Assembly (NCBI GenBank): GCA_002803225.1
Contig: NXFV01001780.1
Coordinates: 18,009-82,008, forward strand
Direction: 5' to 3'
DNA: 64,000 nt
Source of the DNA: Gamarada debralockiae
Lineage: Eukaryota > Ascomycota > Leotiomycetes > Helotiales > Hyphodiscaceae
The translations under genes were made by a program, and so were the position numbers. Below, piece by piece: positions 1 to 64,000 of this stretch. How positions within the stretch are numbered: the first letter of the stretch is position 1; the number at the start of each line of letters is the position of its first letter. The notes beneath the pieces are model-generated. The model was not told the DNA's origin. It saw nothing but the letters and a program-made list of their open reading frames with translations, and made no database searches.

Positions 1-525
1 CGATGGCGACCCGGAAATCGTCGTAGTGCTCCATTCGGTGACTGGGTATGCAACCGCAATTATCGATCCTCCTTCAGTCGTGGTAACTGTAACTGTAGTA
101 ACAGATCCTGCATCAACTGTAATAGTCGCAGCTGCGCCTCCAGTCGCAGAAGATCCTCCCTCTGTGACAGTTGTGGTAATTTGTGCAGCAAGACTCGATG
201 CCTGGTTCTCCGCATTCCGTAAAGCCGATGCGGGGATTGGAGCTCCTGCAATATCGCATGCCCATTGCAGAGGAGTCAAGAGTAAATTGTTGTCCAGATC
301 GTTATCGCATTGTGCATGCATGCAAGTAATCAGATCTGGCAGGAAGTTGCCAGCCGATGCCCGGCAGAGACATGCAATATCTGTGACATCGCAATTGTCA
401 TCTTGGGACTGGTTGATGCAGTCTTGAACGCATTGAGGAAGGGAGGAGACGAATTGCGATCGAGCCAGAGGTAGGGCGAGGATGGAGAGGGCTATGATAG
501 CCCGGAGGCAATGCGAGGACAACAT
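1..525 (-). CDS. CFEM-domain secreted or cell-surface protein (3' end outside window)
   Basis: The frame is open from an ATG at 525 down to the window edge (175 codons), so the C-terminus is missing. Residues 1-23 form a signal peptide (Leu/Ala-rich, cleavage likely before Gln24). Residues 24-90 carry eight cysteines in CFEM order (QC, DC, NC, AC-LC, TC, QC, AC), including the CDVTDIACLC stretch that holds the haem-ligand Asp in characterised members. A Thr/Val/Ser-rich region follows, as in GPI-anchored wall proteins. CFEM proteins act in haem or iron capture, wall structure or host interaction; which applies here cannot be told. The GPI signal would lie beyond position 1. Confidence 0.88.
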   Translation of the reverse strand, partial: MLSSHCLRAIIALSILALPLARSQFVSSLPQCVQDCINQSQDDNCDVTDIACLCRASAGNFLPDLITCMHAQCDNDLDNNLLLTPLQWACDIAGAPIPASALRNAENQASSLAAQITTTVTEGGSSATGGAAATITVDAGSVTTVTVTTTEGGSIIAVAYPVTEWSTTTISGSPS

Positions 526-1247
526 TCTCTTCGGTGAATGAAGAGGGTTCCAGCAGCTGACCTTCCTCGATTCCACTTCAGTATCCGCTCCCAATTGAAC
601 GATTGATGGATTCGGATTCGAGAATCGTCGCTATCACTTTACCACCACCGTGGTTGAGTTTTGTCTGTGTAGCTGGTGAGAAGGAGAAATAATATCGGGA
701 GCATCCATAGCTGATAATATCCCTTCTGAACCCCCATGTTGTGGCAAATCCCTAATTCCCATCCGTCCATAGAGATTGAGAATGCCATATGGGTGCGTCA
801 AGACAGCCTTCTTTCCCTGTTTTCATCCAAAAGTTACAGCAATGTTATTCGTGGAGAATAAAAAGTGGCTGAGCACCGCCACACGACAAACTCAAAAGCG
901 TTTAAGATCGGCGGTGGGGTTCAGGGCCAGCCGGTGATTGCGAGGAGAATTTAGAGACACTCGGGACATGGTTGCAAAAAGAGCCTCCCGCTTGAGTCAC
1001 ATCCTCAAAAATGAAATCTCTTTCTATTATGCGAAAGTATGTGCAATACCATCAAACACGCAAACCCATACAGAAAATCAACCAAATCTATATTTCTTTC
1101 GCCTTCAATTTGCGCCAACAACTCTAAACATCTCGTGGACTTTTAGCAGCCATTCGCCGTCTTCTGCGCAATAAAAAAATAACAGGAAAACCGCAGCTCC
1201 TATTCTACCGCAAAACCCCCCCTGGAGGAACAAGTCCTGGTCTGAGG
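526..1247. other. Intergenic region
   Basis: It contains the promoter of the CFEM gene and the 3' flank of the GNAT gene. Two short ORFs here (938-1174 and the complement of 1105-1335) have no domain or codon signal I recognise and are treated as chance. Confidence 0.6.
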
Positions 1248-1847
1248 TTATGAAGAATTCGGGTGGTACTTCATGAGTAGAACATTCCTTGTCTCCCCTC
1301 GATCCATCTCCTCCTTGATAGTCACAAACCCGCACCTCTCGTATAAGGACTTAGCAGCAACGTTATCCTCGTCGACTACAATACTCATGACAAGGTCCTT
1401 TCCAGATGCCTCTGCTTGAGCAGCACCAAACTTCTTGGCCGCCTCAATGAGAGCCTTGGCAGTGCCTTGACCACGAGCTTCAGGTAGGGTAAACATTCCG
1501 TTAATACGCCAGTGTGAGCTTGTGGGTATCTTAACAGTCGCATCACCATCAATCGTAACCCAGGGGTTGCCAAGAGGTGAAAGTTCGTCGGGCCCATATG
1601 GGAGGGGGCCGATGACTGCGATAGAGCTGACAATGCGTTCGGATTGAACAGCGATGAACGTAATAGCCTTGGGGTTGCTCAACCGTTGATACCAAACATC
1701 GTCTGTAAACGCAATCTCTCTCGCATAGTTGGACCCGAAAAATTCGGGCGAGGTTTGCAATGAGAGTAAGCGGAAGGCCTTGACTTGGTCCACATAGCGA
1801 CGGATAGTCTCATCGTCCTTGGCTATCTGGATGATTTCGAAGGGCAT
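1248..1847 (-). CDS. GNAT-family N-acetyltransferase
   Basis: This is a single-exon, 199-residue protein. The GNAT fold signature is visible in the C-terminal half: a strand ending MFTLPEARGQGTAKALIEAA (residues 118-137), where RGQGTA is the acetyl-CoA pyrophosphate-binding loop (R/Q-x-x-G-x-G/A). It is followed by IVVDEDNVAAKSLYERCGF, the motif B region in which N and Y position the cofactor. Such enzymes move an acetyl group from acetyl-CoA to an amine; the acceptor cannot be predicted. It is divergent to the CorA-like gene, with about 400 bp between the two starts. Confidence 0.85.
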   Translation of the reverse strand: MPFEIIQIAKDDETIRRYVDQVKAFRLLSLQTSPEFFGSNYAREIAFTDDVWYQRLSNPKAITFIAVQSERIVSSIAVIGPLPYGPDELSPLGNPWVTIDGDATVKIPTSSHWRINGMFTLPEARGQGTAKALIEAAKKFGAAQAEASGKDLVMSIVVDEDNVAAKSLYERCGFVTIKEEMDRGETRNVLLMKYHPNSS

Positions 1848-2252
1848 GATCGTTCAGAATTGGCGAGTGATTGAGGCTAAGAGAATGGAGAATACTTGTC
1901 TGACTCGAAAAACGCACAATTGCAACTGCAAAGGATTGTGTTACAAGATCATGAAACTTTTATGATCACAAGAGAAGGAAACCGGGTGCAACTAGAAGAG
2001 AAAGGAAGCTTTTATGTTGTATCTGATGAAGTTTGCGTTGACTCACGTTGGACATGAACACAAGAGGAAGGTGACGGTCGATAAATTGACTCGATCGCGA
2101 AATTGGGCTGTGCGTGCGCTCAAGCCACTTGTCTCACATCTCAGCCGCGCCAGCCTCGCGGCACTTGCACCACCAACATCGAATATATGCCCCATGGTAT
2201 CCTTATATCCACAAGAGAAAGAAACGCATCCTGCGCGTCAATCTACGCAATC
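1848..2252. promoter_or_regulatory. Divergent promoter region, GNAT and CorA-like genes
   Basis: A 405-bp gap lies between two start codons that face apart. ORFs starting at 2014, 2103 and 2114 overlap it. The 2103 ORF is only an in-frame upstream extension of the transporter and looks like untranslated leader. No specific operator was recognised. Confidence 0.5.
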
Positions 2253-4152
2253 ATGGGGAAGGACGGATATTTCGAAGACTTCGACGACGAGAATGTCTAC
2301 AGAGACAGCCAGCAGCGCGCACTGAACGAGTCCACGCGCAACTTCGTCGTTGAGTTTGGCAGAGGCCACGCCCACATAGCATTCAACTTGGGAACCGACG
2401 ATGTTCAGAAGCTGTTTGGTTCTGAAAGGAACGAGGGGAAGCCAGTTCGGTGGATGTAAGCAGTCAACTCTTCCTCTCGAGCTCGTTTGCTAATGATTTC
2501 ATTTCCAACAGTAACATTTGGGCTCCGAACCGACAAGTCGAAGTTATCGAGCTGCTTGGAACGCATTACAAGTTCTCCGCGAGACTCCTAGCCCTTATTA
2601 AAACCATGCCTCCCGACAGAGCCCCCGAAGTACAGGATAAAAACGTTGGAAAATACAAAATGCTTCACAAAGACGATGTCGAGCTTGCGACATCGAGCAT
2701 TGATACACCAATTGCAGCTTCCCCTTCGCAAAGTCGGTCGAGTATAAGCCAGTATGATGCTGCGAAACAGATGATAAATTTTCAGTCTATTGATGTTGGG
2801 CCACATTGTGAGATCCAAGAACATTGGGGGAAGGAGCGAAATGCTAATTCTGTTGCAAGTCCTCTGCATAGGTGCAAATTGGATGCACATGTTACCACAT
2901 CTCAATAAGGACGAAAGTATACTCGATGAAGGAAGCCAGCGACGGCTATGGTCCTGGTTGGTGCTTTGTGATGATAGTATGCGCAAATTGTATGCCGTTT
3001 TACTTCTCTAACTTTTGCAGATACTGTTATATCACTGCACGAAGATCCTGGACCAGTCAACAGCGTGGACGCCCTCAAGTCTATTCGTGGAAATACCTTG
3101 AGCGTCTTGAGTCAGCTCTCACACCTTGGTCATCTCAGCGCCGATCCAACCTCCATGCAAACTGTCCGGCAAGCATTAGAAGTAGATAGCGTTCAAGGAA
3201 ATGCCGGCATTGAAGGCTCCAGTAACCTTTTCTACTATCTATTTGATGACTGGAGAGCCGTTTATTCTACTATTGCCGCATTCCGCGCTAGGCTGGGGAA
3301 GTTGGTATGTCTCTTTCCCTCGTACTGTACACCTGGACACATCCCATACTGACATGACCACTTAGGAACATGATATTCTTGCAGATATGGTAAGCTAATT
3401 CCTTTAAAAGGGAGAGCTTTACTTATTTTCACAGACCCGAAAATCAAATAAATCACCAAACATCAAAATTATTCCTCGCCTTCACATCCTAGGTCGCCAA
3501 ATCCGTCAAATGCAAGGTCTTTACGAAGGCTATAAGAACCTGATCCAGCGCATTATGGAGCCAAAATCAGCCACTATATATGGCATGACCACTCCCCGGA
3601 GCTTTAGTGGTATTGGAAGCGGAACCCCGGGCGTTGTTCTCGCAAAATCAGCCAGCCAACGATTTGAGCGTCTGGGGGATCGTATCCAGCTTTTGATCCT
3701 TAGTGGGACTCAAGAGTTTCTGGTTGAGAAAGATGCCCTGATCTCGATGGTAAGTTATGTCATTCAAGATTGACAAATAACTTTACTGATACAAGATGCA
3801 GTACTTCAACATCAACACCCAGAAAGACTCCGAGTCCACCGCCCGCCTTACACGCTCTGCAACCTTGCTTGCGAAGCTCAGCGTTCTGTTCTTGCCCGTC
3901 AGTCTCATGACCAGCTACTTCTCTACGCAAATCAGCGACATACAAGGTGTCTACACGATCAAGCAGTACTGGATAGTGTTTGCTGTCATGATGAGTATTT
4001 CCTTCCTGGGCTTGTTCTTCTTCAGCAGGTTGTTGATGTGGGTTACTGAGACGTTGGATGAGTGGGCGAAGGAATTTAGCAGGGTCTGTGCGAGCCTCAT
4101 TACTAGGAGGGGTGAGCCACAGGAGCCGGAGATGGATGCGTATGAGAAATGA
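2253..4152 (+). CDS. CorA-like Mg2+ transporter family protein, seven exons
   Basis: Exons 2253-2455, 2512-2807, 2872-2976, 3021-3304, 3366-3389, 3435-3749 and 3802-4152 join in phase to 525 residues. The cytoplasmic part contains a WINIWAPNRQ stretch, WSWLVLCDDNTVISLHE and a long helical stalk. Two C-terminal membrane helices follow (about residues 431-449 and 463-482), the 2-TM-GxN/CorA layout. The GMN signature at the end of TM1 in classical CorA is not seen; the loop reads YFSTQISD, as in a divergent fungal-type branch. A role in divalent-cation transport is therefore family inference. The ATG at 2253 was chosen because the upstream in-frame extension is low-quality. Exon 5 is only 24 nt. 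Confidence 0.85.
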
Positions 4153-4807
4153 TTGAAATCTGCTAGGATGTATGGTGTTACGGGTGTCTTGATTTGAATG
4201 AATGATCTAGTGGAAAATGACGTTGATCCCGGAAGTGTGTCTGTTTTTACTGTACACCACTTTGCACTGTACCCTCAATCATTAAGTCGAATCGAATAAT
4301 TCCAAGTCGAAGCTCCCACTAGATATATCACGCTGCATGTCACCCATCCATCGTGTTTAAGTGATTCAGAGTTCAGCTTGTAGGACCTGCGTTATTCAGT
4401 CCTTGAACATCCCCCTTCCAGTGTTCAAGTCAAGCTGAGTAATTGCAAACCAGATCACCTGGAATCGTTTGCATGCAGTCCTCATATGATTCAATGAAAG
4501 TCAGCAACTGGTAATCATTCAGACAAGAGCCATATTTTGAAATCAGTGGTTTGAATGTCTATATAAAGTCATCATAGTCAGTCTATCGTCACCCTCAAAG
4601 AAAGAAAAATCAACGCAGGAACGTCTACCCGTCCGATATGAACATCAACGAAAAGCCATGCAGTCAATCCTAAGCCATCCATCACCCTTCCGTCGGAAGT
4701 AAAGAGACCAGCAGAAAGCCATGGAAACTACCAGTCTTTACTCACTCGCCCCTTTCTCAGAGTTCAGTCAAGTGTTTCACTCAACAAAAGGAATAAGCCG
4801 GGCTGAG
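4153..4807. other. Intergenic region between convergent genes
   Basis: It holds the 3' flanks of the CorA-like gene and of the repeat-rich locus. No ORF, RNA gene or repeat was recognised. Confidence 0.6.
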
Positions 4808-5540
4808 CTAGTATTCCTTTGCAAGTTCCTCGGCCAAAGTCCCAGATAAGCTCGCCTCCCAATCATCCTCGAACGTATACTCCATCTCTCCACTTCTGCG
4901 CCGCTCTCCCAGATCAGCCACAAACGTATTCTCCCCAAGTATCGAGGTCATCGACCAGATCTGCTTGCGAATCCCAGCATTGATCCTCAGAGCCATCTGC
5001 GTTTCCTGCCTGCCCGGCGTTGCCAAAGTTAAAAGTGTTCTCTCCAGCCAACGCCTCAAACACGTCGAACGCAGCTTCATTTCCTGGCTGCGCTGCCATG
5101 TCCTCGCCAAACATAGGGTGGACTTCTTCTGTCATTCCATCCAGATCTGCGTTGCCAGCCTCGAACGAGTCGAATGCAACTATATTTCCAGCCTGCTCTC
5201 CCATGTCGTCATCAGCTATCGGGCCAACCTTTCTTGTCATACCACCCACATATGCGTTTCCACTCTCAAATTCTGTCTCCATAGGTAAATTGTTGAATTC
5301 ATGTCCATTTGCATCCTGCTCTGCCTGGCCAATCTCAAATTCGTCCTTCCCCAGCAACTCCTTGAAGCCAACTACTCCTCCACCTTTCCCAGCATTTATA
5401 TTTCCCAATGGAGAGCCAATTCTAATTCCCAATCCAAATTGCTCTGCGTTACCAGCCTCAAATTCATCCTCCATTGCCGCATTGGCGAAATCACGCCGAT
5501 TTGCACCTTGCATGGGAGACGAGTCAAAGAGAGACTTCAT
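4808..5540 (-). CDS. Repeat-containing acidic protein of unknown function, possibly the 3' part of a damaged gene
   Basis: An ORF from ATG 5540 to TGA 4914 gives 208 residues, rich in Glu, Gly, Asn and Ala. It is built from degenerate repeats with the core FE-A/S-GNA (for example EDEFEAGNA, ETEFESGNA, DSFEAGNADLDGM, NTFNFGNA). Just before the stop, another frame carries a related segment (ILGENTFVADLGE) and runs to a TAG at 4808, so either the C-terminus was changed by a frameshift or an atypical intron is used. Upstream of the ATG the same frame continues through a TGA at 5565-5567 into sequence resembling the repeats (LGIELDTPPLGDSN versus LGIRIGSPLGNIN). No known domain was recognised. Confidence 0.45.
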
Positions 5541-5824
5541 GGTCGCCGCTTCCTTCCCATCATATCAATTTTCTCTCTTTCGTGTCTCCGAATCATTGGC
5601 TTCTCCACCTTGATCGCTGTTGGAATCTCCCAATGGAGGAGTGTCTAGTTCAATTCCCAGATGCCCAACGTCGCCAGCCTGATATCTATTTCCTAGAGAG
5701 AGTTCCGGAAGGACTCCTCTTTTGCGATTTCATCTGCGGTCTTGGATTCCTTAAGTGCCTTTGGCTTTCCCTTTCCCTTTGGAGCATCCGTCTCACCTGA
5801 TATAGCTTGCTTCGGGGTTTTCCT

Positions 5825-6707
5825 TTATGGAGTAGCATTAGTATACTTAGCCTTCGTATTTCCCCCTTGGGCAGCCGTAGTCGTCGAAGCATTCGCGGGA
5901 GTCTTCTTCTTCGCAGGTGTAGACGACGTAGTTTCCGGGGGTATAGAAGAGGCCTTGACAGTAAGAGGGCGTTTGGTATTTCCTCCCATAGATCCAAGAT
6001 CTTGGGGAGTAGCACTAGAGCTTGAGTCTCGATCGACAGACATCGAGTCACGCACGGACTTGGGAATTCGACCACCGCGGCTTCCAGGTCCACTGAAAGG
6101 TCGCGTCATGCCACCATTGCCCCGATTTTCTTGTGGTTGTTTGCGTGCTGGTGTCGGCAGGTGTAGCTTAGCTAGTGCGCCGCAGCTGATGGGGGTGGAA
6201 AGTTGATAAAATGACCAGGACCATGACCAGAGTCAACAGCGCGTACTTTAGGAGGCTTCTTCTTGGAGAGGTATGTCTAATGATGAACTCCCCCAAATCC
6301 AAAAACTCCGTGAGGATCAAATTCGCGCGATCTACCGCGTTAGCCACGAGTTTATTGTGTTGTCGGCTAGTAGGAAAGTCGAATTCGACCACGTAGCCAC
6401 GATCATTGTAGAAGAAGCGCGGACGCGCTGCTATGCCGATTTTGAGTTTCTCGTTGATGTGTGTCGCGAACGCTTGCACGCATTTGCCCCAGTTCTCAGT
6501 GTCTTCGCCGTAGCGGTGGAAGTCGAGTGCTAATACTTCGGGGTTGCTGTACGCTGTATGTTGGGTGGGAGAGGTGAAGGGGGGGGTTGGAAGGAGTGAG
6601 ATTTCATTTCGGGCTACGGTATTGTGAATGTGGGTGGATGATATCGTCTGTTGTGGAGATGTTTGGTTGATGGAGTAGACTTTCGAGAGTTGAAGGGCAG
6701 TCGACAT
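5825..6707 (-). CDS. Uncharacterised protein, 5' part of the repeat-rich locus
   Basis: Exon 1 runs from ATG 6707 to 6247. An intron at 6246-6186 (61 bp, GTACGC to CATCAG) joins it to an exon beginning at 6185. The N-terminal 150 residues are a compact segment (LDFHRYGEDTENWGKCVQAF, RPRFFYNDRGYVVEFDF) with no family I recognise. A Ser/Thr/Lys/Gly-rich linker follows, and the frame ends at TAA 5825-5827. The same frame is coding-like beyond that stop, and a well-formed intron (5796-5693, GTGAGA to CTCTAG) links it to repeat-like sequence. This suggests one ancestral gene reaching 4808, now interrupted. Without the 61-bp splice, exon 1 would read into a hydrophobic stretch ending at 6168; I think that is translated intron. 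Confidence 0.45.
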
Positions 6708-6775
6708 GGGGATTGTCGGAAAAGTGTATCGTGAATTGGCTTCGAACTTTATAGTGAGGCCTCATCGCGTGTCAA

Positions 6776-7110
6776 GAAGTTCAGCGAATATAGTGGTTTG
6801 CTAAAGTAGAGTCGTCTGTTGACAGGATGAACTTTCAAGATGCGATGCAACGTATCGTCCAGTGCGTGGAAGTTCAGCGAATAGCGTAGTTCGTTGAAGG
6901 AGAGTTTACTGTCAACAGGAGGGACTTTCGGGAATTGAGGGGACTGTTGTCAGAAGTGTGGAAGTTCGGTCGAAAGCGTGGATTGTTGTGTGGAGAGTTG
7001 ACTGTCGATTGTTGGACTTTCAATGCTTGGAGTAGGCTGTCGTTGCAACTGGCAAGTTCAGTGGACAGCGTGGACTGTTAAAAGGAGACGCTCTATCGCC
7101 TCACTGCAGT
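6776..7110. repeat. Degenerate tandem repeat, four copies, period 92-93 bp
   Basis: Copies begin near 6776, 6869, 6961 and 7053. Each starts with a form of GAAGTTCAGCGAAT, continues with a GTGGATTGTT-like and a GTTGACTGTC-like block, and ends near GGACTTTC. Spacing is 93, 92 and 92 bp. The array lies immediately upstream of the start at 6707, so it sits in that promoter. The rest of 6708-7457 shows nothing further. Confidence 0.7.
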
Positions 7111-7457
7111 TGAATGATTCATTTCGAAAATTTACCAAAAACCTTCCCTCGGTTACGAATCGTTCATAGTCTCTGAGCATTTTGGGATCTAACGTTCCAA
7201 TTGAAACAGTTGGCTCCCACTTGGGACATAAGCCAGTTCAAGTGAAGGCGTGTGGATGATCATGGCTTGTTGAGACAACAAGGCCTCTAGGAAAGCCTTA
7301 CATTCGATACTTCTGTGCAAAGTCTACATCTTTAAAGGAAAGAACATCATTCTGCCATCACAATAACAACCCACGGTATCATGTCCATAACCCAATGCCA
7401 TAATATAACCGCCAACGCCAGTCCCACGCTAAATGCAATTCAAGGATATGCCACTCC

Positions 7458-9604
7458 TCATAACTCTCCATCTTGCAAATCTTCTCTCCTCTCATCGGCC
7501 AGCAACTCGGGGATATCAGGCTCGAAGCCTTGCTCAAAATTCTGGAGATCTTCATCCTCTAACGTACCAATAAAGGCACGTTTGATGAATTGCAGCCAGA
7601 CCTTGTTCTTCTCGTGCTGCTTGTGATGCTTCTTCTTCTTGTGCTTCTTCCCCCTCTCAGCATCAAAGTCATCTTCATAATCAGAAGTGTCCTGTACCAC
7701 TTCATCCTCGTCAAATTCGTCAAGGGACTCGTCAATTCGATCGCCCTTCTCTGGCTTGTACTGCCCAATCCTGTGCGCGAGCTTGATGTAGCTTCGTACT
7801 GTCATATCCTTCAAATTGTATATTGGGTCCGTGAAGGTGTCGTATTCGACCTGGTATTGGAATGACTTTGGTTTCGGGGCTTTGTCTTTTGGATGCTTGC
7901 CGTGGTGCTTGCCCTTACGCCACTTGTCCGTATCAAGATCGTCATCTTGTGGCTTGACAAAGTCATTGTTGATGTGAGTGAGGTTTGCAAAGTATTGGGT
8001 GTAGCCGAGCATAGTCAAAGTCTGAGGGGAATAGGCTGGACCCGGTGGTGAGTTCTTGGTTGGTGGATCTGGGATGATGAGATCGGGGTCCGAGGGCTTC
8101 TTCTTTTTCTTCATTTCTGAAAGATCATCGTCGACATACGATTCGGCATCTTCCTCAAGCCAGTCCATCTGCTGATCGGCTTGGGGTGCTGCGAACCCCT
8201 CTTCCCAGACCGCTGTTCCTTCAAGCCCGGTGATATTGTACTCAATGACTCGGATTGTCGGGAAATAGTTCGGTACCACACTTGGACCGACAAGGGAAAC
8301 ATGGAATCGCTCTCCCCATGGGCCTCCAATCTTCTTCAAGGCCTTGTCTCTCTTGCTATTCTTGCCTTTCTTTTTCTTGGACCCATCAATATCGTCCGAA
8401 AATGCAGCGACAGGATTTGGCAGATCGGACCAGTCTTCACGCAGCTCTTCCAGGTAATCATTGGCAGACTGGACGGTGAGCTCTTCATCCATCATGACTC
8501 GCGCAAGGTGATTTGCAGATGGTTGTCCTTCCATAGCGAGGAGATCCACTTCCTTGGTATCTTGCAACATGAAGTGATCGATATTCATGTGCCCGTAGAG
8601 ACCCCCAATCACCACATCTCGATATTGCTTAAGCCAGAGGGTATACTTCTGCCAGCAAGTCTCGTCCCAGAGTTGTTTGCTCTCTGTTCGGGCAGGAGGA
8701 ACATGACCTGTGAGAATTGCCTTCATCCCACGCTGCCGCATGAACTGTAGTTGAATTCGGAGCCATTCCATATGTTCATAGCCAGGCTCAGACCGTAACG
8801 CACAGCCGTCGACAGCAGCATTGTGGCTGAAGAAGTAGAGCGTGTTGAGACTAAAGACAGCCAATTTGTTTGGAATGACTTCGACGTAGTACCAGCCTCC
8901 TCTTTCAAAGCCATGTCTTTGCTCTTCTGGTATGAACTTCCTCCAAACATCGGTATATGTCCTTAGCCATTTATTTGGCCCCGAAAGTAAAATGTTGTGC
9001 GGTAGAATATCATTGTTGCCAAAAGTCGAGACGATCGGAATTGTGAGAGCGTTGTTCGGATCATCATCCTTGCCAAATACTTCCACAAATTTCTCGGCGA
9101 CCTTTCTGTTTGTACCAAGAACTTCTTCTTCGTTTCGAGGGATCTTTTCGTCGCTATCGTGCCGAGCGGAGTCGCCTGTCCATACTACAAAATCGATGGT
9201 ATCCTTAATGTTATCCTCTATCCATTTGAAGGTCGCATTGAGAAGAGTAAAAGGTGTGTCGCAATCTGAGGTCTCTGCACCGTACGTGCCGGCTGTGCCC
9301 TGGCCTCTATGACAGGCATCGTCTTCTGCGGTCGAGGAGTGGATTTTGTAGAAGGGATCTGGATGTAGATCTACATAGAGATCTGATCAGTATCGTACAA
9401 GAAAGATAAGATTAGGGATACCCCACCTGTGATGTGCAGGAATCGGCCATGCAGTTCTCGCGAGGCAGCGGACTGAGGGTGTGTGACAGTCAGGTCCTCC
9501 AATGGCGCTTGCAGGCGCGATTGTGTACCGGCGATAGGCTTTGCATGTACATCATCGAGCAGACATGCCGCTGCTGCTGCTAATAATAATGCAAATGGAT
9601 GCAT
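7458..9604 (-). CDS. PPN1: Endopolyphosphatase (vacuolar polyphosphate hydrolase)
   Basis: Exon 1 is 9604-9427 and exon 2 is 9370-7458, with a 56-bp intron (GTGGGG to ATGTAG), giving 696 residues. Residues 1-21 are a signal peptide or signal anchor. The calcineurin-like metallophosphoesterase motifs appear in order: HITDLHPDPF (D-x-H, created across the splice), VVWTGDSARHD (GD), FGNND (GNxx), ILTGHVPPAR (GH) and YGHMNIDHF (GHxH-like). Long Lys/Asp-rich inserts and an acidic, His/Lys-rich tail are usual in fungal endopolyphosphatases. The enzyme cuts inorganic polyphosphate chains internally and acts in the vacuole. The splice is well supported because it rebuilds the first metal-binding motif. 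Confidence 0.92.
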
Positions 9605-10556
9605 TTTTTGAACAATCTGAAAATAGAGAAATTTCAGGAAAAGGATGACATCCTCAGAAGAGGGTTCAAACCTTCAAAAGATCCCGTGCGATCCCCTGTT
9701 CCAGGCAGACGGTAGCTGGCTGCTGAGGTGACACCTGTCGGCTGAATGATCTTCGAAAATTTGACGGGAACGCGGGAGGGCTAAGAGCTTATTTCCCGCA
9801 GCATCAAAATAGGAGAATAACGAAAATGTCCCCTGACTTTGGATATGAAAAAGGAGAAAGAGAAGAAAGAAATACGCTGTGGGAGATTTCTCATTCCTAA
9901 ATATTAACTTGGTCTGAATCCAGCTCCCAAGGTGGATGTCTCAGCCATCAGCATCACATCCAAGCTACACCACCTCTTTGCTCTCCATAGTAATGTTTCA
10001 TCCAATCAATGGTCCACGTGTAGGCAGTCGAGTCAGATGTTTGGGGGGCAAAAAGGACATGCTCCTATTTTCTTATTCTTACTCCTTCTACTCCCCTCAA
10101 CATTTTACGAGCTCTCACAAATAGGGGTGCACGCGACCATTCTCTTTCGTAGTGATGACAAGTTGGTGAGGATCGTGAGCCTCGATCTGGTGGTGGATGT
10201 CGTGTAGCCTGATGTGGCCATATGAAGCCTGTGAAAATGCATGCGGGTACTGGGATTTGGCCGATGGTGGTGGTGACATCTGCTGCCTCAACCAATTTTG
10301 GGATATCTCCTTTGCGATGTAGCAAGCACTTTCCATAGCCGGTGATGTCAGAGTGAGATAAGAGGAAAAATAATTATCAACGTGCAGCTGAAGATCGTAA
10401 AATATGTTTCTGGAAGGCCTCCGTGCGCAATCAGCGGGAAGACGGGACCCTACACTAACCCAAAGCAGCGAATCAAGGGCCGTCCCTTTCGGACTTGGAC
10501 AAATATCTTTATATATTCAAATAAGACAAAATTTTCCAATCAAACACCACATCTCA
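9605..10556. other. Intergenic region
   Basis: It holds the endopolyphosphatase promoter and the 5' flank of the tRNA gene. A TATATATT-type AT-rich block at about 10509-10518 lies some 40-50 bp before the tRNA, where TFIIIB usually binds. Several ORFs of 60-90 codons look random. Confidence 0.5.
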
Positions 10557-10703
10557 GGCGCGATGGCAGAGCGGTCTAATGCGATGTAAGTATCACTGGG
10601 AGCATTTTCTGAAAGCAGAAACTAACCCTTATCAGAGACTAGAACTACTCAAAGTTGTCATCTATTCTCTTCGGAGGCGCAGGTTCAAATCCTGCTCGCG
10701 TCG
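10557..10703 (+). tRNA. tRNA-Ser(AGA) with canonical intron plus an extra spliceosomal-type insertion
   Basis: The acceptor stem GGCGCGA (10557-10563) pairs with TCGCGTC (10696-10702), and discriminator G is at 10703 as in serine tRNAs. The A box is TGGCAGAGCGG and the B box GGTTCAAATCC. The long variable arm is CTC-TTCG-GAG (10667-10676) and the T stem GCAGG/CCTGC. The anticodon stem ATAGA/TCTAT forms only if 10586-10635 is removed: A-T at 10584-10585, AGA at 10636-10638, TCTAT at 10661-10665. The loop is then C-T-AGA-A-A with anticodon AGA at 10641-10643. A 15-nt intron (10645-10659) sits after position 37, the normal site. The mature length is 147-50-15 = 82 nt, the usual tRNA-Ser size. 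Confidence 0.88.
10586..10635 (+). other. 50-nt spliceosomal-intron-like insertion inside the tRNA gene
   Basis: The insertion starts GTAAGTAT (ideal fungal 5' splice site), has ACTAACCC 10-15 nt before its end (ideal branch site) and ends TTATCAG. It lies between tRNA positions 28 and 29, inside the 5' strand of the anticodon stem, not at the canonical 37/38 site. Exact GT-to-AG removal gives five Watson-Crick pairs in that stem. Its size and signals match the introns of the surrounding protein genes. Confidence 0.8.
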
Positions 10704-10713
10704 CAAAGAATAA

Positions 10714-10719
10714 TTTTTT
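10714..10719 (+). terminator. RNA polymerase III terminator of tRNA-Ser
   Basis: A run of six T residues begins 11 bp after the discriminator base, the standard Pol III stop signal. This supports Pol III transcription of the tRNA gene. Confidence 0.8.
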
Positions 10720-13189
10720 GGCTAGATTTTTTCTCTCATTTTGTGTTCTGGTTTGGTAAGCGAGCGGAAGGGGTTCGGACCGAGTTCCGATGAACCACCC
10801 CCTTTTTTACCCGAATGCGCCACCCTCTTTCAGCCCTGATTTGGCTGAGCTGAGACGGCAACACATTTGCGAATCCGAAAGAATGTTTCAAATTGGCCGG
10901 CTGAATTTGTGGATTCAATAATATTTTAGTCTCTTGGCTGTTTTAAGTAAAAGTTGCGCTCTTCAGCTGATTTGAGCTGAGTAATCTTTACAGTTATTTT
11001 TGTGGCGGTACAGTGTCGAGAAGGCCAAGCCTCTTCTAAAAAGCTCTGAAAAGGCTTATGGGAAATATCTCCATTGGTTAACAGGTAAGAGTAAAAGTTC
11101 CAAATTTGATTTGTTCAAATGACGTTAAACATGTTGTGACCCTGGGGAGCTGGTGGGTTTGACGAGGCTGACAGTTCTGGGACATCCGGGGCAAGGCTCT
11201 GTAAAGAAAGCTACGCATTCCACAAACGCTATCCCATCTTTTTAAATGATAGTCCGCCGCCATCTGAGTGCCCAAGTCGTGTTCAGTATTTCAAGTTTTG
11301 GGGTTTGCGAAAGTCATTCTTCCACCGCAAGAACGCAAGAGTACGTCATTCTCAAAGCCGATTATTACTTTGCAGTCTGCAATGAGCCGATGATCACTCA
11401 AACCCCAAATCAGGTGAGCTCCTTCCTCTTATACCGGGCGAGTCGAAGAATATCACAATCACATTTCACGTCACGGTTAATTGCGGGGCGAAGGGGGCAT
11501 TGTATTGTGTCAAGAGTGGAAAAGTGGGTGGGCAAAGAAGCCAGGTGAGCTTCCCCCTCTCTCACCGGGCGTGTTGAAGTATCATAACCATCACGGTTAA
11601 CTGCGGGGCGAAGGGTAAATGGCATCAAAAGTGGAAGAGTGGATGACCGAGGAAGGGTAAAGGACCCTTCTGACAGGCATGAGACACGATGCAGCTTGGC
11701 TGCTTAGGATCTTTCAGTACTCGTGCGTCGAATACGTCTTCCAGAAGGTCAGAAGCAAACTAGAAGCCAGTTCACATGCAAAAGCAACTTGCACCTCCAA
11801 AGAAAGGACAGATGACATGCCTACAAGACGTCATAACGGAGATATGAGGCTCTACACATGAGCGACTTCGGAACAAAAGAGGGGCTGTGCAACAGCCTCG
11901 CGCGCTGGAGCAAGTCCGAAACATAGGTGTTCGGTGGCTCCCGAATTTGAGAGCTGTTTTATAAGCAGTGACTCAAGCGATAGGATGGATACGGGTGCGG
12001 ATGTTTCAATCATTGTTGATTCTAAGGAACGTAGTACGGTATCGTGGTTTTGTTGCTGATAGAGGATTCCGAGGAAGAATTCCGGGATGGCTGAGCCGGG
12101 TCCGATCCGTGCCAAACCGCAGCTGGGCGTACTCGGCGATACTGAACGGGCATCCATTCATCCGTAAACAACAATTCAAACCCGATGGATTACAAACACT
12201 TCTTATCGACAGATTGAAGCAACGTGTGTGTAACTATTTGCTGTCAGTTCAATCAGACACTTATCGATGTCGAAGGGACAGCTCACGTTTCGCAAACCGA
12301 TGTTATCCGCCACCCGAGATCCAAAGGAACGACGACAACAAGTAGATATCACCACGGTCAGATCGACTCGTTCATGCGAGGTAAGCTCAAATCGGAGATT
12401 TACTGCAAAGCACGGCATAGCTTCTAGTGCTTCAAGAACCAGTGGAGTTTGAGAAAGCGAGGCACGAGGCTTTCGAACTGATTGGGTATTACGCAGCCTT
12501 GTCTCCCACACTCTAACCTCTTGTTTTCTGATTTGTCCGATCCTGGAGCTTGGCGTAGGAGCTATGATTTGGGGCTGAAAGACCCCTCTGTAACCGAGCT
12601 ATTGAGTTTTCTTGAAATCAGCATGCTCCTGCCGGCTTGGGCGAAATGGCATCATGGCAGATGCGAACTGCATGAGGCGCTGTACAGATGAGCTGTTGCC
12701 TGCATTCTTGCGTTGGTGATTCTGAGCTCCGTGCTCGGGCTTTGGGCTTGCATCGAATTTCAATCATGTGGTCTGTCTGGTAGTCAATCCTTCGAGAGAG
12801 TATCCTTCGTAGCATAGCCCTTCATCCTCAAACAGTTCTTATCGGCACAAAAAAGAGGGGAAGAGGAGTCATTGAAGCATATAAGGAACCTCCCAACTCC
12901 TCCTTATTTGAATTTGCTGCTCTCCTCATCAAACTCTTCGATATTTCCAGCCTTGTTCCAATAACCACTATTTTCTCTGCAATTATATGCACCTTGCTAG
13001 ATTAAGCATTCTCTTTCAACTTAATCCCTACCAGATTTTTTACCCCACACCCTCAGACAGTCGGCAATCTGGCCTCCCAAATTTTCGACGGTATCATTCG
13101 TTTGCATTGGCCCACCTAGTAAGCCACCGCTGCCTTACCCCCACGATGCATATCCCAATTAACTCACTTGCCTTAGCTCTTTCTGGCCC
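10720..13189. other. Gene-poor region with relics
   Basis: I see no convincing protein gene in these 2.5 kb. It contains the 131-bp tandem duplication (11414 onward), a short retropepsin-like fragment (around 11862-12056) and the leader of the next gene with an upstream ORF (12987-13193). Other ORFs of 60-125 codons lack recognisable sequence. Confidence 0.55.
11414..11660. repeat. Diverged tandem duplication, about 131-bp unit
   Basis: Copy 1 (from 11414) and copy 2 (from 11545) both start CAG|GTGAGCT/C. They share ACCGGGCG, a GAAGTATCA-like block, CACGGTTAA, TGCGGGGCGAAGGG, and TCAAGAGTGG or TCAAAAGTGG. Copy 2 lacks about 13 bp present in copy 1. Function is unknown. Confidence 0.65.
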
Positions 13190-13193
13190 ATGA
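12987..13193 (+). promoter_or_regulatory. Upstream ORF overlapping the next start codon (ATGA)
   Basis: A 68-codon ORF in the leader ends with a TGA that overlaps the ATG at 13190 by two bases. If this ATG is the true start, the arrangement permits termination-reinitiation control. If translation begins at 13214, the uORF simply ends about 20 bp before it. Confidence 0.35.
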
Positions 13194-13951
13194 GGACTAG
13201 ACAGCCATTCAACATGGCCGCGCCTGACCACAACATCTTCCACAATGAGGGGTATCATCATGAGCTCCACGAGTGGGCATGCCCAACATGTGACAAGATG
13301 ATTTCGTCGTCTCGACCACCCGTCTACAATCCAGACAACTGCAGCTGCGCTGATCTCTGTGGGTATACCAATGGCCTGACCGAAGTCCCTCAGCCTGCCG
13401 CCTCCCCAGCGCAAGGCTACCAGTATGGGAACAACAACACAGCATACTACCAGCCCCCACAGTCATATACTTCCTCAACGGCATCTGTGCCATGCCCTGA
13501 GGGCATTGAACGTGAGGGTCCAAACCTTCGCGTCACCAACACCTACCTGCCCCTTGGACCGGACGCTGGGCTGAACGAAGTTCAGCATCGACGCTCTGCT
13601 TCTGCCCACTCGGACATGTCATACCAAATGCGACGCTTCCTCGTCGACCAACAAAAGAACCAACCACGTCACAATGTCTCGCCTCCAACTGAGACCAATT
13701 TCTTGAAGCAAGATGTCTACATCCAATCGCAGTCCTCGAAGAAGACCAAGACGAACAAGCAGCGAAGGAAGCCCAGCTATCAAAGCTTCGAGAGCGTTGG
13801 CACTGAGGATTATGACTTCATTGCTGGAGGAGCTGATGCCATGGCCCACATCGGCAAGTGGATCGACGATGATAGGTTCGGGTATTCTCGAGATGGGTAT
13901 GGATATCCGCTGAGCATGAGTGGAATGACTGATGAATTGAATGGAGAATGA
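13190..13951 (+). CDS. Uncharacterised protein with N-terminal cysteine cluster
   Basis: This is a single exon of 253 residues from ATG 13190, or 245 from ATG 13214 (MAAPDHN). The second start may be the better one, as it lacks the short RTRQ leader. The N-terminus holds CPTC (31-34) and CSCADLC (51-57), a spacing that could bind zinc. A Gln/Tyr/Ser/Pro-rich disordered part follows, then a basic SKKTKTNKQRRKPSYQSF segment near residue 185 (possible nuclear signal) and an acidic, Tyr/Gly-rich C-terminus. I do not recognise a family. Composition and codon pattern look like a real gene. Confidence 0.65.
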   Translation: MRTRQPFNMAAPDHNIFHNEGYHHELHEWACPTCDKMISSSRPPVYNPDNCSCADLCGYTNGLTEVPQPAASPAQGYQYGNNNTAYYQPPQSYTSSTASVPCPEGIEREGPNLRVTNTYLPLGPDAGLNEVQHRRSASAHSDMSYQMRRFLVDQQKNQPRHNVSPPTETNFLKQDVYIQSQSSKKTKTNKQRRKPSYQSFESVGTEDYDFIAGGADAMAHIGKWIDDDRFGYSRDGYGYPLSMSGMTDELNGE

Positions 13952-14500
13952 GCGTCATGGCTTGGATGATGGGGAACTTTGGCGTTTGGTTTTTGGCTTT
14001 GTATGAGTGAACGATGATACCCGGGTGACGACTCTCTTTTGTGAATGAGGGCGGCCTTTTGATTTGGCGTTGGTGGTTAGCCTTGCTCTTCTATTCTTGG
14101 ATTCTTTTCGGGGATTCTCTTTGAACTTTGAGTGGTTTCTTGGTTTGGTGTTGGCGGCTAGCGTTGTTGTTGCTTTCTTGTCGATTCTTCCGCGATGGTG
14201 TTTTGCTCTTGACTAGCATACGTCGGTATTCTTGTAGCCTATGTACGACCATGTATCAGTAGGAGCGACGATTTTGATTTTGGAGGTTTTACCTTTATTC
14301 AATTCAAACGGATCCGCCGAACCTTCCCAGAGACGCAACTCCTTGAAATGTGGTGGAGTTAACCTTGTGAGGTGAACACTTGCTCATGACAGGAGAGTGC
14401 AAGTAATGATGGACTTCCATGGTAGACCATATGTCTCAATGGAAATCATAAAAGAGTCGACGTCTCGAACTTGACATTTTGTTGCTTTGCACGCCAAGTG
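13952..14500. other. Intergenic region
   Basis: This is the 3' flank of the cysteine-cluster gene, T/G-rich on the plus strand. No gene or repeat was recognised. Confidence 0.55.
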
Positions 14501-16340
14501 TTATGGGAAGACATTGCGCACACCCATTTGATTATGTCCTATGATTTCATCCCAAAATGAACTCCTTCCACTGCTTGCCCTCCTGCCTGCAAGAATTATT
14601 GAAAGCATCCTTGAACACCTTACCCAAACCCACGCGGTATGCAATGTCATTTCTATCCCTCTCAATAAGCAAGTCATAGTGCAAGTCCCACGCAGACTGC
14701 ATTCTCTTTTTCGGGATATAGTAAGCCTAATCATCGTATTCGTGCTCCTTGCCAAACTGCTTGGCATCCGAGATCGAGATGAATTCAAGTGGCTCCTCAG
14801 GATCTGGCACTTTCGCCCGCCTGTGTCTCTCAAGCACGATCGTCCCACACCAGTCGTCTTTGTAGTCTAAGATGCTGTAACGTTGGAACTTTCGGCCAAA
14901 GTCCCGCTTTGGATCTTCTCTAACGCGGAAGAACGCTGACCATGTGAAGAACTGCAGATAGGGCATGTATTTTTCGGAACTGTTCCGGATGAACGCGGTT
15001 GACTGGGGAAGAGCTGTTTTCAATGATTCTCACTCCATATGGGCACTCGGAGAGAATGTACTTGAAGTCGTCAGACCGACTTCCTCGAGGAAGTTTGCAC
15101 TCTTTTTCTTTGATGTAGCGGCCATACCTGTCGTACTCGTTTCCTTCGATATTGTCTTTTCTCTTTGGAGCCGTATTATCCTCGTCGCCTTCCCAAACAA
15201 GTCGCAGGTTTCCGTTGACGTAACCGAATGTACCATGCATCCAAGCATGGTTCATAAGCCAGTCCTCAAGATTCTCCTCACAACCAGACAATAGATGGGG
15301 CTTGTATTCCGTCATTTCGCCTTGCCAGCCGCATCATGACCAGCCCGGGAATCTTTCATCATCTTTGATCTAAACGCCGCTCAGGTGCGTCTCGAGCCTC
15401 CCAGAGAAGGGCCTAATCGAAGTGGGAGGACGGAAGACCATGGATGAGACTTCCTCCCAGTCCATCGCATAAAAGGTTTCCGATTCCGTTGAAAGCGGCA
15501 AGAATGTCCTTGGAGAAGGATAGATGACGCTGCATGTATAGCTCGAGTGCCTTCTTGTATACCGAGAGCGCCAACTCCGAAAGTTGACCCAACATAGCAG
15601 TGGAGATTCGATGAATTCTATTGACCACCCAGCGGAAGGGTGCTCAGTGATAGTTTCAGCCGATCTTGCAGTGCAGCGACACTGGAAGCAGATGCGCCCA
15701 TTGACGAAAATGAGGATGCGAGTCGACATCAGCCGTTCTTGGAATATCTAGGCTCGAGCATTCCAATGCCACTGCCGAATGCAGGTCTCTGCAGGTTGGG
15801 TGGACATCAACCGAACTTCTGGACTGTACTGCTCAATGGCTTGTTCTGGGGCGAACCTCTGTGTAGCCCCTGCAGTCCGGCATTCTCCGTCGGCGGCACA
15901 TATCGTCAGGTAGGCGTTGCCATATACGAGGTCCATAACTCTAGAGTGGAGCGTCCAAGACCTCTTGCTATTTGGATTATGTAGAGCGAATCGACCCAAA
16001 GATAGCGTTCCCCAAGAGCACGAACAAGTTCAATAGCATCACGTATAGTACGTAGTAAATCCGAGAGCTTTTTCCGAATGCATCCGGAACTCATGAGTCC
16101 TTGATGTTATCTTCCTTCTTCGTAAAGACTGGACCTTTGCCCCAGATATAGTTCAATGCGACATATCTTGCTCCAGATAGAAGAGAAAAAAAGGGTTATG
16201 TTGTCTACATCGATGACACCGAAGAATGATTTCCACTTGGATAAGTCGTGGCCTGTCACCTGACATGTGGACCCATGATGTCGGACGCATGTCTCTGTCC
16301 TTTGCCGAATTTGAGGTTATGTCGATCCTGCGTTTTGCAA
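14501..16340 (-). pseudogene. HET-domain (heterokaryon incompatibility) pseudogene
   Basis: Fragments in shifting frames read in the order of a HET protein: ARYVALNYIWGKGPVF (near 16170), LLRTIRDAIELVRALGERYL then WVDSLYIIQ (15970-16065), VMDLVYGNAYLTICAADGE (near 15900-15945), RILIFVNGRICFQCR (15680-15725), RHLSFSKDILAAF (near 15510) and a C-terminal part with EDWLMNHAW and WEGDEDN (14920-15315). A TGA at 16091-16093 follows NIKDS, and at least two frameshifts separate the YIWG, WVDS and CAADG blocks. HET domains trigger cell death after fusion of incompatible strains. This copy cannot encode the domain intact. The ends are approximate. Confidence 0.82.
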
Positions 16341-18002
16341 AGTTCTGCCAAAGAACAGATCGGGTGACTCTCGAGTCGGTGTAGACGTCAGCACAATGTA
16401 GGTATCGTCGAACCGGCCAGTTCTAGTGCACACGGATCCGCCTTGGGCAAGCTCGTGACGATGACTTCCCCACTTCTATCATGCTTGAGAACTCTTTCCG
16501 TCAACTTGCAGCTCGCATAACACAAAGATTCCTTTTATGGCCAATTATTAATGTTTGATGGGAGATGTCGAGATCATGACCTCTGTCGACCGATTGCGAA
16601 GTCTTCTTGTATAATGGTTCACGCAGAGATTATATGACGAGCCGACAGAATGGACAATCCTTCCTGGGGTGTATTTCCTTCAAGGTGCCGAGCCTGAGTC
16701 CCGTTCGGGCCAAACTACATGCCCTCATCCAGCTCTCCGAGGCTATCTAGCCCAACTCCACCTCCTGGCTCTTTGCTAGGAGGTCGTATTAACCGCCTGT
16801 GCTTAGTGTATTCGTTTATTAAGAATTTCTCCTCGGCGAGTCTCATCGAAGAACATCTTATGCAAGCCCTCCCTTCCTTCTTAATGAACTCGTCTAAGAT
16901 TTTGTGGATCTATCGAGATTGTCTATCAGTAAACCTGACCTCCATCATCAAGAGAACGCAATCTGACCTTCTCGTGTCTGATCACTTTCGTGATAATCAA
17001 GTCCCAACGTCTTCTGACAGCTTCAGGCTAAGACTCTTAGCTACAAACATCTCATGTGTCGAGTGTGGCACCTCACCATCTGTCGTCGGCTTGTTCGCCT
17101 ATTTAGGTCGGTCATTCTTCCTCTGAACGGGGGTGCTATAGGGCCTCATCAGGTCTGAGAGGTTCTCGCTGTCCGTTTCCGTTCTCGTGATGAACGTCAT
17201 TTCGTTCCGCTGATGGTCCAGCAGTGCCTTCAACATTGAGACCGTTCTAGAGACCGTTCTCGTTATCATGTGGTTGACCAATACCATTCGAAGTATCTTG
17301 GAGTGATCGCCATTCTCCATTGTTGATATGCTGACTTAAGGGTTTTCGATATGTAAAATTCGCAGGAACTCGAAAGAAAATAATGAGGCATAGGACAAGG
17401 CTGGGGAGATCTCTGTGGGAGAAAGAAGAGATCTTACGTAGGGGCATCTAAATATCTTCGGATGGTAGTAATAGACCCAATTGAGCCCTAACGACCTTGT
17501 TGTTGATGTTTACATCGCTTTTCACTTCATCGTAACTGTCTAATAGCTAGTACAGTCTAAACACTCGTCTTGGGATACCTCCATAAATAGCCACTGTGGC
17601 TTCGAGGAGGCTGAAAAAAAAAAGGGGGAGGGAGGGGGAGGGCGCTTGAACTGGACTATCCCGTGCAGCCTGAAGATGCCAGAAAAGGAATGTGATTATT
17701 GATCGTGATTACAGGTTGAAGAATGGGATATCTCGATGGGAAAAGGAAAGGAGAAATGGAAGTGCGCGGTGATGTCCAAAAGCCAACCGGACAATTGAAG
17801 TTTGGTGATCTTCCAGAAAATCCGGGGAAAGCAAACCCTGCTTCCGTCACATGCCAATGGGCTTCGAGCCCCTCTTTATTTCTCATTCTTTACTCTTTCT
17901 TTCAACATCTCTATCTCCTATCTCGAACTGAACATGAGGTGGCGCAGAAGGCCTATTGATCTCAACCCCAGCTGATTGAGCTCTTCGATACAGCTTTTCA
18001 AA
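16341..18002. other. Gene-poor region, possible further relic
   Basis: An open plus-strand ORF (16719-17126, 135 codons) lies opposite a minus frame that is coding-like but broken by stops (LAEEKFLINEYTKHRR, RPPSKEPGGGVGLDSLGEL). I recognise neither. A purine-rich tract (A9 then G-rich) sits near 17613-17640. A copy of a small dispersed repeat begins at 17760, in the promoter of the patatin gene. Confidence 0.4.
17760..17875 (+). repeat. Small dispersed repeat, copy A
   Basis: The first 39 bp match the segment at 51558 at about 82 percent by eye (AAGTGC-CGG-GATGT-CAAAAGCCA core). Looser similarity continues for about 70 bp (ATGCCA, pyrimidine-rich TCT stretch). Confidence 0.5.
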
Positions 18003-19893
18003 ATGGCTGGAGTACTGACGGCCATCTGGAGGGTCATTGTGGATGTTCTGCTGTTCTGGCAAGTCGTAAGCAATTCCTTCAGAAGTTCTCCATGTTGAAG
18101 CTAATGATCTCTAATTAGAGATTCCTCAAATGGTTGACTCGCAAGAAACCTGTGGAACTATGGTTCGAGATTCTCAAAGACGCCAAAACATACGAGGAAT
18201 GGGAGGAGGCAGCTTTCCAACTCGACGTTTTGTTGGGCAATGATCTATGGTACGCCTGCCCTTTGGTTAGCAATACAAATGCTAACAGGCACTACTTCAG
18301 GCGTCAAAACCCGACCTCGAAGTATTACGATTACAAGCTCATTCACGAACGCCTCCAATCGATCATCATTGCACGCGAAGAAGGGGACATCCTACAGTTG
18401 GTCAATCTACTACGGTCGGGCCTGGTACGGAATTTAGGGAATATATCTGCGCCGCGTCTTTTCAACCGGGCTTTTGCCGGGACGAAGCTTTTGATCGAAG
18501 ATTATATCACACAAGTTGCACAAGCTATAGCGGATGTCACCAAGCTACCCACTTCTCCTGGCGGTGATGGAAATGGAGTGGTGCCCGGGTTCAGCAGTCA
18601 GGCAAAGTTGGATCTTTTACACGATACAAGACAGGCTTTTGGGAGGAGTACACTAGTTCTACAAGGCGGAGCAATCTTTGGATTGTGCCATTTGGGAGTG
18701 GTGAAAGCTCTCTTCGCTCGGGGACTGTTACCGAGAATCATCACAGGAACAGCGACAGGAGCTTTGATTGCGGCTTTGGTTGGAATACATACCGAGGACG
18801 AACTTCCCAAGTTTCTTAGCGGCGAGAGTATTGATCTCTCTGCCTTCGCTGGCAAGAGCAAAGCTTCCGTCATTGAGAATGGCCACACGAATTCCTTGTC
18901 CTTTGCGACTTGGTGGGAGACTCTGCAAAGAAGAATAAAAAGATTCTTCCGTGAAGGTTATTTCCTGGATGTTACGGTTTTGGAGGAGTGTGTCAGAGCG
19001 AATGTTGGGGATCTTACTTTTGAGGAAGCATACAACCGGACGAAGAGGGTGCTCAACATCACAGTAGCAACTACTGGAAGGGGCGGAGTTCCTAACCTCC
19101 TCAATTATCTCACAGCGCCCAATGTCGTAGGTTCTCTTGGTTCCAGCCAAATGCCATGGCTAACAATCGACAGTTGATCTGGTCGGCCGCAATCGCATCC
19201 AACGCATCTTCTCCATCGCTCTACGGCCGCTCAATCACTCTAAAATGCAAAGACCTATCCGGAGCCATCGTGCCTTGGTCAGCAGCATCCGAGACCACCT
19301 TCCGGCCCTGGACACACGCCTCATACAATGACCGGGACTCGCCATTATCTCGGATCGCAGAACTATTCAACGTCAACCACTTCATCGTCAGCCAAGCTCG
19401 CCCATACCTTGTTCCTTTCCTACAGAGCGACATGCATGGACCTTCTCCAATCTACACCCGTGGCGGACGAACTTCGTTGACTGGCGGAATCCTCCGTCTC
19501 ATAACGATGGAGATCCACCACCGTTTGCAACAGCTTGACAGTCTCCAACTTCTCCCCTTATCAATAAGACGTTTCTTGGTGGATGAACATGTTCCTGCCG
19601 CATCTGTGACTTTAGTTCCGGAGATATCGACAAGTGATTTCATTCGTTTGCTCGAGACACCCACACAGGAAAGCTTGGATTACTGGATTCTGAGAGGAGA
19701 GAAGAGCGTTTGGCCTGCTGTTGGTGCGCTGAAGGTTAGGTGTGCAGTTGAATCCGAGCTTGATCGTGGTTATCAGTTTGTGAGGAGGAAAAAAGCCGGA
19801 GGTTTGAGGAGAAGGGGGAGTGCTGTTGATAATGCTAATGAAAAGGAGAGGAGGGAGAGGGAACGTGCTAATAGCGTTGGTGCAAAATGGTAG
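18003..19893 (+). CDS. Patatin-like phospholipase / triacylglycerol lipase family protein
   Basis: Exons 18003-18065, 18119-18249, 18301-19126 and 19174-19893 give 579 residues. An N-terminal hydrophobic helix (VLTAIWRVIVDVLLFWQV) is followed by WFEILKDAKTYEEWEEAAF and RQNPTSKYYDYKLIHERLQ. The patatin core has the glycine-rich oxyanion loop LQGGAIFGLCHLGVV, then IITGTATGALIAALV where the G-x-S-x-G nucleophile elbow is expected. NVNHFIVSQARPY and FRPWTHASYNDRDSPLSRI are strong for the fungal Tgl3/4/5-like group that acts on lipid-droplet or membrane lipids. No Ser is visible in the elbow, so activity is uncertain. Intron 2 (18250-18300, 51 bp) has no stop and keeps frame, so it can be mistaken for coding sequence. 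Confidence 0.88.
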
Positions 19894-20276
19894 GAATGGA
19901 TGGGGAGTCCTTGGGAAAGTCCATTGCATTGGTTTAGGCGTTTGTAAGATTTTACATATGTGCACTGCGGAGAGGCCATGCAGCCAACGCGAAGCCGAAA
20001 CGGGCTCAATTGTCCAAAAATTTGCGAGTGATTGAGAGCTCCAGAATTTGAGTATCCGGTAGAGAATGCCTTCCATAGAAGGTAGATAACGAGTCGAGAT
20101 CTCCAAAGCCCACACGTATCCATGTTACCAGCCACAGACGCAAGTTTTGTTCAGAATCGTGATTTATTGAGGTGGTCCCGTACCAGCCATGCTATTTTCG
20201 AAAGTACACCATGACCCCCCGAAAAAGCACAAGAACCCTGCACAAAAGCCATGGCACAAGTCATCCCGAACCCAGT
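19894..20276. other. Intergenic region between convergent genes
   Basis: It holds the 3' flanks of the patatin-like gene and RPL35. No feature was recognised. Confidence 0.6.
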
Positions 20277-20900
20277 TTACGCCTCAGCCTGCGTGAAGTC
20301 AGTCTTATGTCCATACCAAAACTCTCCTTCTCCACTCATATTATGGAAATAGGACTCGGCATTTTGTACCTTGATAGCATACTTCCGCTGGGGGAAGTGA
20401 GTCGCCCGCTTCTTCGTCTTCTCCAAAGTCTTCTCGCTCTCGTGCTTGCTCAAACGTCTTCGAATGGCGCGGGTCTGCTTTGGTCGGAGGTCGAGGGGTA
20501 GGTACTTCTTGTTCTTGTAGAAGAGGCGGAGTTGCGAGCGTTGGTTGGCGTTAATTACTGTGAGGACCTTTGCGATTGACTTTCGGAGATCATGGCTGCA
20601 GAAACCCCTTCGTTAGCATGTTGATTCCAGACTTCCTTCACGCTGCGCCCACGATTCTTCTCGATGGGTAAGGGCCGTATGATGGTACGAACATCTTTGT
20701 GAGCTTCGACGCGGATCCTCCTGCAATCTTTTGTGTGCGCAGTTGACCCAACTCAGTCTTCAACTCTCCCAGTTGCTTCGCCAGGTCGGCCTTGTTCTTG
20801 GACCAAAGTTGGCCAGTCTTGACTTTTCCGGACGACTGTCGCATTGATCGTTAGCCTTCCCAATCTATCCATTGCTTCGACCTGATCTATCCCTTACCAT
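20277..20900 (-). CDS. RPL35: 60S ribosomal protein L35 (uL29)
   Basis: Exons on the complement: 20900-20898 (the ATG alone), 20835-20693, 20595-20370 and 20288-20277, giving 127 residues. The sequence [20 protein letters not shown] and the later [12 protein letters not shown] end are diagnostic for L35, a component of the large subunit at the polypeptide exit. The first intron directly after the ATG matches the position known in yeast RPL35. The last intron (20369-20289, 81 bp) is stop-free and in frame; splicing it gives the conserved AIKAEA end, while reading through adds 27 residues unlike the family. The donor of intron 2 (GTTCGT) is weak. The gene is divergent to GOS1, with about 290 bp between the starts. 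Confidence 0.93.
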
Positions 20901-21193
20901 TGTGATGGTTTGTCGTGAGGTACCGTTGTCGAAAATGAAGATGGTCGTTGAAGTTCTCGAGAATTTTGAAAATAGTCGTGTGTGGATAGAACTAATTCGA
21001 TTAAGCGACTTGTGCGAGCCTGAACTTCGAGGCTATAACAAAACTCCCGGATTTGCCTTTCGCCGAGTCACATGTCCAGTGAAGAAGGCGCGGCCCGCGT
21101 CACTTCTACAGTGGTTCCGGACCGAGTGAGCGACGTTTGCAATCCAGGACTTCCCATGAATTGCTTCAAATCCCAAAGTCTGTACACAATACG

Positions 21194-21971
21194 ATGGCTT
21201 CTTCTACAGGAACCGGATGGGCTCAGCTGAGACAACAAGCTCGGTCATTAGAAACTCAGGTATGATATTCAGAAATCCTCTCCAGACTCAAGACTGACCA
21301 GCTTTCAGACAGAGACCCTTTTCCATACATATTCGCAATTCGCATCAGTTCCAAATATACCCCTGAAGCCAACAGAAGATGAGAAGCAGACGGAGACTAA
21401 GTTACAAGAGATTTTGGAGAAGGTACGTGAGCCTTTACGCATTCCAGTCAAATGCTAAGCTGCTCAGCGAGAAGCGCTTTTATCACAACTCTCCCGTCTC
21501 CTCGACTCAGAAGCAACCCTCACAGCCTCCGCTCTAAAACAAAACAACCTCTCTCGACACCGTGAAATCCTCCAAGACCACCATCGAGAGCTCGCCCGAT
21601 TAAAGTCCCAACTACAAGATGCCCGGAATCGTGCAAACCTTCTCTCTAATGTACGGAGCGATATCGATGCATATCATTCCAACAACCCGGAAGCGGCGGA
21701 AGCAGACTATATGCTTGAGGAACGAGGGCGGATAGATAATAGTCACAACATGGCGGATAGCGTATTGAGCCAGGCTTATGCTGTGAATGAGAGTTTTGGA
21801 CTTCAAAGGGAGACTTTGGCTAGCATCAATCGAAGGATCACCGGGGCTGCCAGTCAGGTCCCTGGATTGAATAGTTTGATCGGCAGGATATCGGCTAAGA
21901 AGAGGAGAGATGGCATTATTATGGGAGGCTTCATTGCCTTCTGCTTTCTTTTGTTCTTATATTTTATATGA
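21194..21971 (+). CDS. GOS1: Golgi SNARE Gos1 (GOSR1/GS28 type)
   Basis: Exons 21194-21259, 21309-21422 and 21468-21971 give 227 residues. The protein begins MASSTGTGWAQLRQQARSLE, continues with a coiled-coil Habc-like region (LQEILEKREALLSQLSRLLD, REILQDHHRELARLKSQL), then the SNARE motif ending INRRITGAASQVPGLNSLIG. It finishes with a single C-terminal anchor (GGFIAFCFLLFLYFI). All are hallmarks of the Qb-SNARE of ER-Golgi and intra-Golgi traffic. Length matches the family. Confidence 0.93.
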
Positions 21972-22048
21972 GGGGCTAACATTGGAGCGGGGCGTTCCGT
22001 TGGCCGGCGTGCCAAGGTGTTGTTGTACTAGTATGGGTATATCCAATT

Positions 22049-23134
22049 TTATGCTGCGGACTGAGCCTTCTGGCTGTCCGCTTTTCCCGACTCGATCTTC
22101 TCTACTGGTGCTGCGACCTTTTCTTGTAGTTTTGAGTCCTCCAAGAGCCGCCTTACACCCTTCACTAGACTCTCTTTCTCATCTCCCTCAGCACGTCCAC
22201 TTCCTGCCCACCTTATCCTACATTCTTTATCCAACAGATATGTGTACCCAACCTTGCTATTCAGTAGCCCAATGGAATCCCTCATATCATCCGTCACGCC
22301 CTTCACAACCAAGAAATACCGCCCCCAATTATCAAACCCCAATCTCTTCCTCAGACCCGGCATGAAGAATCTCACTATCGCAGCCTTCAGCCAATTCTCC
22401 TCAATGTTAATTCGAATCAGTTGTACCGCACCCCCACTGCTCTTTATAACCTGGTGTAACCCCGGGTTGTTCTTTTCGGAAACAAAGGTGGCTGCTTGGT
22501 TTTCTGCCCATGCACTGCTGAAAATGCTTACGACTGACACCTTGCCTTCCAGAACCGGAGTTGTATCGAGGAGTTTTTTGTCCCTCGTTAACGTCTGCCC
22601 GTGGAAGTTAGGGAAATATAAGGCCTTTTCGGATTTGAAAAGTCTCGGAGGAGCGAGGAAGGATTTCCCTTTGTGAAGTCGCATGTTACTCCATTCTCTG
22701 AAATATGGCTTGGAGATCTTGTGCGTCCTTGACGAGAGTTAGCACTGCCAATTCTTATAGAATTGAAATGCTTACAGCTCTTTCCGCCTCGCAATATGCT
22801 TGTCATAGTTCACGAAGTCCGCCCTCCTTTGGCTCCATGATCTGTGATCAATCCCCGTATTTTGTCCTGCTCTAGGTGGCGTTGGAAATCCAATTGGTCG
22901 ATTGAGAGGTTTTGGTGTGAATTCCTCTATAGCTTTGCCATAAGCTCGCGGCGCATCTTCGAGGGGCGAAGGGGGAGGAGGTGCATGTGCACTCTGAGGA
23001 TCTGCGGGAGCTGAAGTCCCCTTCCCAGCGGGTCGTTGGTACGAAGTACTGAATGAGCGCCATTGACAAAGCATACAAGCTGCTGAGTCAAGCTTGATAT
23101 TGGCAGACCATAACGGCCTTCGTGAGAGGATCAT
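22049..23134 (-). CDS. ATP10: Mitochondrial ATP synthase assembly factor Atp10
   Basis: Exon 1 is 23134-22776 and exon 2 is 22727-22049, with a 48-bp intron, giving 345 residues. A basic, Ser/Arg-rich presequence (about residues 1-35) targets mitochondria and a Pro-rich linker follows. The conserved core includes YFPNFHGQTL, VSIFSSAWAENQAATF, HQVIKSSGGAVQLIRINIEE and WAGSGRAEGDEKESL, the thioredoxin-fold Atp10 domain. Atp10 helps assemble the Fo part by acting on subunit 6 in the inner membrane. The C-terminus has a charged tail. It shares a 250-bp divergent promoter with the E2 gene. Confidence 0.9.
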
Positions 23135-23384
23135 GCTGATTAGTTGATCACGCCCAGTGCCAGCAGTTCAGGGCGCGTCAACATCTCGGTCTAAAAATCT
23201 CCCCAGTCCAAGTCAATCGAGCTAGCCGTGGACAGGGGTGGTTGTCGTCTGAACCGTCAATAACCGCAGTTGCGGAGAGAACCCCAGATTGTTTGTATTC
23301 TCCCTCCTCCAAATATCTGAGAATGTAAGCCCCAAAACTTCTCTCCTCTGGCCTGGAGACTTTCTAGGGAGCATTGGAATCAAC

Positions 23385-24871
23385 ATGCGTCTTCAACTTT
23401 ACTCACGAATTTCCTCGAGACAATGGCATGTCTACAAAAGCCTACCCCTCAATAGACACTTCCCGACAAGCCGGCCCTTTCACGCATCTGCCAGAGCACA
23501 TGCTATAAAGCCATTTCTGCTGGCAGATATCGGTGAAGGTTAGTTTAGCCTCTATTCTGCAAGTAATTGGGCTGTTTCTGACAGGAAATAGGCATCCGAG
23601 AATGCGAAATTATTCAATGGTTTGTCCAACCAGAAGCTCGAGTCGAGGAGTGGGACAAGTTGTGCGAGGTACAAAGCGACAAAGCCTCGGTAGAGATCAC
23701 TAGCAGATTTGCGGGAGTGATCAAGAAATTACATTATGAGGCTGGGGAAATGGCAAAAGTGGGGAAGCCTCTGGTGGATATCGATATACAAGGCGAGATC
23801 AAACAGGAGGATCTAGAAGCTTTGACTGAGTCAGGCAGCGGGGAGGAATCCCAGGCTCAGGCAAAGGACACACCCAGTTCCTCCGCTACTAGTACACCAG
23901 GCTCAGAGACAGCACCAGCACCAGAGAAGGCTCCCTCACCTAAAGGGAAGCACGCAACGTTGGCAACTCCAGCAGTTAGACATCTGACAAAGGAACTGGA
24001 TGTTAACATTGCGGACGTTAACGGTACTGGGAGAGATGGTCGAGTTCTGAAGGATGATGTCTATCAATTTGCAAAGCAAAGGGACACCGCCCCTGCAGCA
24101 AGTGGACAGACTTTCTCTTCTCTAACTACGGACAGCGGCCCGCAAAAGGAGACTATCACCCAATTATCTCCAACTCAATCGCAAATGTTCAAGACTATGA
24201 CCAAGTCCCTAACAATACCACACTTCCTCTACGCAGACGAGATTGACTTCTCTGGGATCTCGGAACTGCGACATCGTTTGAACAAGAAGCTGGCGAAATC
24301 TCCTGTTGGTGAGGTCGGCAAATTGTCTTTCCTGCCCTTCATTGTGAAGGCTGTTTCAATGTCTCTCCACAAGTATCCAATGTTGAATGCAAGAGTGGAT
24401 GTCGATTCGAGTTCGTCGAAACCGGTACTAGTTATGCGGAGTCAGCACAACATCGGAGTTGCAATGGACACACCTTCGGGACTCATTGTCCCAGTCATCA
24501 AGAATGTATCGAGTCTTACCGTCCTCGATATTGCTGTGGAGCTCAATCGGCTGCAAGGCTTAGCAGCATCAGGGAAACTCACCTCTCAAGATTTGAGTGG
24601 GGGTACCATCACTGTCTCAAATATTGGCAACATTGGTGGAACTTATGTTTCACCAGTAATAGTCGAGAAGGAGGTTTCGATATTAGGAATCGGGAAAGTG
24701 CGCACCATTCCCGCATTCGATGAGACGGGTCATGTGGTGCAAAAGCAGATCTGCAATTTCAGCTGGAGTGCTGACCACCGGGTTATAGACGGAGCAACAA
24801 TGGCCCGGGCAGCAGAGTTGGTCAGGGGGTTCGTCGAGGACCCGGAGAGTATGGTGATTTATCTTCGCTGA
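23385..24871 (+). CDS. Branched-chain 2-oxoacid dehydrogenase E2 (lipoamide acyltransferase), mitochondrial
   Basis: Exons 23385-23538 and 23592-24871 give 477 residues. An Arg/Ser-rich presequence (1-38) precedes the lipoyl domain; the lipoylated Lys is about residue 82 in EVQSDKASVEITS, the sequence typical of branched-chain E2 rather than pyruvate E2. An Ala/Pro/Ser linker leads to the E3-binding domain (about 173-212, TPAVRHLTKELDVNIADVNG). The catalytic domain ends with ADHRVIDGATMARAAE, carrying the HxxxDG motif (His about 447, Asp about 451). The complex degrades valine, leucine and isoleucine oxoacids. The intron acceptor is the AG just before GCATCCGAG, as an upstream CAG breaks frame. 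Confidence 0.93.
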
Positions 24872-25465
24872 CTCCATCTCCCGATACACGACGTTGCATC
24901 TGTATGCAACAGAGATCCCTTTTAGCTAGAACCGGATAAAGGGCTGAAGATTGCGTGTCAGATAGATGTGGGGATGATCATATAGGGAAGGAGTTCTTCC
25001 CTACGATCAAATGTTGGGACTCAGCCTCATGTTGTGATACCGATGCGTTGTCACACCTGGACTGGGGTGGTTGCGCTACCCCGCGATGCGGGAAGGAAGA
25101 CATAGAATAGACAACACAGAAAAGCCATCATTTGATAGACGTAAATGAGCAGCAAAAATCAATTGCATTCATCTAGGGTCTTGTGATATTATTCTAGTTC
25201 CCCAGATTCCGGGTAAAGCAAAGTTGAAACCCGATAGTGATGCCCAACGCCTTTTTTGTGACCCCCCAAATGCATGCATGCAGCCATTTCCTGATGAAGT
25301 GCAAAAGAGATCCCGGCAACCATGCACAATGAAGACGCCCCAAATGACCCAGCAGCCACAGGCCGCCCTCTCCGTGGAGAAGGAAAAGCGCAGATCCCAA
25401 CTCCATGCAATATAACTCAAAGTCTTGGTCATTCTTTGCTTTTCCACCATTCACCATCCGCCTTT
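24872..25465. other. Intergenic region between convergent genes
   Basis: It holds the 3' flanks of the E2 and gluconokinase genes. ORFs on both strands are short and overlapping, with no recognisable product. Confidence 0.6.
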
Positions 25466-26206
25466 TTACGAACCTCGAACCAACCTCTGCTGGATCGCCT
25501 GTCTAATCTTCGCGAGTGCCTCCTCTTCAACATGTTCGATTGAACCGCTGACATCCACGCTAATGACGTCGGTCTCATCTGCTCCAGGTTTTTCCAACGC
25601 CTCGAATTGACTGTGAACCATATTCGCGCCCATGTAGTGACCGCGTCTACTAGCAACTCGCTTCAACAGGACCTCCTCCGTAGCATGTAGGTAGATGAAG
25701 TGAACGAGAACGTCGTGGGAGTAGTAGGGAGCTACGCGGATGACGTCACGGTACTTGCGCTTGAGGGCAGAGCAGGTGAGGACGACGCCTTTATCGCCAG
25801 AGGAGAGTCGGCGGATGGCTTCTTCGCGAAGTTGAGTGAGCCAGTCCCAGCGGTCGGCATCGGTGAGGGGAATGCCTTGGGCCATCTTGTCGACGTTGGC
25901 TTTGGGGTGGTACTGGGAGGCAAGTTAGTACATATGAATGAGGTAATCGTGAAGGTGACTTACCTCATCGCCTTCAATGTAGGGAAGATTCATGGCTTTG
26001 GCAATGAATTGGGCGACAGTGCTCTTTCCACATCCTGCAGGGCCGGTGATTAACCAGATGTGATGGTACTCGGTCTTTGGTTGACCTCCGCTGTTCGAGG
26101 TGCCGTTCGACATTGTGTTGGATGAGGAGGGTGAGAGCGGGAGGTGATCTGATGTAGCGGGAGTTGATTGACCCACCAGCGGTCGATTGTCGTAGGATAA
26201 CATCAT
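25466..26206 (-). CDS. Gluconokinase
   Basis: Exon 1 is 26206-25964 and exon 2 is 25912-25466, with a 51-bp intron, giving 229 residues. The P-loop GPAGCGKST is at residues 55-63. It is followed by IEGDEYHPKANVDKMAQGIP, created across the splice and highly specific for gluconokinase, then LTDADRWDWL, VVLTCSALKRKYRDVIR and RRGHYMGANMVHSQFEALE. The enzyme phosphorylates gluconate to 6-phosphogluconate with ATP, feeding the pentose phosphate pathway. The first 40 residues are poorly ordered; an internal ATG (MSNGTSN, at about 26113) is an alternative start. Confidence 0.92.
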
Positions 26207-28567
26207 TGTGAATAGTTTGTTGAGGCTTTTGTTCGACGTGAAGTAGTTGGAATCAAAGGAGAAATGGGCACGCGACAGAAGTCAAGTCTGGGTCAGTGTG
26301 CAGGACAAAGGGTGGATAAAGCAAATAGCAAATGAACGTAGCAGTGTGTTTTGCTGCGTGGTCAAAGGGAATGTGGTTCCTTTGTTCTGAGTAGGAGATG
26401 AGGCAATTAATGAAAACTCACGATGTGGCGGGTAGCGGCGTCTTTATGGGTATGGGGGGGCCAAGGATGTGTTTCTTTAAGCCAAACATGACCGCTCTGC
26501 TGAGAGGCAGCCGTCGTAGTGCCCCACACATACTGACTACCTTGACCTACTAGCCATTAGTGTTCCTGGATGGAGAAAGAAGCCACTTGAGTCTTTTTTA
26601 CACGATCTGAGAAAACCTGCTTCGGTTATTGGTGACCACATCACCGTTTTGGGTAGTCCGGAAGGTGGATGAGGAGAAAGGAGGGGCTTAGCCTAGAATC
26701 GCGGAAATGGAAATGGGAAAGCGAAAAGACGGACAAGGGCCAGACAAGGAATCGGAATCGACGGGGATGGGATGGGGTGATGTGGATTGAGCGGTGGGAG
26801 AGTGGTGACAGAGGAGTTTGACGTATTTGGAGGCGTGAAGGCGGCCCGAGAGTGCGAGAAAGAAAGACTCGGTGATCCAGGGATGTGCATATTTCGATCG
26901 TGGAAAAGCTGCATTGAGCGAACCATAATTCTCCGCTGTTGATTTCGATGTCCAGGAACAAATCGAGATTTTCAACCCATTTTTCCTGTCTTACTATTCG
27001 TCCAAATCGACTGTTACTCTCCTGTATGCTGCGGAATTTGTGCGTGGGATGCATGAACAATACTGGAATTGCCTTCCACATCGGAGCTGTTTCTATGAAA
27101 TCAAGGGTATTTGCAGCAGTCGCTCAATTCTTTGAAAACGTCATTGTTTCGCGTCAAATTTGCTACTGTAAAGACCCGATAAGTTTCCTCAGGTCAGCTG
27201 CTGGCTGTTTTCAGACATCATGAGTCTCATCTCGAACCTTCCCCCAACGTCTTTGCCCACCCAAAGCCGTGGTTCTGCTTGACTAAGTGGCGTCCCTCGT
27301 CCGATCGGGGGTCTACTGCATTTCCAGGGTGCCATGCTGTGGCTTTGCGCCGCGCCTTGAGGTACGGCGTGGGCTAGAACCAGCTGAGCCTGTGGGTGGG
27401 ACGGTGACGGCTATTGAGCGTGGGGGTCAAAGTAAAGCCGTATGGAGGGGTAAACAAATCACGGCTCATGCAAATTCGTACAACTTCCTTAAAACTGACG
27501 TCCACTGAAAGGATTTTAGCATCAGGCTCGACTTCATCGGGCTGGAAGCCCGGGTTCTCTTTTTATTTGCTCTTTCAGCACGGCCTTTGAAGGTTAACGC
27601 TGTTTCTTGTACGGCACACCGCCCTTGTAAGCCTCGTATAGTGTAAGAAAACATCGCAGCTGACCTTCTTTTCACCTGTCAGCAACAAATCGGATCCTTC
27701 CAATCCCACTGCACAATATAGTGCGTGAGGCACAATAACCCCGCGGAAGGTGGCATAGGGAGGGCATGGAAATGAAATGCTGCAAGCGGTTTCTTGAGTG
27801 ACCTATATTAGACCTTCTGCTAGTGTAAGGGGAACGAATCGAGCCTCACATTCGTCATTGCTTGCCCTATGCGAGGCACCTGCAGCTTTTCGGCCTGGAA
27901 GCATACGTGTTTTTTTTTGTGGAGAAGTGTCAGCAGAATGAGGGGAAGAACCTTGGAAAATATCTGTGAGCTCTGGCAGTAAATCCGATGGCCAGGAAAC
28001 GCCCTCGGGCTCATTTGAATCGATTGATCGTGGAAGAGGAACCTTGTTTCCGTTTGGTCTTTCAAATTCAAAAGACCAATATGCGAGCTCTGGAACATGT
28101 TCGCTGAATGTACAGGATGTTCCTGATTTCATGGCTTCATGGCTGCAGTTTGTGCATTATGTGAACGAAGCGAGAGAGTAAGAAAAAGAAGGTAATTTTC
28201 TCCGAAGTCTAGCCAACTGTCCGAATTTGGAAATTCCCTAGCCTTCTCTGAAATTACTGGATTGGGGGTGTCCTTCATACTTGGCGTTTTTAGAGATGGA
28301 CTTATGAATACATGGAGAAGTCACACAGCTCATGACTCCAGATCTAACTTTACCTGTCCAAAAAATTCAAACCGGGTAGATCAGGAACACATCACGTGAT
28401 TGTAACGGGCCTGAATGAGTTCGCCATCCCACTCTTCAGAGCGGGATGCGCAAACTGTGGGGTAAGCTGGCACCAGTAGCCAACTCTGTTCAAGACTTCC
28501 ACCCATGAATCATGAATCCCATCTTTGACACTATTCACAAATATCCTCCTACCTCGTTTTGGTGTTT
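26207..28567. other. Long intergenic region
   Basis: These 2.36 kb carry no gene I can support. The largest ORF (complement of 26641-27081, 146 codons) is Pro/Ser/His/Phe-rich and shows no domain. No tRNA, repeat array or splice-linked exons were found. An untranslated RNA gene cannot be excluded. Confidence 0.5.
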
Positions 28568-29786
28568 ATGAAGAGATCTGTAGTTCGGTCGTTTCAAGTG
28601 CTCAATCATTCTTTTCCAACCTATAGAAATAGACTCTTGATTGGGGCTAGCAAAAGGTCTCTCGCCATGGCGTGCATGAAGGCAACAAATAGATTAAAGG
28701 TGGCTTTTGACGAGGCGAAAGGTCCAGCCATGGGATGTTGGCAGATGATTCCTGGAGCGAACGTCTCAAGGACTTTGGCAAGGACTGGGGTTGACTGGGT
28801 GGTTGTGGACTGCGAACATGGCAATATGGATGGTAAGCTGAGGGGGGTCCTATTTCGTCATCACTTTTCTTGTTCTTGAACTCTCCTCTTGCTCGATGGC
28901 TGTTCTCTTTGCACCCCCAATGGGAGCCACTGGCTTTGACAGATGATCAATGTCTCGTCGTTGAGCACTCCAGACGCTCGGTGACCGAATCAGAACCAGA
29001 TTCACGGGACTGGGAGCGGCTGATTAGGAGGGGACTTTCCCGATATTTTGATGTCGAGCTAACTTGGCATAGACGCTGCAATGCATGACGCAGTTCCCGC
29101 GATATCATCGTGTGGTATCAGTCCTATTGTGAGAATTCCTGACAACCAAGGGTTTTTGGTGAAGCGTGAGTATAAGAGCATCAGATCCTCGAATAATTGC
29201 TGATAGACACTCTGCAGGAGCTTTGGACTCAGGAGCACATGGTATTATTGTCCCACTTCTGCATACTGTCGAAGATGCAAAGAAGCTCGTCTTGAGCGCG
29301 AAGTTCCCACCTCAAGGACAAAGGGGCTTCGGCTCTCCATTTCCAATGGAGAGGTTCCATCCGGACCTCGGAGCCAGCGATTATTTGCAACAAGCAAATG
29401 ATGCCCTTCTGACAATGGTACAAATTGAGACCGAGGAAGCCCTCGAGCATGTGGATGCTATCGCCGCTGTCCCAGGAATTGATGTCCTATTTGTTGGGCC
29501 TTTTGACCTTGGCAACAACATCGGGCATCCAATTCTCGAGGGCAAGATGCATGATAATTTGCACGCTGCCATCGCCAAGATCTTGAAGGCTGCAAATGCT
29601 GCTGGAAAGAAAGCCGGTATATTCTGCACCTCTGGAGAGCAGGCAAAGGCGTATGCGGACCAAGGGTTTCACATGATAAGTGTCGCCACTGACATGCATA
29701 TTTTGCCCGCTGGAGTTATGCAGTCACTGAGCACGGCCAAGGGTTTAGGCCCAGCACCTAAGTTGACAGGCCCGTATGGGCAGTAG
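28568..29786 (+). CDS. HpcH/HpaI aldolase family protein
   Basis: Exons 28568-28832, 29073-29165 and 29218-29786 give 308 residues. The metal-dependent class II aldolase core is clear: GCWQMIPGANVSRTLARTGV, VVVDCEHGNMDDAAMHD (catalytic His region, spliced), PIVRIPDNQ, ALDSGAHGIIVPLLHTVEDA, MVQIETEEALEHVD (metal-binding Glu) and DVLFVGPFDLGNNIG (metal-binding Asp). Members cleave or form 2-oxo acids such as 4-hydroxy-2-oxo-dioates by retro-aldol chemistry with pyruvate; the substrate here is unknown. The first 33 residues resemble a mitochondrial presequence, but ATG 28669 (MACMKATNRL) is an equally plausible start. Intron 1 is long (240 bp). Confidence 0.88.
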
Positions 29787-30250
29787 GGGGGATTATGTAG
29801 TTGATATTGACAATTCGAATTAATTCTAAGGAAGACTGACCGCGTATCTATGGGCTTGCGTATCCTGTTGTTCTGCCGACATTCTGGGGCATACTTGGAT
29901 GTCACTGGCCAGGTCCCAATGCTTGTGTTGCAACACTGGACGTATTTCCATGTGAGTATCGGTGTGATGCGCTCGTTCGAGAAGGAGCAATGCGATTGGG
30001 GGTGATCGAGTTGCCGCAGAGTCTGGTGTGCTGGTGGCTTCCCAGAACGGAAAGAAAGGGGAAGTGCCAACACTATAAACCTCCCACTTCGGATTCGAAA
30101 TTTCTCGCCCACGAAACTCTCTCCAAAATTCCACCATCACATCTCGGGCTCCAGGAAACCTGATCCCCCATACGCACAAAGGTACAGTATATCTTGAGAC
30201 ATCAAGTACCTTTGTTCGTCATGATTCCAAATGAGAGGCGAGCAATATGA
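29787..30250. other. Intergenic region between convergent genes
   Basis: It holds the 3' flanks of the aldolase and glutaredoxin-like genes. Minus ORFs up to 147 codons overlap the aldolase end and look like shadows. Confidence 0.55.
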
Positions 30251-30628
30251 TTAGGCGGATGCTTCTTTTTCCACTTCATCCATCTTCGCCTTCACTTGCT
30301 CAGCCGTAAATCTATGCATGAGCTTCTTCGCCTTAGATGCCAGTTCTGGAAACTCTTCATTGCCTTTCGAGCTACTGACATGAATCTATATAAAATTAGC
30401 TTTGAGTGCCATTTCTGGCATTCTGAGGCTTACCACTGGCGTATCAAACTCATATAATTCCTTCCAATTCTTTCCCTCTGAGGTCATAACATCGATTTCT
30501 TTGTATACGAACGGCCGAGAGTCCCATACATTTGATAACGTCTGCTTAGCATTCGTACACAGAGAACAGTTAGCGCGAGTGAAAAACGTGATGCGGCATG
30601 TTTGTAAAAGTCGGGTCGAGGGGTGCAT
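30251..30628 (-). CDS. Glutaredoxin-like protein (DUF836 / YDR286C type)
   Basis: Exon 1 is 30628-30434 and exon 2 is 30385-30251, with a 48-bp intron, giving 109 residues. The thioredoxin-fold start RITFFTRANCSLCTNAKQTL has a CSLC pair (C21, C24) at the redox site. DTPV followed by IHVS across the splice supplies the cis-Pro that contacts the substrate. The short length and CxxC sequence fit the small glutaredoxin-like family, of poorly known role, rather than classical CPYC glutaredoxin. The Lys/Glu-rich helical tail (EQVKAKMDEVEKEA) is typical. Confidence 0.85.
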
Positions 30629-30925
30629 ATTGAGAATGATCTCCAGTCTTAGATACAAAAGTATGTGATGAGATTAAGTACAGAGCCGCAATATGTTGTC
30701 CAATTGATTTCCATAAAATGCGTTGACGTGTGTAGTTCCAGAGCCCCCTGTCATGGAGGGGATTTTCCCTGCGAAAGCGGTCAGTCGCGGCAGATTTCTG
30801 TTTGAACTTCTGCTTGGTAGCTTCTAGAAAGCTAAGCCAACCAAACTATTCTCTGGACGAGAACTTCATGAATTACAACTGGAAAAGCTGACCATTCTAT
30901 CCTCCCCTACAACGGCCAGCTCAAA

Positions 30926-32016
30926 ATGGCCCAAAAATGTGTTCACCAGTCGTGCGGCAAGATGTACACGGACCCTGAGGAAGAATGCCACTATCATCCT
31001 GGCCCTCCAATCTTCCATGAGGGGCAGAAGGGTAACTTCTGCCCTTTTCTATCATGATATTCATGACCTTGGCAAGTAGACACAAGCTAATAAAATCTCA
31101 ATAGGCTGGAAGTGCTGCAAGCCCCGCGTCCTAACATTCGACGAATTCCTCGCCATTCCACCATGCACAACAGGCAAACACTCCACAACCGACACCCCTC
31201 CAACAATCGAGAAGAAGCAAGTCGACCCCGCAGACACAGTCCCAGTCTACAAGCCAACAACACCTACCCCAGAAGCTTCTCGAGCTCCCATCTCCGCACC
31301 AGTACCTACCGCCACGCCCCCGCCTCCCCCGCCAGAGTCCGAAGATGACGATCCCAGCTTAGAGATTCCCAAGGGCAAGACTTGCAGACGGAGAGGCTGT
31401 GGTCAACAATACACAGGCGATAGAGAGAATGAGAAGTGTATTTACCATCCTGGCATGCCTATTTTCCACGAGGGTAGTAAAGGCTATACGTGTTGTAAGA
31501 GGAGAGTGCTGGAGTTTGATGAGTTTATGAGGATAGAGGGGTGCAAGACAAAGGATAGACATTTGTTTGTTGGAAGTGGCAAGAAGAAGGGTGGTAATGC
31601 GGGTGGAGAGGAGGCGTTGGAGACTGTAAGGTAAGTTGATGGCAGATGGAGACACCTTGTAGGATGGACCACAATTTATATTAACTATTCGCAGGCACGA
31701 TTTCTACCAAACGCCAACAACAGTAATCGCTTCCTTTTTCCTCAAGAAAATCAACAAAGAAAACGCCAAAGTAGAATTCGCCCCGCTAGAACTCCTGCTC
31801 GACCTCCCTACGTCCGATAGTCCTCCCAAGCGGTATAAAGCCGTCGTTCCACTATTCGGACCAATCGATACGGCGGCGTCAAAGTTCAAGATCATGGGCA
31901 CGAAGCTGGAGGTGACCTTGATGAAGGCTGATGGTGCTTCGTGGCCAGTCTTGAGGAGTGATGAGCAGAGAACGGGTGAAATCATCCAAGTTGGTAAAGC
32001 TGGACGAGCCCAGTAG
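30926..32016 (+). CDS. CHORD- and CS-domain co-chaperone (Rar1/CHP1 family)
   Basis: Exons 30926-31031, 31105-31630 and 31695-32016 give 317 residues. The first CHORD zinc module (CVHQSCGKMYTDPEEECHYH then PIFHEGQKGWKCCK, residues 5-50) spans intron 1. The second (CRRRGCGQQYTGDRENEKCI, then PIFHEGSKGYTCCKRRVLEF) is around 140-190. A Pro/Thr-rich linker lies between. The C-terminal part (HDFYQTPTTVIASFFLKKIN to the end) is a CS domain, the p23-like fold that binds Hsp90. Animal and plant relatives couple Hsp90 to signalling or immune receptors. Confidence 0.92.
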
Positions 32017-32197
32017 TGAAGATGTATGTATATGAGCGCCATGAGACGCAGATGATAGAGCATTCTGGTAGCCAATGATACACTATGAACCTTCAACACG
32101 CTAAATTATTCACTGAATTTTGAACACCTTAATCCTGGTGCTAAGATGAGATGAGCTTACAATAGTTCATTCATGAAATTTGAGCCTCGTTTTTCGT

Positions 32198-33241
32198 TCA
32201 GGTGTGTGGCATCGGAGGTGTAAGTCCAGATGGGGTAGTTGGCCCGCTGGAACCAGTGTTGGAAGTACCGCGAAGTGTCACTTCAGAGGCAGGGCTTTGC
32301 AGCTGGACAGATGAGGCTATTGCCAGTTTGCCAGTGGCTCCACCGTGTTTGTCCACGGAACTAGCTTGGAATCCAGAAAGCTGTTGCCATTCGTCACCGT
32401 GAAACTGAACGATCATCGAACCGTCCTTCGCAACTCCGTGCAAGATGCCCGCTGAAGGAAAGAGGTCCGGCAGTTCGGCTCTGTTTGGAATCTGATTAGC
32501 GAAAGGGCTAGAATTGTCGGGCTGGGAGGTACTTACTCTATCTCTTCTTGCTCTGCGCCAGTGAATGACGCCCACTTCTTTCGAATCCACGTGCCCACTA
32601 TCCAAGCCACGGCAGTGATATCCAATATCGGTGTGCCTAAAGCTACATTCCAAGGGGGTGTACTGTGTTCTCCCAAACATGCCCATTGGTGAACGGTGAC
32701 TCGATAATGGCAATGAAGGATCCAACTTGGGTAAGGGTCTACAAACCCAATAGAACCAGATGACTTTATGTTGCTTACAGTAATTGAGTGCGCAACCAGC
32801 AAGAGCTTCCATAACCACGCACAAAGCTCCTCCAACGAAACAAGCGGTGGTGACAATAACCGCTTTTACCCGTTGGTGTCGGTGTTTAACTTTCAACTTC
32901 TCTGCCTTTGTTGGGATGACACCGATCATATCTAGTGTTGTTAGCTTTGAACTTCGAAAAGATGTTGTTGGGTACGTGAGGAGGAGAACATACAAGTATA
33001 GTTGTTCGGACTTGGCGTGAGAGTCGCCTGCCGCAATTAGAAGCGCAAACACAACTACAAACAGACTCCAAAAGATACCCTCAAGGCCTATCCTAGAAAG
33101 GTGTGTCGTGAATGTGCCATATTTCTTGAAATCCATTTGTTGCTTCTGTACCGCGGCCTCCTTGGTGGCAGTGAGTATAAGCTCCTTTATCTCGGTCATG
33201 TTCAACCCCATTATCTTCGGTACGTAGCTATTGTTGACCAT
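32198..33241 (-). CDS. Multi-pass membrane protein of unknown function
   Basis: My model is 33241-32779, 32738-32537 and 32480-32198, giving 315 residues. Predicted helices are IFWSLFVVVFALLIAA, the region from YVLLLTYPTT (weak), VIVTTACFVGGALCVVMEAL and ILDITAVAWIVGTWI. The 40-bp intron (32778-32739) is short, but it alone keeps the last helix and the following AEQEEIEAELPDLFPSAGIL in frame. The cytosolic tail is Ser/Gly/Thr/Pro-rich. A retained-intron reading is open over the whole span, so 347 residues would be predicted without splicing. I recognise no family. It is convergent with the CHORD gene. Confidence 0.65.
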   Translation of the reverse strand: MVNNSYVPKIMGLNMTEIKELILTATKEAAVQKQQMDFKKYGTFTTHLSRIGLEGIFWSLFVVVFALLIAAGDSHAKSEQLYLYVLLLTYPTTSFRSSKLTTLDMIGVIPTKAEKLKVKHRHQRVKAVIVTTACFVGGALCVVMEALAGCALNYCKQHKVIWFYWVCRPLPKLDPSLPLSSHRSPMGMFGRTQYTPLECSFRHTDIGYHCRGLDSGHVDSKEVGVIHWRRARRDRVSTSQPDNSSPFANQIPNRAELPDLFPSAGILHGVAKDGSMIVQFHGDEWQQLSGFQASSVDKHGGATGKLAIASSVQLQSPASEVTLRGTSNTGSSGPTTPSGLTPPMPHT

Positions 33242-33858
33242 TTTGGTCCTGGAGGTGGCCTCGAGGATAGTGGACTTATGAAGAATTCAAGGCTTGTAGT
33301 CCCAAATTTCTGTGCTGAATACTGCTGAATATCTGATCTTCCAAGACTCGAAAGGCGACCTCGAAAACGAATGTATGTTGATGTAACGAATGTTGGTATT
33401 GAAACCGGCCAAGTCGACTTTTTGCTGGGTCAGCGAGTATTCGATAGTAAAGGATGCTCCGTCATCTGGATATCGAGATCGTGTCGATGTCCCTTGAGGC
33501 AAGGGTGGGAAGAAAAGAATGTGGGAAATGGAAATGTTGTACTGAAAGAAGACAAATTTCTGGTATGACCTGGATGACTTTGATGGCTCACTCCTTGCGA
33601 GACTACCATCAATAGAAGGCATGAATATCTTAAAATTTGGGACTGATTGTTGACTACCGATTGCAAGGTAAGAAAAGGCCTTCATATGATTCATTCAACT
33701 CTCGTTATCAGCTTGAAGGATCTGGTTAAAATTGGACTGCTCTTCGAAAAGTCAAAGTCGCCGGGCGAGTTTGGTTGATTGATATCTTACACCCCAAGAT
33801 TGATAGGAGAGCTGGCACCTTGATGGATGGCAACAACTCTAACCTTGTGAGGTTGAAA
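33242..33858. other. Intergenic region
   Basis: This lies between two minus-strand genes. It holds the promoter of the membrane-protein gene. Overlapping ORFs on both strands (33287-33694 and others) show no recognisable product. Confidence 0.55.
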
Positions 33859-35286
33859 TTACTCCATTCCCTCCATAAGCTCCACACGGTCGAGTATCAT
33901 CCCTCTTCTACCAATCCACTCTCGTAACGCATCCCAATCTTCACCCTCTTCTTCGCCTCTTCTCCAAGTCTCGCGGAAGCCCCAAGAGCCGGCTATCTTA
34001 TCAATCGCCGCCCGCTCATCCTCCCGGATCCATCGATCTCTTAGCGGCATTCCCTGAGCCCAGGTCACGCGATCCATCTGGTCATTCGCTGTCGTTACAG
34101 CCACAACACCAATTGTTGCGGTAAAACCGACATAAGCTAGAATACCAGCAAATGCAACGTTGGTGGCCATGGCAGAATCCATAGTTGTTTGAAGATCAGC
34201 AAACTGGGAGGCAATGACGTATGCGGCTACAGGGGCAGCCGTTAGAGCTGTAGCTGGAAGGAGACCTTGCCGAACAAACTTAGCTCGGAGGAATGCTGGT
34301 CTGGTGTAAGTCGAATCGATAATATCCATGGCGACGACTAGCTGTTTGGCATCTATAGCCGTCTGTAATGCCCGGTTCGCTGTAGTAACGGGAACTGCAT
34401 TGGCTACTTTATTTGGGTTTTGTTTTTTGTATTTAACGGGGGAGGATCCTTCCACAGGTAGTGGTTTGCTGGCGTACATATTGAAGACTTCGGGGAAGGT
34501 TTCCGGCTTTCCCAGACTTGACTGAATGCTAATGTACACTTCTAAAACCTTTGGCGTAATAAAAACAGTTGGATGTTTGAGAACGGAGAATGCTATGTTC
34601 GACAACTCATCTGCCATCCGCTGAGCAGGAGGAGGAAGCTTGTGAACGGGGATCTTTTTCATTTTCGAGGAATCATCGAGGGAAAGTAGAGCGGACGCGG
34701 CACCATCATTGCGTTCGAAAGACGGCGAAGATGAATCGGAGACGAGATTTGCTGCAAGGTAACTGCACTCCTTTAAAGCAATGACCGTTTCTCTCTCGGA
34801 AGGCGCCCTATCGGGGGATAATAACTTGTCGCACGTCGCTTTGACTTCTTGTAATTCCTTCTCGAGTACGGCTTGGGGAACATGTTTGGGTATGTGATGG
34901 CCCCTGGAAGCATCTGAACGTCGAGCAAATATCTTAGCAGGAGGCGCGGCTACCGCTGGAGAATTGGAAACAGGAGACTTTTGGGCATGCCTTCTTATTG
35001 TGGTGGAGAAGGCACGGGTGTTGAAGCGCTGTCGAGGTTGATATGCTTGGATTGGGACAGAGGTTCTGGTTATGAAATCGCAGAGCTGGCAGACATCCTT
35101 CTGCGGTCGTAGAACACGTCTTGACATCGTGCGAAAGGACTCGAAGCTTTGTTGACGTTCAATGGCTCTTTGCTCATTCGGGTTGTCGTTGAAGTTGAGG
35201 ATCAACGCAGTTGTGGCTGCACGCTGACTAAATTTCGAGGCTGACCGCGCCACAAACGTGACGAGCAATTGCGACGCAACTTTCAA
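33859..35286 (-). CDS. Predicted mitochondrial membrane protein, uncharacterised
   Basis: This is one exon of 475 residues from ATG 35286. The in-frame ATG at 35127 (MSRRVLRPQKDVC) gives 422 residues and is attractive because a typical presequence follows at once (RFNTRAFSTTIRRHAQKS, Arg/Ser/Thr-rich). The middle is hydrophilic and helical (VLEKELQEVKATCDKLLSPD, RMADELSNIAFSVLKHPTVF, TTANRALQTAIDAKQLVVAM). Two hydrophobic segments lie near the C-terminus (LLPATALTAAPVAAYVIASQ and NVAFAGILAYVGFTATIGVV), then a Trp/Arg/Glu-rich tail. This suggests an inner-membrane protein. I cannot assign a function. Confidence 0.75.
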   Translation of the reverse strand: MKVASQLLVTFVARSASKFSQRAATTALILNFNDNPNEQRAIERQQSFESFRTMSRRVLRPQKDVCQLCDFITRTSVPIQAYQPRQRFNTRAFSTTIRRHAQKSPVSNSPAVAAPPAKIFARRSDASRGHHIPKHVPQAVLEKELQEVKATCDKLLSPDRAPSERETVIALKECSYLAANLVSDSSSPSFERNDGAASALLSLDDSSKMKKIPVHKLPPPAQRMADELSNIAFSVLKHPTVFITPKVLEVYISIQSSLGKPETFPEVFNMYASKPLPVEGSSPVKYKKQNPNKVANAVPVTTANRALQTAIDAKQLVVAMDIIDSTYTRPAFLRAKFVRQGLLPATALTAAPVAAYVIASQFADLQTTMDSAMATNVAFAGILAYVGFTATIGVVAVTTANDQMDRVTWAQGMPLRDRWIREDERAAIDKIAGSWGFRETWRRGEEEGEDWDALREWIGRRGMILDRVELMEGME

Positions 35287-35472
35287 AGATTCCAGGCATC
35301 TCTATCCAGACAGAAAACACAGTCAAACCCATGGTCCACTGCTTGTACTGCGACTCTACTGAATCGACTGTGTATATTGCTTTCATGCCTCAATAATACC
35401 CACATCCAAACTCGCCCTCTCTGCGACCTCGTTCTATCCATCTGACCAACTACCTCTACCCACGACACAATC

Positions 35473-37104
35473 ATGCCGCCTCCACCGCCTCCTCCCCCGC
35501 CGCCTCCGCCAGGTAAATACAATTTTCTTCATTCTGTCGAATCTGCGAGCTGTGAATGGATCGTTGTGGAGCTTGGAGCAGAGACGGAATCACAGTCATC
35601 TCTTATGGCACATCCCTTTTCATGAGACACTCTTATACTGACTCGATGCTTCTTAGGCATGGGAGGACCTCCTCCGCCTCCTCCTCCACCAGGCAACTTA
35701 CCATCGCGGCCGCCTCCAGGAGCTTCTTCCAATAGGGTTAGCCCCCCTTCCGTCATAGCTATGCCCAGATTCACTCCTGGACCTACAGCAAGTCTCTTCT
35801 TTATGCTAACGTTTTTCTAGGGTGCCCTCCTTAGCGATATCACGAAAGGAAAGCAACTCAAGAAAGCAGTCACAAACGATCGATCGGCGCCGGTAATAGG
35901 GAAAACATCTGGGGGATCTGGCCCATCACCATTAGGAGGAGCTCCAGCTGTGCCAGGAGCACCAAGACCACCCGGAGGACTTGCGCCCCCTGTCCCAGGA
36001 AACAGGGCACGGAGTAATAGCGACCAGAGCAGCAGAGATAGTGGGGGCGCAACTGGTACGGAGCAACCACCACAATTAGCTGGTTTGTTTGCTGGAGGGA
36101 TGCCAAAATTGAAGAAGCGCGGGGGAGGTGTTGATACAGGAGGTGAGTTTCAAAGTCCCATCAGTATACTTTAGTCTAACGTCTATTCAGCAAACCGAGA
36201 TTCATCATACACATCAGATCCAGAGTCGTCACAAAGCTCTGCGCCCAAACCACCAACAATGGCAGCCCCAAAACCACCAACAGGTGCAGCTCCAAGCTTA
36301 CCAGGAAATAGACCTGGAGCCCATAGTTCGGCGACCACATCAGCATTCGTTCCCTCGATTGCAAATTTAAGAAAGACTGGCGCCAATGCGGATCGACCTA
36401 TGTCGTCGGCTTCTTTGAAAGGTCCCCCGCCGCCAATTGGCAAGAAACCACCTCCACCCCCTGGAAGTCGAAAACCATCCGTTCCCGCATCTCAAGCACC
36501 TTCTCCGCCCTCCGCAGCGCCAAGACCACCTCCTCTACCGCAAACGTCTGCCCCTAGACCTCAATCTTCTGCGCCTTCGATACCAGCACCTCAAGCACCA
36601 CCACCCCCTCCATCTTCTGCTCCACCACCTCCCCGATCGCAAGCGCCGCCAGCTCCCCAAATGTCTCCACCCTCTACGAATGGTGGCGGCCAAAGTCTCG
36701 CAATGCAAGCAGCAATACGGGCGGCAGGGCAGGCGTCACCAGCTGCCGCTCCTCCTCCACCACCTCCCATGAATGGCCCTTCTTCATCACACCGTGCTCC
36801 TTCTCCTCCATCAGCTCCGCCATCAGCACCACCACCGCCAGTTTCCAGGACACAAACTCAGCAACCTGTGAGATCAATGATGGATCCTAGCTCTTACACG
36901 TTATCTTCAAATGGAGGGTTACCGAAAAATCCTAGTCCTAACAGGAACTCGAATCCATCAGGGAGGACAGTGATCAACGATCCAAGATGGAAGTTTCAGG
37001 ACGAATCAGTCTTTCCTCCAACAAGAGAATTCCGGCCAGGGCCAAAGAAATATCGTGCCGGCCGTGGCAGCAGTGTGCCTTTGGATTTGAGCACTTTGCA
37101 TTGA
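35473..37104 (+). CDS. VRP1: Verprolin / WIP family actin-binding protein
   Basis: Exons 35473-35512, 35657-35736, 35821-36142 and 36191-37104 give 451 residues. The N-terminus is nearly pure proline with a GMGG break, for profilin binding. A WH2 motif follows at residues 41-64 (GALLSDITKGKQLKKAVTND), which binds monomeric actin. The centre is a long Pro/Ser/Ala-rich region with many PPPP clusters (SH3 and profilin ligands). The C-terminus (WKFQDESVFPPTREFRPGPK) is the WASP/Las17-binding motif of verprolins. The protein recruits Las17 and myosin-I to endocytic actin patches. Confidence 0.93.
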
Positions 37105-37801
37105 GGCCATATTTGAATCAGGAGTTGATACCAGTTCGGGATGGGTTCATTAGGCGTTGAAGCGGAATATGGGCAGTTGTACCAGTCTATGGAATGGAGT
37201 ACAGGCTCTGTGGTACGAAGTGCGATCATAGCTGGTGTAGAGTTGTCGCAGAATTCAGGCATTTACAATGAACAGCCCTCACATACGAAGGGTTAAATTT
37301 CAAACAACTTTGTAAGTGCGACATGCGATTTTGAGATACAATCCACTTTCGTCCGAATTGAGCCCAGATTGGCAAACCTTAATTTTGGCGTGGGACAGCT
37401 CAGCAGAACTAAAGTCTGAGGTGCTCTTTTGATTTAAAAAATTGCAGTGAAGTATCTCCTCTATAAAGGAGTATTTGGAATCGAAGTGAAGGAATATATA
37501 TTAAAATGCGGAACGCACAATCACAAAAACCCCAATCCTCAAATCCGAAAAGCCGTGCTGCGCTTGCTCTTGGCACCGGTCCCCCAAAGGACACCTTGCC
37601 GAGATCTAAAACCAGCCCGCTCTCATAAGCCCAAACTCGACAGATTCACCACTTCAACCACCTTCTTTTCTTTGTACCAAGAAGACTCTCCAAGACCTAG
37701 CGGAGATTTGAATCACTTTCTACTGGTGGCATCGATAATTCACACACTTTTCATTGGGGAGATACATCAAGCCAGTGGTGTTTCTGCCAACAACTACAAC
37801 C
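37105..37801. other. Intergenic region
   Basis: It holds the VRP1 3' flank and the ERV29 promoter. An ORF at 37447-37869 runs into ERV29 in another frame and looks like a shadow. Confidence 0.6.
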
Positions 37802-38936
<1,135 letters not shown>

Positions 38937-39721
38937 GTGGAACGACGGGAGAGGAGATGACCAAAAAAAAGAAGTTCTGGAAAGAAAGAAAATAGGTTGT
39001 GCCTGGCATTGGACGGAGTTGAGGGGAATGAAAGTTCTGATCTTTTTATGTGGGACAAGAGGGTTTGCGGCGGCCTCCTTAAGAGCATAGCATCATCTTC
39101 TGAATGTAAATTCCCTCTCTAATATCTCCCTTTCCCGAGGCTTGAATGTGAGCGGGGAGAGTTGTGTGGGGATTTGGAGATGGACTAAAAATAGGGTTCT
39201 GGTACCTACTTCGTTGGAGACGAGGCTGGCCAATACGAACGCGACATTACGAACTGACTAAAAAGAAACTTGGACTGTCTTATTACTGTACTTACAGGCG
39301 ATACCAAAAATACTGCAAATTGCTTCATGGATGACCTCGATCTTGCTGACCCTTTCAAAGCTTCTGGCCATAGCGCACAGCCACAGCCACTGCCGCTGAT
39401 GCTCGTCTCACTCATCAGAAAAGCCACGGTATTCAGAATGAGGGGCATTTGTGTGCATAAGCCGCTGATCCCAGCAAGCGCAAAGGAAAAAATATTGTCA
39501 ACCATAACAAATCGTACACACCATCTTGTGATTTGATATATCCTCACTTGCTGTCTTTCTCCCTCTCAGCAACACTACAGGAATATTCCCTTGTGTGATC
39601 CTTGCTCATAACAGCTGGAAAAACCCTTCATATTGCGGATCCGATCGACATGTCTCTCTAATCCACATATATACCTTGAGTGTGCAAACCATCCACCCTC
39701 ACATTCCTCTTCAAAGTCAAA
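38937..39721. other. Intergenic region
   Basis: It holds the ERV29 3' flank and the promoter of the HeLo gene. Opposed ORFs at 39206-39547 (-) and 39270-39536 (+) have no recognisable product. Confidence 0.6.
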
Positions 39722-41542
39722 ATGGCCGAAGCACTGGGAACAGCCCTCGGCATCGTAGGAGCCGTAGGAGTCCTAGGCCAAATCTTCTCCGGCTGCATAA
39801 AAGCGTATTCCATCTTCACCGCCGCGTCGAACCTAGGACGAGACAGCGAGCGTCTGGTATGCAAGATCCGAATCGAAGAAATGCGTTTGTTAGTCTGGGG
39901 CCGCGAATGGGGCGTCGTAGAAGGAAAACTCGAAGCCCATCTCCAAGCAGAAAGTACAGCAGGCAATGAACGAATGAGGCAACTCGCAACCCAAATCCTA
40001 AGTGAGCTATACAGAACTATCACGGATTTCAAGCGGTTACAAGATAAGTATGGGCTAATGGAGGAGCCGACAAGTCCTGCTAGTGAGAAAGTGGCGGCGC
40101 AGAAAGCTGCGGATACGGTTCCTAGTATTACGAGTAGGCTGCGGAATGAGCTGCATTTGAGGGCGAGATGGGTTATTGCGGATAAGGAGAAGTTCGATAT
40201 GTTGTTGAAGGATTTGAAGGATTATAATGATGGATTGGAACAGTTGTTTCCGCCTAGTAGGTTGGCTACGCTCCATAGGACGTGGACGAATGAACTACTT
40301 CAGAGGGCTGATAACTTGGGGAAGTTGGATATATTGGAGAAGTATGTAACTCTCGGAGCACTCCAGGCCTGTGCTGTCTGAATCGTTGAGTTTGGCTCAG
40401 AGATTCTACTTCTTGGAGGATATCCTTGGAGTAGAATTCTTATGAGACCTGCTTTCAATCCTCCTCCCATGTCGAGCGATTACTAACTCTGAAATTTTCA
40501 CAGTGCTTCGAGTGGGGTATATCCTCAATTAAATGCTAGCGCGAATCTAAAGCAACTAAGAATTAATTTGGACGCCAAACCTGCTGAAAAATTCAAGCCA
40601 ACTGTTGCGTTGAAAATCCCTCGAACGACAATTTCCATTTCAGACAACGATCTCAGGCGGAGTCGGGGTGCGTATCGAAATCCGTCAACGGAGAAGGTTG
40701 AGGATGTTTTGGTTGAGTGGGTGGAGTATGACAAGGACGACGAGGATGCGAGGTTCAACCATCGACGGAGAGTTGATGACCTTGCGAAGATCATCCATAG
40801 TGCTTCGGATAAACACCCGGACCTCCATACCGTTGACTGCGTTGGATATACCGATGACACGTCAACATGTCGATATGGTCTGATATACAAAGCTCCGGAA
40901 CCCTCATCCTCAACGCTCCACGCCCTCATACTCAGCAATGACCTCAGGACTCCGGACCTGGGTGATCGGTTCAGACTCGCTCACACTCTGGCCGTCGCAC
41001 TTTGGTCATTGCATTCCCTGGATTGGCTTCACAAATCTGTGTGTAGCTCCAACATCCTGTTCTTCCCTTCGGCATTCTCAGCATCCGCAACCCAAGTAAC
41101 CGCGGTGGCTGCAAGCATCCCAGACATTTCGTCACCGTTCATTCTTGGCTTCGATGCCTCGCGACCAGATCAAATGGGCGAATTGTCAGTAGCTTCTAAG
41201 AACCCTGCCGCTTCAGACCTCCACCGGCATCCGGCATCCCTGAATGGCATGTCGAGAAAACAATATTGCAAAAGCTTTGATATATATAGCTTGGGCTTAG
41301 TTCTGCTGGAGATTGGTTTGTGGAAAGTCCTTCAGACTTATCACAGACCGCACTACACCGCGGAGAGATTTAGAGACAAGGTCGTGGTGCAAAATCTTGT
41401 CCCAAACCTGGGCAGCAAGACCGGACGATTGTATAGAGAGGTTGTAGAGCGTTGTCTTTTTGCCCGGGAGGATCTGAATGGCCAGGAAGCTGGCCAGTTG
41501 ATGGAGTATGTTGTTGGTAGCTTAGAGAGCCTCCGTGTGTAG
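39722..41542 (+). CDS. HeLo-domain protein with C-terminal kinase-like (pseudokinase) region
   Basis: Exons 39722-40341 and 40504-41542 give 552 residues. The N-terminus (AEALGTALGIVGAVGVLGQI, IKAYSIFTAASNLGRDSERL, RIEEMRLLVWGREWGVVEGK) matches the fungal HeLo domain, the membrane-active helical bundle of HET-S that executes cell death. The C-terminal half has a kinase-like layout (LAHTLAVALWSLHSLDWLHK, SFDIYSLGLVLLEIGLW). The catalytic loop reads HKSVCSSNILFF instead of HRDxKxxN, and the DFG position reads GFDAS. This is therefore probably a pseudokinase, acting in recognition or regulation. No prion-type linker is evident. Confidence 0.85.
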
Positions 41543-41861
41543 ATGACTAAAAGCTCAGACATATGGAACGATGCCTCGCAATCTGAAGGGATGTCCAAAA
41601 TGTACATAGTCAAGCATCGCTGATGCTTCGGTTGCAATGACCAGTAAGACGACTCCACTTTGGTCAAGCATACTGCAAACAGCCGAACAGACTCACCAAT
41701 TGGAAAGCATCGAGCTGCCTAGGGGCTAAACTGTAGCCTTCGTTCTACAGTCCAAAGTCGTAGTAGTGACTTCTCAAATCGAAATCCTTGGAGCCAACCG
41801 AAATTCCCCCGCAAAATTACCGTCGTGATGCCCCAGTTCCCCACCACCCCCCCACAAACCA
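41543..41861. other. Intergenic region between convergent genes
   Basis: It holds the 3' flanks of the HeLo and Zn2Cys6 genes. No feature was recognised. Confidence 0.6.
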
Positions 41862-43273
41862 TCAAGCAATTACCAAGTTGTCTATGGCAACCTTTGCCAT
41901 CTTGAAAATCTCCATGCAGGTTCTAGTTCTCTCCCCAAGGCACCTGCTGCCATCCGAGAAAATCCCGTGCCCAACTTTAGTTGGGTCCAATGTCCCATCT
42001 GCTATCTGGGCATCCATCATATCATGGCGAGTGCGTTGGCGGTATTCCATCTCATCGACTAAGTCTTTTAGACCTTTGTGTTTGCAACCTGGTTGCTCAT
42101 GACCGTATATGTCGACCCTGAGCAAAGCCCTTACCGTAGTCCTCCATTGCGCAGGCGGCATCTCAACCGCATTGAAGAAGAGTTCCTTCTCAGCACAGAT
42201 CATTGTTTGCTGCACCGATTCCTGACGACCACACAGTCCTCCATAATCAGGAAATCTGAAAGTCTTCGTTTGGCCAGTCGCAATAGCTTCATCTGTCTCT
42301 GCATCAATCATTTTGAGCAGTCGTTCATATCCATTAGCAATGATTGGTAGGATTGTGCCGAGTAGCATGGTGTTTTGAAATGCTTCAATTGGAGGAGTAG
42401 CAGTATCCAGGAGAACAGATCCGCATTGAGGGCACCAAAGACAATTTGCTGCTGTAGCAGCAGCACCACGTACAGTAGCCAGCGCTGCTACTATGTCAGT
42501 TGGAAATTGCTGTAGCGATGCCAGTGCTAGATACATTGACGCTAGACAAGAACACGGCGCAAGGGCGGTTGTGCTTTGTGGGGGTGAGTTTTCGCTGTCC
42601 GTAACAGATGTATTCGAGGCCGTAGACAGCTGTGGCACTGGCTCGACGGGCGGGATCAAATCCTCCCCAGACCCAAACTCAATGTCTCCGAAATTGATAG
42701 GGGGCCCTGCCATGATTTCTCTGTCTCCAAAGTGCCAGATGACTCGACCCGAATCGGTCTTCGTCGTTCGAAGATCTGTTGTGCCGTCAGGGCCTAGGGG
42801 GCCTGATTGGCCTGTCGTATAGTATGGCTCAGCGAGGGCCGCATCGAAATTGAAGTCATCGGCTGAGAAGGGCAAAAGAGCTGGGTCTTGGGTTCCAATA
42901 AACTGGTTCTGTATTGGCTCGTCCTGTGTAGATTCAATGAACTGTCGCTTTCTTGGTCTACCCATCGGTTTCTGTTCCGAGTAATGACACCTTATATTCT
43001 CTCTCTTGCATCTCTCGCACCCATCGGGGTCTTTTGAACAGGCAAGCTTTCTTTGCCCTACGCTTGATCAGTAATTGTATCTAGCCACTGCTTGTCAAGG
43101 CACTTACTGCACTCATCGCAAGCTCGTCGCTTAACCGTAGACTCGGCCGCATTGTTTTCTGCTTTCACGGGCATGTTGGCAACTGTGGTAGCACCGCAGG
43201 CTACAGGATCCAGGTTGAGTGAAGTGAGAAATCGATTGAATTGTGCCATGCGGAATGGGATTTTGTTGGTCAA
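41862..43273 (-). CDS. Zn2Cys6 transcription factor
   Basis: Exon 1 is 43273-43108 and exon 2 is 43057-41862, with a 50-bp intron, giving 453 residues (445 from the internal MAQFNRF start). The intron divides the binuclear cluster RRACDEC-RQRKLACSKDPDGC-ERCKRENIRC, whose six cysteines have the fungal spacing. A basic MGRPRKRQ linker follows. The C-terminal part (CSCLASMYLALASLQQFPTD, ANGYERLLKMIDAE, GHEQPGCKHKGLKDLVDEME) has the layout of AflR-type regulators. The target is unknown and no biosynthetic cluster surrounds it. It is divergent to ERB1, with only about 150 bp between the starts. Confidence 0.9.
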
Positions 43274-43422
43274 GGCAACCGTACAGGTCGTCTTAGGCTT
43301 TTATTGCGTGAAGGGCGAGTCATTAACGCCAAGGCGCTAAGATAAGAGATAGCAAGTTTGTCAAATTCCAAAATTTTTTGAGAAAAATATCGAGGAGCTT
43401 CAACCGCTACGAAATCTCCAAT

Positions 43423-45808
43423 ATGGCGCCTCCATCAGTCCTCAAGAAGCGTAAAGCTGTTACTCGTGATTTCCCCGAGTCTTCAGATGTCGAATCTGAG
43501 GCTGACTTCGGTGACAGTGTTCTAGAGGGGATTCTGTCGCAAAGCGAAGATGATTCGGAGGACAGTGGAGAGGAAGAGGAAAGCGAGGACGAGGAACAAG
43601 AGGATTTGGACGACTTGTCAGGCCTCGACAGCGACGAAATGCCTTCCGATGATGGTGAGGACGAAGTAGAAGAGGGTGATGGCGGATTGGTCAAGAGCAA
43701 TGGCACGGAGGTGGGTGAAAAAGACTCCGCGTTGGAGCAATTACCTCTGGAGGACGACGACAAACCAAACTATACCATTGTGAAAGATGCCAATGGCGGG
43801 GAAAGATACGTGTACGATGAGATAGACCCAGTGTATGACTCAGATGATTCGGATGCTGCTGCTGCGACAAATACTATCGGGAATATTCCCCTCTCGTTCT
43901 ACGACTCCTACCCACACATCGGTTATGATATCAATGGGAAGAAAATCATGCGACCCGCAGCGGGCGAGGCCTTGGATGCTTTGCTGGACAGTATAGAAGT
44001 GCCAAAGGGATGGACTGGTCTCACAGACCCAGCGACTGGCAAACCTCGAAACCTCTCGCAGGAGGAGTTGGAGATTCTGCGCAGGATACAAAAGAATGAG
44101 TTGACCGAGGAAGGATATGATCCATACCCAGTACGTATGTCGTCTGTTAAACTACCGAGTGCTTTGCTGACTTCTACAGGATATGGTCGAGTATTTCACT
44201 GGCATAGAGGAGATGATGCCTCTGAGTGCTGCCCCTGAACCAAAACGCCGTTTCCTTCCTTCAAAACATGAAGCCAAGAGAATAATGAAGATTGTCCGCG
44301 CTATACGGGAAGGTAGAATATTACCGTACAGACCTCCAGAAGAGCGCGAAGAGGAAGAAGAGGAGGTACACTACGATATTTGGCAAGACGAGCAGCCTCG
44401 ACCAGATCATGTTATGAACATCCCGGCCCCCAAAGCTGCTCCTCCAGGGTATGATCTGTCTTACAATCCACCCCCCGAGTACCTTCCGACCAAAGCGGAA
44501 AAGCAAGCGTGGGAATCGACTGATCCCGAGGACCGAGAGAAAGAGTACTTGCCTACTGGATACGACTCGCTACGAAAAGTCCCAGCTTATGATAAGTTTA
44601 TCAACGAGAGATTTGAGCGTTCTTTGGATTTGTATCTGGCACCACGAGTTCGAAAGAACAGGCTTAATATCGATCCAGCATCACTACTTCCCAAGCTTCC
44701 AAGACCAGAGGAACTGAAACCCTTCCCAACGGTCTCTCAAACTATATTCCGAGGACACGAAGGTCGAGTACGCAGCTTGGCCATTGACCCTTCAGGAAAT
44801 TGGCTTGCAAGCGGTGGTGATGATGGAACAGTGCGCGTTTGGGAACTCCATACTGGTAGACAGATGTGGAAGACAAAGGTAGGTGACGAAGAAGCAGTCA
44901 ATGTTGTGAGATGGCGACCAGGAAAGGACGAGGTCATTTTGTCAGCAGCTGCTGGAGAAGACATCTTCCTCATCGTCCCTCCCCCGATAGCAAACCCTGA
45001 GGAAGAGACGAGGAGTAGAGAGCTCCTGGACGCAGGATTTGGTTACGCCGCAAACGCAACCCAAGGTCTCACGGCAAATGGCGCAAGAAAAGACCCCGCA
45101 GGCAAATGGTCACGTCCTGGTACCCGTCTCGAGGATGAAGGAGTTCTCATCAAGATCACGGTTCGAAGTACCGTCAAGGTCATTAGCTGGCACAAACGTG
45201 GAGACTTCTTCTCGACTGTTTCACCTACTGGTCAAAGAAGCGCTGTTGCGATTCACACACTCTCGAAACATCTCACGCAAATTCCTTTCCGCAAGCTACT
45301 TGGTGCTCCGCAGACTGCTCAATTCCATCCCTCTCGACCCCTCTTCTTCGTTGCTACTCAACGCACAATCAGAAGTTATGATCTCCAAAAACAAGAACTG
45401 GTCAAGATCATACAACCTGGAGCGCGCTGGATATCCTCATTCGATATTCATTCTGGAGGCGACAATTTGATTGTTGGATCTTATGATCGACGTCTCCTAT
45501 GGCACGATCTCGATCTTTCTACTCGACCATACAAGACGATGAGATTTCACCATAAGGCTATCAGAGCTGTTAAGTATCACAAAGGAGGCTTCCCATTATT
45601 TGCAGATGCCAGTGACGATGGTACTCTGCAGATCTTCCACGGCAAGGTTGTCAGTGATATGATGGAGAACGCAACGATTGTGCCAGTGAAAGTGTTGAAG
45701 GGACATAAAGTCAAGAGTGCTTTAGGTGTTATGGACATCGATTGGCATCCGAGAGAGCCATGGATTGCGAGTGCTGGTGCAGATGGTGCTTGTCGGTTGT
45801 GGATGTGA
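43423..45808 (+). CDS. ERB1: Ribosome biogenesis protein Erb1 (BOP1)
   Basis: Exons 43423-44130 and 44180-45808 give 778 residues. A long acidic Ser/Glu/Asp N-terminus precedes the BOP1NT domain ([40 protein letters not shown] across the splice, [20 protein letters not shown]). WD40 repeats follow, starting at [20 protein letters not shown] then [12 protein letters not shown] and ending [20 protein letters not shown] then WM. Erb1 works in the PeBoW/Ytm1-Nop7 complex for 27S pre-rRNA processing and 60S assembly in the nucleolus. The ATG at 43423 follows the short in-frame extension MRKISRS, which lacks family support. Confidence 0.94.
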
Positions 45809-46316
45809 TATCAGGATCTTGTGTTACTCATAGCATGGGCGTTTATTGGTCAAAAGATATCAATGAGGATTTGCTCTTCAGGTCAACTCTCATATCTGCT
45901 ACATGACCAGAGCGGTGAAATAGTATTTCTTAAAAAGTGAGCTGCGGACTTTGTAATTGACGTAGTGTAAAGATCATGGCCTGATGATTCAATCACTCAG
46001 GCTGATTGTGTTGCCCAACGGGAGAGGCGTCTCATCTCAGCTTTTAGCTACGCCTCCATCACAACTAAATGATTCCTCCGTCCATAACTCCAGGTTGCCA
46101 ATTTGATAGACGAAGCGATGTTTCTTAAGCAGGAACGACGATCAGGGCGTGGCGCATATGTGGAAGCTGAATGCGGGGTAGCTGCCAAAACGAGGGGCAG
46201 ATGGCGAGTACAAATAGTTCCATCCTCCCTTTGTCCTCTTGTCCAAAAACACAGCACGAATTCCCAGAACTTCCAATATTCGAACCTGAGTTAACAATCA
46301 TCAAAGACACGTCAAG
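45809..46316. other. Intergenic region
   Basis: It holds the ERB1 3' flank and the promoter of the DUF3237 gene. No gene was recognised. Confidence 0.6.
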
Positions 46317-47188
46317 ATGTCCAAGTTTCCAAAGCTTATTCCGGCATTTACTGCCCATGTAAGCAGTTTTCCAGTCCATTCCAACATCCCGCGTTCCAAT
46401 GTTGATTCCAATCGTTCACTCGAATTGAACTATTTAAGATCGCAATGTGCCGCTTGCAATGAACAATTGGATTCTTTGTCTTTGGCTCCGATTCTTTCAA
46501 TCTCTTCGAAGGATCTGCGTTCGTGTCCTGGACGATTAGTATCCAAATCATTCAAATAGCCTATAGTATCCAAATCGCACCTTTCAACTGACACCCACCT
46601 GTTAGATCGTTCTCGATGCACCCATTACAGTAGGCGGTGTATCAAAGGGAGCCCCATTGACCGTTGCGCCTTTTGCAGCGGATGGCTACCTTCGATCCGA
46701 ACCAAACTAGTAAGGAATCAACTCCTCACCTCCTCTTTACATTCAAACTAATGCACGATGCAGCCCCATCAAAGTCGACGCAGTATTCGCCCACGGCTCC
46801 GACTTCATCCGTCAAGACCCAACCGGCAAGCACGTTCGTCTCGATGTTAGCAGCGTTTTGAAAGACAAATCCGGCGCGGCCATCAGCTACAAATACTCCG
46901 GTATCATCAACATCACACCTGGTGTCGCAGCTGTACTGGGTGGAAGTCCTGATGCTAAGACGACGGAGTTCGGCGATGCTTGTAAGTTATCAATTTTCAG
47001 TTGTTTGGTGGAAATGAGGGACTTAGATTTGCTGATCCGTGAGAGCAGTTACTCATGTCCTGTTCGAGACCGGCGGTGAGGACTTGAGGGTCTTGGAACA
47101 GAAGGTTTATGTTGGGAGTGGAAGGTTCATTATTGAGGCTGGCAAAGCTCCGATTGTTGAGTACATGATCAGTGAGGTTGCTGCATGA
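46317..47188 (+). CDS. DUF3237 family protein
   Basis: Exons 46317-46358, 46606-46709, 46764-46981 and 47049-47188 give 167 residues. The assembled protein has VLDAPITVGGVSKGAPLTVA early, then YPIKVDAVFAHGSDFIRQDP, SGAAISYKYSGIINITPGVA and THVLFETGGEDLRVLEQKVY with VGSGRF, the small beta-barrel pattern of DUF3237. The function of the family is not established. Only the splices restore the reading frame; the unspliced locus shows just short ORFs. Intron 1 is long (247 bp), the others about 54 and 67 bp. Confidence 0.85.
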
Positions 47189-47625
47189 AGGGAGGAATGG
47201 GTACAGTTCTAGTTGCTCACATCGATTGAACGATTGTCCAATTGGTTTCGGATCCTGAAATGTCAGTGCTGAAACCTACCGAAAAATTGTAATTGCTGGA
47301 TGGGAATTAACAATTGCAACTCTGCATTATCTCATGTGTGCTAGTGTTCACTACTCAATTCTGTGCCATCACCTGACCAGTTTAAAGATTTTCCATTTCA
47401 CTACTGACTTCTTTCTCGATGTCATGTGCAGCCCCTACTTGTGAAATCAGACAACGCCATCTCGCATCCCTGCTGAACAATGCCGTCAATCTTCGATTCC
47501 ATGGAAGGAAATTCGTACTTTCGTGTAATCAACCTTGACACCATGCGAGAAACCCATGCCATCATCATTTCATCTCCAATGCTTTCAAATCATCTGCCGA
47601 GAACCACCACCTCATGGAGCTCTAC
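47189..47625. other. Intergenic region between convergent genes
   Basis: It holds the 3' flanks of the DUF3237 gene and MOB2. No feature was recognised. Confidence 0.6.
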
Positions 47626-48966
47626 TTATTGTTGAGTAACTCCAGCGAGTTGAAGCAATCGCTCTCCGGCCTTGATATTGGCGCATGCATATGCCTTCGA
47701 CTTATTGGGGAATGTTCCGTTAGCAGCCCAAAGGTCAATCAAAGGTTGCATTGGTTCCAGCTCATGAGGCTTCAACATGTCGATCTCGGTGGCGGTGAGG
47801 ACGAAGTGGCTGAAGCAGCTGTTCATGCTCTTTTCAAGGTTGAGATGATAGAAGGGGTCGATGAAGTGGGCCCAGTAGAGATGAGCGTAGACACGGAACA
47901 TCTGGCGGAAGATGGTTTGGCAGACATCGACGAACTCGGGAGGGAAGCCGCTGCTCTTTCCAACCCAGTCGCCAGGACCAGCAAGTTGTGAGAGAGATGC
48001 GTTCAAAGTGGTTGGTCCTGCCGGGATGGGGGTGTTAGCTCCAGGAGTGTTAAGACCGCCAGATGCGTAGGTTGCGCTGGCTATCTCGGGACCACCAGTG
48101 TTGTGAGCATATGAGACGCCGGCTGGATCGGTTGGGAAGATGTTAGTGTTGTCGATCTTGCCGGAGATCCATCGCTGCATAAGAGAGATGTATTCATGGG
48201 CGGGTACTTCAACAGGTTCTTTGCGCGAGTTCAACCAGGTGAAGGAGTGGTTTCTAGAACCCATTATCAGCAACAAGAGAATCGACATTGAGCTCTCTAC
48301 TCACGTGCTTGCAGACATGCGAGGGCAGGTTTGAGCATTGCATATTGAAGTTCCGTCTTCATCCTTATCATGGATAACACGGACAAAGTTCCAGAGGTTG
48401 CGATAATGCTCAACGACTTTGAGATTTGCCATTAGCCAATTTCTGAAGTAATTACAGTAGCACTCTCACCTTGATGTGCGATCCACTCTCCTTGCTCTAC
48501 AGTCTTCGGCCGGGCTGAAAGCGTCATGAAATTGCCTTTGACAATGTGTTGAGCGTAGGCGTTATTCAGCCATAACGGTTTAGGGCGAGGAAGGTTGTAG
48601 CAAGAAAGAGGGTCATTTGAATTGGGGAGACTGCCTGTAGACTCGTTCATTGACAGAGTCTGGGACAGAGAAGGCGAGTTTGCTATCGGAGGGACTCTTG
48701 GTGCAAGGTTGGTGGATGACGCACTACCTTGAGAGGTGCCTGTAGGTGATGTTGGCGATGATCCATTGGGGCCCCCTGGGCTTTTGGCACCATTGTTCTT
48801 ACCACCACCTCGGAAGCGCCCACTACTATATGAAGAGAATGGTTAGCAAAGGTCCATAGATTAGGACAGCAGGAGAAAAACAAAGAAAACCAGGCCAAAA
48901 AGTCTCTATCAGGCAAGCAGAAGCAACCAATCCCCCTTCTCTTCACATTGGGATCAACTTGGGCAT
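47626..48966 (-). CDS. MOB2: Mob2-type kinase activator (Mob1/phocein family)
   Basis: Exons on the complement: tentative 48966-48947, then 48825-48470, 48416-48305 and 48253-47626, giving 371 residues. After a disordered Gly/Ser/Pro N-terminus comes the Mob core: GEWIAHQVVEHYRNLWNFVR, DGTSICNAQTCPRMSASTNH (zinc-binding region), FTWLNSRKEPVEVPAHEYIS and VYAHLYWAHFIDPFYHLNLE then KSMNSCFSHFVL. Mob2 binds and activates the NDR kinase Cbk1/Cot1 in polarity and morphogenesis. The Ala/Gly/Thr-rich insert (SATYASGGLNTPGANTPIPA) is usual in filamentous fungi. The first 20-nt exon is inferred only from splice phase; exons 2-4 are firm. Confidence 0.9.
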
Positions 48967-49927
48967 AGCAACAAGGAATGATATTTTTTCCACCAAACCA
49001 GTTGTGGAGAAGCCCAAGATATTTGTGAGAACCTAGACTCTCAATGGCTGCATTGAGAGCTGAAAGAAGGATTTGAACTCAAATTGCACATTCTGATGAG
49101 CGAAAGGAGCTGGAGCATGGTGAAAGCGGTCAGATGGACGTTATGCAGGGCGGTTTCCCACACCGCTTGCCAAGTAGAGGATGTATGAGTCCCGACAAGG
49201 TCACCTGCCGCCGAGCTACTAGTTCAAGCCGCACTTGCACTTAGGAGTAAATGGCAACCTGAAGATATACCCTCATCGCGAAGTGAACAACACCAATCAA
49301 CATCAAACCAGAAAAGGTACCCACATTCCAGAAAATAAGTTTGACATATTGAAGGGACGTCGCTGACCCAATCCTAGCAAAAGAACAAGCTCACTGCTCC
49401 GTCGTAAATTCCCACGCTGAAAGTGAGATTCGTTGCGAGTCACGTTGTGGTGATGAGGTTGGAGTTGACAGTATGAAAAGGAGAACCACCAACAGCCACA
49501 GTTTCGAAATATCGAGTACTAGCGGCTACAGGGGCGATAATGTTATCGCCTGGTCGCCTTGTCGCATCTTTTTGATGCCTTATCGGCTGATTCTCGGGAC
49601 AGAAATGCTAGGCTCCTTCGTCAGGACTGTCCTTCGCAAGATGCTCGAATTATCATCCTCCTATCAGTCGCGGGTTGCATCTTGTGGAATATCTATCAAC
49701 TGGGGTGAGCCAATCAATTCTCGACCATCCTTTTAATTTGGGCTAAGAATTTACAGAAACCTTCTTGCCAGCCATCGCTTCAGACCTGGACGCGGTGATC
49801 AGCTATCCATCACCCATCACCGTAATAGAACCACCGGCTTCCACGTTCGACAGACATAGTGGCTCTCGGTCACTTTGGTAGGTACGCGCGTTGTTGAACC
49901 TCACCACACGCTTTTCAGCCATCGGCT
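48967..49927. other. Intergenic region between divergent genes
   Basis: It holds the MOB2 and LEO1 promoters. An ORF at 49473-49736 has no recognisable product. No repeat or RNA gene was seen. Confidence 0.6.
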
Positions 49928-51298
49928 ATGGCATCTGCATCAGAAGACGACCTGATGGACAACGCCGGGGAGGAAGATGACGATCTGTTTGGCTCTGAAG
50001 ATGGATCTGCCGAGAAAGTGCGCGAATTGAGTGATCGAGAACTCGATTCTGGGGACGATGAGGACCGAAATGATAGAGCTCCGCCAAAAGCGGAAGCTGA
50101 AGAGATGGACTACGATACAAGAGATGCGCGCATACTGGATTCGACAGTATGGAGACATCCATTACCAAAACCAGCCGATGGAGAGGTGAGCTTCTATCTT
50201 GTGCTTGCTACTTCAATACTGACACCTATCTAGTTTAACACCTTACGCCTCCCCAAGTTTCTCGGCATAGAACCCCTTCCATACGACCCTGCAACCTTCG
50301 AACTACCTACTTCCGACCACCATTCCGATACTAAGTCAGCGAACTTCTCCGCCAGCGCGACTGCTACTTCTACCATACGATATCGCAAAAACCCTTCTGG
50401 CAAACTCGAAAGCAACACAGTTTTGTACAAATGGAGCGATGGAAGCACGACAATCTCAGTGGGCGAGCAGCACTACGTTCTACAGACCAAACCACTCGCA
50501 CCCCCGAGAGATAGCAAGACATATCAAGAAGTTCAAGACTCGCACTCCTACGTCGCATCTCCGTCGATTGCCTCGCAATTGCTCGTCATGGTTGGCCATA
50601 TGACCAATCAACACACAGTCAGACCGAACAAGGATATCGAGGACGATGCGCTCGAGAAACTTCAAAGAGGATTGGCAGCTGCAGCACGAGGCAGTACCAA
50701 GGGCGACGTTAAGGACGGACCGGCATTGATCATGAATACCCAAGATCCCGAACTACAAAAGAAGAGAGCCGAGATGGCAGAGAAGGAACGAATGAGAGCG
50801 CAGCGCCGCCGTGAGACCGCAGCCGAGAAAGCAAGCCTGGGTGCTCCGCGCCGTCCTGGCATTGGTGGATTGAATGTCGATGATCTGGAGGGCCGTGGAG
50901 GACGCAGAGCTCCAGGATCAGGCCGCAAGCCTCCCGGTGCCAAGCGACCCAGACGTAGACCAGAATACGATTCCGACGACGATCTTCCACGGGGCAGAAC
51001 GAGGGAGGATGAGTACGACAAGGAGGACGATTTCCTTGCTGATAGTGATGAGGAGCTTGAGGAAGGAGATGACGATGAGGACGAGGATGAGATGCTGGAT
51101 GATGAGAGTGAGAGGGAGGAACCGAAGTCTAAGAAGCAGAAGACTCAGCCGAAGCTGGAGGAGATGAGCGATGCTGATGCTGATGCTGAGGCGGATCTTG
51201 AGGACGAGGAAGCTCCTGCTCCTGTCGCAAGCAGCGAGCCTGCAGCTGGTAGAGGCAGAAAAGGTCGCAACATTATTGAGGATGACGACGATGAGTGA
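49928..51298 (+). CDS. LEO1: Paf1 complex subunit Leo1
   Basis: Exons 49928-50185 and 50234-51298 give 440 residues. The acidic N-terminus is followed by the Leo1 core: STVWRHPLPKPADGEFNTLR then LPKFLGIEPLPYDP, NTVLYKWSDGSTTISVGEQH and SYVASPSIASQLLVMVGHMT. A coiled, charged helix (KKRAEMAEKERMRAQRRRET) and a basic-acidic tail ending IIEDDDDE follow. Leo1 with Paf1 promotes RNA polymerase II elongation and histone modification. Confidence 0.93.
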
Positions 51299-52059
51299 TT
51301 GAGTTGGGCCGATATATTATGGCATTCGCGATCAATTTTCTATCGAGGTTAAAGACTAAAGAGCCTGCAGCTTCTTTTCTCTTCCCAAGATACCATCATG
51401 GAATGTGTAAGATTAGCATAGAGGCAAAAGTTCATCGGCGCGGCTGTAGACCGCAATTTCTCAATGGAAGCATATCAGAAGAACCAAAACTTTGTTGAAC
51501 TATCCTTCTGTGCTTGATACTCTATATATATGATTCCACCTCTTTGGAGGGCAAAAAAAGTGCCCGGCGATGTTCAAAAGCCACCTGGAGAATTTAACTT
51601 GGGACTGGCGAAGCCATGAAATGCCATGAAATCTACCCCATCTCTCTCTTTCTAACGCCCCGTTTGAAGCAATCACCCTATAGCGAGCGACCTTTAAGTG
51701 AGCGGCAGGTTTCACAAGTCATGCCTTAGGTCTGGAAAAGGGAGGGAGTGATCACGCTTGAGTGACTGAAGGGCATGATTTCAACGACTGCTCTCTTTCC
51801 TGGATACCATTCAATTCTGAAAGCTGATATTGTAAAAGTTATTGAACTGTAACCGTTAAAATGGGTTGAAGAATCTTGCTTCAATCGTTCACATTGGTCT
51901 AGCGATTCGTTCCTCAGTGCCAATTTCAAGGGTATGAACTCTCTCTTTGCAGATTTAAACTACAATAAACAATGTCTCGAAGACGAAACGGTGCCGTATA
52001 GACACGGGGTATTGTCAACAATGCACAACCCAACTCCGTAACAATGCAGCTTCCCGCTT
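51299..52059. other. Intergenic region between convergent genes
   Basis: It holds the 3' flanks of LEO1 and the ZafA-like gene, and copy B of the small dispersed repeat (51558 onward). No gene was recognised. Confidence 0.6.
51558..51660 (+). repeat. Small dispersed repeat, copy B
   Basis: It shares the AAGTGC-CGG-GATGT-CAAAAGCCA core with the segment at 17760. Mismatches are mostly transitions. Confidence 0.5.
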
Positions 52060-54389
52060 TTAAGAGCTGCTATCCGCAGACAAATCACTACTCGATCCAG
52101 CATCAGAAGAAGGCGCCGATGGATCTCCCATCCCATTTGAACCATTTGCCTGGTGCTTGTAATGCACCTTCATATGTTTCTTCAGCTGATCGCTCCGGTG
52201 AAAATTCTTGCCACAACCAGGGATCTTGCAAGCGTGCTTGCCCTGCTCTCCATGGATTCTGCGGTGCTTTGCGAAGTTGGAAGATTCGGAGAATTTCTTG
52301 CCGCACACGTCACACTCTAATGGCTTGTCTTTTGTATGGGTTCGTTCGTGGATAGCTGGATACATGTTAGCCTTGCGGTTTATTTGGGAGATTTGGAGGC
52401 AGACTTACTGCAGGCGCTTTGCTGAGGAAATCGCTTGTCGCAGTACTTGCACTTCCATGGCTTCTCCCCTGTATGAAGTAGCCTATGTTGCTTCATTGCT
52501 TGTTCTGCAGAGAACATCTGATGGCATATGTCGCATTCAGAACATTTGACTATTAAGTTGTTAGAACTATCCATCATTCAAGAGAAGATTAAAAGCGACT
52601 TACAATTTGTATGACTTGCCATATGACGCTCAAGTTTTCCTCGTTGCGAGAAGCCTTGCTTAGCGCCCATTTTAGCAGGTCGGCTACAGTGCTCCCACTG
52701 ACAGATGTAGCCGGTGCTCTTGCTCAAAACAGCCAAATGCTTGATCTTTACATGGTCTTGGAGAGCCTTCTCTGTTCCACAGGTTTCTCCACAAATACCA
52801 CCTCCTTCAAGCTTCCATTTACAGGTATGGGCAACTAGCATCTCGTTATCAGGAATGGCAAGCGGATAGTTCGCAGCCTCAGTTTGATTGGTGATGACAT
52901 TATTCGGAACCTTGGGAGGTGGAACAGGTAGCTGATGGGACTTGATGTGCGAGAGCAGCTGATTTGGATCTAAAAACGAGCCGTTGCAGGAGTCCAAACG
53001 GCAATGCAGTAATCCTTGAACTGGTATCGCGTGAGCTTGGTCGAAATGGTTGTGGAACATGGCTTGGTCGTTGTAGGTTTCAGCGGGCGAGCATGTCGGA
53101 GCAGGACAACTAAAGTTGTTTTCGTTCATATCAAAGCCATGCTGAGTCTGAAGGTGGTTCATGGGGTTTGCCCCGAGAGTTTGGGGACAATCGTTTGATT
53201 GTAAAGGACAGCCATAGGTATACTGAGGGTCCAGATGAGCTTGGTGAAGATGCTGCATCCAGAATTGCTCATCAGGGATGAAGACATTGCATGCATCCCA
53301 AGGACAGTGGAACATCGAGTGGGCATGGCTAGCATTAGCGAAATTGTCCGCACCCCAGTCATCCATAGGAGAATTAAACATGCCTCCAGCGCCGACAACT
53401 GTGCTGGCTTCGTTGGAATACGAAACTTGAGGAGCTTGTTCCATGAATTGAGGTGTCTGCATCGAAGCTTCCGGAGAAAATGGAGTAGCCATGTTTTGTG
53501 CCATGGATGGCGTCGGCGGGTTCGAAGGCTCAGGTTCCGGATGATACTGGCTGATTAGGTCAGGATCTGTAAGAGCAGGATCTATACAACTATCGAGGTA
53601 CGCCTCTTTAACAGATGGAGATGTCCGAGAGCCAACCGGATTCCAAGGTTCGGCGTTCGCCTGCTGCAAGAAAGAGAGTCTTTCAGAAGACGGAATAAAT
53701 CCTTGTTGGAATTGCGTTTGCTGTCGGGCGGTGAGAGGGCAGTCCTCTGGGCAGATAGGCTTCTCGCAAGAGCTTTCGGCACATGGAATTGCGCAGTGAG
53801 GATCAGCGCAAGCCAAGCCATCAGAGCAACTGCTGCAGCATGTAGTGGCAGATCCGGTGGAGGAGTTGCACTCTTCGTCGCAAGTGGCCCCATTTCGATA
53901 ATCACAGGCGGCGGTCTTAGCAGTGGTTCTCTTTCGCTTTTGAGAACGTTCACCCCGAGGGTCTTTGGGATGTCTGCCGCGACGCTTTGGGGGTTTAGTG
54001 GATTTCTTGGGACGAGATTGTATAGTCTCCTGACCCTGAAAGAGTCCTTGGCCGGGCGCCATCATGTTTCCTCCCTGGAAATACAGTATCGGAGAAGCAT
54101 TCCCATGATTTTCACCCGCGGCGTATTGTCCTTGTCCAAAATTGTAAGAGGCATCTTGAGACTGAGGGATTTCGTACCAGGGACACTGCGCAAAATGATC
54201 GGGATTGGGGTATTGCGAAAGAGGTGGCGGATTGCCCATCTGGACGGTATCCATGAGGGATAGATCGAGGGGTCGAGGCGCTTTATTTGTCCCTGGCATT
54301 CTCGTCGAGGTGCTAACAAGGTTGTCGGGATTCGACCATGAATTCTGGGGAATTTTGAAAGGAAAGAAATCTGCTTGAGAGAATGGCAT
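52060..54389 (-). CDS. zafA: C2H2 zinc-finger activator, Zap1/ZafA-like zinc-responsive regulator
   Basis: Exons 54389-52604, 52549-52409 and 52355-52060 give 740 residues. The N-terminal half is Gln/Pro/Asn-rich with a basic patch (SRPKKSTKPPKRRGRHPKDP). A cysteine-rich segment (CDEEC to CPEDC, around 175-230) resembles the zinc-sensing activation domain of Zap1. The C-terminus holds two CWCH2-type fingers (TCKWKLEGGGICGETCGTEK; YICQWEHCSRPAKMGAKQGF). Classical fingers follow, split by both introns (KCSECDICHQMF, PWKCKYCDKRFPQQSACTIH, LECDVCGKKFSESSNFAKHR and ACKIPGCGKNFHRSDQLKKH). Zap1/ZafA switch on zinc-uptake genes when zinc is scarce. The symbol is assigned by architecture. Confidence 0.85.
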
Positions 54390-55128
54390 GATTAGACAAA
54401 AATATGTTCCAATTCAAGAAGAAATTCGGTTGTGAGGGGTGGGAAGTAAACCTTAGCAAGTCATCGTTACCAGAGACTGGATTTGTATGGATGATAACGG
54501 GTACCCATCCGGGTACTCCAAATTCTTCAGACGAGAAAAACGCGACTAGAAGTCGTGAGTAGACCTCTTAGCACCGCTGAAGAAGGCGCAAAAGCTGGGC
54601 GTATAATAATATTGTGATTAAAGAGCGTCTGCGTCCGTAGAGATGAGGTTTGAGCGAAGTGAATTGTGATATTGCCAGAGTGAAGCAAACGATTTGAAAA
54701 CAATGGAATGAAAAGATGCGCTGTAGCGCGTCGGCGGTCGGGGTTTTGCTGACCATTTGCCCCTCATTATTAGCGGCCTGCTATCGATAAGACAATGAGG
54801 ATTCGAGGACTGTAATTGAGCGACGTATTGAAGTTCGGGGCGGATAATCGGTCCTTGTGTATCTCGAGAGAGGGATAGCTCTCCTTGTATATTATTCTGA
54901 AATTAGAAAGAAATCCCGAGAGTTTGCAAAGTAACCTCTCTTCGGCCTGTACTCAGGTAGCCTCGCCAAGAGTCCAACATCTACATCCGTCACCTTCGTC
55001 GTTGATTGCGACGACCTCATCTCCAAGTACCGCCATGCGCCGATAGCCGTATCTTAACCACCAACACATCTGTCACACTCCCTCCTCCATCTCTCACTTC
55101 ATTACTTCTTCCTTCTCGATCTTCCACA
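54390..55128. other. Intergenic region between divergent genes
   Basis: It holds the promoters of the ZafA-like gene and the myristoylated-protein gene. A CT-rich leader precedes the start at 55129. No other feature was recognised. Confidence 0.6.
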
Positions 55129-55592
55129 ATGGGTAATCTCTGTGGTAAAGAATCACCCCCAGATTCCTTCGCCCAACCCGGCCGAACCCTCTCCTCCGCC
55201 CCGCCTCCAAGTAATACCAACACCTCATCCGTGCCTCGAAAAGTCGGCGGTCCGCCACGAACACTGGGGGGCTCTCCCTCGAATGCGCAAACAGATTCAC
55301 AGAAGGAGGATGCGAGGAGGAAAGCCGCAGAGGCTGCTCAGGTAGGATGGATGTTACGCCGCGCCCAAACTGGAATCTATGATCTTGTTTGGGTTATAAA
55401 TAATGAAGATGGTCTGATTGTTGAATGAAATAGGCTCGAGCACAAGCTGCAAATAAACCGAAGGGAAAGTTGGGGAGTCAGTTGCAGGATCAGAGGAAAC
55501 AGACACGGACGGATACGTTAGATGCTGCGAGTAAAGACGAACGGAGGCTGAGAGATGCGGACGACGCGGCTGAGACCAGAGCTTACAATTGA
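55129..55592 (+). CDS. Small predicted N-myristoylated protein, conserved in ascomycetes
   Basis: Exons 55129-55341 and 55434-55592 give 123 residues. The start MGNLCGKES has Gly2 with Ser/Lys downstream and Cys5, the pattern for N-myristoylation plus palmitoylation, so the protein probably sits on a membrane. The middle is Pro/Ser/Gly-rich (KVGGPPRTLGGSPSNAQT). The second half is a charged helix (EDARRKAAEAAQARAQAANK, DTLDAASKDERRLRDADDAA). The in-frame upstream extension is leader sequence. The molecular function is unknown to me. Confidence 0.8.
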
Positions 55593-55771
55593 GGGGCATG
55601 GTTACATATGGGATTGGTTTGGTTTGAATGGGAAATGGCGTAGTTCGATTCCAAGAAGGAAGCCGCATATGGCAAATCACCTACGACGAGCAATGAAATT
55701 GAAGACCACCATTTTGCTGCTTTGACTATCTTATACTACTATCAGCCCTGATGGCTCTAAGATTGCACTGC

Positions 55772-58700
55772 TTATACAACGTTGTACCTTCCAGTTGCTG
55801 GTGCTCTTCCTTCTGCGTCTGCCGCTGCCACTGTGCCCTCCTTTAGCAATCTCATCAACTCCCGCATTGCATTAGTAACCACGACCTCCGTATCACCCTC
55901 AACAAGAATGTATAGCTTAGGATCTCCACCGGGTTGCACTTCCTTGCCAGCTGGGTAGAAACTTCCTTTGGTGGTAATGGAAGTTCCGGTTGCTTCAAGG
56001 ATCTTGGCCACATTCGTTCTGTTCGTGACAGCCCATCTAGCTTTTTGGGGAAAGTCGTTGATCTCCAGAGTAGCATGGAATGCACCCGCATCAGGTCCCT
56101 TGTTATCAATTGGCACTCCTGATCGTAATTGACCAGTCTTGTTAAGTCGAGCATTGATAGCATCAATCGCGGACGTGACTTTGTCAAGAGGGTTCTTGGA
56201 GCCACTTGAAGATGATGCAGCCGGCTCGGTACGGTGAACAGTGATCTTCCCGTCGAGATCGATACCTTTGGGTACACCAGCAAGTTGAGGAGTGAGGGCT
56301 GCAGTTGCCGACTGAACCGCCGATGCAGCCTTGAGGACAATATCTTCGTCTCCATCCTTCTCGTCCTTTTCATCATCTTCGTCTCCATCGGTCTTATGCG
56401 TTTTCCGTTCCCGGTTTCTGGCGGCTTCTCGCTCAGCATCAAGCCGTTCCAGGCCCTTACCACCGAAACCAGAGCTGTCCTTGGATTTACCAGTCTTGAC
56501 TTTATCTCGGAAAGCCTTCCTCATCTCGTTCAACCGCTCGGGCACAGGCTGACCCGACTGTTCAAGGGCTTTGGCAATGCCAACAGAATATTGCTCCTGG
56601 TCTTCCGTGATAAAGGTCACCGCAGTTCCGGTATTTCCTGCTCTGCCAGTACGACCAGCTCTGTGGACATAGTCTTCCAAGTGATTCGGAGCATCAAAGT
56701 TGACAACCAACTTGAGTTGCTTCACGTCCAGACCCCGAGCAGCTACCGACGTAGCAATCATGATAGGTACGACGCCGGCTTTGAAATCGTCGATAGTCGA
56801 ATCTCGGTCAATCTGGTCCTTGCCTCCATGGATTGACATGCAGGGATAGCCCTTTTGCATCAAATCCTTCAGTAAATCGTCTGCCTTCTCCTGTCGATCC
56901 ACAAAGACAAGGGTTCGAGCATCCTCGTCTTTATTGTAAAGGTCTCCAAGAAGCCCCAAGAGACGGTGGAACTTTTCCTTTTCATCGACAACCTCAACGA
57001 TCTGGGTAATCTCGGGTGCAACAATACTTCTTCCTCCAACAGTGATCTCAACTGGTGAGTGAAGGGTCTTCTTTGCTAGAGCATCCATGATTCTAGGCAT
57101 GGTGGCCGAGAACAGAATAGTCTGTCTGTTTGGTCGAATGTTTCCGATGATTTTCATGACCTGAGGCTCGAACCCCATGTCGAACATACGGTCTGCTTCA
57201 TCCAAGACAACATAAGTCACCCGAAGAAGATTTGTAACCCTACCAGAGTTGGCTGCCAGTAGGTCCAAGATCCGTCCAGGAGTGCAAACGATGATATCGG
57301 CTCCTCTCTTCAAATCGGCAATCTGCTCTTTGATTGGAGCGCCGCCGTATGCACAGACAGCTCGTAAATTCATGGCCTTCAGGAACGGTTTGCACTCTTT
57401 ATGAATTTGAGTTGCAAGTTCTCGTGTCGGGGTCATGATCAACCCAACTGGGCCATCCGAGCCTTCCACCTTTCGCTGATCTCGAATGTGACGAAACATT
57501 GGGAGAAGAAAGGCGATGGTCTTACCGGATCCGGTTTTTGCTACTCCAATGACATCTCTGCCTGACATTATAGCGGGGATGGCTTGCATTTGAATCGCGG
57601 TTGGTTTCTCGTAGCCCAGCTTCCGAATTACTTCTAGAGCCTCGACACCAAGGCCACACTGAGACCATTTTTGGACGGGTTTGGGGACATCTTTCCCAGC
57701 AACTTTTATGCCATCAAGCTCAAGACGAAGATCTGCAAGTTCCGCTTCAGTCATATCGGCCAATTCCGCTGGTTCTGTATAGAAATTCTTTCGAAACGGT
57801 TCTAGGTCGAGCTTTGCATAATTGATAGTGGGAAGATCCTTCTTCTTCCGAGATTTGCTTGCCATTGCAAGAATGTCATCTGGGTCGGCATCCATAGCTT
57901 TGAGGTCCACTTCATCTTCTCCAACTAGTAACTCCGGTTCCTGTTGCCGGCGTTCGCCTTGTGATTTGCTGAAATTTCCATTCGTCCATGGAGCAGGGAA
58001 TGGGTCATCGAGATTATCCATGAATGCATCCAGAGGATCAACTTCATCATCTTCCTCCATTGCCCAGAAATCGCCTTGCACTGTGCTGGCATCTTCCATT
58101 TTGGCATCGGCATTAGTATCTGGCTTAACCTCAGTGGATGCATCAAGCTCCTCGCCGCCTTGACCAGCCAAGCTCTGTTCTTGGAGCCGTTCTTCACGCT
58201 TCTCTGCGGCAGCTCTCGCTGCAGCGGCGGCCTCTTCCTCGGTGCCAGCATCCTCCATGTCGACATCGTCGTCGTCATCATCTCCCTCAGCACCGTTAGC
58301 GAGCGTAGCATCATCATCCTCAATGTTTGCCAGAGGTAGGGTCGGTAGCTTTTCTAATTTCTTCTTCGCCTCTTCATCCTCTCCGAATTCCAGAGCTCGC
58401 TTTGAGGTCTTTTCATTATCGAGGGCTGATTTAGCGCTCAGTCCGAATGCATTGAGATTGCCTCTGGCTTTAGGCAACGCTGATGCCGCTGTGTGTTTGT
58501 CAGCTTGTTGTCCATATCTGAGATCGGGGATGGGGCATGTACCAATGGACGTGCTGTTGAAAGCTGTTGGCTTCTTGTCAGCTTGTAACCCTTTGACCGA
58601 AGAAGTTAAGGTAGCGGACGCTTTAGACAACTCTTTGAGTGGTAGATCATTTCCTAGAGCATTTGCAGCATTCGAATTTGCCACCGCTTTCTTTGCTATG

Positions 58701-59545
58701 GCCTTCGGATCGAATTTTCCAGCGTAAGGGGCCGGGGACGCAACGTTCGAAGTCGAGGGTGTGGCCGGGGATGCGGGTGACCCGAGAGACGGGGATCCGT
58801 TCGCCTTTTGATCTATATCATCTAGAAGCTTTCGAGTTCCTCCTGCTGCAAGCTCTTTCTCCTTACGTTCCTTTTCCTCTGCAATCTTCTTCTTCCATGC
58901 TTCCAGCTTCGCTAAGCGCTCAGCCTTCTTTTCGGCCTCGGTTTGTGCGGCTGGAACGGCGGGCTTGGGAGTCTGTGTAGATAATTTAGCTTTATAAGTA
59001 ACAAAGTGGGGAGGTACTAAACTGACCTCGTCCGGTTTGACGCTTTCTTGTCTGCTTGGAGGCTTGCTTCGATTGTCTTCGCCTCTGCTACGGGCCCAAG
59101 AGTCAGTAGAGTCCTCGCGGCGTTTTCGTGCCCTATCATCATAGGAATCGTCTCGCCTGTCACGGTAATCTCGCTCCCGACTTCTGCGTCGCCGTCTGTC
59201 TGGAGATCGCTCTCTATCAGTGTATCTGTCTCTGCGATCCCTGGATCGATCTCGTCGGCCAGACCTATGGTAGTCTTCATCCCTGCGGTCTACTGATCGA
59301 TCTCTTCGTCGGCGGATATCGCGATCCCGGTGGCGGCGCTGTAGGTGTTCGCGATCAGCAAATTGCACGAAGCTTTTGCGGGGTTGAATGTCTCTTACAT
59401 CTGGGCTCCGAGAGCGACTCCGTCGCCTTTGCCCACGAGGGTCATCGCGTCGATCTCGGTCCCTTCTGACATCGTCGTCTCTTTTGCTTCGTTTCGAGGA
59501 GTGCTGGCTTCCTGCTGGCGATGGTGAGCGAGAGCGCCGGGCCAT
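55772..59545 (-). CDS. PRP5: Pre-mRNA-processing DEAD-box helicase Prp5
   Basis: The frame is open for 1257 codons, but a clear intron (59026-58973, 54 bp, GTCAGT, GCTAAAT branch, ACACAG) is stop-free and in frame, so the likely protein has 1239 residues. The N-terminus is rich in RS/RD/RR dipeptides. An acidic middle ends [11 protein letters not shown], a Prp5 hallmark near [13 protein letters not shown]. The helicase core carries AKTGSGKT (about 650), [22 protein letters not shown] (about 762), SATMP and [10 protein letters not shown] (about 945). A C-terminal KH-like domain follows ([20 protein letters not shown]). Prp5 loads U2 snRNP at the branch site. It is divergent to the HMG-box gene. 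Confidence 0.94.
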
Positions 59546-59983
59546 ATTTTGCCTGAATTAATGGTATTTCGATGGGCAGAAATACTTTCTGGAAGAGTTT
59601 AGAGAGGGGACATCAACTTTCGCGTCCTTTCTTGGCCGTTTCTGACAAGCCTTCGACGGTCGATATGGGTTGTCGAAGGGGGGATAAGGCTGTCCTGAGA
59701 TGGTTGTTGGTTAGAGTTTGGACTGCAAAAATTGTGGCCTAACGAGTAAGGCTGTTTTAAGAAACCGCGCTAATTTCAGCTCAAAAGCTGCAGCTGCAAA
59801 AGCTCCTTCCCAAGCTTGGCAATTCGCTCGCGTGTCAGAAAAGGACGGGGCTGGTTCGCTCATCCAGGAACAGGAAATACCGTCGCAATCACCTCCACAA
59901 CCACCAACTCATTATCAACCTCACGTTAAATCACTAAACCACGATACTGAAACACGATTTCGACTTCGGTCGCACCCGTCATA
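59546..59983. promoter_or_regulatory. Divergent promoter region, PRP5 and HMG-box gene
   Basis: A 438-bp gap lies between opposed start codons. No specific site was recognised. Confidence 0.5.
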
Positions 59984-61053
59984 ATGCTGTCTAGTATTGG
60001 ACGAGCTGCCATTAGGAGGGTCGGCGCTGGAGCATCCCACACATCGACAAACCGAGTACTTCAGAGCTTAAGGCATCTACAACGCGTTGATAAATCCAAC
60101 AATGTGGCTTCAAACTCCGCTCTCTACAAGTTCTTCACCTCTTTCCGACGATCCTACGCTACGGCTACTCCAGCCACAAAACCGAAGACGACCTCCGCCA
60201 CCACGAAAGCTAAACCAAAGACCAAGAGAGCTGTGCCCAAGAAACCAGCGAAGAAGGCAGTGAAGAAGAAGGTTGTTGCAAAGCCGAAACCCAAGGCCAA
60301 ACCGAAGAAGAAGGTTCTCACGGACGAGCAGAAGCAAAAGGCAGAATTGAAAGCTCTGAAAGCTACCGCACTTACCCCACCCAAGGGCAAACCGTCAACT
60401 GCATGGATGGTCGTTCTCTCAGAGATGATGAAAAAGGCCGCTGCAACTCCTGGTGGAACCACTTCTGTCGCAAAGGAAGCCGCGGCCAGATACAAGTCTC
60501 TCACCACTGAAGAATTGGAGGTAAGAGAAGAATCTCTCAGTTGTTTGCGATTATTACTAAGGCATATTCTTGCAGCATTACAACCACATAGCCAACCAGA
60601 ATAAGACGGAGAATGAATCTGAATACAAGAAGTGGATCGATTCGCACACACCCGAAGAGATCCGCCTCGCCAACAACGCCAGAAATCTCTTGAAGAAGAA
60701 GGCCTCTCCATCAAAGCGAACCAGCAAATACCAATTATTACAAGATCCACGAATCCCAAAGCAACCCCGTAACGCTTGGACACTGTTCGGCAAGGAGAGG
60801 TGGAGTTCTGGCGACTTGAAAGGAATGTCAGTAGTAGAAGGAACTCGGCTCGTTATCAAAGAATGGAAGGAATTGTCTCCTAGCGAACGTAAAGTCAGTC
60901 TCCAATGTCCTTTTTAGAATTCAACAAGCTAACACACTTCAGCCCTATGAGGATGAGGAGGCGGCCCAGAAACGCCAATATATCCAAGAATACAGGACGG
61001 TCTTCGGTCGCGATCCAAAGTTCATTCAAGACCAGCAAAAAGCAGCAGCATGA
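59984..61053 (+). CDS. Mitochondrial HMG-box DNA-binding protein (Abf2/TFAM-like)
   Basis: Exons 59984-60520, 60576-60893 and 60943-61053 give 321 residues. A mitochondrial presequence (1-60, RRVGAGASHTSTNRVLQSLR, SFRRSYATA) precedes a Lys/Pro/Ala-rich linker (KPKAKPKKKVLTDEQKQKAE). Two HMG-like modules follow: KPSTAWMVVLSEMMKKAA onward through HYNHIANQNKTENESEYKKW (about 137-205) and PKQPRNAWTLFGKERWSSGD to YEDEEAAQKRQYIQEYRTVF (about 235-305). Such proteins bend and pack mitochondrial DNA. A nuclear role is less likely given the presequence. Confidence 0.88.
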
Positions 61054-61798
61054 TACCTATCTGCTCTTGTACCACGATCACTGTACTTTTCTTCCTGCAA
61101 GGGCTCGGCGTGGGGGCAACGGACGGACATGGGTGTATGAAATGGGAATGGTTGTTGGAAAGACTTCTGGCCTTGTAACTTTATGGTCCTGGAGTTGTCT
61201 TCCAAGCATGATGCGCAGTATGGACTACATCCTTTGTCGAGAAGCTTTATTGATCTTCTGCTAGGAAGCCATGGCTATATCCAAGGCCTTGTTTTGATAA
61301 TGGCAAAGATGATGCCACCTGTACCTGTTTTACTTTACATTTTTCGCGCATAACGCGCAGTAACCAAAGCGCGATTAGAACTCGAGCTCCACATGTCCTG
61401 ATTTTGGAGATTGTGGGTTTGCTCGTACACTGTCCTTTACTCATTTGAGGACTTGTAACAATCTGTGAGATGGGCCAGCGACGTGTACTTGAAGTTGTCC
61501 CCCAAGCCACAAACCGTCTCGAAGGAGCTGTCAGCTAGGCGGGAGGAATCATCTGCAAGTCTGCAGGTCTAGCTGCAAAATACCCTCATTTTGCATGTTT
61601 GTTTGCTTATCTCAACTTAAGGGCTCTTTGCCGTTCCGAAATCACACCGTTCATTTTTGTGGTACTCGACTGTTCGGCAGCAGTTCTTGCCCAAATTGTC
61701 CTCTTTGGTCATCACTTTTTAAGCATTCTTCTTTCAACACCATCCTTTCACTCCAGGAAGCAAGTTTCTCGCGCCCATTCAGACTTCCAGTATCGAGC
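61054..61798. other. Intergenic region
   Basis: It holds the 3' flank of the HMG-box gene and the leader of the next ORF. The ORF below is open back to 61595, but its 5' part is Ser/Phe/Cys-rich and unconvincing. Confidence 0.5.
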
Positions 61799-62446
61799 AT
61801 GGTGTCTCCCAACTTTGACATCACGATCTGCACGCTCGTTGCGTCACTGCTCGGCGTATTGTCTCACTGGGTATACATCGTTCGCGACGAGTACTATATG
61901 ATTGTAGTGACCTATATTCAAGTTGCGTTTGCCAGTTATGCGATCTCCTCGGCTGGAATGACCTACTTATCAGATCATAGGTCTCTTCAATCCCTCAGCA
62001 TCACCACTGTCATCCTGATGCACTACACGTCGTTCCTGGCCCGAAGTCCCCGTGCCAAAAGTATTCCTACGATATGGATTCCCCTAATAAAAGTGTGCAC
62101 ACGACTCGCAATTCCTTCCTACATAATAAGAGGAGGAAAGCATGGGATAAAGGATTGTCGATCAAGTCACTGCGCGAATATCAAAGCCCGCGTCATTTCC
62201 TTCGCTGAAATGCTGGCTTATCAGCTTGGTGCGTTTGGTGGCGAAGCAATCAACGCAATCCCGTGGTTCGCCTATTTTGGCTTCGATGTCATGGTCGATG
62301 TTACCTTCAATAAATCCTTCAACATGTTGCAAAACGGAAGGGAACATTTCGCGATACAGATGCTGGCTGAAGCTATAAGACAAAGCGCGGCAGTCGTTTT
62401 AATGTCACAGCTCGTTAGAGTACTTATTAGCTGTTTATTTATGTAA
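61799..62446 (+). CDS. Hypothetical membrane protein
   Basis: The ORF gives 215 residues from ATG 61799 (MVSPNFD), or 283 from the upstream start at 61595. Hydrophobic segments are ITICTLVASLLGVLSHWVYI, IVVTYIQVAFASYAISSAGM and a C-terminal VVLMSQLVRVLISCLF. The LGVLSHWVYIVRDEYYM stretch resembles the membrane anchor of some fungal cytochrome P450s, which often read LSHLLYFIxGEHH. No haem-binding domain follows, so this could be a diverged or truncated relic or an unrelated protein. Evidence of expression is absent. Confidence 0.4.
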   Translation: MVSPNFDITICTLVASLLGVLSHWVYIVRDEYYMIVVTYIQVAFASYAISSAGMTYLSDHRSLQSLSITTVILMHYTSFLARSPRAKSIPTIWIPLIKVCTRLAIPSYIIRGGKHGIKDCRSSHCANIKARVISFAEMLAYQLGAFGGEAINAIPWFAYFGFDVMVDVTFNKSFNMLQNGREHFAIQMLAEAIRQSAAVVLMSQLVRVLISCLFM

Positions 62447-63580
62447 ATTAGTTCTTATTTACTGAATGTTAGTAATTTGACAGTTGTTTTTAAGTGGTTC
62501 TGCCCGCTCTTTGACGTAGCCTCGCGGATGGGAACAGAATCTGACATAAGTGTCCTCTATTTCCGTCTTTGGACCTGAGCAGATGCTGCTTTAACCTGAG
62601 CCGTGGAAGAGCAAGGAGTGAGGCCAATGTGGGAAGCACGTGAGTAACAGGGCTTAAGCTAGTGTGCAGGGGATCTGTTTTGACCCTCGGCTACAATTTC
62701 GATATATTACCTATGTTGTTATGAGTGCCCTGATACTATAGTGCATATGATGCTGGTTCAATAATAGGCTTTAAAAACTTCAATTCTCCCAATCCCTTCC
62801 TATCAATAAGGTTCAGACCCCATACATATATAGTACGTCAAGCAGCCTGGCTCACAGTATGCTTGCAGACAGTTTACGGACTGATTTCACCGCTGTTCCG
62901 ACCTTACGGTTGTATTCGTTCCTTCAGAATTATTCCTTCAGGGCCTTCCTTCAGGGTCTTCTAACGCCTAAACTGTAACAAGAGCCAGGCTCCTGAGGGT
63001 ATATGGGCGATTGTGTAACAGCTAATACAGACTGAAAGGGAGACAGGTACTAGCAGAGCCAATGAAGACTAAATAGGGTTTAGAGGCCAAGAACTATTAA
63101 AAGACTCTGATAACTTAGGAAGAGTTATAGGGACCAAATATCTATAAAGGCAGTTGTATATATCTAAGCTTCCTGACCTAGCTTAGGGAGGGCAAGCTTG
63201 AGTTTTATTATTGACAAGTGTCACGAATCAAAATTCAGGTCCCGATTAGGTTTAGTGTAGCTGGCACCGCGACCCTTTTCCCAGCTCTGTGGATTAGTTG
63301 CCTTCCTTCTTTACCTTGAATTCTAAGTCATTATCGAACACCTGCACGACTGTGTGACAGGGGACTCTTAGGAATTGGTTGAATAATACAAATTAAGCAC
63401 GTGATTTATTTGGCTATGCCGAAAATCTCTATATAACAAATATTGGAAGTGATTTTAGAGGTTTGTCATAGTCAGATTTTACTGTACTATAAAGGCACAT
63501 GCTCCCCTGGACCCTTTATAAAATAGATATATAAAGAAATAAATATTATACATTAAAAGCAAAGCCACCCTAACAAAGAC
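62447..63580. other. AT-rich intergenic region, probably decayed
   Basis: The sequence is rich in TA dinucleotides and stops in all frames, unlike the preceding 60 kb. A short CCTTCAG-type repetition occurs around 62920-62960. It resembles mutated transposon remnants (as after repeat-induced point mutation), but I cannot name an element. Confidence 0.45.
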
Positions 63581-64000
63581 CTACTTTAACTCAAGTTTTT
63601 TGAGTAGCTTATGCCATTTAGATTTTGATCGAGCTCTTTTAGCACCCTGGTGTGATGCATCTTCCTGAGCATTGTGTACCGGCTCGTTTATTTCATTCAA
63701 GGTCTCGTTCTCCGTTGCCGTAGTATCTAAAGCCTGAAGTTTGTCCCGTAAACTCCGAGATCTCGGATGATCAGGTCCAACCACTTTCTCGTATCCTAAA
63801 AGAGCCTTTGAATATATGACCCTAGCCTTTGCGAAATCGGCTTGATGTTCGAAGAGAGAGCCGAGGCTCCATATCGTGTTTAGTGCAGGAATATAAGTCA
63901 TAGCATTATCTGCACCGAGTGCCTTCTCATAGCCTTGCAGCGCCCGCTCGTACATCTGCTTGGCCGTGGCGAGCTTGCCCTGGTCAGCATAGAGGTTCCC
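63581..64000 (-). CDS. TPR-repeat protein, C-terminal end (5' part outside window)
   Basis: The frame is open from the window edge to the stop at 63581, about 139 codons. Tetratricopeptide units of the kinesin-light-chain type are visible: NLYADQGKLATAKQMYERAL, GYEKALGADNAMTYIPALNT and ADFAKARVIYSKALLGYEKV then VGPDHPRSRSLRDKL. The tail is basic (KRARSKSKWHKLLKKLELK). In fungi such repeats are often the ligand-sensing end of NB-ARC/NACHT-type NLR receptors or of stand-alone TPR proteins; the missing N-terminus decides. It lies next to an AT-rich decayed stretch. Confidence 0.8.
   Translation of the reverse strand, partial: GNLYADQGKLATAKQMYERALQGYEKALGADNAMTYIPALNTIWSLGSLFEHQADFAKARVIYSKALLGYEKVVGPDHPRSRSLRDKLQALDTTATENETLNEINEPVHNAQEDASHQGAKRARSKSKWHKLLKKLELK

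Follow-up and report, generated by a model that had tools for sequence, protein, structure and literature searches.

Within the 64,000-nt stretch of Gamarada debralockiae DNA analysed here (the window), a tRNA-Ser(AGA) gene is best read as carrying two introns of unlike kind: a 50-nt U2-type spliceosomal intron between positions 28 and 29 and an ordinary 15-nt tRNA-endonuclease intron at 37/38 (Table 1). This reading, proposed in an earlier note on the same DNA, is supported by the present analysis. The note had expected a single oddity; instead, the window gene is one of at least 18 predicted nuclear tRNA genes that share 29 spliceosomal-type introns across the genome. We consider it very likely that Pol III pre-tRNAs in this fungus are cleared of introns by the spliceosome and then by the tRNA endonuclease, and that the window gene, with its two kinds of intron, is functional. 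From sequence features we infer the function of the gene, its transcription by Pol III, the spliceosomal removal of the 50-nt insert and the order of this removal before the tRNA endonuclease.

The window gene and its spliced product

The 50-nt insert reads GTAAGTAT...ACTAAC...ATCAG; the earlier note had placed it at 10586-10635 with these letters, and both are correct. Removal of both introns leaves, as described there, a tRNA-Ser of 82 nt including the discriminator, whose stems (7 acceptor, 3 D, 5 anticodon and 5 T pairs) contain no mismatch and one G-U pair. The claim of a single proper fold was borne out as well, the GT-AG 50-mer being the sole best among all removals of 38-79 nt. The combination GTAAGTAT..ACTAAC occurs once in the window (average of 100 shuffles, 0.00). 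The gene displays the sequence hallmarks of a tRNA gene, namely a cloverleaf after splicing, identity elements, a promoter and a terminator; G73 (Ser) and G3:U70 (Ala) are tRNA identity elements. The 50-nt insert at 28/29 shows neither the BHB nor the 37/38 position of a tRNA-endonuclease intron, whereas the 15-nt intron agrees by position. ARAGORN and Rfam (at gathering score) returned no match anywhere in the window.

Table 1. Parts assigned to the tRNA-Ser(AGA) gene, in window positions
Feature	Position	Strand	Remarks
AAATAAG upstream element	10519..10525	+	38 nt 5' of the tRNA; presumed Pol III promoter element
Exon 1 of tRNA-Ser(AGA)	10557..10585	+	runs to position 28; A box intact
Spliceosomal-type intron, 50 nt, at 28/29	10586..10635	+	donor GTAAGT, acceptor CAG; single best removal
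CTAAC branch-site match	10622..10626	+	adenosine 10 nt from the AG end
Exon 2 of tRNA-Ser(AGA), AGACTAGAA	10636..10644	+	anticodon AGA
Canonical tRNA intron, 15 nt, at 37/38	10645..10659	+	equivalent place in the C197 copy (17 nt)
Exon 3 of tRNA-Ser(AGA)	10660..10703	+	variable arm, B box, acceptor; discriminator G73 at 10703
T6 run	10714..10719	+	presumed Pol III terminator

Split tRNA genes across the assembly

Split genes were collected from the assembly (54.3 Mb, 1112 contigs) by several routes. The RF00005 profile search gave scores to 63 of 1952 candidates, of which 25 were listed: ten uninterrupted tRNA genes, also found by ARAGORN, six hits on C63, two on C68, a degenerate Trp copy (C810), an unreadable hit (C460) and five split genes (C491 Ile, C600 iMet, C466 Arg-TCG, C606 Thr and C71 Arg-ACG). 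Separately, we observed that C63:51500-52603 holds seven clustered tRNA genes in AT-rich, organelle-like DNA that is probably mitochondrial, and that C68 (L019 1501-2516) carries about four tRNA-like units in tandem, with long inserts separating D-arm-like from T-arm-like parts.

Combined patterns of branch site, AG and one internal box (B or A) returned 18, 12, 9, 5 and 11 rows. Backward controls of the CTAAC-plus-box patterns were larger (29, 26, 27, 34 and 38), and the genes therefore rest on structure, not on pattern counts. Six genes were read from these patterns: C304 Gly-CCC, C872 Ala-TGC, C916 Ala-CGC, C593 Arg-TCG, C1016 Trp and C437 Cys. The patterns also matched C870, C197, C466 and C491, the introns of C466 and C491 being noticed only upon this match; the remaining rows were not tRNA genes or were unreadable.

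A census by AAATAAG plus an A box, with no splice signal in the pattern, gave 23 rows against 7 in the control, and all 23 were examined. Nine are split tRNA genes (C187 Lys, C197, C606, C649 Leu, C770 Ser-TGA, C841 Glu, C870, C984 Ser-GCT and C1016), C462 is an intronless Ser-GCT-like copy with a T arm defective by eye, and 13 are not recognisable; none of the 23 rows parses as an uninterrupted tRNA without removal. In C82 and C701, two similar stretches contain AAATAAG and an A-box-like sequence but give no tRNA parse; they are perhaps a tRNA-derived repeat. Altogether 17 introns in 11 genes (C197, C606, C466, C600, C491, C71, C187, C649, C770, C841 and C984) belong to genes first listed without a splice signal.

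Gene and intron counts are lower bounds, and five places unclear by eye (C160, C991, C14, C462:168974 and C1052) were not counted. Ten split genes carry one spliceosomal-type intron, five carry two and three (Trp, Arg-ACG and Ser-GCT) carry three. Twelve amino-acid identities are represented: Ser, Gly, Ala, Trp, Arg, Thr, initiator Met, Cys, Ile, Lys, Leu and Glu. Introns occur in the acceptor, D, anticodon, variable and T arms, and internal exons are as short as 9 to 11 nt (Ala-CGC, Arg-ACG and Lys). The canonical 37/38 intron is also present in 15 of the 17 split genes with parsed models.

Models were evaluated with a matcher built for this analysis that scores stems and conserved bases; it parsed 8 of 10 uninterrupted tRNA genes, missing iMet (A54) and Gly-TCC. 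In a first set of 13 models, 12 parse, 11 without stem mismatch and Thr with one, while iMet lies outside the matcher. Five further genes parse in a second set, four without mismatch and Lys with one. For Ala-TGC, a lower-scoring parse without any removal exists too.

Intron boundaries and splice signals

To examine boundaries, each intron start was allowed to move by up to 45 nt in both directions, at lengths of 38-71 nt and with the other introns fixed. GT-AG was among the structure-best solutions in 25 of 28 introns (about one expected), although the AG end is not independent in introns found through the CTAAC..AG pattern. For the three exceptions (Trp intron 2, Thr and Ser-GCT intron 2), another boundary scores slightly above GT-AG. 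Ser-GCT intron 1 has two equal acceptors, giving 44 or 52 nt, and was taken as 52 nt because of the branch distance.

The 29 introns measure 47-59 nt (median 52), with G at +5 in 28 and the branch adenosine 9-15 nt from the end. The donor consensus is accompanied by CTRAY at a normal distance (CTAAC at 10 nt in the window gene), and 4 of the 29 sites depart from CTRAY (Trp intron 3, iMet, Cys intron 2 and Leu); such signals, at boundaries defined by structure, are those of U2-type introns. The earlier note had likened the end and ACTAAC signals of the window insert to those of mRNA introns. In the whole set, donor, branch site and spacing resemble those of mRNA introns: 13 predicted in the window are 44-56 nt long with branch distances of 9-18 nt. 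To predict the mRNA introns, open frames were connected where donor, CTRAY and YAG filters allowed; this gave 15 candidates for 14 frame pairs, two of which, 95 and 98 nt long, were left out of the comparison. The agreement in motifs is therefore partly built in. The short CTAAC introns, together with ERB1 as the best structure match, suggest a filamentous ascomycete.

When donor and branch filters were applied automatically, 15 of the 17 split regions yielded a parse; the two that escaped, Trp and Cys, each contain one weak branch site. With up to two removals allowed, the same kind of parse appeared in none of 510 shuffles or 948 real tiles; with up to three, none appeared among 1020 shuffles or 948 tiles. 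Bacterial, archaeal and viral records contributed 233 chance matches, of which none gave an intron-removed parse and one (L170) holds an intact tRNA. A chance origin of the split genes is rejected on the strength of the shuffles, the real tiles and the boundary test.

The BHB geometry that we take to apply has a 4-bp central helix, and this fits none of the 29 inserts, though the chance expectation is merely 0.57. That the inserts are ectopic tRNA-endonuclease introns of this kind, as in some archaea, red algae and nucleomorphs, is scarcely credible for further reasons: their ends are GT and AG, a motif like a branch site lies at an almost constant distance, and several inserts fall inside the T loop. 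What speaks for such introns is that canonical introns coexist in these genes and that ectopic introns are known in the anticodon, D and T arms of nucleomorphs and Cyanidioschyzon (PMC4090602 and PMC3978253, both in excerpt).

Spliceosomal-type introns that are numerous, similar in length and spread over many genes could also be recent copies of an introner-like element, an idea raised in the earlier note together with a search for other copies of the 50 nt. Many near-identical copies were not found. At E<=0.001, a 181-base query holding the insert matched the two Ser loci and nothing else. Pairwise identity among the introns, in gapped alignments that include the shared ends, is at most 0.71 (median 0.59), a comparison whose scope is recent copies. 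We regard an origin as recent introner-like copies as very improbable.

Transcription signals

An exact AAATAAG lies at -31 to -39 in 8 of the 13 split genes that had been found without it (background, 8 in 105,300 positions), compared with 0 of 10 uninterrupted genes (Fisher p 0.003). Among the latter, AAATAAG stands further upstream in His (-53) and iMet (-56), and Lys has a form with one mismatch at -38. Downstream, a run of at least five T lies within 50 nt 3' of 15 of the 18 split genes, where the flank background is 0.035; Ser C197, iMet and Lys have no T5 run within 50 nt behind the gene, and Lys lacks T4 as well.

With A- and B-box limits that we assume for these genes, an intron breaks one of the boxes in 8 of 18: the B box in five (Arg-ACG, Lys, Leu, Ser-TGA and Ser-GCT) and the A box in three (Gly, Ala-CGC and Arg C593). 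We infer that an upstream Pol III element makes the internal boxes partly dispensable. The broken boxes would suit genes that are spliced by the spliceosome yet transcribed by Pol II, but this alternative is most unlikely given the T runs just behind most of the genes. Runs of more than four T are also absent from 28 of the 29 tRNA introns (the Leu intron has T5), which points away from Pol II, though they are likewise absent from 13 of 13 mRNA introns.

Split and intronless copies

The earlier note had allowed for an interrupted pseudogene with intact copies supplying the tRNA. The spliced 82-mer, searched at E<=10, found only two loci in the assembly, the window and C197, both split, although a Ser(AGA) copy that is strongly diverged or in an assembly gap could escape this search. 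A 31-base pattern of the Ser 3' half, with up to 3 mismatches, gave the same two places and no match in viral contigs. Neither search detected an intact Ser(AGA) gene in the assembly that could supply the tRNA, since both loci found are split. The C197 gene has its own 50-nt insert at 26/27 (GTTCGT...CTAAC...CAG), 2 nt away from the insert site of the window gene, and a 17-nt canonical intron. The acceptor stems of the two copies differ by paired changes, GGCGCGA/TCGCGTC in C197 against GGCGAAA/TTTCGTC in the window, and this covariation speaks against the pseudogene.

For the set as a whole, the proposal that insertions have killed the split copies can point to identities that also have uninterrupted genes, e.g., Cys, Lys and iMet. 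However, the lack of an intact Ser(AGA) gene, the compensating changes between the two Ser copies, the near-complete parsing of the first model set, mostly without mismatch, and the upstream element and T run kept by most split genes make it extremely unlikely. Furthermore, for Trp (C810), Ser-GCT (C462) and U6 (C507) it is the copy lacking introns that looks degraded.

Uninterrupted relatives align with the spliced models. The alignment of spliced Trp (C1016) with the intronless C810:5613-5684 runs through the three junctions and shows two substitutions and a single deletion, and gap-free alignments through the junctions were obtained for spliced iMet with C868 and, leaving out the canonical intron, for spliced Lys with C1087. 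The RF00026 search listed three places, two above the cut-off. A U6 gene at C1066:53003-53125 (minus strand) reads by eye as U6 only when a 55-nt and a 52-nt GT-AG intron are taken out, and C507 is an intronless, diverged U6. Because C810 is degenerate and fails the matcher and C507 is diverged, degraded copies can be the intronless ones, and intronless copies could be processed copies.

Discussion

In the mechanism that we propose, Pol III would start at the upstream AAATAAG/TATA-like element plus the remaining internal boxes and stop at the T run. The spliceosome would take out the GT-AG introns in the nucleus, after which the tRNA would fold, have its ends trimmed and be modified; tRNA endonuclease and ligase would act last, on the 37/38 intron where present. 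The spliceosome is placed first because, in the window gene, the mature anticodon stem becomes continuous only once the 50-nt intron has been removed.

Of the nuclear tRNA genes recognisable in this genome (18 split, 10 uninterrupted), most are probably in pieces, with an upstream element replacing interrupted internal boxes and translation dependent on the spliceosome. This dependence would be direct if Pol III tRNA transcripts carry between one and three spliceosomal introns, placed almost anywhere along them: with many tRNA genes interrupted by mRNA-type introns, making tRNAs probably needs the mRNA-splicing machinery, and the tRNA supply would hinge on it. If true, spliceosomes would routinely process Pol III pre-tRNAs with internal exons of 9 to 11 nt, and these genes would offer a system for intron gain in which structure, not reading frame, fixes exon boundaries. 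The data also suggest that an internal promoter becomes breakable once an upstream element takes over. Since standard tRNA finders such as ARAGORN and Rfam miss such genes, similar ones may lie unnoticed in other genomes.

In a literature search with limited coverage of subscription papers and preprints, we found no published report of spliceosomal introns in tRNA genes. The closest systems concern other RNAs or other introns. As of 2017, U3 and U6 were called the only small structured RNAs known as often interrupted, and mRNA-type introns are known from fungal U6 snRNA and U3 snoRNA genes (PMC5832005, in excerpt); the U6 cases, together with the U6 introns read here, provide a precedent for spliceosomal splicing of a Pol III transcript. 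Shared with the present case is the presence of U2-type introns in genes for small structured RNAs, among them U6, a Pol III RNA that has two introns here; the difference is that the present hosts are tRNA genes with up to three introns apiece. Lichen fungal rDNA likewise has spliceosomal introns in a non-mRNA transcript, and a 57-bp one was removed from Pol I rRNA in yeast (PMC8527467, in excerpt), but the host there is rRNA, not tRNA. Cyanidioschyzon merolae has disruptions in 34 of its 43 nuclear tRNA genes (PMC3978253, in excerpt), and its genes and those of nucleomorphs resemble the present ones in having several introns per tRNA gene at non-canonical places; their introns differ, having BHB motifs and being removed by tRNA endonuclease, or being very short inserts (excerpts of PMC3978253 and PMC4090602). 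Finally, canonical 37/38 introns are present here too, and the 50-nt insert differs from them in its place and in its mRNA-intron signals.
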